NCBI GenBank assembly: GCA_021154515.1
Contig: JAJKIL010000142.1
Coordinates: 1-35,121, forward strand
Source of the DNA: Niastella sp.
GTDB lineage: Bacteria > Bacteroidota > Bacteroidia > Chitinophagales > Chitinophagaceae
Direction of reading: 5' to 3'
DNA length: 35,121 nucleotides
Shown: positions 1 to 35,121 of the stretch, piece by piece
Numbering within the stretch: the first letter of the stretch is position 1
Layout of the letters: each line of letters starts with the position of its first letter
The notes under the pieces: generated by a model
Told to the model about the DNA's origin: nothing
Databases searched by the model: none
What the model saw: only the letters and a program-made list of their open reading frames with translations
Position numbers and translations under genes: made by a program

Positions 1-1
1 A

Positions 2-139
2 GACAGGCCGCTGAAATCGGTAGCCATTGATACCGGCTTTAAAGACAAGAGCGCCTTAATAAAAGCCTTCAAAAATGAGTTTGGGCTAACACCCATCCAG
101 TGGAAAAAAGATCACGAGAGCGATGTGTTAAAGAATTAA
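2..139 (+). CDS. AraC-family transcriptional regulator, C-terminal fragment (5' end outside window)
   Basis: Frame 2 reads DRPLKSVAIDTGFKDKSALIKAFKNEFGLTPIQWKKDHESDVLKN*, typical of the second HTH of AraC/XylS proteins (GF.D.S.. .FK..FG.TP..W). Confidence 0.8.
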   Translation, partial: DRPLKSVAIDTGFKDKSALIKAFKNEFGLTPIQWKKDHESDVLKN

Positions 140-141
140 GG

Positions 142-618
142 CTACTCTCCTTCTGGCATATACGGTCCACCGGTTTCGCCCCAACCCCATTTGGGCATGG
201 GCTCGGCTTTTTGCATTGGGTTCTCTGTCAATTGAGAATTGATCACTGCTATGCGGCTGCCCCATTCCAGGTAACCCACAAATGCCGAACGGAATTCGGG
301 ATCGCTTTTAAGTCCCAGTTCGTCGGCAGTTTGCAACAGCAGGTGCACCCATCGCTGGCGTTTTTCTTCCGTAAGCATTTTACCAATATGCTTACCTATC
401 ATCTTTGCATGACTGCCACCTTCATGTGAATATAATTTTTCGCCACCAAACACTTCCGCTACAAAATGGGATACATGTTTTACATGCTCCGGCGACATGT
501 TCCTGAATACTTCACCCAGCAGATCGTCTTTTAATACTTTATCATAAAAGCTTTTGAATAAGGCATCAAAGGTTTCCTGATCGCCTGCCCATTCGAATAA
601 GGTTGGAACGTTTTTCAT
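142..618 (-). CDS. Group II truncated haemoglobin-like protein
   Basis: 158 aa; FYDKVLKDDLLGEVFRNMSPEHVKHVSHFVAEVFGG...HAKMIGKHIGKMLTEEKRQRWVHLL...WGSRIAV matches the trHb2 pattern. Confidence 0.85.
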   Translation of the reverse strand: MKNVPTLFEWAGDQETFDALFKSFYDKVLKDDLLGEVFRNMSPEHVKHVSHFVAEVFGGEKLYSHEGGSHAKMIGKHIGKMLTEEKRQRWVHLLLQTADELGLKSDPEFRSAFVGYLEWGSRIAVINSQLTENPMQKAEPMPKWGWGETGGPYMPEGE

Positions 619-652
619 GTTTCGCTTTTCTGCAAGATACAGAAATAAAAAA

Positions 653-672
653 CCCCGACGTTACAGTCGGGG
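653..672 (-). terminator. Rho-independent terminator for the gene at 704-1684
   Basis: Stem CCCCGAC/GTCGGGG with 6-nt loop; on the minus strand followed by TTTTTTATTT. Confidence 0.8.
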
Positions 673-703
673 CCAAGTTTGCATCTTATGAAACAAACTC
701 CCA

Positions 704-1684
704 TTACAGAATCACCTTCTTCGCTTCATTCCATCCTGCGTTATCGTTGAGTTGCACAATATACATACCGGTAATATGGTTGTTCATGTTCATGGTTATC
801 CGGTATGAAGCCTGTTGATTATCCTTTTGTCCAATCACATGGCCATTCATATCGATGATCCGTATAGTTACCTTGTTCTTTATTTCCTGGTTGAATTCAA
901 TGTTCACCGTATTACCGCTTGCATAGATCTTCGCAGCCTGGGTAGTTTCATTGCTGCGGATGGCTTTTATAGTTGAGTATTCGTATTTGCCATCTATATC
1001 TACCTGGCGAATGCGGTAGTAAGCAACAGCCGCAGTTATATTCTTATCGGTATAGCTGTATTGTGTTATATTATCTGAACTACCAGCGCCCAGCATGATC
1101 GCGATCACTGTCCAGGTACTGCCATCGAAACTGCGTTGCACTTCAAAATTTTTGTTGTTATGCTCCATGGCGGTGCTCCAGTTCAATACTACGTTGTTAT
1201 TGCTTTTTGTTGCATAAAAGCTGTTAAACAAAACCGGCAGCGCGCTTAAATTAAAACCATGGGGCGAAACTCCTGAGATGCTGGCAGCAGTGCCGGGCCC
1301 TGATATTAATAATGCAGCATTTTGATCGTATTTTTTTACGCCGCCAATTGAGATCGTTTCGTTACTACGACTGGCGTTCCAGGCATTGATCGTTCCTGTT
1401 AATTCTACCACAGAGTTAGCGCTCAACCGCATTTTCTGTTGTAGCGTGAGGCCGCCAATTATTTTAATATATACATTGGCCAGGGTATCATTTTTATCAA
1501 ATACCACAGATTTATTCAGAGGGATCACAATGGAATCGCCATTTTGGGGAATGCGGTTCGGGGTCCAGTTTGAAGCGTTAGACCAGTCGCCTGATGTAGC
1601 AGAAAATGTGATCATTGGTCTTGTTCCTGCAACAGCAGAAAAAGAGATGAAGAGGATTGCGATGATTGAGTAGATCTGTTTCAT
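704..1684 (-). CDS. T9SS type A sorting-domain protein (secreted/surface)
   Basis: Signal peptide MKQIYSIIAILFISFSAVAG (start at 1684 preferred over 1738); C-terminus ...MNNHITGMYIVQLNDNAGWNEAKKVIL resembles a T9SS C-terminal domain. Confidence 0.75.
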   Translation of the reverse strand: MKQIYSIIAILFISFSAVAGTRPMITFSATSGDWSNASNWTPNRIPQNGDSIVIPLNKSVVFDKNDTLANVYIKIIGGLTLQQKMRLSANSVVELTGTINAWNASRSNETISIGGVKKYDQNAALLISGPGTAASISGVSPHGFNLSALPVLFNSFYATKSNNNVVLNWSTAMEHNNKNFEVQRSFDGSTWTVIAIMLGAGSSDNITQYSYTDKNITAAVAYYRIRQVDIDGKYEYSTIKAIRSNETTQAAKIYASGNTVNIEFNQEIKNKVTIRIIDMNGHVIGQKDNQQASYRITMNMNNHITGMYIVQLNDNAGWNEAKKVIL

Positions 1685-2145
1685 AAGGTAAACTTTTTTG
1701 TGTTTAAATGATTTCGCAGTATATATTTCCAACGGCATACCTGTTTTCCGGCACGGGGTGAAATGACCTGTTTTTTACCGGTGGCAATTCGCCGATACAG
1801 TTATAATCATCTCAAAAACAAGCGATTGAAAAAATACCTTAGTGATTAAATTAAATTCACTTACGTGGAAGTACGATTGAAAGCAGGCGGGAGAACCATC
1901 CCAAAGCGGGATTTTTCTATCTTATTTGGAAAAAAGTCCTTGTTTGGAGCCATGGGAAACGCCATTTATGCGCAGTTATGCACTAAAACGACGCACTTAT
2001 GGGCTAAAACAACACACCTATCAACTTTCATTAGGCGCTATCAATGGTTTTACTATTTTTACGCGATTTTATACAATTAACTGTTAAACCCTGGATTGAG
2101 GATCTGATCATTCACCCCAGCTATTTCCCCTAGTAGCAATAGAAA

Positions 2146-4080
2146 ATGAAACCTTTATCACTACCGTATTTACTTATTGTATGTATAATTACGTTTTGTT
2201 GTAATTATGCCCGGGCACAGAACCCAACGCTCCTATTGAGCAACAACCCTACAACCTGTCATGGTTCAGAAGGATCAATTACTTTTGGCGGCTTACTTCC
2301 CAATACCACCTATCAGGTAAGGTATTTTGAGAACGGTGTTCAAAAAGGCCCGGTTACTTTACTGTCAAATGTAACAGGACAGTTAACTATTCCCAATTTA
2401 TCAATGGGCGCCTATCGCAATTTTACCTTCACCGGCGGGGGAACAACCCTGTCTTATGTTGCTGGTACTCCGCTGTCAGATCCGTTCCTGCCCCCACCTG
2501 TATTCAATTTCCTGCCTTCAACTATATGTCTGGGTGATCCGGCGCCGACGCTGCCAACCACTTCTGACAATGGTTATAGCGGAAGCTGGAGCCCGTCCAC
2601 AGTAAGTAACACCCAAACCGGCACTTATACTTTTACGCCAACAATCACATGCGCCGATCCGGTTAGCATTACTATTACGGTGACCCCAAAAGCACCTGTA
2701 ACATTCCCGTTTGGAACTGGCCGGGTATTATGCAATACCGGCCCGGTACCAACATTAACCAATACATCGATAGAGGGTATTACCGGTAGCTGGAGCCCGG
2801 CGGTTGTAGACCCTACCCGCTCCGGTACCTATGTATTTACACCCACCGTTCCACCACCAGGCTGCCTTACCGGCACCACTTTTACACTTACGGTGAACCC
2901 GCCCATAAAACCGTTGTTCTCATTTGGCAACAGCCAGTCTATTTGTACAGGCGGTGGCGTTCCTACCCTGCCTAATCAATCGCAAAATAACATTACCGGA
3001 AGTTGGAACCCGGCCGTGGTTGACCCCAATAATTCCGGCACCTATACATTTACGCCCGATCCCGGTCAGTGCGCTATACCTGTCAACTATGTATTGACCG
3101 TTAACCCTATTATTCCTCCTGTATTCAGCATTTTTCCCAATTCAAAAGATACCATTTGTAGTGGTGATCCGGCTCCGGTTTTACCCGCAGCCTCCGACAT
3201 TGGACAAACCGGCACCTGGACGCCGGCAGTTGTTAGCAATACAAAAAGTGGAACGTATGTCTTTACAAGCACCAGCGATCCCTGCGCGCCACCAACAACA
3301 GTAACCGTAACAGTGAAGCCGATTATTACACCTGCATTTACCTTCGGGCCTTCTCAATCTGTTTGTATAAATATCAATCCACCGGTTTTACCCGGTGTTA
3401 GCAATAATGGCGTAAATGGAACCTGGAGCCCGGCCATTGTAGACAATCAAAATACAGGCACGTATACTTTTACGCCGGCAATAAAGCAGTGCGCTGTAGG
3501 CGCCACCTTTAATTACCAGGTGAACCCGATCCCATCTTTCGTTACTACAAAAAAAGATACGACGGTATTAGATGGCGATATATTGCCCTACTACGATTTC
3601 CCGGTAAACATTCCGGTCACCGGTATAAACTGGACCAATAATAACACCGACATTGGGCTGACAGCATCAGGTTCAGGCGTAGTGCCTTCGTTCACGGCAA
3701 CCAATATGACCAATGATTCCATTACCGGCGTGGTTACTGCCACCCCGTATGTGAATGGTTGTATGGGCGCCGCCCAATCGTACAAAATAACCGTGAAGCC
3801 GCGTTATAAAGACATTTATGTACCTAATGTGTTTTCTCCCAATGGGGATGGCAAGAATGATCTTTTGTACGTGTACGGCAATTACATCGCTACGTTAGAG
3901 ATGCACATCTTTAACCAGTGGGGGCAGAAAATGATAACCATAACCGATAAGAAACAGGGTTGGGACGGCAAGTTCAAAGGAAGCTTCCAGCCTGTGGGGG
4001 TTTATGTGTATGTATTAAGGGCTACAACTACAGACGGCAGGCAGTTGAACATGAAAGGCTCCATTACTCTTGTACGATAG
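2146..4080 (+). CDS. Gliding-motility-associated C-terminal domain protein with about five internal Ig-like repeats
   Basis: Signal peptide; repeated GSWSPAVV...SGTYTFTP units; C-terminus YVPNVFSPNGDGKNDLLYVYGN...MHIFNQWGQKM...WDGKFKG..QPVGVYVYVLRA is the type B CTD (CHU_C/gliding motility). Confidence 0.9.
   Translation: MKPLSLPYLLIVCIITFCCNYARAQNPTLLLSNNPTTCHGSEGSITFGGLLPNTTYQVRYFENGVQKGPVTLLSNVTGQLTIPNLSMGAYRNFTFTGGGTTLSYVAGTPLSDPFLPPPVFNFLPSTICLGDPAPTLPTTSDNGYSGSWSPSTVSNTQTGTYTFTPTITCADPVSITITVTPKAPVTFPFGTGRVLCNTGPVPTLTNTSIEGITGSWSPAVVDPTRSGTYVFTPTVPPPGCLTGTTFTLTVNPPIKPLFSFGNSQSICTGGGVPTLPNQSQNNITGSWNPAVVDPNNSGTYTFTPDPGQCAIPVNYVLTVNPIIPPVFSIFPNSKDTICSGDPAPVLPAASDIGQTGTWTPAVVSNTKSGTYVFTSTSDPCAPPTTVTVTVKPIITPAFTFGPSQSVCININPPVLPGVSNNGVNGTWSPAIVDNQNTGTYTFTPAIKQCAVGATFNYQVNPIPSFVTTKKDTTVLDGDILPYYDFPVNIPVTGINWTNNNTDIGLTASGSGVVPSFTATNMTNDSITGVVTATPYVNGCMGAAQSYKITVKPRYKDIYVPNVFSPNGDGKNDLLYVYGNYIATLEMHIFNQWGQKMITITDKKQGWDGKFKGSFQPVGVYVYVLRATTTDGRQLNMKGSITLVR
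2498..3540 (+). repeat. About five ~65-70 aa tandem repeat units within the surface protein
   Basis: Translated repeats of 'xFxFGxSQSICxGxxxPxLPxxSxNGxxGSWSPAVVxxxxSGTYTFTPxxxxCxxxxxxxxTVNPxxxP'. Confidence 0.85.
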
Positions 4081-4110
4081 ATAACCAGATCACTGTAACG
4101 ATACTTTACA

Positions 4111-5136
4111 ATGAATAAAAAATTGATTATAAAAACCGTTTGGTGTACGGCCTGGTTGCTGCTGATAACTGTCAGTAGATCAGTTGCACAAACAGACCCG
4201 CACTTTACACAACAATATACATTTCCCATGTATTTGAACCCGGCGCTTACGGGCAGCGCCGATGGTGATTACCGGGCTTCGGCCATTTTCAGGAACCAAT
4301 GGGGCAGCGTTACCAACCCTTATCGCACCATGGGCGTGTCATTCGATGCACGCACCAACAAGAATGTAGCCCTGGGCATTAACCTCCTGAATCAATCGGC
4401 TGGCGATGGAGGTTTTAATTACCTCACCTCTTCCTTTTCTTTTGCCTATACCGGGGTTAAGTTCGGACCTTCGTTAAACCATCATATTGTGATGGCTATG
4501 CAGGGTGGCATTATTAATCGCCGGGTGAACAAATCAAAATTCAGATGGGGCGATCAATGGGATCCTATTACCGGCTACAACCCTAATATGGCAACAACAG
4601 AAACGTTTGCCCAAACTTCTTCAACGGTGCTGGATATTGGCGCCGGGGTCATGTATTTTGATGGGGGGGCCGATAAAAAATTCAATCCGTTCGGCGGTTT
4701 TTCCATCTATCATCTTAACAAACCCAAAGACCCCATCATCAGCACCCAAAGTGCGGAGTTAAACACCATTCCAATGCGGTATTCCATTCATGGCGGGGTA
4801 AGTTATAATATATCAGATCGTACCCGTATTGTGCCGCACGTTATGTACATGCGCCAGGGCACGGCTTCTGAAACCATGGTTGGGGTGTATGGACAAATAA
4901 ACGTAGATGCAGTTACTGATTTTATGATAGGTGGTTATTACCGCGGTAAAGACGCGGTAGCGCCGTATGTTGGTATTGATTATAAAAACTTTGTTATTGG
5001 CCTGAGCTATGACGTGAATAATTCAAAGCTCGGCTCTATGACGAAAAATGTAAACAGCTTTGAACTGAGCCTGTCTTACATTAAACGATCGGGCACAAGG
5101 AACGTTGTTGATTTTATTCGTTGTGCAAGACTTTAA
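4111..5136 (+). CDS. PorP/SprF family type IX secretion system membrane protein
   Basis: QTDPHFTQQYTFPMYLNPALTGSADGDYRASAIFRNQWGSV..PYRTMGVSFDA is characteristic of PorP/SprF. Confidence 0.92.
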   Translation: MNKKLIIKTVWCTAWLLLITVSRSVAQTDPHFTQQYTFPMYLNPALTGSADGDYRASAIFRNQWGSVTNPYRTMGVSFDARTNKNVALGINLLNQSAGDGGFNYLTSSFSFAYTGVKFGPSLNHHIVMAMQGGIINRRVNKSKFRWGDQWDPITGYNPNMATTETFAQTSSTVLDIGAGVMYFDGGADKKFNPFGGFSIYHLNKPKDPIISTQSAELNTIPMRYSIHGGVSYNISDRTRIVPHVMYMRQGTASETMVGVYGQINVDAVTDFMIGGYYRGKDAVAPYVGIDYKNFVIGLSYDVNNSKLGSMTKNVNSFELSLSYIKRSGTRNVVDFIRCARL

Positions 5137-5145
5137 TTGATTACT

Positions 5146-7155
5146 ATGCGAATGCTTTCATTTTTCAAGATAGTTTTTTTGGTTGCCTGTATCTGCTGGT
5201 TGCCCTGTCAGGCGCAGCAGGTAATAGTAACAAAAAATCCGCTGCAACTGGCCGATCAGTATTTTGCAGCCGGTGAATATTATACCGCTGCTTATTTATA
5301 TGAGCAGGTGTTGAATCCGTCGGCGAACACCAAAAAAGACGACGTGTTCCCGGTGTATTCAAAAAGAGGTAAAACAGGCTACATCCTTCCTAAAAAGATC
5401 TCCCGCGAAGCCATTTTGTACAAACAGGCTGAAAGCTATCGACTGGCGCACTACTGGCTGCAAGCCGATTCAACTTACAAAAAATGTCCTGATTATATTG
5501 ACGCATTATACTGGATGGCTATATGCGAACGCAGCCTTGGGTTATACGAAGAAGCTGCTGCCAACCTGCGTCAATACCTGGATGCTACCAATACCAATAA
5601 ACAGCATGTGGATGCCGCCGAACAGGAATGGGCCACTTTAGAATACATCAAAAAACAACTGGCCCGGCCCGACACCGTGTTGGTACACATAAAAAAGCTT
5701 ACTGTACCCGACAGTTATGAAAAGGGCACTTTTGCGGTTACCCCTTTACAGGGCAATCAATACCTGATAAGCAAAACCAAAACAGATTCTCCCATAGTAA
5801 AAGGGTATAATCCCAATAACAGCCACCTGTTTAAGGCGGTGTTGGAGAATGATAGTCTTACCCAGGTAACGCAACTTAAATTATCAGATGCCGGTCCATT
5901 AATAAACCAGGGCGCTGCCAACAGCAACGCCAATGGCAATTGCATTTATTTTACCCAATGGCAAAAAGGGAATGGCCGGATGGTATCGAACATCTATGTT
6001 ACCAAACAGGTAAATGGAAGCTGGTCGGCCCCGCAATTAGTGAGCCGCATTAATACCAGTGGCTATAGTAGTAAACAACCCGTTTGCACCCCTGATGGCA
6101 AGTACCTGTATTTTTCATCAGATCGTCCGGGTGGTACAGGCGGTTTTGACATTTGGTATGCGCCGCTTAAAGAAGATGGCAGCGTTGGGGAACCGGAAAA
6201 TGTCGGCCGAACAATCAATACCGAAGGTGATGAACAGGCGCCTTTTTACCACGCCAATAGCAAAACGCTGGTATTTGCTACCAATGGCCGTCCCGGCATG
6301 GGTGGTTTCGATCTGTTTTCTGCCCAGGGCAATACCATCACGTGGAGCACGCCGGTGAATATGGGCTACCCGGTTAACTCCTCGAGAGACGATATTTATT
6401 TCTATGCACCGGAGAAAAATGCCTTGTTGGGTGATGCCCTCATTGGTTCCGACAGAGGCAGCGGGTGTTGCCTGGAAACATACCGCATTAACAAACTACC
6501 CAAACACAACCGCATGACCGGCGTGGTGCTGGATAACAAAACCCATAAGCCCATAGGCGATGCCAATGTAGTACTTACAACGCCCGACGGTAAAACCACC
6601 CAAACCACCACCGACATAAACGGTAATTATATATTTGACAGTGTTGACAATTCATTCAACAACCAGCAACTGGTGGTTACCAAACAAAATTACCGCGATA
6701 CCGCCGCAATTGTTACTATCACCAAAACAGACAACACCAACCTGCTCACCGATCGGCATTTTAATACAGATATCTTCATAGAGAAAAAGTTTGTGCTGAA
6801 ACCGGAGAATGTTGTTACCGTTTACTTCGATTTCGATATGTATGATCTGAAGAAAGAAGCGGTACGTAAACTCGATTCCGTATACAACGTGCTTCTGGAG
6901 ATACCTGGCGCCACCTTGCAGATCAGCGGTTATACCGATGGTAAGGGTAGCGATGCGTACAATGCAAAACTATCTGACCGTCGTGCACGCGCCTGTGCCG
7001 AATACTTTATACAGAAAGGGATTGCCGCAAGCCGCATCACCTTTGAATCATTCGGCGCCTGCTGTCCGCTTGAAATGGAGTTGATCAATGGCCTTGATAA
7101 CCCCGATGGACGAAGCAAGAATCGAAGGGCGTTGATTAATATTACGAAGGAATAA
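5146..7155 (+). CDS. OmpA-family outer membrane protein with TPR-like N-terminus, PD40 (WD40-like) propeller and carboxypeptidase-regulatory-like domain
   Basis: PDGKYLYFSSDRPGGTGGFDIWYAP (PD40); GVVLDNKTHKPIGDANVVLTTPDG (CarboxypepD_reg-like); VTVYFDFDMYDLKKEAVRKLDSV...SGYTDGKGSDAYNAKLSDRRARA (OmpA C-domain). ATG at 5146 preferred to the TTG at 5137. Confidence 0.92.
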   Translation: MRMLSFFKIVFLVACICWLPCQAQQVIVTKNPLQLADQYFAAGEYYTAAYLYEQVLNPSANTKKDDVFPVYSKRGKTGYILPKKISREAILYKQAESYRLAHYWLQADSTYKKCPDYIDALYWMAICERSLGLYEEAAANLRQYLDATNTNKQHVDAAEQEWATLEYIKKQLARPDTVLVHIKKLTVPDSYEKGTFAVTPLQGNQYLISKTKTDSPIVKGYNPNNSHLFKAVLENDSLTQVTQLKLSDAGPLINQGAANSNANGNCIYFTQWQKGNGRMVSNIYVTKQVNGSWSAPQLVSRINTSGYSSKQPVCTPDGKYLYFSSDRPGGTGGFDIWYAPLKEDGSVGEPENVGRTINTEGDEQAPFYHANSKTLVFATNGRPGMGGFDLFSAQGNTITWSTPVNMGYPVNSSRDDIYFYAPEKNALLGDALIGSDRGSGCCLETYRINKLPKHNRMTGVVLDNKTHKPIGDANVVLTTPDGKTTQTTTDINGNYIFDSVDNSFNNQQLVVTKQNYRDTAAIVTITKTDNTNLLTDRHFNTDIFIEKKFVLKPENVVTVYFDFDMYDLKKEAVRKLDSVYNVLLEIPGATLQISGYTDGKGSDAYNAKLSDRRARACAEYFIQKGIAASRITFESFGACCPLEMELINGLDNPDGRSKNRRALINITKE

Positions 7156-7165
7156 GGCGCTTAAG

Positions 7166-7183
7166 CGGTACAATTTTGTACCG
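7166..7183. terminator. Hairpin (CGGTACAA-TT-TTGTACCG) after the OmpA gene, possible terminator
   Basis: Perfect 8-bp stem 10 nt after the stop; no strong T-run. Confidence 0.4.
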
Positions 7184-7209
7184 AGTTGATTACATATTTA
7201 ACCCGTGTC

Positions 7210-7244
7210 ATCCAATTTGGCGACAAGCTGTCGCCAAATTGGAT
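7210..7244. repeat. Perfect 16-bp-stem palindrome, loop AGC (hairpin A)
   Basis: ATCCAATTTGGCGACA-AGC-TGTCGCCAAATTGGAT read directly. Confidence 0.9.
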
Positions 7245-7256
7245 TGCTTCGATTAT

Positions 7257-7283
7257 AAAAGTGCGACAAGCTGTCGCACTTTT
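7257..7283. repeat. Perfect 12-bp-stem palindrome, loop AGC (hairpin B), sharing its core with hairpin A; may act as terminator
   Basis: AAAAGTGCGACA-AGC-TGTCGCACTTTT read directly. Confidence 0.9.
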
Positions 7284-7291
7284 GCATTCCT

Positions 7292-7495
7292 CTACCCCTT
7301 CCGCAACCGCTTGCGCAACAAATGTCCCTTCCATAACCAAAAACCTGAAATAACCACCAACGGCATAATGATCCATTTTACCACCATGGCCTGGCGCGGC
7401 ATGGTGGCTAATGGACCGTATATATAACCAAGAATGGGAACGCTCAGCACTATATGCAACCATCGGATTATCTTTCTTTCGGTTGATGCTTTCAT
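7292..7495 (-). CDS. Small hypothetical membrane protein (67 aa)
   Basis: MKASTERKIIRWLHIVLSVPILGYIYGPL...VKWIIMPLVVISGFWLWKG, two predicted TM segments; intact ORF. Confidence 0.65.
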   Translation of the reverse strand: MKASTERKIIRWLHIVLSVPILGYIYGPLATMPRQAMVVKWIIMPLVVISGFWLWKGHLLRKRLRKG

Positions 7496-7549
7496 AAATA
7501 AAGTTTTTGAGTTTGCTTCTAACCTAATAACTTATGAAGCAATGAACGT

Positions 7550-7801
7550 TTACTTATTTAAAGTAGAATCACTATGTAATCGATCACAACGTTCATTATA
7601 GTAATGCGTCCGGTATCTGTTCCAACCAAAACGCATACTCAAACCGGTAGAAGCAAAAAACAACACGATCACCAGGATGGCTGCTATCTTACTAAAAACA
7701 CGGAGGGTTCTTCTTTGAGAAAAATTGCCGAAAATGGCGCCAATGATAAATACCATACTAGCTATAAAAAGCACGCGGAATAAAATGAATAACGGGAACA
7801 T
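7550..7801 (-). CDS. Small hypothetical membrane protein (83 aa)
   Basis: Two hydrophobic segments: MFPLFILFRVLFIASMVFIIGAIFGNF...IAAILVIVLFFASTGLSMRFGWNRYR. Confidence 0.6.
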   Translation of the reverse strand: MFPLFILFRVLFIASMVFIIGAIFGNFSQRRTLRVFSKIAAILVIVLFFASTGLSMRFGWNRYRTHYYNERCDRLHSDSTLNK

Positions 7802-7835
7802 AAAATAGAATTTAAATTAAGAAATAGCGTTTCGA

Positions 7836-7895
7836 CCCTTCGACTGCGCTCAGGGCGCTCAACGCTTTTTACCAACTCTTCGACTTCGCTCAGAG
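7836..7895. repeat. Two imperfect copies (40-bp offset) of an intergenic (C/T)CCT-TCGACTxCGCTC-AGGG-type element
   Basis: 7836-7855 CCCTTCGACTGCGCTCAGGG; 7876-7895 CTCTTCGACTTCGCTCAGAG. Confidence 0.85.
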
Positions 7896-7970
7896 TCTGA
7901 TACAAAGCTATACCTGTTGCATAGCCGTTCCCGGGGTGAGTAGAGGAAGAGGTAATATGTGTAGATGACC

Positions 7971-8678
7971 TTACTTATTGAGGGGAAGCACCGCTTCTAC
8001 CGCTGCCCGGTAACTTTCACTGAGAGGTAATTCAACAGCGCCCAAACAAATGAGATCGCGTTTCACCGCGGTTACTTTATCGGCAGCAATGATGTAGGAT
8101 TTATGGATGCGCACCAGCCGGTAAGGGAGTAATTTATCTTCCAGCGCCTTTAAACTCATTTTGGTGATCACCGGTTTGGTGGAAGTTGTTAAGTATATCT
8201 TCACATAATCTTTCATGCCTTCTATATACACGATCTCGTTGATATTGATCTTGACCTGGTTGTATTCTACATATACAAAAAAAGAAGCGGGCAGCTCTTT
8301 GAGAGTAGTTGTTTTTTGCTGTAGCCTGAACAATTCCTGCGCCTTGTTACAGGCTTTTAAAAAGCGTTCAAACGAAACCGGCTTTAACAGGTAGTCAACA
8401 GCAGCCAGCTCAAAACCTTCCCAGGCATGCTCTTTATACGCCGTCACAAAAATGATCATGGGTGGGTGTTGCAGCGATTGTACGAATTGAATGCCATCCA
8501 GTCCGGGCATTTGAATATCGAGGAATATAAGATCTACTTCTTCACGGTGTAACAGTTCAGTAGCTTCAATAGCGTTTTTACACCGGCCCACCAATTGTAA
8601 AAAGGGAACCCGGCTGATGTTATCAACCAGCAGGTCCAACACCCATTTTTCATCATCCACGGCAATACAACGCATCAT
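7971..8678 (-). CDS. LytTR-family response regulator
   Basis: Receiver (MMRCIAVDDEKWVLDLL...VDLIFLDIQMPGLDG..FVTAYKEHAWEGFELAAVDYLLKP) plus LytTR domain (IVYIEGMKDYVKIYL...LVRIHKSYII). Confidence 0.95.
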   Translation of the reverse strand: MMRCIAVDDEKWVLDLLVDNISRVPFLQLVGRCKNAIEATELLHREEVDLIFLDIQMPGLDGIQFVQSLQHPPMIIFVTAYKEHAWEGFELAAVDYLLKPVSFERFLKACNKAQELFRLQQKTTTLKELPASFFVYVEYNQVKININEIVYIEGMKDYVKIYLTTSTKPVITKMSLKALEDKLLPYRLVRIHKSYIIAADKVTAVKRDLICLGAVELPLSESYRAAVEAVLPLNK

Positions 8679-9679
8679 AACAGTTTACAATTTAAATGAA
8701 CTGAATAAATACCGTCCTTATTGTCAATGTTCAATTGGTAATTGTTCGCATACAACAACTCCAGCCGGTTTTTTACATTATTAAGGCCAATGCCTGAATG
8801 TTTGTCCTTCGACTGGTTGGCCGGGTTATAATTATTCACCACCCTAAAGTCGAGCTGTTGTTCTATTACGGTAAGAGTTATTTGTATAAACGGTTCCTTT
8901 ACCATTCCAATGCCGTGCTTGAACGCATTCTCGATAAATGGCACCAGCAACATGGGCTCTATCATTCCTTCGGGATAATCGTTTTGAATGTTCAATGAAA
9001 TGGCCACATCCTCCCCAAACCGCAATTGCTGCAGGGACACATAATTCTCTATTTGTTCTATTTCTTTGACAATAGCAATCTTTTCTTCATTGCTTTCATA
9101 TAACATGTAGCGCAACAACTCCGACAACCGGATCAACGATGGCTCCAGCAGGTTCGATTGCAAACGAGCCAGGGACACCATATTGGTGAGCATATTAAAT
9201 AAAAAATGCGGGCTCACCTGCGATCGTAATAATTTCAGCTCAGCATCGAGCCGTTGTGCCCGCGCTTCTTTTTCCATTCTTTCAAACCGAATACGGTCAT
9301 ACACCAGCCGGTAAATAATGCTGGCAAATAAAAAGGGCACTAATGGAAAAAAGATCAGTCGCCGGTTGAAGGTAGTGAACTGAAAACCCGGGTGCAGCAG
9401 CTGTAAAAAGAAAACCTTGGCAAAGCCCGAAAGACAAACGATAGCAATCAGACAGATAATATACAACCACCAGGTTCTTTTATTCAGCAGTTTGGGATAC
9501 AGGTAAAATGCATTGAAATAAAATAGCCCGATGTGATAAAGCGTGGTCAATAAGTAAAAAGTAGCCGGCAACCCAAAGAACTCCTGGTCCCACAACATAA
9601 TGCCGGGTACGCCTAACAGCAATATCCATACTGCTGCATGGATCCATTTGAGGGAAATAACCCGTTGTGCCGGTTTCAT
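8675..9679 (-). CDS. LytS/YehU-family sensor histidine kinase
   Basis: SQVSPHFLFNMLTNMVSLARLQ..., PMLLVPFIENAFKHGIG, SGIGLNNVKNRLELLY; 4-bp overlap with the regulator gene. Confidence 0.93.
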   Translation of the reverse strand: MKPAQRVISLKWIHAAVWILLLGVPGIMLWDQEFFGLPATFYLLTTLYHIGLFYFNAFYLYPKLLNKRTWWLYIICLIAIVCLSGFAKVFFLQLLHPGFQFTTFNRRLIFFPLVPFLFASIIYRLVYDRIRFERMEKEARAQRLDAELKLLRSQVSPHFLFNMLTNMVSLARLQSNLLEPSLIRLSELLRYMLYESNEEKIAIVKEIEQIENYVSLQQLRFGEDVAISLNIQNDYPEGMIEPMLLVPFIENAFKHGIGMVKEPFIQITLTVIEQQLDFRVVNNYNPANQSKDKHSGIGLNNVKNRLELLYANNYQLNIDNKDGIYSVHLNCKLL

Positions 9680-9790
9680 CCCTGAAATTAAGATTTTGGC
9701 TGACTGGAACCAAGGAGGAGTAGATAATCGGAGAAAATGAGTAGATGAAAAAAAATACAGGTCGCAACACTTTTTAGTTGGAGCTCCACA

Positions 9791-10387
9791 TTAAAGCTCG
9801 GAGTGCAACGTATCGGCTACCAGTTGACGGGTTGTTGCCGTAAGGTCGGCCATATCCTGTAAGGAAATGATTTTATCGAGGTAAACTTCCTTGTTTACAG
9901 CAGTCATGATCTTTTTATGCATAGCTTCCTGTAGCATTTCAATGCGCTTTCTCGGCTCATATGAGCGGATATAAAAAAGAAGGGATTCCGTTTTATTCCA
10001 GCGTTCAACGATCTTGCCATAGAACAATTCTGCCACCTCGGGGTCGTGCGTCATCAAATGCTTTAAAAAATTAAGATCGTAGGAACGGATCTCGGTGGCG
10101 GTTAATGTTTTGCTGAATTCATTGAAGGGGGCATCGGGCAGGAAGGCCAGGTTGCCAAAAAACTCTCCTGGCGTTACGATCTCATACACGCATTCCTTTC
10201 CCTTGGGCGATAACCGGCCCAGTTTAACAGCACCGCTGATGATCTCGTAAATGTCGGTAAAACGCTGGGGCGCCCCGTACAACGAGGTTCCTTTTCTTAA
10301 TGTATGAAAGGCACTCTTCTCTTTTACCCCCGGAATATTCTTTGATACGAGGTAGTTGTACAGGCCCATTTCTGCTACCTTAGACAT
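9791..10387 (-). CDS. Crp/Fnr-family transcriptional regulator
   Basis: Cyclic-nucleotide-binding-like fold (GTSLYGAPQRFTDIYEIISGAVKLGRLSPKGKECVYEIVTPGEFFGNLAFL) and short C-terminal HTH. ATG at 10387 preferred. Confidence 0.85.
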   Translation of the reverse strand: MSKVAEMGLYNYLVSKNIPGVKEKSAFHTLRKGTSLYGAPQRFTDIYEIISGAVKLGRLSPKGKECVYEIVTPGEFFGNLAFLPDAPFNEFSKTLTATEIRSYDLNFLKHLMTHDPEVAELFYGKIVERWNKTESLLFYIRSYEPRKRIEMLQEAMHKKIMTAVNKEVYLDKIISLQDMADLTATTRQLVADTLHSEL

Positions 10388-10588
10388 ACGCAATTTTACA
10401 GGGAAATTTGAACTTGTGCAAACCTGTGCAAAAAGATTTCAGCAAGGAGGTGACTGATAACAATTAATTAACATTATTTATATATAAAAGAGGGTCTGCA
10501 GCAGGCAATTAGCCTTCGGCATAGCAAATAGACTAGGGTTTTTAATTACTGTCTTTGTTACTGCACTCCATCTGCCGGCAGGGTTAAA

Positions 10589-13000
10589 TCACTCATTCCT
10601 TAACGACTGCACCGGGTTTGCCCTGGCAGCTTTTACTGACTGCCAAGCTATCGTAAGCAAGGCAACACCCACCGTGATTAGGCCGGCTTCCAGAAATATA
10701 ATTGGCCCAACGGAAACGCGGTAGGCAAAATCTTTCAACGATTCATTCATGGCCCAGGTAGAAAGCGGAACGGCAATAACGATCGCGATCAGTACAAGTT
10801 TGATAAAATCCTTCGACAGCAATACCACAATGCCGCTTACCGATGAACCCAGCACTTTGCGAACGCCTATTTCTTTCACCCGTTGCTGCGCCATAAAGGT
10901 AGACAGTCCCAATAAACCCAAACACGCTATACAAATGGCCAAGCAGGAGAAGAAAGTGAACAGTTGCCCGAAATGCTGATCGGCCTGGTATTGTGCGTTG
11001 AACGATTCATCCAGGAAATGATACATAAACGGACGCTGTGGCGCCATTTTATCCCAGGTTGTTCTTACATGAGCCAGGGTGGATGGAATATTATCGCCTT
11101 TGATAGCAACTGAAATGCGGCTCAGTGCATTAGGATATCCATAGCGTAAAGTGAGCGGTTCTACCGCCTGGTGCAGCGACCGGAAATTGAAATCTTTTAC
11201 CACGCCAACGATGGTTCCCTTCCTGCCCCACTGGTCAAATTTTCTTCCTACGGCATCGGCAGGATTGGTATAACCATACAATTTTGCCGCCGCTTCATTA
11301 ATGATCATACCCTGCGCACTATCGGTGAGGTGCGTACGGGAATAGGCGCGGCCTGCAATCAATGGAATATGATACAGAGGTATGAAGTCGAAATCTATTT
11401 CATAAATAAGCGGGATGCGAAAACCCATTTGTCCATCGGGCGTTTGAATTTGTGTACCTGCATTGGGCAGAAATTCACCGGGCACGGCACGGGAAGCCGC
11501 CACGGAAACAACGCCGGGTTGATCTGCAATGGCTTTTTTAATGGCTTCAATATTTTGCTGTACTTTGGAATCGTCTTCAAAGTTGATGATCAACATTTGA
11601 TCTTTCTTAAAACCCAGATCGTGGCGGTTCAGGTATTTCAATTGGTTGAATACAATGATGGTGCCTGCAATGAGCGCTATAGATAAAGTGAATTGAAAAA
11701 CAACCAGTGCCTTGCGCAACGATACGCTCCCGCTTGCCGGATTGAATTTTCCTTTTAATACCGAAATAGCCCTGAACCCAGATAAGAACCAAGCCGGGTA
11801 AATGCCCGCTCCTATGCCTACAACTACCGCAAAACCGGCCATCGCAATAAACAACCAGGGGTTAAAGAAATTTACATAGGCAATCTCTTTTCCCGATAGT
11901 CTTTCGATCAGTGCAATGCCTGGTTTTGCCAATACGATCGCAATAATAGCAGCGGCCAGTGATAACAATATAGATTCAAAAAGAAATTGCCACATGAGGC
12001 TTGTAGGCCGTACGCCCAGCACCTTGCGAACACCCACTTCTTTTGCTCTTTCCAGTGAACGGGCGGTAGACAAATTCATGAAATTGATACAGGCGATCAG
12101 CATAATGAAAATTGCGATGCACAAAAACAGGGATACATTCAGCAGACTGCCCGTTGGGCCTGGCTGGCGGATTGCCAAAGAATGCAGGTACGCATCGGTC
12201 ATTTTTTCAAATTTGATCCCATACCCTTTATCATCCGGATTACGTCTTTTTACAAACTGATCTGCTTTTGCTTGCAGCGACTTTATATCAGTATTCTCTT
12301 TTAACAACAGGTACGTATAAAAATCAACATACCCCCACCAACCAAAGATCTCTTCCCTGAACTTGTGCATAGTTGTCATCGAGATGAGCCCGTTGAAAGT
12401 GAATTGCGAATTCGGTGGCACATCTTCCATAACACCGGTGACCATAAAGTTGGTCTGGTTATCTACCTGTAATGCCTGCCCTACAGGATTTTTATTACCG
12501 AAGAATTTCTGCGCCACTGATTTGGTTAGAACAATACTAAAAGGAGCGGTCAGGGCCGTATGCGGATCTCCATTGATCATTTTCCAGCTGAATACATCAA
12601 ACGCGGTAGAGTCCATAAACAACAGGTTATCCTGTTGAACGCGTTTGTCGCCATTTTGAAGCAGCAAGCTGTTCGGGCTCATAAACTGCACTACCCGCTC
12701 AATTTCGGGAAAATCGGCCTGCAGGGCCGGCCCCAGGGGCGCACAGCCCCATACCTGGTAATCCTTCGGGGTAGCTGCCACTGGTTTTGTACCTGGCTCT
12801 ACATTGCGAAAAGTTTGCACCACGCGGTATATTCTGTCGCGTTTGGTATGATATTGATCGTATGAATTTTCGTGGTACAGGTACACACTAATCAGCATGC
12901 AACAGGTCATTCCAATGGCCAGTCCGGCTACGTTTATTAACGTATAGAATTTTCTTTTCATCAAATTGCGCCAGGCGATCTGGAAGTAATGACGGAACAT
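10589..13000 (-). CDS. ABC transporter permease, FtsX/MacB-PCD type (two permease modules)
   Basis: MFRHYFQIAWRNLMKRKFYTLINVAGLAIGMTCC..., ...FMNLSTARSLERAKEVGVRKVLG..., ...STFMAQQRVKEIGVRKVLGSSV...; start at 13000 preferred over 13129. Confidence 0.92.
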   Translation of the reverse strand: MFRHYFQIAWRNLMKRKFYTLINVAGLAIGMTCCMLISVYLYHENSYDQYHTKRDRIYRVVQTFRNVEPGTKPVAATPKDYQVWGCAPLGPALQADFPEIERVVQFMSPNSLLLQNGDKRVQQDNLLFMDSTAFDVFSWKMINGDPHTALTAPFSIVLTKSVAQKFFGNKNPVGQALQVDNQTNFMVTGVMEDVPPNSQFTFNGLISMTTMHKFREEIFGWWGYVDFYTYLLLKENTDIKSLQAKADQFVKRRNPDDKGYGIKFEKMTDAYLHSLAIRQPGPTGSLLNVSLFLCIAIFIMLIACINFMNLSTARSLERAKEVGVRKVLGVRPTSLMWQFLFESILLSLAAAIIAIVLAKPGIALIERLSGKEIAYVNFFNPWLFIAMAGFAVVVGIGAGIYPAWFLSGFRAISVLKGKFNPASGSVSLRKALVVFQFTLSIALIAGTIIVFNQLKYLNRHDLGFKKDQMLIINFEDDSKVQQNIEAIKKAIADQPGVVSVAASRAVPGEFLPNAGTQIQTPDGQMGFRIPLIYEIDFDFIPLYHIPLIAGRAYSRTHLTDSAQGMIINEAAAKLYGYTNPADAVGRKFDQWGRKGTIVGVVKDFNFRSLHQAVEPLTLRYGYPNALSRISVAIKGDNIPSTLAHVRTTWDKMAPQRPFMYHFLDESFNAQYQADQHFGQLFTFFSCLAICIACLGLLGLSTFMAQQRVKEIGVRKVLGSSVSGIVVLLSKDFIKLVLIAIVIAVPLSTWAMNESLKDFAYRVSVGPIIFLEAGLITVGVALLTIAWQSVKAARANPVQSLRNE

Positions 13001-13187
13001 GGTGGGCAGATTTAGTACCGTAAATTTACAAGCCCTGTGCCATTCGCATTTTGCCTGTAAAACAGGGGGCATTGCAGTCCGCCAGTGTTCAAAACCGGGC
13101 GGTTGGTGTACGGTAATGATACAACCCATTGCATTGCGGAAACGGTCCGATGCAAACCAGCAACGGGTCTATTCAATAAACTGTGGG

Positions 13188-13195
13188 TATATTTG
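13188..13195 (+). promoter_or_regulatory. Candidate Bacteroidetes -7 element (TATATTTG) upstream of the Crp/Fnr gene
   Basis: Matches TAnnTTTG, 23 nt before the ATG; no clear -33 element. Confidence 0.4.
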
Positions 13196-13218
13196 CATAA
13201 TCAACAACATAACCACCC

Positions 13219-13800
13219 ATGTACGAATTATTCTTCCAAAAATTCAATGAAAAAATAGCCCTTACCGCTGAGGAAGAAGCATTCATAAAACAATACCTTA
13301 CTCCTAAAAAGCTGCGCCGCAAACAATACTTCCTGCAGGAAGGCGATGTGTGCAAAAGCATTTGCCTGGTAGAAAAAGGCGCCTTACGGGCCTATGTGCT
13401 CGATGAAACCGGTGATGAACACATAACAGCGTTTGCTCTCGAAGGCTGGACGCTGGGCGATCTGTACAGCTTTATCAAAGCAGAACCCGCTACCTGGAAT
13501 ATAGATGCCCTGGAAGATTGTGAACTCGTGCTCATCTCCAAACAGGCGCATGACGAGTTGATGCAAACAATGCCTAAATATGAAACCTATATCAGGATGT
13601 TGATGACCGATGCCTATATGGCGCTTCAGCGCAGAACGACCTATATGATAAGTCTGCCTCTGGAAGAACGCTACCTGGCATTTACCCAAATGTACCCTAC
13701 CCTTTTTCAACGCGTGCCCCAGCATATGATCGCTTCTTTTATGGGCCTCTCAGCAGAAACCTTAAGCCGCGTGCGTAGCCGGATCAGTAACCGCAAATAA
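13219..13800 (+). CDS. Crp/Fnr-family transcriptional regulator
   Basis: LRRKQYFLQEGDVCKSICLVEKGALRAYVLDETGDEHITAFALEGWTLGDLYSF and C-terminal HTH (MIASFMGLSAETLSRVRSRISNRK). Confidence 0.9.
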   Translation: MYELFFQKFNEKIALTAEEEAFIKQYLTPKKLRRKQYFLQEGDVCKSICLVEKGALRAYVLDETGDEHITAFALEGWTLGDLYSFIKAEPATWNIDALEDCELVLISKQAHDELMQTMPKYETYIRMLMTDAYMALQRRTTYMISLPLEERYLAFTQMYPTLFQRVPQHMIASFMGLSAETLSRVRSRISNRK

Positions 13801-13865
13801 AAAACCGTTGACAAAAATCAACGATTCTCCTTGTCCAAAAGCAACACTATTTCTTGCCCATAAGC

Positions 13866-13898
13866 ATTGGAGCCAGGCCTGACGCTACTGTAGTTTTG
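13866..13898 (+). promoter_or_regulatory. Candidate Bacteroidetes promoter (ATTG - 21 nt - TAGTTTTG)
   Basis: -7 TAGTTTTG at 13891-13898 matches TAnnTTTG; ATTG at 13866-13869 in the -33 position. Confidence 0.45.
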
Positions 13899-13919
13899 TG
13901 TCATCAAAATCAAACAATC

Positions 13920-14582
13920 ATGAGCACAAAACAAACAATCGCCATTATAGGCGCCACCGGTAACATGGGTTCCGCCATCGCTAAATCTTTATCCAAGACC
14001 AACAACAGGTTATTACTTTTCGCCAGGCATTTTGACAAAGTGCAAGCCCTGGTGGAGGAAATAAAAAAAGGCAATGCCTCCGCCGAAGCAGAAGCTGTTG
14101 AATGTCCCACCAATGCATCGTGGGAAGCGGATATCATCATTCTGGCCCTGCCTTATGCGGATGAGAAAGAAATAGCCGCTAAAATAAAAGACGTAGCCAA
14201 TCAAAAAATTCTTATCAGTATTTCCAACCCGTTGAATGAAACGTACAGCGCCCTGGTTACCGCCGCCGATACCAGCGCTGGGGAACAACTGCAGCAACTG
14301 TTGCCCAACTCAAAAGTTGTAAAGGCTTTCAATACCGTATTCGCTGCCGATTTTGCCAATACCATCATCGATGGCAAACAGGTTGACACGCTTATTGCCG
14401 GCAATGATACCCAGGCCCTGGAAACCGTTTCGGAATTAGCAAGATCCATTGATTTGAACCCATTGGTTGCGGGCGAATTACCCTGGAGCAGAACGCTGGA
14501 GAACATGGCGCTGCTGCTTATTCAGTTTACCATGAAATATAACTACAACTGGGTTGCCGGTTGGAAAGTATTACATAACTAA
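13920..14582 (+). CDS. F420-dependent NADP reductase-like NAD(P)-binding oxidoreductase
   Basis: IAIIGATGNMGSAIAKSLSKTNNRLLLFAR...ADIIILALPYADEKEI...KVVKAFNTVFAADFA; ATG at 13920 preferred over TTG at 13854. Confidence 0.85.
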   Translation: MSTKQTIAIIGATGNMGSAIAKSLSKTNNRLLLFARHFDKVQALVEEIKKGNASAEAEAVECPTNASWEADIIILALPYADEKEIAAKIKDVANQKILISISNPLNETYSALVTAADTSAGEQLQQLLPNSKVVKAFNTVFAADFANTIIDGKQVDTLIAGNDTQALETVSELARSIDLNPLVAGELPWSRTLENMALLLIQFTMKYNYNWVAGWKVLHN

Positions 14583-14612
14583 TCATTCATACAACCACTT
14601 AAAAAGTAACAC

Positions 14613-15185
14613 ATGAAAAAGATAAGTTTTGCAATTGTTATAGTAGCTTTCCTCGTTGTAAGTCAGGGTTGTCAACAAAACCCGGCTACAGCTGTTAATT
14701 CAACGGTTAATATCGATAGCCTTAAAAAGATCGCATTGGATCTGGCAGCTGCTAACGATACCATTGCCAGTCACATCACCAAGTTCGACGAACTGGATTT
14801 TGATGTGTTCAGCAATCAAAAATGGGACCGCCTGAAAGAAAGCCATGCGCCGGACATAAAAGTATTCTGGCCCGATGGCCACATGGCCCAGGGCATTGAC
14901 GTTCACATCGAGGACCTGAAGAAGCTTTTTGTACATGCGCCTGATACCCGTATTAAAGAACACCCTATAAAATTTGGTTCAGGCAATTATACATTGGTAA
15001 CCGGCGTTTTTGAAGGTACTTTTACCAAACCCATGCCTATAGGTAATGGCAAGTTCATTCAACCAACCGGCAAGGCTTTTAAAATGCCAATGGCTACCGT
15101 TGGGATCTGGAAAAACGGCGTAATGATAGAAGAACATCTTTTTTGGGATAACCAAACCTATGCTAAACAAATAGGGTTGCAATAG
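14613..15185 (+). CDS. Lipoprotein with SnoaL/NTF2-like ester-cyclase fold
   Basis: Lipobox VVSQGC; IKVFWPDGHMAQGIDVHIEDLKKLFVHAPDTRIKEHPIKFGSGNYTLVTGVFEGTF resembles SnoaL-like proteins. Confidence 0.75.
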   Translation: MKKISFAIVIVAFLVVSQGCQQNPATAVNSTVNIDSLKKIALDLAAANDTIASHITKFDELDFDVFSNQKWDRLKESHAPDIKVFWPDGHMAQGIDVHIEDLKKLFVHAPDTRIKEHPIKFGSGNYTLVTGVFEGTFTKPMPIGNGKFIQPTGKAFKMPMATVGIWKNGVMIEEHLFWDNQTYAKQIGLQ

Positions 15186-16067
15186 ATGGAAAGAAAACAT
15201 TTCATACAAAACATTATAAAAGGAGCGATAGGTATGACAACACTTTCAGCATTTAACAATTTCACCAATGGTTTACCAGAACAGGAACAACTAATGCCGG
15301 TGTTGTTTGTGGGGCACGGTTCGCCCATGAACGGAATTGAGGATACGGAATTCAGTCGCCGATGGACGCAAATGGCTAAAGAGATCCCAACACCTGCAGC
15401 GGTGTTGGTGGTCTCAGCCCACTGGTTCACCAAAGGCACAAAAATAACAGCCATGGATTTCCCGCCAACGATCCACGATTTTGGTGGCTTTCCACAGGAA
15501 TTGTTTGACGTGCAATACCCGGCTCCTGGTGATCCGGTGTTGGCAAAGGAAACAGCTTCCCTGATTACCAGTACGCAGGTTGAATTAAATCACGACTGGG
15601 GCCTTGACCATGGCACCTGGACCATCGTGCGTCATATGTATCCCGATGCAAAGATCCCGGTTTTACAACTGAGCATCGACTATTCTCAAGGACCACAATA
15701 TCATTATGACCTGGCGAAAGAATTGTATAGCCTGCGCAGGAAAGGTGTATTGATCATTGGCAGTGGCAACATGGTGCATAACCTGAGAATGGTGGCCTGG
15801 GATAAACTGAACGAAGAAAATTATGGGTACGACTGGGCAATAAACCTCAACGACAAATTCAAATCATTGATCCTGGATGGCAATCATAAACCTTTGATCA
15901 ATTTTAGTGAGCTGGGCAGAGATGCGCAGCTGGCCATTCCTACGCCCGAACACTATCTGCCATTGTTGTACACGCTGGGTTTAAAAGGATCAAAAGACAA
16001 TGTGTCTTTTTTCAACGACAAAGCGGTTGGCGGTTCATTGACTATGACTTCGGTTAAATTGGGTTAA
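15186..16067 (+). CDS. ygiD: 4,5-DOPA dioxygenase extradiol-type (LigB superfamily)
   Basis: PVLFVGHGSPMNGIEDTEFSRRW...PTPAAVLVVSAHWFTKGTKITAMDFPPTIHDFGGFPQELFDVQYPAPGDP...LDHGTWTIVRHMYPDAKIPVLQLSID. Confidence 0.92.
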   Translation: MERKHFIQNIIKGAIGMTTLSAFNNFTNGLPEQEQLMPVLFVGHGSPMNGIEDTEFSRRWTQMAKEIPTPAAVLVVSAHWFTKGTKITAMDFPPTIHDFGGFPQELFDVQYPAPGDPVLAKETASLITSTQVELNHDWGLDHGTWTIVRHMYPDAKIPVLQLSIDYSQGPQYHYDLAKELYSLRRKGVLIIGSGNMVHNLRMVAWDKLNEENYGYDWAINLNDKFKSLILDGNHKPLINFSELGRDAQLAIPTPEHYLPLLYTLGLKGSKDNVSFFNDKAVGGSLTMTSVKLG

Positions 16068-17062
16068 TTAGTATGCCTGCGGGCCATTCCCTGCGCTATC
16101 ACGCTTACAGAGATCAATTGCAGGGCATGGTACAGCATAATAGGCAATAACAATATACCAATGAGCGGACTGTTCATAAAGATCACTTTTGCCATTACAG
16201 TACCATGGATCAGTGATTTCTTGGAACCGCAGAAAGTAGCCGTGATCCTGTCTTCCCGGTTGAAATGAAGAAGGCGGGCGATATTATTCGTAATAAAATA
16301 CACCAGGAAGAACAACGCCAGTACACAGGCGCCCAGGATAAATAACTCACCTATACCCAGGTTGCTGAACATATGTTTATGGAACGAATCGCTGAAGGCG
16401 GTATACACGATGGATAGAATAACAATTTGATCGAAGTACTTTAATTGCTTGTTGTATTTTTCTGCAATCTGTCCTAACCGGGTTGGGTTCAACAACAAAC
16501 CTGCTACCACGGGCAACAATATTTGCAACAACAGTTTGGTGACCACATCGCTCATGTCGAGATGATTTTGTTGACCGCCTGTTACAACCGCCATCCAGGC
16601 CGGCGTAATAAAAATACCTATGAGGCTTGAAATGCTGGCATTGAAAATAGCAGCCGGGATATTGCCATTGGCAATAGAAACCATCACTACAGAGGAGGAA
16701 ACGGTGGAAGGCAATGCTGCCAGAAAAAAACAACCCAGCCATAATACCTGGGTATGTCCGTGATCGAGCCAGGGGCGAAGCAACAGCAGTAATACAGGGA
16801 ACAGGATAAATGTTCCTGTCTGTACCAGGATATGCAAACGCCAGTTGCTCAACCCCGCTATCAGTTTCTTCCGGTTTAGTTTCAACCCATAAAAGAAAAA
16901 GATAAATGAAATACCCAGGTTGGCCAATGATGATATGGAAAACGGCCCCTTTGCAATACCCGGACCGGGAAATTGCGAGGCCAGTATAATCATTCCGATG
17001 AGCGATAGTATAAACCAATCCAGGCCAAATCGCGCCAATAGCTTTGCCACTTTATTTGCCAT
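16064..17062 (-). CDS. Bile acid:sodium symporter (BASS/SBF) family transporter
   Basis: Polytopic; ISFIFFFYGLKLNRKKLIAGLSNWRLHILVQTGTFILFPVL...LGCFFLAALPSTVSSSVVMVSIANGNIPAAIFNASISSLIGIFITP. Confidence 0.88.
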   Translation of the reverse strand: MANKVAKLLARFGLDWFILSLIGMIILASQFPGPGIAKGPFSISSLANLGISFIFFFYGLKLNRKKLIAGLSNWRLHILVQTGTFILFPVLLLLLRPWLDHGHTQVLWLGCFFLAALPSTVSSSVVMVSIANGNIPAAIFNASISSLIGIFITPAWMAVVTGGQQNHLDMSDVVTKLLLQILLPVVAGLLLNPTRLGQIAEKYNKQLKYFDQIVILSIVYTAFSDSFHKHMFSNLGIGELFILGACVLALFFLVYFITNNIARLLHFNREDRITATFCGSKKSLIHGTVMAKVIFMNSPLIGILLLPIMLYHALQLISVSVIAQGMARRHTN

Positions 17063-17195
17063 ATTAGCTGCAAGATACAACCGGAAGTTTATCTGCTACT
17101 CCACCGCCTTTAATTCAATCACCACGCTGCTCCTGCTGGCTTTTACATCAGGATTGAACCCAACGGTCATTAAAAATTTACCGGTGTAGGTTTTA

Positions 17196-19169
17196 TCAGT
17201 GTTGCGTAAGTGGTGGTGTATATTTCTTTCCCTCGGTAATTGATTTCCAGTTGTCGGTACGGAAAGGCGCTGCTGGCAAACGGGCTGTATTAAACAGATT
17301 GGCCTTGCTGTCATCATCGGCCCAGGCATATCGCACTGCTACGGGTGTAGTTACTTCCGGTGCAGTTACATTAACTGTCGCACCTGCAATGGTTGCTTTG
17401 GCCGGATAAAAATGCTGATTGGCGCCGGCTACTTCAAATCCGATCACTTCATTGTTGGAAGCCGTTAATCCCTTTTCGGTGTTTGTAAATTGTATGGTAA
17501 CATGGTTGCCTTTTATCTGCATGCTTTTGTATACCGGTCCTGAAGCAACCGTTTTCATTCCATAGGTATGTTGTAATGCCAGTAAGGCCAGGCGTTTGCC
17601 TACATCCTGTTTATTATGGGGATGAATATCGCCGGGGTCACCTAGATCGATCGTAACAGCCATGCCTGTATTCGGCAATGCAGTGGCCATGGCTTGCGCC
17701 TCGCGCAACTCCGCCCAACTGCTGCCCTTGTTGCTATTGCCATTGGCATTATTATAACTGGTGAGCTGCACAAAATAAAAAGGCATGGCAGGTTGTTTCC
17801 AGCGTATGCGCCAGTCGTTAATAAGCAGCGGCATAGCCTTGCGGTATTCGTAGGCGCGACTGGCGTTATTTTCGCCCTGGTACCAGATGGCGCCTTTAAC
17901 GGCCAGTTTTACAATAGGACTGATCATGCCATTGTATAACACGCTGGGGTAATCATTGGGGCCAATACCGGTGCTTGTTTGCATAGATTCAATGCGGAAC
18001 TTCCACTGACCGGCTAACGTTATTTTCTTTCCATCGATCGTCAGCACACAATCTTCTGTTTCTCCATATATCCCGCCGCCGCCACCGGTGTCATCCACAC
18101 GTACGGCGATCACGTTCTTTCCTTTCTTTAATAGAGAACCGGCGACGTTGTACACCCGCTTTACATTATAGCCCTGTATCGCACCTACTTGTACGCCGTT
18201 TACGTATGTAACGTCATTATCGTCGATCATGGCCAACTGCAACACGGCTGGTTTCCCTGCATCGGCTTCATCGATATTTATTTCTTTTCTATACCAGATA
18301 ACGCCATCGAACCTGGGCCCCGGCAACTGGCTCTCCCATAATTCCGGCACATTCATATTGCGCCATTGACTATCATCCAGCTCAACCGATTGCCATTGTT
18401 TGATGGTTGCGGTATCTATATTATTCAACTGCATCGACGCCAGGTAGGCCTGCATTTGCCGGTCCTTCATGGCGGTCATATCGGCCGTACTTTTTTCGGG
18501 GGTTATTGCCGTCAGCCATTTATAATAAGGTTCGCTTTCGAAACCTTTGCGGCTGATCCAGCTTTCTATATCGGTGCCGCCCCAGGTAGAGTTAATCAAC
18601 CCAATGGGAACATGCAGTTGTTGATGCAGCGCTCTTCCAAAAAAGTAACCTACTGCCGAAAAAGGTGGAATGCTTTGCGGATTACAGGTCTGCCAGGCAC
18701 CGCTTTTCACCTCATCGGCAGGTTTACCCTGTATGTTTTTTTCTACGGTAAATAACCGGATAGATGGATAATTAGCTGCTGCAATTTCCTGGTCGGCATT
18801 CACTACCTGCGACCAACCCTTCACCGGCATTTCCATATTCGACTGACCGGAACATACCCAAAGATCGCCCATGAGGATGCCATGCAGCGTGATGGTTATT
18901 TTTCCTTTTACCTGTAAGTCATAGGGACCACCCACCTGTTCTGGCGCCAGTACAGTTTCCCAGTTTCCATTGGCATCGGCCTTTACTGATCTTTGTTGCT
19001 GATGAAATTGCACCGTTATGGCTTCAGCCGGAGCGGCCCATCCCCATACTCTTAGTGGCGCATTCCGTTGCAGCACCATGCTATCGCCGAATATTTTTGG
19101 CAGCCGTACTTGTGCTTTTGTGCTGGCTACTAGCGTGAGCAGTAAAAAAAATGCCATCGTTTTTTTCAT
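17196..19169 (-). CDS. Sialate O-acetylesterase (SASA family)
   Basis: Signal peptide; RLPKIFGDSMVLQRNAPLRVWGWA...GDLWVCSGQSNMEMPV...VPIGLINSTWGGTDIESWIS...AIWYQGENNA. Confidence 0.95.
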   Translation of the reverse strand: MKKTMAFFLLLTLVASTKAQVRLPKIFGDSMVLQRNAPLRVWGWAAPAEAITVQFHQQQRSVKADANGNWETVLAPEQVGGPYDLQVKGKITITLHGILMGDLWVCSGQSNMEMPVKGWSQVVNADQEIAAANYPSIRLFTVEKNIQGKPADEVKSGAWQTCNPQSIPPFSAVGYFFGRALHQQLHVPIGLINSTWGGTDIESWISRKGFESEPYYKWLTAITPEKSTADMTAMKDRQMQAYLASMQLNNIDTATIKQWQSVELDDSQWRNMNVPELWESQLPGPRFDGVIWYRKEINIDEADAGKPAVLQLAMIDDNDVTYVNGVQVGAIQGYNVKRVYNVAGSLLKKGKNVIAVRVDDTGGGGGIYGETEDCVLTIDGKKITLAGQWKFRIESMQTSTGIGPNDYPSVLYNGMISPIVKLAVKGAIWYQGENNASRAYEYRKAMPLLINDWRIRWKQPAMPFYFVQLTSYNNANGNSNKGSSWAELREAQAMATALPNTGMAVTIDLGDPGDIHPHNKQDVGKRLALLALQHTYGMKTVASGPVYKSMQIKGNHVTIQFTNTEKGLTASNNEVIGFEVAGANQHFYPAKATIAGATVNVTAPEVTTPVAVRYAWADDDSKANLFNTARLPAAPFRTDNWKSITEGKKYTPPLTQH

Positions 19170-19185
19170 GATATTTTCATTTATT

Positions 19186-19213
19186 GGCAGACGGCAGAAG
19201 GCAGACGGCAGAA
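19186..19213. repeat. Exact tandem duplication of a 14-mer (GGCAGACGGCAGAA x2)
   Basis: Read directly. Confidence 0.9.
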
Positions 19214-19263
19214 AATTGATAGGCAGTGGTCAGTGGTGAAAACTCCATTAACTCCATCAACCC

Positions 19264-19327
19264 GTTAACTTGTCAACTTGTTAACTCGTCAACTGATCAA
19301 CTAGTTAACTGATCAACTGGTCAACCC
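19264..19327. repeat. Eight-unit tandem array of a degenerate 8-mer (RTYAACTN)
   Basis: GTTAACTT GTCAACTT GTTAACTC GTCAACTG ATCAACTA GTTAACTG ATCAACTG GTCAACCC. Confidence 0.92.
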
Positions 19328-19449
19328 CCTACCTCCACTTCCTTAACCACACCATCTATCATCACCTTCGCTCGTTGTTTCGCAGGCGAATATAATTTAT
19401 AACTACCAACCTTCCCCTCTTTCCAGCTAAAATCTTCTGTTCGTCGCAT
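19321..19449 (-). CDS. Possible 42-aa small ORF or C-terminal gene remnant
   Basis: MRRTEDFSWKEGKVGSYKLYSPAKQRAKVMIDGVVKEVEVGG*; protein-like composition but short, and its stop codon lies in the octamer array. Confidence 0.3.
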   Translation of the reverse strand: MRRTEDFSWKEGKVGSYKLYSPAKQRAKVMIDGVVKEVEVGG

Positions 19450-19487
19450 ATAGTTTTACTGTATGTTAAAAGGAATTAAATGAAAAA

Positions 19488-19505
19488 GCCCCGATTGATC
19501 GGGGC
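19488..19505 (-). terminator. Rho-independent terminator of the efflux operon
   Basis: GCCCCGAT-TG-ATCGGGGC; minus strand continues into TTTTTCATTT. Confidence 0.8.
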
Positions 19506-19529
19506 CATTTTCTATCCATGCTCTGACTT

Positions 19530-19952
19530 TTATTGTTGATCCCATTTACCGGTGAGTGTCACCTTCATATCGCTATTCGCCACTTCCATTTCCAGGGGGA
19601 AAATAATTTTATAATCGTCCATATTTACTTTACACGTACCTATGAGCCCGGTTGAATCGCCCCAGAGTTGTACATAACAGGGCTGGCGGTATAATTTCAA
19701 TTTGAATGACGGATCTACCATCATGGTGGCTGGCAACGGCAGGTTGGCCGGATAGCCTGATGTTATGCCGATCACTTTTTGCGAATCAGCTCCATCGAGA
19801 AATTTTACCCGCAACAACTCCTGCTGATACTGCAACGGTCGGTGCGCCAACAGGGTCACTGATCTTAATTTAAAGTCCTGCCCTTTTTTGTTGCAACTGG
19901 TCAATACCATCACCAGCGCTATTGTCGCTATTATATATTTCATGCTTTTCAT
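19530..19952 (-). CDS. Hypothetical lipoprotein, last gene of the efflux operon
   Basis: 140 aa, lipobox in MKSMKYIIATIALVMVLTSCNKKGQDF; 6-nt gap from the MFS gene. Confidence 0.75.
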   Translation of the reverse strand: MKSMKYIIATIALVMVLTSCNKKGQDFKLRSVTLLAHRPLQYQQELLRVKFLDGADSQKVIGITSGYPANLPLPATMMVDPSFKLKLYRQPCYVQLWGDSTGLIGTCKVNMDDYKIIFPLEMEVANSDMKVTLTGKWDQQ

Positions 19953-19958
19953 TTTACT

Positions 19959-21548
19959 TTATGCCGGTGACAATCTGCGCGACCGCAAATAAACCACCGT
20001 TTTATTGAGTGAAGGGAAGATGGCTATCAGCAACAGCACCGCTACCAGCATCAGCGCCATCCATTCATAATAATCCATGGCGAAGCGTATTTGTCCCTGT
20101 TTGTTCACAGCATCAACCAGTAATTTACTACCACCTTTCACTGCTTGTTGGTGCGCCATGCCATAGTGTAATAACTTACCGGTACGGGCAGTCAATCCGT
20201 GTAAAGCGGCAGGATCTACTTTGGTAAGATGGTCCTGGAATGCGTTATAGTGCCGGCTCTTGCTGTACAACTCACAATAATTGATCAATGCGGCGCTTAC
20301 ACAAAAACCCAGGTAACCAGTTGCCAGACAAATAGAAGAAGCCGAAGGACCCATGCCAACCGGCACTGATGATACGGCATATACAATGGTAGGCGCCATG
20401 ATCATGCCTACGCCCAGCCCTTGCATAAACAACGGCAGGTAAAAATTATTTTCATTGGCTTCGCTGTTGAAAAGAAACCACATGGTGACATGGAAAGCCA
20501 GCAACAACAGGAAACCAGGGATCCACATAAAGCGAATGTTCTTTTTCTGCAGGATCATAGCGCAGGAAATAATAACCCCGATTATCAGCCCGATCAGGTT
20601 CATGGTATTCACATAACTCACATGTATCGGATCTAACCGCAAAATGGCGCCGAAAAAATTATTGATGATATTGATCGCAAAGCGGCAGATGAAAAGTATA
20701 AACAGCAGGAAGATACTCATCCTGAAATTCTGAAACGAGAAAGTACCGGGATGCACATAGGGGCGTTTCATACTTTTTACCCGCAACACATACAACAGGG
20801 TGGCGCCCGGCATTGCTATTACACTACAACGAATACGCGGATCTTCCAGCCAGTAGTATTCCTGTCCGTAAATGCACACATAGGCAAGCAATACCAGCAT
20901 CAGTCCCCAGTAAACAAAGCTCTGCCAGTCGAGCTTATAAAGCGGGAACCGAACATTCAACCGCACATTGTTCATGCTGATCAGGATCGCACACAAACAA
21001 GGGAGGTAGGAGAATAATGCTACTTTATATACAATGTTGAAATTAAAAGCATCGATCAGATCGGCAGTAACCAGGTTATTGAATGGCAGGATGCAGATCA
21101 GCATGCCAAAGAAAACCGAAAAACTGATCTCGCGGGCCCGCTCCGTATGCAGCCGGGTAAACATCAGCGATAACGACAGGTTCACGGTACTGCTAAACAA
21201 CATGCCCTGAAAAAAGCGCAGGGGAAACAGGAGATACAATTCATCTGTATGATAACAGATCACCGTGGCAGCTATTTCCAGGATGGTAAATACGACAAAA
21301 TACTCCTTTGCCGCCAAAAAGGTAAAGAACCGGCGTTCGAGGCTATAAAACGCTACATAACCCGCATAGAACAGTCCTACGGCAAATTGTATATCCGCAG
21401 GTTCGCTGCCATAAAACCCCGCTGCTGCATTGATATTGGCAAAGGGCAGAAAAAACAAAACCATCGTGGGGAGAATCAGTGAGAACAGGATGATCTTTAT
21501 CGCCCAGCCCGGCACCCATTGCTTAAAAATGGGAATACCACTAACCAT
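19959..21548 (-). CDS. MFS transporter (EmrB/DHA2-like, efflux)
   Basis: 529 aa, ~14 hydrophobic segments; overlaps the HlyD gene by 8 bp. Confidence 0.85.
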   Translation of the reverse strand: MVSGIPIFKQWVPGWAIKIILFSLILPTMVLFFLPFANINAAAGFYGSEPADIQFAVGLFYAGYVAFYSLERRFFTFLAAKEYFVVFTILEIAATVICYHTDELYLLFPLRFFQGMLFSSTVNLSLSLMFTRLHTERAREISFSVFFGMLICILPFNNLVTADLIDAFNFNIVYKVALFSYLPCLCAILISMNNVRLNVRFPLYKLDWQSFVYWGLMLVLLAYVCIYGQEYYWLEDPRIRCSVIAMPGATLLYVLRVKSMKRPYVHPGTFSFQNFRMSIFLLFILFICRFAINIINNFFGAILRLDPIHVSYVNTMNLIGLIIGVIISCAMILQKKNIRFMWIPGFLLLLAFHVTMWFLFNSEANENNFYLPLFMQGLGVGMIMAPTIVYAVSSVPVGMGPSASSICLATGYLGFCVSAALINYCELYSKSRHYNAFQDHLTKVDPAALHGLTARTGKLLHYGMAHQQAVKGGSKLLVDAVNKQGQIRFAMDYYEWMALMLVAVLLLIAIFPSLNKTVVYLRSRRLSPA

Positions 21549-22605
21549 GGTGTTGTTTTTTGGGCGAATACACGTTTACATTCATACCTACTTTCAATAC
21601 ATCTATCTCTTTGCGATCGCCATCAACGCGAATCCGCACCGGTACCCGTTGTACAATTTTTACATAGTTGCCTGTTGAGTTATCGGGTGGCAACAAAGAA
21701 AAGCTGGAGCCGGTGGCAGGCGATAAGGAAATAATGGTGCCTTTAAATTCTTTATTGGGAAACGCATCGGCCAGGATCTTTACCGTATCACCAATGTGCA
21801 TTTGTTCTATCTGGGTTTCTTTAAAGTTCGCTACCACCCATTTGTCTGTTTCGTTGTTTACTATAAAAGCCAGCACCTCTCCTGCATCTATCATCTGCCC
21901 TACTTCCACGGTGCGGCGGCCCATTCTTCCATCATAGGAAGCGGTGATCACAGTATAGTCTACATCGAGTTTATTGCGCGCCAGTAATGCTTTAAGGCGG
22001 GTAATTTCAGCCATTACCACCGATTTTTCTGCGCGGATAGCTGAGATCTTCGACACCGCAGCGTTAAAAGATTCCTGCGAGGTTTGGTAATCGCTGGTGC
22101 TTATATCGAGTGCGGCCTGCATATCTTCCAGCTTTTGTTTGGTGGCCGATTCCTCTTTGTACAAGGCGGTATACCGTTCGTAATCGAGTTTTTGTTTCAA
22201 CACTTTTGCTTCGTTGGCCTTTATCTGCGCTTTTACTGCATCGGCATTCCGTTCCAAAGTATAGATATTACTTTCCAGCACTTGCAACTGGGCTTCCGAT
22301 TTTTGAATAGCAGCGGCTGTTTGCGCCACCTGCAATTTATACTCGCGGTTATCTATAATAAGTAAGGTATCTCCTTTTTTAACCGGTTGGTTCTCCTCGA
22401 ATTTTACGGCAACAATAAAACCACCGGCCCTCGAGATAACAGGGTTTACATATTCCTGTACCTGCGCGTCGTTGGTTTGTTCAAATTTATAATAGCCATA
22501 CAAAGTAACGCCTCCCCAGATAGCCAATCCCAGAATGGTGAGCACAGCTATCCAGCCTGTAATTTTTGTAATGATGCGGTCGGTGACCGTATACTTCTTT
22601 TTCAT
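21541..22605 (-). CDS. HlyD/EmrA-family membrane fusion protein
   Basis: Single N-terminal TM, NPVISRAGGFIVAVKFEENQPVKKGDTLLIIDNREYKLQVAQTAAAIQKSEAQL..., long coiled coil, DYTVITASYDGRMGRRTVEVGQMIDAGEVLAFIV. Confidence 0.93.
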   Translation of the reverse strand: MKKKYTVTDRIITKITGWIAVLTILGLAIWGGVTLYGYYKFEQTNDAQVQEYVNPVISRAGGFIVAVKFEENQPVKKGDTLLIIDNREYKLQVAQTAAAIQKSEAQLQVLESNIYTLERNADAVKAQIKANEAKVLKQKLDYERYTALYKEESATKQKLEDMQAALDISTSDYQTSQESFNAAVSKISAIRAEKSVVMAEITRLKALLARNKLDVDYTVITASYDGRMGRRTVEVGQMIDAGEVLAFIVNNETDKWVVANFKETQIEQMHIGDTVKILADAFPNKEFKGTIISLSPATGSSFSLLPPDNSTGNYVKIVQRVPVRIRVDGDRKEIDVLKVGMNVNVYSPKKQHHG

Positions 22606-22607
22606 CT

Positions 22608-23930
22608 TTAAAGAACTCCGATTGTATTTTGTAGTAAGTAGAATTTATCCTGCGCCATAATGCGTGCGGCGGCCAGTTCAAAACGGGTGCGCAATAATTG
22701 AACATCGGCATCGAGCAGGTCGGTGATCAGCACCGTTTGTTTAAAGTAATTATTCTTAATGATGCGGGCATTTTCTTCGGCCTGGGCGACGTTGTCTGTT
22801 GCTACCTGTATTTGCACCAGCGATTCTTTGTAACGCAAATAAGCTTCCCATACCTGCTGGCGCACTTTATCTTCCGTATCCTGATGCATCACTTCTTCTT
22901 TCTCCAATTCCAGCTTTGCCGCTCTTACTTTGTGTGTATTATGATAAAGAGCCGATACAGGCATGGAAACTTTAATACCCGTTACGCCTAATGAGTACCA
23001 GGCGGGGTTGTAGGGGAATAAAAAGATCTGTGGATTGGCATAATAAAACTCGCCATACATCCCTACTTTGGGCATTACATTAGATTTCACCCTTTTCAGG
23101 TTTGTTTTACTAAGCTCCGTTTGTTCTTCTGAAATATGATAGCTAAAAGAATGTTCAAGCGCTGTCGCCAGGTATTTGTTGTAATCATCCTGCGCTACGG
23201 CGCCCGGCTCAAAAACCGTTGGTTGAATGACCAGGTTATCCGGTTCGCCTATAATGATATTCAGCTTTTGCGTACCAATAAGAATATCATTTTCTATAGT
23301 GACCAACGTCATTTTACGTTTCGAGAGGTCCAGCTCAACACGCAGCACATCGCTTTTGAGCACGGTGCCATTTTTCTGCAGGGCTTTTATCTCTTTTAAT
23401 TGCTTTTCCTGGTCGGCAATATCGCTGGTGATGAGGTCGCGAAAAATGAGGGATCGCTGCAGATCGAGGTACAGCGTGCTCGTTTTATACCGGATGTTTG
23501 ATTTGGTTTCTTCATTTCTGATCTGTGCAATCCGTTGTAACAGCTTGTTTTCTTCCAGTTGAAGATTTAATTTATTGCCATTATAAATGTTCAGATAGAA
23601 ATCTGTACCAAACCGGTATAAGGTATGTATAACCTCGTGTTGTTGGGTGACGGGCGCAAAAATGCCTTTCCCGTAAATGGCCAGGTTGGAGGCTTTTTCA
23701 GCACTACCGGTTACGCCTACTTCCGGAAGCCGTTCAAGGCGGGTATCTTTTACTTCTTCCTCCGCCATGTTCAGCGATTTTTTAGTGATCTCAATCTGGC
23801 GGCTATGCGCCTCTGCTTTTTGCCAGGCTTCCTCCAAACTCATGTGAAGGGTATCTGTTGGTTGTTGTGCTACGGCTGCGTACCGGGCCAAAAGCACGCT
23901 TGCGATTATCAGACGCTTATAGTAATACAT
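22608..23930 (-). CDS. TolC-family outer membrane efflux protein
   Basis: Signal peptide; LHMSLEEAWQKAEAHSRQIEITKKSLNMAEEEVKDTRLERLPEVGVTGSAE...; duplicated helical organisation. Confidence 0.9.
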   Translation of the reverse strand: MYYYKRLIIASVLLARYAAVAQQPTDTLHMSLEEAWQKAEAHSRQIEITKKSLNMAEEEVKDTRLERLPEVGVTGSAEKASNLAIYGKGIFAPVTQQHEVIHTLYRFGTDFYLNIYNGNKLNLQLEENKLLQRIAQIRNEETKSNIRYKTSTLYLDLQRSLIFRDLITSDIADQEKQLKEIKALQKNGTVLKSDVLRVELDLSKRKMTLVTIENDILIGTQKLNIIIGEPDNLVIQPTVFEPGAVAQDDYNKYLATALEHSFSYHISEEQTELSKTNLKRVKSNVMPKVGMYGEFYYANPQIFLFPYNPAWYSLGVTGIKVSMPVSALYHNTHKVRAAKLELEKEEVMHQDTEDKVRQQVWEAYLRYKESLVQIQVATDNVAQAEENARIIKNNYFKQTVLITDLLDADVQLLRTRFELAAARIMAQDKFYLLQNTIGVL

Positions 23931-24012
23931 AATTCGGACGCAAAATTATAGGGCGAACCGCATTGTCATTTCACCTAAGTAGCCATTCTTTTCTTTATTC
24001 CGGCCAAAGTAT

Positions 24013-24020
24013 TAATTTTG
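24013..24020 (+). promoter_or_regulatory. Candidate Bacteroidetes -7 element (TAATTTTG) upstream of the AraC gene
   Basis: Matches TAnnTTTG, 27 nt before the ATG at 24048. Confidence 0.4.
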
Positions 24021-24047
24021 CATTTTTACCGGAAATTGTAATACTGT

Positions 24048-24833
24048 ATGGGTCTTATTGCGGCATTGCCTGATATTGACAAACAAAGAGATGCTGTGTT
24101 CGTGATGCATGAAAAATCGGAGAAACTCATTCCCATGCACAAACACACAAAAGGTCAATTGAGTTATGTAGAGGGTGGACTGGCTTATATTACCACTGAA
24201 ACCCAAACCTATGTAGTGCCCGCCCGGCATTATTTCTGGATCCCTAAAGGAATGATCCATGAACTGGAAGTAGGCTCATCTGCTACCGTACTGCGGTCAC
24301 TATATTTTTATGCTACAGACGATCACGCCAATGAATTCTATACAAAACTGGGTATTTATCCGGCCAGTGAGCTATTGATCCAAATGATCAATTATACAGA
24401 GCGGTGGGATGGCCGTCATGTTAATCATAAAGAGGAAAATTTCGAATTCCTGATCGCTTTAAAAAAAATGCTACCCACACTTAATAAAGTATCACTCCCT
24501 ATTATGCTGCCCAAAACCAATCATGAGGGCATGCAACGGATCATTCAATATTTGGAAAAAAATGTGGGGAACAGATTGGTACTGGCAGATGTAAGCAAAC
24601 ACTTCGCGATGAGTGAACGTTCGTTGTCGCGGTTGTTTCAATCAACCTTGCAAATGAGTTTTTTGCAGTACGTAAAAACATTAAGGATGATCACGGCCAT
24701 TGAATTGATCCTGCAAACCAGTAAACCTATTTCTGACATCGCTTATTCAGTGGGCTATTCGGCAGTTGGTCCTTTCAGTGATGCCTTCTATGATTTTACT
24801 TTATCGCGGCCTTCTGATTTCCGGAAGAATTGA
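24048..24833 (+). CDS. AraC-family transcriptional regulator with cupin N-terminus, divergent from the efflux operon
   Basis: IPMHKHTKGQLSYVEGGLAYITTETQTYVVPARHYFWIPKGMIHEL (cupin); LADVSKHFAMSERSLSRLFQSTLQMSFLQYVKTLRMITAIELIL...ISDIAYSVGYSAVGPFSDAFYDFTLSRPSDFRKN (AraC HTH). Confidence 0.93.
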   Translation: MGLIAALPDIDKQRDAVFVMHEKSEKLIPMHKHTKGQLSYVEGGLAYITTETQTYVVPARHYFWIPKGMIHELEVGSSATVLRSLYFYATDDHANEFYTKLGIYPASELLIQMINYTERWDGRHVNHKEENFEFLIALKKMLPTLNKVSLPIMLPKTNHEGMQRIIQYLEKNVGNRLVLADVSKHFAMSERSLSRLFQSTLQMSFLQYVKTLRMITAIELILQTSKPISDIAYSVGYSAVGPFSDAFYDFTLSRPSDFRKN

Positions 24834-24840
24834 AAAAGAG

Positions 24841-25770
24841 TTATTTACCGGTGATGACGATCGCATTGGCCACTTCCCGTTCGCCTGCATGGTCCCATTT
24901 TTTATTATCAGATGGATAGTTCACCACACCCGCATCCGGTTGTCCTTTTATATACATGGTAGAGGAACCACCGCCGTCGAGGTTGATGGCATCGCGGCAG
25001 CCCAGCCATTTCATAAGATGTTGTAATTCGGGAATGCTCATCCCGGCGGCTTCTTTGGCGCGACCGTCTACAACCAGGAGAACAATGGTACCATCGGCCT
25101 TCTCACCCATGGCCGTACGTGGATGCCGGTCGTTACAGAATTTATCATTGGGAATAGGCAGTTCAATCCCATTCATAATCATTAAAGGTCCGGTTGATAG
25201 AACATCATGAGCCTTAATGCTGTTTTCTGACTGCAGGTTCAACGAATCGCCTTTTACAATAAAGAAATCGCTTCCATTGATGGCTATTGAGCCCTGGTTA
25301 TTTCTTTTCCTTACAGGTTCCTTACCAGCCATGTTGGGAGCGATCAGGGAATCATGCTCCCGCAAATACACTTCCGAACGGTTATGGTCCAGCTTCGATG
25401 GTTCCAGTTTTGGTACGCCCTTCAGATCGGGCCGGTAATCAGGATCGGCGCCGCGCATTTTAAAGAAAGACCCATTGATGGCCGCCAGTGCATGTGCCTT
25501 CAGCCCCAGTTGCGAAGTTTTCTCCAGCGAATCAGAATGTATAATATGCAATTGCACGTTCCTGTTACCAGGCGACACTTCAATTATATTTATCTGCTGA
25601 TTGGCGTTGAACAACTCATTATTTTCAATGTGGGTCGATTTCCAGTATACGCCTTTTGCCAGTTTTTTATTTGCCCAGCTGGCTTTCACTACGCGCAGTG
25701 AATCAGCTTGTGCATGTGCTATAACGCCCGTTAATAATAAGCCGGCAATTATGGAAAGTCCTTTGATCAC
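24841..25770 (-). CDS. Phosphodiester glycosidase-family (NAGPA domain) protein
   Basis: AAINGSFFKM..., HPRTAMGEKADGTIVLLVVDGRAKEAAGMSIPELQHLMKWLGCRDAINLDGGGSSTMYIKG is the NAGPA signature. Confidence 0.9.
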   Translation of the reverse strand: MIKGLSIIAGLLLTGVIAHAQADSLRVVKASWANKKLAKGVYWKSTHIENNELFNANQQINIIEVSPGNRNVQLHIIHSDSLEKTSQLGLKAHALAAINGSFFKMRGADPDYRPDLKGVPKLEPSKLDHNRSEVYLREHDSLIAPNMAGKEPVRKRNNQGSIAINGSDFFIVKGDSLNLQSENSIKAHDVLSTGPLMIMNGIELPIPNDKFCNDRHPRTAMGEKADGTIVLLVVDGRAKEAAGMSIPELQHLMKWLGCRDAINLDGGGSSTMYIKGQPDAGVVNYPSDNKKWDHAGEREVANAIVITGK

Positions 25771-25849
25771 AGGAAAATGTTTTAAGTGATCGCAAGATAA
25801 TTCACAAATTAATTGCTATTTAGAATTGCAGGTTTTTGCGTTATTAAAA

Positions 25850-26584
25850 TTACACCAGCACCGTTCCACCATCGATGATAAATGTTTGTCCGGTAGCAAA
25901 CTGTTGCTGCATTAAGAATATAAATGTCTGGGCAATTTCTTCCGCTTCCCCTACCCGTTTTACCAGCAACGAATTACCAACACCGTTATATAGATTATTC
26001 CGGTCAGCCTCACTCATACTGTTCCATAAATTGGTTTTTATTACGCCGGGCATTACCACATTCACACGAATGGGCGCCAGCTCAACGGCCATAGCTCGGC
26101 CAAATGCTTCCATGGCGCCACAAATGCTGGCCCCTAATGACCAACCTGCACCCGGGCGTTGACTGGCAATGCCACTGGTCAAGCCAATAGAGCCGCCTTT
26201 CCGGATCTTATCGGCGCCATACTTGATGGCTGCCAATACACTCCAGAACCGAAGCGTGAAAAACTCTTTGGCGTTGCTGATGTCCATCTCGTTTATATTA
26301 ATCAACCGAAGGTTTTCACCAGCTGTGTATACCAAATGATCGAACTCACCGCTTTGCGCAAAAAACGCTTTGATGTTTTCTTCCTTACGCAAATCGATTG
26401 CATAGCCCTGGCTCCCGGCAGGCAGTTCCTTCAATGCTTTATCAATATTTTGTTGGTTACCTGAAACGATCATTACCGAGGCGCCTGCATTGGCCGCAGC
26501 TTTGGCCGTGGCAAGGCCCAGCCCTGAACTACCACCTAAAATAACCACCTGTTTACCTGCCAGTGTTTGTGTTGCTGTATCCAT
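25850..26584 (-). CDS. SDR-family oxidoreductase
   Basis: VVILGGSSGLGLATAKAAANAGASVMIVSG...VNVVMPGVIKTNLW...FATGQTFIIDGGTVLV. Confidence 0.93.
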   Translation of the reverse strand: MDTATQTLAGKQVVILGGSSGLGLATAKAAANAGASVMIVSGNQQNIDKALKELPAGSQGYAIDLRKEENIKAFFAQSGEFDHLVYTAGENLRLININEMDISNAKEFFTLRFWSVLAAIKYGADKIRKGGSIGLTSGIASQRPGAGWSLGASICGAMEAFGRAMAVELAPIRVNVVMPGVIKTNLWNSMSEADRNNLYNGVGNSLLVKRVGEAEEIAQTFIFLMQQQFATGQTFIIDGGTVLV

Positions 26585-26656
26585 TGTTTACTGTTTTATG
26601 GATACAAAGTTCCCAACACCGGCGGGCGCAGGATTTACCAAATGGTAAAAAAAATG

Positions 26657-27241
26657 TTAGCGGAGGTTTTTGCGGATGCGACTTAACGATTGTTGTGTAA
26701 TGCCTAAATAAGAAGCGACATCACTCAGGGGAACGCGCAAAGCTACGTCTGATTGGCGGGTAATAAATTTCTTGTAGCGGGTGGTGGCATCTTCGCCCAT
26801 GTAGGCATTCCTGAGTTGAATTTTATCTAACAGCGTTTGTTGGGAAATACTCCCGATCAATTCTGAAAGCCAGGGCAGCTTCTTATACAAAGCCAACAAT
26901 TTGCTTTTTGAGAAAACAAGCAGCTCGGTATCACAGGCAGCTACAATGCTTTCATGGGCAGGCACATTCTTAAGAAAGCTGTTGAGGATGGTGCAGAACT
27001 GGTTTTCTTTCAGAAAGAACTGGGTAACGGAGTTTCCTTTTTCATTGGTGGTAGTGATCTTCAACACCCCCTGGGCAATAAAAAAATATTCCCGGGCTTT
27101 ATCGCCCATATGCAACAACACTTCACCGGCTTTTACCGATCGCGGCTGCAGGTGTTCCCTGATAAGCGCCTGTTCGGTGTCTGCCACGCTTCGAAATAAT
27201 TGCAAAAAACGAAGTAAAGGAAGTGCCGGATCGTTGCTCAT
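26657..27241 (-). CDS. Crp/Fnr-family transcriptional regulator
   Basis: LQPRSVKAGEVLLHMGDKAREYFFIAQGVLKITTTNEKGNSVTQFFLKENQF...VPLSDVASYLGITQQSLSRIRKNLR; start at 27241 preferred. Confidence 0.9.
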   Translation of the reverse strand: MSNDPALPLLRFLQLFRSVADTEQALIREHLQPRSVKAGEVLLHMGDKAREYFFIAQGVLKITTTNEKGNSVTQFFLKENQFCTILNSFLKNVPAHESIVAACDTELLVFSKSKLLALYKKLPWLSELIGSISQQTLLDKIQLRNAYMGEDATTRYKKFITRQSDVALRVPLSDVASYLGITQQSLSRIRKNLR

Positions 27242-27280
27242 GTAATTGGGATCATGGCAAATGAAGCTATTAAATAAAAA

Positions 27281-27307
27281 AGCCACCCCGATGTGATCGG
27301 GATGGCT
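27281..27307 (-). terminator. Rho-independent terminator of the RRM gene
   Basis: AGCCACCCCGAT-GTG-ATCGGGATGGCT with one mismatch; minus strand continues TTTTTTATT. Confidence 0.8.
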
Positions 27308-27328
27308 TCTAATAACTTTTGAAAGATA

Positions 27329-27643
27329 TTACCATCTGTTATTGCGGCCACCGCCACCAGAGTTGCCACGACCACCGCCACCGAAAGAGTTACGGTTGTC
27401 GCTCTTTGGTCTGGCTTCTGATACAGATAAAGATCTTCCTTCAATTGGTTTTCCTTCCAGTTCTTTAATGGCTTTTCTAGCTTCCTCGTCTGAAGGCATT
27501 TCCACAAATCCAAATCCACGTGATCTGCCGGTTTCTCTGTCATTAATCACTTTAGCCGAACTAACCTGACCATATTGAGAAAATAATTTCAGTAAATCAT
27601 CATCATTTACCTGAAAACCCAGGTTTGAAACATACAAATTCAT
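27329..27643 (-). CDS. RNA-binding protein with single RRM and Gly-rich tail
   Basis: MNLYVSNLGFQVNDDDLLKLFSQYGQVSSAKVINDRETGRSRGFGFVEM (RNP1/RNP2) ... GGGGRGNSGGGGRNNRW. Confidence 0.96.
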   Translation of the reverse strand: MNLYVSNLGFQVNDDDLLKLFSQYGQVSSAKVINDRETGRSRGFGFVEMPSDEEARKAIKELEGKPIEGRSLSVSEARPKSDNRNSFGGGGRGNSGGGGRNNRW

Positions 27644-27813
27644 ACAAAAAATTAAAATGTTGAAAATAAATGAGCCACAACAAAAAGTAGAAAAAATGAC
27701 ATTTTACAAGGGAAAACATGCAAAGATCGTTTCAAATACTTGATCCTGTTAGTCTCAATTACTATAAAGATAAACCTTTAATTCCATTTGGCCAACTAAT
27801 ACCTATCCGCTCC

Positions 27814-28887
27814 TTATACATATTTGTAACAGACGGCATTTATGTTCATGCCTGCGCCCACTGATGCAAAAAGTATAACATCGCCCTGGTTCAAATGCTG
27901 ATCTTCTATTTCACCTTTCCGTACCAGGTCGTACAACGTAGGAATGGTGGCTACTGAACTGTTGCCTAACCATTGAATACACATGGGCATAATAAATTCA
28001 GGCGCCTCTTCTATACCATAAAGTCCGTACAATGCTTTAACTATTGCCTCATCCATTTTCTCATTGGCCTGGTGGATAAATATTTTTTTTATTTCTTTAA
28101 TAGATACCCCACTTTTATCAATACAAGCCTTCATTGCAGCAGGTACATACTTTAAAGCATACTCATATACTTTCCGGCCCTTCATTTTAATAAAGCGGGT
28201 ATCAGAACCCGTTTCAGGCGCATAAGAAGTATTAAAATTAATAAAATTCAGTTCTTCCATGCTGTCTGACCGGGTACAGGTACCCAATATACCTCCTGAA
28301 AGTGCTGTTTCTTTATTCTCAATAATACAGGCGCCCGCGCCGTCTGAAAAGATCATACTATCCCTGTCATGCACATCTATTACCCTCGACAATGTTTCCG
28401 TCCCGATCACCAAACAGGTGCCGGCCATACCTGATTTAATATAAGAATAGCCTTGTATTAAACCCTGCAACCAGCCGGGGCAACCAAATAAAATATCGTA
28501 TGGGACGCAGGATGAGTTACGAATTCCCAACAGATTTTTAACCCGTGAAGCCAGGGAGGGTACCGTATCGGATTGTATGGTGTGGGGTTGAATATCACCA
28601 TAATTATGCGCTACAATGATCTGGTCGATCTGTTCAGCATCAATGCCGGCATCTGCTATTGCCGATTTTGCGGCTTGCGCTGCCATTTTCGAGGCGTTGA
28701 ACTCTTCTGGTGCATATCGTCTTTCCCTGATACCAGTGATCGCACGAAATTTCTCAATTACGTCGGGCATTGGTACGTTGATGGGAAGGTTATTTTCAGT
28801 GTAGAACTTTCCCGGAACGAAATCGCTATTTTTTTTAATAACAGGAGGAATATAACATCCGGTTCCGGTAATAACAACATTTGACAT
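27814..28887 (-). CDS. 3-oxoacyl-ACP synthase III (KAS III)-family protein
   Basis: Cys (LFGCPGW), His (FIHQAN), Asn (WLGNSSVATI) of the KAS III triad present; ATG at 28887 preferred (TTG at 28896), with AAGGAGG upstream. Confidence 0.9.
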   Translation of the reverse strand: MSNVVITGTGCYIPPVIKKNSDFVPGKFYTENNLPINVPMPDVIEKFRAITGIRERRYAPEEFNASKMAAQAAKSAIADAGIDAEQIDQIIVAHNYGDIQPHTIQSDTVPSLASRVKNLLGIRNSSCVPYDILFGCPGWLQGLIQGYSYIKSGMAGTCLVIGTETLSRVIDVHDRDSMIFSDGAGACIIENKETALSGGILGTCTRSDSMEELNFINFNTSYAPETGSDTRFIKMKGRKVYEYALKYVPAAMKACIDKSGVSIKEIKKIFIHQANEKMDEAIVKALYGLYGIEEAPEFIMPMCIQWLGNSSVATIPTLYDLVRKGEIEDQHLNQGDVILFASVGAGMNINAVCYKYV

Positions 28888-28908
28888 ATTTTCCAAAACC
28901 TCCTTAAA

Positions 28909-29160
28909 TTAAAGTACCGACAACTTTGTCATTTCTGAACCACTGAAGATCCTGGCAAGATTCAGGTCTTTTGACTTACTGTAATTTTCCAGGTTCGATT
29001 CTCCTACAATACGCCAGAAGTTTTTCGACTTTAGATCGCTGTAATCACCTTTGGTGATAAATATTCCAACTACTGGTTTTCTCGTTTTAAAACTCACTTT
29101 TACAGGGGTTTCATTAATAGCGTTCTTTTCGAGGAATTTTTCAATTTGTTCGGTGGTCAT
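28909..29160 (-). CDS. Hypothetical protein (83 aa) upstream of the KAS III gene
   Basis: Intact ORF, close spacing to 28887, soluble composition; family not recognised. Confidence 0.65.
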   Translation of the reverse strand: MTTEQIEKFLEKNAINETPVKVSFKTRKPVVGIFITKGDYSDLKSKNFWRIVGESNLENYSKSKDLNLARIFSGSEMTKLSVL

Positions 29161-29352
29161 ATTTAAAATATTTGAATGAAAAGTGTTTTATACACTTATC
29201 ATGCTTACATCTTACCTTCACAAATTTTGAACAGGAATTCAATCAAGATAGGTGCAAGGAGAAAAATAAGTTATGCAAAGGTAACCTTTATTCCTCAACA
29301 ATGTACACACCCTATATATTAAGCTAACTCGTTCATTATATGCTAATTAGGC

Positions 29353-29360
29353 ATATATTT
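29353..29360 (+). promoter_or_regulatory. Candidate Bacteroidetes -7 element (TATATTTG) upstream of the RlpA-like gene
   Basis: Matches TAnnTTTG, 25 nt before the ATG at 29386. Confidence 0.4.
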
Positions 29361-29385
29361 GCAAATATTTGTTAAAATTCATCCA

Positions 29386-29757
29386 ATGAAAATTGACTTC
29401 CGTCAGGTGGTATTTACCGCCACTGTTTTACTCTTATTTTCTTCCTGTGCCCGTAAAATAACCGAAACAGGCAGGGGTTCTTATTATGCCGACAAGTTTG
29501 AAGGCCGCCCTACCGCCAGCGGTGAAAAGTTCAACCAGGGTAAAATGACCGCCGCGCATCGCACCCTCCCTTTCGGCACCAAAGTAAAAGTAACCAACGT
29601 AGCCAATGGCCGTTCTGTAACCGTTACGGTTAATGACCGCGGGCCTTTTGCCGCCGGCCGCATCATCGACGTTTCAAAAAAAGCGGCGAACAAACTGGGC
29701 ATGGTCGATGCAGGCGTTGCAAATGTGAAGATCAGTTATAAACGTAAAAAGAAATAG
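29386..29757 (+). CDS. rlpA: RlpA-like (double-psi beta-barrel) lipoprotein
   Basis: Lipobox LFSSC; GRGSYYADKFEGRPTASGEKFNQGKMTAAHRTLPFGTKVKVTNVANGRSVTVTVNDRGPFAAGRIIDVSKKAANKLGM. Confidence 0.94.
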   Translation: MKIDFRQVVFTATVLLLFSSCARKITETGRGSYYADKFEGRPTASGEKFNQGKMTAAHRTLPFGTKVKVTNVANGRSVTVTVNDRGPFAAGRIIDVSKKAANKLGMVDAGVANVKISYKRKKK

Positions 29758-29775
29758 GCCCCTTCCCTGCCTCCC

Positions 29776-30522
29776 CTATTGATTATAAATATTGATCGCC
29801 TTTTGTACATGACCAGGAGCCGTGAATAGGGTGATCATGGCGCCAACCATAATTACCGGACCAGCAATTATCAACGGCGATACAGAACTTTTGCCAGGCC
29901 GGGTTGGTTGAATGGGCTGGCCGGGCCGGCCTGGCAGGGTTGGCTGAGTTGGATTAAGTTTGCCGGAATTTTTGCTTAAAGATTGAGCGCCTCCAATTAC
30001 AGTCATCAAAAAACCAACAACACCCGCTGTACACCCTACCACCCATGTTGATCTGTAAGCTTCTAATTGCCGCATACTGGCCGCATTGTCTGCCATGGCA
30101 TCTTTCAGACTTTTGTAATTCAATTCCTGCATCTCGCCATCAAGGCCTTTTCTAATAAATAAGTCGCTGCCTTTATGAAAGCCGGACGTGTCGGAATACG
30201 TAAACTCTCTGGAATAAACGAACAGCCGGGGTCCGCCCTTCTCAATGCGATAAGTTTCCACCGGGCCTTTCATTCTAATGTATTCTCCGGTGCGGCTTCT
30301 ATACCGCGCTACCTCACTCATAGGGATCTTTTTGTTGTAATCGAGCTGCAGGTATTCCCCCTCATTCAGGGAATATCTTACCGAAAGTTTTTTGCTGTAT
30401 AAAACGGTGCTGTCTTTTAATTCCACGTACCAGGAAGTGTCGCGGGATTGTCTGGAAGTTAACTGGCCGTAGCCGTAAGATTCATATGCAAGAAAAATAA
30501 TGAGTAAAATTATTTTATTCAT
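29776..30522 (-). CDS. Hypothetical membrane protein with Pro/Gly-rich linker
   Basis: Signal peptide MNKIILLIIFLAYESYGYGQ, TM segment, NPTQPTLPGRPGQPIQPTRPGKS linker, second TM; family not recognised. Confidence 0.7.
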   Translation of the reverse strand: MNKIILLIIFLAYESYGYGQLTSRQSRDTSWYVELKDSTVLYSKKLSVRYSLNEGEYLQLDYNKKIPMSEVARYRSRTGEYIRMKGPVETYRIEKGGPRLFVYSREFTYSDTSGFHKGSDLFIRKGLDGEMQELNYKSLKDAMADNAASMRQLEAYRSTWVVGCTAGVVGFLMTVIGGAQSLSKNSGKLNPTQPTLPGRPGQPIQPTRPGKSSVSPLIIAGPVIMVGAMITLFTAPGHVQKAINIYNQ

Positions 30523-30622
30523 ATGAGCAGGTTTAATGATAAGATAGTAAATGGTAAATGCACTACTAAATTATCAGCAATCTCTGCAACAGGAAAGTTA
30601 AAGCGCAGTTATACGCCGGATA

Positions 30623-31522
30623 TTAGGAAACCGTTAAGGCTTTCTCCGCCGCCCGCTTCTGTTGTACCAGCAACCCGTGTAACACTTCTGTAGACAACCC
30701 ATGCAGCGTAAGCCGGAATGCCGCAGACGTTGTTGGCAATGGCACCATGGGATGTTTGTTGTTCAACGCAACCAGTTTCTCCGGACAGTCCAATATGGTA
30801 GCAGCGTATAAGCCAATCACTTCATCCAGCTGCAGTGAATTGGAAGCGCGCCAGAAATCATTATCTGTTAAAAAGAACTGGTATACCGGGGTGAAGATCT
30901 CAATAGCATTGGCCAGGTCAAGGCAGTTGGTCCATTTGTCACGGAAAGGTGCAAAAGGAAAATTGTCATCGATGGTGATGGCGTTAAAATTAGGTTGATC
31001 CACCTTTTGAATGGTTACCCCTTTTTTAGCCATGGCGTTATTCAGGTTGATGATGAAATTGTACAAATTCAGGTCGTGCTGCAGGAACAGGTTATCCTTA
31101 ACCGCATTCAGATCCATGGGTTTTAACGGGTGCATGGGAATATCATCGATATGATGCACATTGTCTTTTATAAACCGCAACACTTCCGAACCCAGCACGA
31201 AATGGCGAAGAATGAGGTAGTTGGCCTCCGGGGTAATAAAATATTTCATGCCGAGGTACAGGCTCCTGTGCAGCATCTTCGGCGCATTGATCACATTCGG
31301 CATAATGGCCTTGAATACCTGTAGTAACATAATGCACAGCCTTGCAAACACCCGTACAAAAGGATACAGGAACTGTTTTGTTTTGCGGCTGCTATCGTAC
31401 AGGAAAGCCGCTTTGGCATCGGGACTGAACGGAATGCTTTTATCGAGGAACAGGGCATGCCAGTGACTCGGGTCCCTGGGATTGTTTTCCAGTTGCTCAA
31501 AGTATTCGCGTTTATGTAACAT
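30623..31522 (-). CDS. Uncharacterised mostly helical 299-aa protein, operonic with the KAS III-HDO fusion
   Basis: Intact ORF starting 11 nt after the stop of the upstream gene; family not confidently recognised. Confidence 0.8.
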   Translation of the reverse strand: MLHKREYFEQLENNPRDPSHWHALFLDKSIPFSPDAKAAFLYDSSRKTKQFLYPFVRVFARLCIMLLQVFKAIMPNVINAPKMLHRSLYLGMKYFITPEANYLILRHFVLGSEVLRFIKDNVHHIDDIPMHPLKPMDLNAVKDNLFLQHDLNLYNFIINLNNAMAKKGVTIQKVDQPNFNAITIDDNFPFAPFRDKWTNCLDLANAIEIFTPVYQFFLTDNDFWRASNSLQLDEVIGLYAATILDCPEKLVALNNKHPMVPLPTTSAAFRLTLHGLSTEVLHGLLVQQKRAAEKALTVS

Positions 31523-31533
31523 AGAAATTGGTT

Positions 31534-33411
31534 TTAGTAATTACCCAGCTCCTGTAATTGCATGGCATACAGGCGGGCAGTTATTTTTGCGGTTTTAACA
31601 ATTCTGGCGGCTATGGCTTCCTGTAACAGGTCAGATTGGATGGCCTTTTCAAAACGTTCAAAATGGTTATCGTTGGCATCGCTTGTTTCGTGATAAATAA
31701 AGAACGAAACCTGGTCATCCTGCAATTGCAATTGTTCCTGAATAGCGCGACCCCATTTACCTGCCAGCCTGTTGCCCAGTCCTTCTATAATAAACATCCC
31801 ACCGAGCAGATCAAAGGGGTTGGGTTGACTGGCCTTATGAAACATAAAGGCGCTCAATGCTTCGCTGCCGATATTCTTTTCACCCTGGCGTAATTCCTCG
31901 TAAGTACCGCCACAGGCAAGATAATTCTTTTCCAGGATCTGGTAATCGCGGTGCTCATCGCGGGAATGCGTGATAAAAGCAGAGCGGATATCAAAATATT
32001 CAATGGTAATATTCGAGGCGGCGCGGGCAATCCATTGCGAACCGTCAATTACCTGTTGCCGCAGGTTCACCAGTAATAATTTATAATCTTCCATACTGAG
32101 CGACCCATTATAGATCTTTTGTACAACAGGCACCTGACGCAAAGAGGATTCAAAATCAACCCAAACAGAAGTGAGTTGTCGTACCAGCCATTCCTGTACA
32201 GGCATGCCGCTGGTGCGGATCACAGGCGCTTCAATTGCATCATTGGTATGAATAGAAAGCGCAGGCGCAGCCGATGTTGGCGCTACCACGGTCAACTGCA
32301 TAAAGGAAGTAATGAAACGGCCGCTCTCCGGCACCATACACAACAACTTTTGTCCGGCTTGTAGTTTGCCGGAATACAACAGTTCTTCCAGCATGAGAAA
32401 GATAGAAGCGGCGCCTACGTTGCCCCTGGTATGCAGGTTGGTAAACCATTTTTCTGGTGGAATGGCACAGCCGCCTTTTTGCAACAGGTCTACGATCTGT
32501 GGCCGGAAGTATTCTGAAGAATAGTGACACAGCAACCAATCCAACTGGTTGGGGTCAACGCGTCCTTCATCAATTAAATTAAAGAAATGCTGAACACCCA
32601 GATGTACAATGTTGTGAACAATTTTCAGGTCCTGCTTCAGGTTGATAGCCGCATCATTATCGGCCTCGCTGAAAGAGCTATAATCTATCCAACTGGCTTT
32701 CCCATTGTTTTTATTCTTACCTGCGTACATGCACACATCATATAGATGGGCATGTGAGCGCAGATCGATCCAATCTATTTGTAAACTAAACTGGTGACGC
32801 GCAGGTTGGTTTTCCAGCAACAGCGCCCCTGCGCCATCAGACAGCATCCAGCGCAAAAAATCTGTTTCCAGGTCCAACTGGTTCTTTTCCTTCACCATTG
32901 TCTGCTGTTCAAAACGCTGCGCTTTAAACATGCGACTGGGCAATTCGCCGGCACAGGCAACGGCTTTATCGGCCTCGCCGGTTCTCATATGCAGCCAGGC
33001 GTTTTTTATGGCCATCATCCCGGCAGCGCATACGCTTTGGTGACTGGCAATTTCGCATTGCTCCAGTTGCGCATCGGCATGCACCATGCTGGCAAAACCA
33101 GGCACGGGCAGATCACCCTGGGTGGTAGCGGCCGACAAAAATCCGATCTCTTTTTTGGCGACACCAGCTTTTTGTAAACAACTTTGAATAGCAGCCGCCG
33201 TCATGCCACTTACGGTATGGGTAGTTTGCTGATTTTTATCGATAGCGTAATAGCGGGAGGTAATTCCATTCTGCCTGAGCATGTTTTGTTTGGTGCGGGA
33301 AGGTTTGCCAAACAGGTAGCCAAGGTATTCTTCCACTTCATCATTAGAAACGGGCGCGCCGGGCAAATACGCGCCGGCAGCCGTAATGTAAACGGGGTTT
33401 AGGGAACTCAT
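31534..33411 (-). CDS. Fusion: KAS III (DarB/StlD-like) ketosynthase + C-terminal haem-oxygenase-like (HDO/TENA-like) domain
   Basis: N-terminal ~390 aa: Cys (HQSVCAAGMM), His (LLCHYSSEYF), Asn (TRGNVGAASI), FLRWMLSDGAGALLLEN. C-terminal ~220 aa: ITHSRDEHRDYQILEKNYLACGG, GGMFIIEGLGNRLAGKW, YHETSDANDNHFERFE. Confidence 0.85.
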   Translation of the reverse strand: MSSLNPVYITAAGAYLPGAPVSNDEVEEYLGYLFGKPSRTKQNMLRQNGITSRYYAIDKNQQTTHTVSGMTAAAIQSCLQKAGVAKKEIGFLSAATTQGDLPVPGFASMVHADAQLEQCEIASHQSVCAAGMMAIKNAWLHMRTGEADKAVACAGELPSRMFKAQRFEQQTMVKEKNQLDLETDFLRWMLSDGAGALLLENQPARHQFSLQIDWIDLRSHAHLYDVCMYAGKNKNNGKASWIDYSSFSEADNDAAINLKQDLKIVHNIVHLGVQHFFNLIDEGRVDPNQLDWLLCHYSSEYFRPQIVDLLQKGGCAIPPEKWFTNLHTRGNVGAASIFLMLEELLYSGKLQAGQKLLCMVPESGRFITSFMQLTVVAPTSAAPALSIHTNDAIEAPVIRTSGMPVQEWLVRQLTSVWVDFESSLRQVPVVQKIYNGSLSMEDYKLLLVNLRQQVIDGSQWIARAASNITIEYFDIRSAFITHSRDEHRDYQILEKNYLACGGTYEELRQGEKNIGSEALSAFMFHKASQPNPFDLLGGMFIIEGLGNRLAGKWGRAIQEQLQLQDDQVSFFIYHETSDANDNHFERFEKAIQSDLLQEAIAARIVKTAKITARLYAMQLQELGNY

Positions 33412-33540
33412 ATGTCAAAATTAGTTTATTGCCGCTGCAGTTATGCTATTTATGCAGGGGGAATTAAAGAATATACCCACATAAGTCGCTAAAATGCAGA
33501 TACGTTACTTAAACAAATGTTAAGTAGAAACAAAAAAAAA

Positions 33541-33564
33541 GCCCCCGACTGAATTGTCGGGGGC
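33541..33564. terminator. Bidirectional Rho-independent terminator between hxsC and the ketosynthase fusion gene
   Basis: A9 - GCCCCCGAC-TGAATT-GTCGGGGGC - T9; functional for hxsC on the minus strand. Confidence 0.9.
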
Positions 33565-33589
33565 TTTTTTTTTGTTTATAAATTATGAG

Positions 33590-34726
33590 TTACTCAAATG
33601 GCCGGATATGCTCGCTGTGTTTTTTCAAATTCCAGGTAAACAAACCACCGCAATCGGATAATTTGGTGCACCGGCTACATTCCGGTAAATAACTTTGCTT
33701 CCAGTCGGAGATCGACTTCCTCGCATATTTCCATAACTGTTCGGGCAACACGCACAGCTGCGTATTGTAAATAGACACATGCATTCCCTGCCCTGCCAAA
33801 AATTCTACCGCTTCACCCAACTCATTCATATAATCATGCGGATCTATCCATAACTTTTCAATATTGTGCGGAGTATAACCAACGTATTCCAATCCCATGA
33901 AAGTCACGTGTTCGGCAAACGGCAGGTTCTTATAAATATACCGTGCGAGCCTTGTAAGCCGGGGAATTGATTGTTGATGCAATACCACCCTGATCTCGAT
34001 CCGTTGATTATGCCGGGCCAGGTTATGCAATCCTACAATGGTTTGATTAAAAGCATCGCAGGCCTGTACAATATAATCATGCACCTGGTAATAATCTGAA
34101 TAAACCGGAATGCCCAGCATCAGGCGGTCGTATTCCAGTGCACCAAGCCGCTCAGCCATGGCTGGCCACGCAAAGGAGCGACCGTTTGTAAGCAGGTGAA
34201 TTTCCGTATCTGGTAAATTGTGTTTTATGTTTCCGAGCATTTGGAAAAAAAGTTCTCCCATTAAGGTAGGTTCACCGCCGGAAATACATAGTTCAGGACA
34301 GTCTTTAGGGATCATCGGGATCGCCTTCTCATAAATGCTATACAGCGTGGGAATATCATTCCTGTTCCTCGGTGGCTGCGAGCACATGAGGCAGTTGCTG
34401 TTACACCTTTCCGTTGCAAGAATGGTATTATGAAAAGAATTAACGCGGTAGAGTGTCTTAATATTCCCATCATTCCCAACGGCTACCAGGTCACCTTCAA
34501 ACAAATGGTCTAGTGAAGGCACTTTATAAACCGCAGGATAGCCATTCAATTTGCCATCCTGGTTAGAAGAAGTGAGTATACAATTAAAACGGTCTGCGTT
34601 GATGTCTTGCAGTTGTTCATCACAAATGAGGATGGCATTGTTGTCTCTTGTATGCGGGTCTCTGGTGACACGGCCAACAATAAAATCCTGGATGTTTAGC
34701 GAAGTGCCTTTTGTACGTAGTAACAT
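33590..34726 (-). CDS. hxsC: His-Xaa-Ser system radical SAM maturase HxsC
   Basis: Radical SAM motif in ATERCNSNCLMCSQPPRNRND (CxxxCxxC), CISGGEPTLMG, C-terminal CSRCTKLSDCGGLF; matches recalled HxsC sequences. Confidence 0.88.
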   Translation of the reverse strand: MLLRTKGTSLNIQDFIVGRVTRDPHTRDNNAILICDEQLQDINADRFNCILTSSNQDGKLNGYPAVYKVPSLDHLFEGDLVAVGNDGNIKTLYRVNSFHNTILATERCNSNCLMCSQPPRNRNDIPTLYSIYEKAIPMIPKDCPELCISGGEPTLMGELFFQMLGNIKHNLPDTEIHLLTNGRSFAWPAMAERLGALEYDRLMLGIPVYSDYYQVHDYIVQACDAFNQTIVGLHNLARHNQRIEIRVVLHQQSIPRLTRLARYIYKNLPFAEHVTFMGLEYVGYTPHNIEKLWIDPHDYMNELGEAVEFLAGQGMHVSIYNTQLCVLPEQLWKYARKSISDWKQSYLPECSRCTKLSDCGGLFTWNLKKHSEHIRPFE

Positions 34727-34727
34727 A

Positions 34728-35121
34728 TTAAAGAACAGGTTTTACCCAACTTTCAAAAATGGTTTTAATTTTTTTATCACTGTCCATCAGCTCTATCAGG
34801 TAACGGATGATCTCCATATTACGCTGACAAAACGTACTGGTTGGCCGGTACCCGATCATGTCGCCCTTGGTGGCATGGTGATGAACCGGATCGGCGCCAC
34901 AATACGACTGAAAAGCGCAGTCGGAACAGCCAGGCAAACTTTCATTAGTGCCGGCAGCAACTATCTGGCGGGCTTTTTCTCCATACAATAAGTTTTCATA
35001 GCTATCTGTATCCAGGTGGCCCAGTTGAAAAGTATAATCCTTCATTTCAGCCAGCATACGGCTTTCATCACTGGCAAAAACAGCCCCATCGTAGTTAAAT
35101 ACGATCACATTGGTAATGGAA
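34728..35121 (-). CDS. hxsB: His-Xaa-Ser system radical SAM maturase HxsB, C-terminal part (5' end outside window)
   Basis: ...SITNVIVFNYDGAVFASDESRMLAEM... then SPASM-like CSDCAFQSYCGADPVHHHATKGDMIGYRPTSTFC; 1-nt gap to hxsC. Confidence 0.82.
   Translation of the reverse strand, partial: SITNVIVFNYDGAVFASDESRMLAEMKDYTFQLGHLDTDSYENLLYGEKARQIVAAGTNESLPGCSDCAFQSYCGADPVHHHATKGDMIGYRPTSTFCQRNMEIIRYLIELMDSDKKIKTIFESWVKPVL

Follow-up and report, generated by a model that had tools for sequence, protein, structure and literature searches.

Gene content of the locus and its conservation

The window analysed, i.e. the whole 35,121-nucleotide stretch of Niastella sp. contig JAJKIL010000142.1, contained a gene joining a ketosynthase III (KS) to a haem-oxygenase-like (HO) domain. 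The following features of the locus were recognised:

30623..31522, minus strand: DUF6999 (PF22523) gene coding for 299 aa, beginning 11 bp past the end of the fusion (Pfam, conserved partner)
31534..33411, minus strand: KS-HO fusion gene, 625 aa (ORF, Pfam/NCBIfam, full-length homologues)
31534..32199, minus strand: haem-oxygenase-like domain, residues about 405-625 (PF14518, profile and model comparison)
32284..33411, minus strand: StlD/DarB-type ketosynthase III domain, residues 1-376, catalytic C128/H296/N331 (NCBIfam, PDB structure comparison, alignment)
33530..33575, minus strand: intrinsic-terminator-like hairpin of 20 pairs with a T tract, separating hxsC from the fusion (pattern match only)
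33590-34726, minus strand: HxsC (paired radical-SAM maturase of the His-Xaa-Ser system)
34728-35108, minus strand: C-terminal part of HxsB, running off the contig end (same basis as HxsC)

The fusion ORF ran uninterrupted from 33411 to 31534 on the minus strand, a point on which the first-pass annotation had been silent, while stops occurred throughout on the plus strand. In Pfam the translation matched ACP_syn_III_C (4.6e-11) and, above the curated cut-off, Haem_oxygenas_2 (PF14518, 8.8e-8), and the AlphaFold model of the fusion had a mean pLDDT of 87.9. The three E/H/D-rich motifs named in the first-pass annotation were all present, HSRDEHRDY at residues 482-490, EGLG at 543-546 and HETSDANDNH at 574-583. 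Full-length fusions were found in more than 20 other genomes belonging to Bacteroidota (including Niastella, Maribacter, Kriegella, Flagellimonas, Pedobacter, Sphingobacterium, Crocinitomix, Fluviicola and Marinigracilibium), a Chlorobiales MAG and Paenibacillus sp. Soil766. Because of this full-length conservation the fusion was neither a chance product nor a chimeric contig, which confirmed it as a real gene and not an assembly artefact. The original proposal of a KAS III joined to an HO-fold domain in one 625-aa ORF therefore stands on Pfam, NCBIfam and genomic evidence alike; its remark that no characterised enzyme is known to have this architecture holds for the papers searched, among which no description of it was found.

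In Alphaproteobacteria (L055, L073, L133-L136) and in Pseudoalteromonas sp. THAF3 (L152) the KS and HO parts were encoded by separate adjacent genes, and their occurrence both fused and as neighbours argues for joint action. A KS/HO cassette was also present in a MAG labelled Anaerolineae (L066, 9905-11598), with a KS about 96% identical to that of the Alphaproteobacterial MAG L055, likely reflecting mis-binning or contamination. In a Taibaiella MAG (L031/L053, one assembly) a frameshift near KS residue 235 broke the fusion, which may be either a sequencing error or a pseudogene.

The gene following the fusion encoded a full-length PF22523 member (387.6 bits against a gathering score of 27, 3.1e-116). 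Of the 38 unique HO loci (copies removed), 35 also carried DUF6999; two of the remaining loci (L045 and L066) stopped at a contig end, L043 seems to be a genuine exception, and in L052 only a fragment was matched. In the reverse search starting from DUF6999, KS and HO adjoined it in each independently found locus that was read (G539, G564, G468, G809, G773, G721, G686). The fusion, initially taken alone, instead belongs with DUF6999 to a conserved cassette, and its halves also exist as separate genes. The DUF6999 model (pLDDT 82.6) gave nothing above noise in the PDB comparison (best Z 4.0), and no paper naming DUF6999 was found in the literature searches. In control searches, Caulobacter vibrioides produced matches for both DUF6999 and PF14518. 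An HpnE-like FAD protein (amine oxidase/phytoene-desaturase-type) overlapped the end of DUF6999 in L055 (12868-14214) and was absent from the other loci.

Further enzymes accompanied the cassette in part of the homologous operons. A membrane fatty acid hydroxylase (PF04116) lay upstream in 15 loci, usually overlapping or within 10 bp but a few genes from the fusion in Crocinitomix, and a DesA-like fatty acid desaturase was encoded downstream of the fusion in three loci. The frequent presence of fatty acid hydroxylase or desaturase points to a lipid-like product. The PF04116 hydroxylase was absent beside the fusion in the window and in its Niastella kin. In Flavobacteriaceae (L034, 7940-9199, and likewise L035, L037, L038 and L056) an alanine-dehydrogenase/PNT-N-like protein of about 400 aa preceded the hydroxylase.

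The HxsB/HxsC pair lay upstream of the fusion on the same strand (TIGR03977 360.8 bits, over the cut-off). A functional link was rejected, as the pair adjoined the fusion in the window only, HxsC being on another contig in the Niastella genome G209 and no HxsC scoring over the cut-off in G288, and a terminator-like hairpin stood in between. HxsB/HxsC are thus probably chance neighbours; to judge from the strong hairpin, the fusion and DUF6999 may be transcribed as a unit of their own. A few kb downstream lay another KAS III gene of ordinary type (FabH-like, 27814-28896, minus strand), which scored below all curated FabH cut-offs.

Ketosynthase and haem-oxygenase-like domains

The best NCBIfam match of residues 7-376 was the StlD/DarB family (1.3e-126), with scores below the curated cut-offs of NF005293 (422.7 vs 450 bits) and of the DarB model NF053539 (383.3 vs 550 bits). 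In the PDB structure comparison the domain matched StlD (5gk2/5gk0) with Z 51 and 39% identity at 1.9 A over 367 residues, and both results vindicated the first-pass assignment to DarB/StlD-like ketosynthase III. The Cys-His-Asn triad, described there as intact, was found without variation in 49 sequences (C128/H296/N331). OleA was also among the structural neighbours (Z 36) and UndA is a haem-oxygenase-like di-metal oxidase (HDO) acting on fatty acids (PMC13108848), both of which would suit an OleA-like KS working with an UndA-like HO domain, the latter converting a head-to-head beta-ketoacid to an enone, alkene or ketone by oxidative decarboxylation. This reading, which comes close to that of the first-pass annotation, is quite improbable, however, as the KS was much nearer to StlD than to OleA and retained the invariant residues of the StlD/DarB group.

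Comparison of the HO-linked and DarA-linked KS groups revealed 43 positions near-invariant in both, 19 of them absent from an ordinary KAS III, and no position fixed differently at the 95% level, from which it appears that the KS reaction is probably the same in the two groups. For StlD/DarB-type KS a ring-forming reaction has been described (PMC4578411, PMC3949708). The methyl ketone or alkene product mentioned in the first-pass annotation is not favoured by this identity of fixed positions with the ring-forming DarA-linked group.

The C-terminal HO fold, previously proposed from motifs, was corroborated by PF14518, by the nearest solved sequence relative, the TENA/THI-4 protein PDB 3dde (profile E 2.3e-8), and by matches of the AlphaFold model of the fusion to viral haem-oxygenase-like proteins (probability 1.00, E 0.004 to 0.02). 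PF14518 was matched by all 17 homologous HO domains scanned; the split Pseudoalteromonas HO protein was below Pfam detection, yet aligned with the HO domain of the window. Comparison of the HO profile with DUF3050-type HDO homologues by hhalign gave no usable alignment.

The HDO metal motif is E-H-E-H-(D/E)-H (PMC11363339). Five of its six positions were occupied as expected in the fusion, while position 2 was Asp489 in nearly all sequences and Asn in L043. The helix-1 His stands 12 residues before a conserved Gly in 3dde and in the DUF3050-type homologues, and the same distance from the invariant G501 leads to Asp489, so that helix 1 reads E486-x2-D489 in the fusion against E-x2-H in 3dde, with the register of position 2 set by ungapped comparison with 3dde and not by superposed structures. 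The suspicion of a non-canonical helix-1 motif was therefore justified. The candidate ligands, as judged from the alignment, are E486, D489 (replacing His), E543, H574, D578 and H583, which at face value would make an E-D-E-H-D-H set of four carboxylates and two histidines. H482, one turn upstream, is a possible substitute ligand. As the helix-1 motif is without its canonical His, binding of a single metal, or of no metal at all, is conceivable.

This replacement by Asp489, together with the example of PqqC, which has the HO fold without a metal (PMC11363339), would fit a metal-free or inactive HO domain acting as a scaffold or as a cofactor-free domain in the PqqC manner. We regard that as distinctly unlikely in view of the strict conservation of H482, E486, E543, H574, D578 and H583, invariant like E494 in 24 sequences including two separate-gene versions. 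The helix-3 spacing also speaks against it: roughly half of the groups had H-x3-D-x2-H, and the group of the window had H-x3-D-x4-H, the latter being the spacing of the diiron HDO MboA (H172, D176, H181; PMC13185094).

Exchange of the DarA partner

In the KS tree the HO-linked sequences together with three Actinobacterial KS formed one group against the classical StlD/DarB KS (SH-aLRT 100), and the classical group had a bootstrap of 100. Two of the three Actinobacterial KS were accompanied by DarA and one by neither DarA nor HO. A single DarA side of the tree was not rejected (AU test, p-AU 0.38), and the exchange between DarA and HO may have been one single partner swap. With an ordinary KAS III as outgroup, attached by a branch of 9 changes per column, rooting of the swap failed.

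In the relative from a Streptomyces plasmid the KS gene was directly followed by that of a flavodoxin-like protein with the motif YSQTGQL, homologues of which stood beside nearly all stand-alone StlD/DarB-type KS. By its position, and given the annotation of DarA as DAR-aromatase in PMC3949708, this neighbour is presumably DarA. The plasmid locus itself (L153, Streptomyces sp. NBC_01383, 13718-22146) encoded an ACP, the StlD/DarB-type KS, the DarA-like protein, an FAD hydroxylase, SCP2, FabF, a P450, a further ACP and FabG, and is possibly an unstudied Actinobacterial dialkylresorcinol-type cluster.

DarA adjoined the KS in 36 of the 42 loci without HO and in none of the 38 loci with HO (0/35 with copies removed), the count covering loci whose KS match had 1 kb or more of sequence on either side. 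These loci are related and not mutually independent, so that the Fisher test made on the counts overstates their independence. The earlier observation that no DarA partner is visible nearby was thus correct for the window and also for every locus with an HO part. Six of the 42 HO-less loci were also without DarA. In five Muribaculaceae loci (L076-L079 and L083) a divergent StlD/DarB-type KS had neither DarA nor HO nearby. At the genome level, DarA was absent from 11 of the 14 KS-HO genomes searched and present in G240, G280 (beside a second, ordinary DarB) and G680; it was found neither in the window's own genome (61% complete part) nor in the Niastella genomes G209 and G288 (100% complete).

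The simplest reading of such strict exclusion is that the DarA step has been replaced. Partner replacement at the same genomic place speaks for a related role without proving an identical reaction, and DarA had no detectable sequence relation to either HO or DUF6999. The HO domain might instead hydroxylate or cleave the same KS-made ring or its side chain, yielding a hydroxylated cyclohexenone, a quinone or a ring-opened keto acid. HDO oxidations are very varied (PMC13108848), extra oxidative partners (fatty acid hydroxylase and desaturase) occur in many of the operons and DUF6999 is an additional partner without counterpart in DarA pathways, all of which would fit this outcome; nothing else tells specifically against it, but with DarA exclusion favouring replacement of its step we consider it possible though rather unlikely.

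Proposed pathway and relation to known systems

We give about an even chance to the reading in which the KS makes a 1,3-cyclohexanedione-type ring, and HO with DUF6999 perform the oxidative finishing step of DarA. From computed features (the fusion, its conservation and split versions, the DUF6999 linkage, DarA exclusion, the KS residues and the HO fold) we infer the KS substrates, metal binding, O2 use, ring oxidation and a role for DUF6999 as follows. By analogy with StlD/DarB, the KS would take two acyl thioesters, one beta-ketoacyl and one alpha,beta-unsaturated, and, through Claisen condensation and Michael closure, build from them a 2,5-dialkyl-1,3-cyclohexanedione-type ring. The HO domain, whose site probably holds non-haem iron (or Fe/Mn), would then oxidise the ring in cis with O2, giving either a resorcinol, through oxidative aromatisation or decarboxylation, or a more oxidised ring, and DUF6999 might assist this step or handle the product. 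HO and DUF6999 would thereby take the place that the flavodoxin-like aromatase DarA has in the usual pathway.

A more specific version, in which the protein is a one-polypeptide, O2-dependent resorcinol or aromatic-ring synthase whose four-carboxylate, two-histidine HO domain aromatises in cis with a nearly obligate DUF6999, is put forward tentatively and is doubtful in its full extent. Such a metal set is otherwise typical of ferritin-like di-iron enzymes.

If the replacement of DarA is true, the last step of dialkylresorcinol-type biosynthesis would have a second solution, one that depends on oxygen. A fast-growing oxidase family would gain a ketosynthase fusion and an unusual metal motif, and DUF6999 would receive a first functional context. 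The KS-HO cassette is present in cultured organisms, namely Niastella, Maribacter, Pedobacter, Paenibacillus and Pseudoalteromonas.

The KS of the fusion has the fold, the C/H/N triad and the 43 near-invariant positions in common with the StlD/DarB KS, but belongs to a separate group, scores below the curated cut-offs and has HO fused or adjacent in place of a DarA partner. HO and DUF6999 hold the genomic position of DarA as partner of a StlD/DarB-type KS, in contrast to which DarA itself is flavodoxin-like and was never seen in an HO-bearing locus. With the HDOs (UndA, CADD, SznF, MboA, FlcE) the HO domain shares PF14518, the HO fold, the helix-2 Glu and the helix-3 H-x3-D-x2/4-H; it differs in having E-x2-D where helix 1 of 3dde and MboA has E-x2-H, in the invariant His upstream and the invariant Glu494, and in its linkage to a ketosynthase, a fusion unmentioned in the HDO review. 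PDB 3dde, to which no function is assigned, is a stand-alone protein and, unlike the fusion, retains the helix-1 E-x2-H.

Follow-up and report, generated by a model that had tools for sequence, protein, structure and literature searches.

A truncated HXS (His-Xaa-Ser) radical SAM locus at a contig end from a bacterium close to Niastella

The window, that is, the whole stretch of 35121 bases that was analysed and the entire contig C142 of its assembly, ends inside a gene, hxsB, which is followed by hxsC. Are these two genes part of a genuine HXS (His-Xaa-Ser) locus, and what might their products do to a peptide carrying HxS repeats? Curated NCBIfam models (TIGR03976-TIGR03979) are available for all four proteins of the system, and about one and one-third of the four genes are present in the window. 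We conclude that the locus is a real, correctly named and truncated member of the known HXS system. It resembles that system in an HxsC that scores over threshold, in the C-terminus of HxsB and in the hxsB-hxsC order of complete Bacteroidota loci. It differs in that hxsA, hxsD and most of hxsB are missing from the window, and in that the HxsA of its nearest relative is only about 100 residues long and scores under the HxsA and HxsA2 cut-offs.

Genes at the contig end

The complete hxsC gene lies at 33590-34726 on the minus strand and encodes 378 residues. The protein matched TIGR03977 with 360.8 bits (cut-off 267.9, E 3.9e-108) and the Pfam family PF04055 (Radical_SAM) with 46.2 bits (cut-off 29.5). 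The codons of its radical SAM CxxxCxxC motif (C108, C112 and C115) are found at 34382-34405 (minus strand), and these three residues, together with C325, C350, C353 and C359, are invariant in a 32-sequence alignment. C350, C353 and C359 are encoded close to the 3' end of the gene, at 33650-33679 (minus strand), and the codon for C325 is at 33752-33754; these four cysteines probably ligate an auxiliary iron-sulphur cluster.

The last 130 codons and the stop of hxsB are present at 34728-35121 (minus strand), the 5' part having been removed by the contig end. The 130-residue fragment aligned with positions 341-466 of the 466 in TIGR03978, the C-terminal quarter of the model, at 168.8 bits, a score that falls under the cut-off of 370 bits, set for the full-length protein, because the fragment covers only a minor part of that length. 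The naming of both maturases in an earlier note on this DNA is supported by the family models. The hxsB frame remains open up to the contig end with no stop interrupting it, and its translation contains SPASM-type cysteines, namely a CxxCx5C motif (34899-34928) and a fourth cysteine (34827-34829, both on the minus strand), which are kept in Niastella vici and may have a role in binding a cluster.

A single base, 34727, separates the hxsB stop from the hxsC ATG, in agreement with the earlier description of two adjacent genes with a 1-nt gap. The strong terminator placed at the end of the locus in the same note was recovered by a terminator scan as an intrinsic terminator 3' of hxsC (33530-33575, minus strand), with a 20-pair stem, a 6-base loop and A/T runs on its flanks. 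It closes the operon after hxsC, and could act in both directions.

The assembly consists of 495 contigs and is rated 61% complete. Searches of all of it with the HxsA, HxsD and HxsB family models gave no match above chance for hxsA, hxsD or the remainder of hxsB, and matches to 2 kb of Niastella vici operon DNA and to the Niastella vici HxsD protein were at chance level only. The one exception, on contig C442, was a different radical SAM protein. Since the assembly is so incomplete, and does not contain the first two thirds of hxsB either, the absence of hxsA and hxsD is uninformative about the organism.

Complete operons in relatives and their distribution

We scanned the HxsC of the window against 85,462 species genomes and obtained 80 loci. 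The best of these was that of Niastella vici (L016), whose HxsC is 86% identical to that of the window and whose HxsB is, at its C-terminus, 91% identical to the window fragment over 128 residues. This locus is a complete and uninterrupted hxsA-hxsD-hxsB-hxsC operon, with hxsA at 7674-7973 (99 residues), hxsD at 7985-8359, hxsB at 8584-9999 (by its listed start) and hxsC at 10001-11158. The gap between hxsB and hxsC is one base, as in the window. Full-length HxsB scored 602.2 bits (cut-off 370), and HxsD 69.1 bits (cut-off 50). The genes hxsA and hxsD, which the earlier note expected past position 35121, gave no match in the organism's own assembly but occupy exactly the corresponding place in Niastella vici.

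The 80 loci and three plasmid records were then surveyed with profile searches and a rule for HxS density, and 67 of them had enough flanking sequence. Among these 67, hxsB was present in 66, hxsD in 63 and an ORF with HxS repeats near hxsC in 64; none of the 8,295 other ORFs of the same loci satisfied the repeat rule. Three of the four loci that were negative for hxsD do contain hxsB (L086, L092 and L093); all three are from Pseudomonadota, for which the profile used to find HxsD may be too narrow. In most Bacteroidota the order is A-D-B-C. Six Pseudomonadota loci, like the Bacillota ones, have the repeat gene 3' of hxsC instead. Two loci hold one hxsBC pair with two or three distinct HxS-repeat genes around it, of both the short and the long type: L030 from Mucilaginibacter corticis (HxS-repeat genes at 11140-12117 and 7383-7616) and L032 from Pedobacter sp. 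Bi126 (11164-12374).

We are therefore highly confident, on the basis of the sequence comparisons, that the two genes in the window form the 3' end of an operon with the order hxsA-hxsD-hxsB-hxsC, from a bacterium close to Niastella (Chitinophagaceae). By extension from the relatives, an HxsA of about 100 residues and an HxsD of about 124 residues are predicted to be encoded just past the contig end, and this HxsA would begin with a hydrophobic segment, carry a KPxPVLKLN-type motif and end in a tail of HxS repeats. The truncated copy in the window adds little past its complete relatives. For the question of the product these relatives offer the practical route, above all Niastella vici, whose A-D-B-C operon is compact and has a putative substrate of 99 residues.

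The HXS system is widespread, and the HxsC tree covers seven phyla plus a Leptospira plasmid. In this tree the window sequence groups with Niastella vici (support 100/96) and then with Puia (100/98), in a clade of 21 sequences, one of them from a Leptospira plasmid and the others from several families of Bacteroidota. An HXS operon is carried by the Leptospira interrogans plasmid pLiSL34 (L096). HxsC-like matches were found in 434 plasmid records, 333 of them from Klebsiella and 348 predicted to be conjugative; these matches are candidate HxsC proteins, and the weaker among them may be other radical SAM proteins. Within the family of the window the occurrence of HxsC is patchy, with 5 of 198 sampled genomes positive, the window's own included, and it was not found in the two other genomes of the same genus. 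This patchiness is likely to reflect horizontal transfer.

Patchiness, and the lack of a match to hxsA or hxsD in the assembly, would also be expected if this copy were a decaying remnant in which hxsB had been shortened and hxsA and hxsD lost. However, it is the end of the contig, rather than a stop codon, that cuts hxsB, and the incompleteness of the assembly accommodates the missing genes. Neither frame is interrupted, and the two share 86-91% identity with those of an intact operon, with the cysteines conserved. We consider decay very improbable.

The repeat substrate and its putative modification

In the clade of the window HxsA is mostly short, at about 100 residues, with the repeat close to the C-terminus, and in many other Bacteroidota it has about 210-300 residues. 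A PG_binding_1 domain was found at the C-terminus of the two long Bacteroidota proteins scanned (L034 and L035) and of one from Burkholderiaceae (L087); there was no Pfam peptidoglycan-binding match in the roughly 100-residue protein of Niastella vici. The latter scored below the curated cut-offs of HxsA (49.4 bits against 121.65) and HxsA2 (30.3 against 48), and also below those of HxsA3 and HxsA4, so that it would go unnamed by all these models. A KPxLVLKLN-like stretch stands directly before the first His in HxsA proteins across the Bacteroidota and relatives, and several Pseudomonadota have LxPLN in its place. This conserved stretch ahead of the repeat core resembles a recognition sequence. 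Cysteine is absent from the listed HxS-repeat stretches. In an HxsA-like protein of Calothrix (L073, 11272-12000) the peptidoglycan-binding domain is replaced by a C-terminal part resembling TftA, the hormogonium tapered terminus protein (39.9 bits, under the cut-off).

Structures were modelled for HxsD and HxsC from alignments in which the rows from plasmid records had been left out. Residues R82, R93 and A100 of HxsD are invariant among 44 sequences. By sequence, HxsD had no match among solved structures (best E 0.21). Its model (pLDDT 86.9) has a beta-alpha-beta-beta-alpha order with a long last helix, and HxsD models as a ferredoxin-like fold. No PDB match to the model reached E <= 0.001; the best was a circularly permuted ribosomal protein S6 without an edge strand (E 0.017), and further matches were ferredoxin-like designs. 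A winged-helix RRE fold is not indicated, as no RRE or PqqD protein was named among the 50 PDB matches listed. HxsD is perhaps a leader-binding partner. In the HxsC model (pLDDT 90.1) about 95 residues at the N-terminus make up a beta-rich domain, followed by the radical SAM core and the cysteine-bearing C-terminus. The solved structure closest to this model is that of the RiPP maturase SkfB (6efn, E 1.7e-9), and by sequence HxsC matched only distant radical SAM proteins.

The HxS motif and its putative maturases have been credited to Haft and Basu in a paper where HXS also figures as one cluster of a similarity network and in a comparison with their motif (PMC9062424). The system is also present in a gene list of a Pseudomonas aeruginosa genome paper (PMC8446631). 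In line with the earlier remark that little HXS biochemistry is known, only passing mentions, and no published biochemistry, product structure or function, were found in the literature searched, which omits most subscription papers. For comparison, in the TvgA/TvgB system (poly-cyclopropylglycine) a radical SAM enzyme likewise acts along a repeat-containing precursor (PMC9062424); this system differs in its TVGG repeat, in a reaction inside one Val side chain and in having a single radical SAM enzyme.

We infer that HxsB and HxsC modify HxsA with the assistance of HxsD, and that the product is exported. In such a scheme HxsD, or HxsB and HxsC themselves, would grip the LVLKLN stretch that directly precedes the first His. 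HxsB, a radical SAM protein with SPASM-type cysteines, and HxsC, a radical SAM protein with its C-terminal set of four cysteines, would then work repeatedly along the HxS units, and the reaction may link His with the Ser at position i+2, in the manner of three-residue cyclophanes. The modified tail of HxsA would be exported, long HxsA proteins being held at the cell wall through PG_binding_1. If crosslinked or otherwise altered, the HxS array would represent a protein modification at repeat scale, and in some species the protein that bears it also has a domain for peptidoglycan binding.

A His-Ser i/i+2 crosslink is our leading guess, favoured tentatively, and by analogy, over oxidation of Ser or epimerisation. 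The triceptide or three-residue cyclophane enzymes (XncB, OscB, MscB, HaaB and YhhB) share with the HXS maturases a radical SAM domain with SPASM-type cysteines and a unit of three residues. His and Ser are both known partners in i/i+2 bonds; the radical SAM enzymes HaaB and YhhB form His(i)-Cbeta(i+2) bonds and MscB a Phe-Cbeta(Ser) bond (PMC11002830). The spacing of the HxS repeat permits a bond of this kind. In contrast to these enzymes, HXS has two paired maturases plus HxsD, and long repeat arrays, and HxsB lies outside their families. The Niastella vici HxsB scored 68.9 bits for YhhB (cut-off 445), 63.9 for GrrM (310), 32.9 for FxsB (370) and 31.9 for XyeB (450), which do not place it in a cyclophane-forming family, and the crosslink is a guess by analogy because HxsB stands outside the HaaB, YhhB and MscB families. 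Among the other NCBIfam families it scored higher against PapB (104 bits, the best; cut-off 340) and the sulfatase maturase family (82 bits), which argues against the crosslink in so far as family membership therefore gives it no support.

With the same locus and substrate, the chemistry could instead be epimerisation, or oxidation of the Ser residues of the repeat, without crosslinks, a possibility that we regard as somewhat doubtful. Anaerobic sulfatase maturases oxidise Ser. The closest solved structure to HxsB by sequence is that of one such maturase (4k37, E 1.4e-10), in keeping with the score for the sulfatase maturase family, but the core radical SAM/SPASM fold is common to many chemistries, so that this match leaves the reaction unfixed; moreover, the presence of two maturases and the strict recurrence of both His and Ser at every third residue suggest that both residues react. 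It is unlikely that HxsB instead makes thioether-like or other heteroatom bonds in the manner of PapB, with Ser or His replacing Cys. PapB-type ranthipeptide maturases form thioether bonds, and PapB is the top other NCBIfam family for HxsB, yet its score is far under the cut-off and the listed repeat stretches are devoid of Cys. Returning to the His-Ser crosslink, an elaboration that we hold to be rather improbable would make HxsD a new type of leader-binder. The exposed sheet edge of its ferredoxin-like domain would bind the conserved LVLKLN strand through strand addition, so presenting the HxS array of HxsA to the two maturases, and these would link every His with the Ser at position i+2. 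The product in the Chitinophagaceae branch that includes the window would be a short, unanchored form.

Genes beyond the terminator

On the far side of the terminator lies a gene (31534-33411, minus strand) for a 625-residue StlD/DarB-like beta-ketosynthase fused to a C-terminal Haem_oxygenas_2 domain (PF14518); its score for NF005293 was 422.7 bits, just below the cut-off of 450. We considered this gene as a member of the HXS locus and left it out because the terminator separates the two and the genome with the Niastella vici operon holds no match to it. Nor was there a match to the fused protein in the two other genomes of the same genus. A 39% match in genome G190 covers the ketosynthase part only. 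After the fused ketosynthase comes a gene for a DUF6999 protein (30623-31522), and a second gene, similar to beta-ketoacyl-ACP synthase III (27814-28896, minus strand), scored 196.9 bits and did not reach its cut-off of 249. The latter and the nearby fused ketosynthase possibly form one biosynthetic cluster. Towards the other end of the window, at 2146-5136 (plus strand), a protein with a CHU_C type IX secretion signal adjoins a PorP/SprF protein, and these are usual secretion genes of Bacteroidota.
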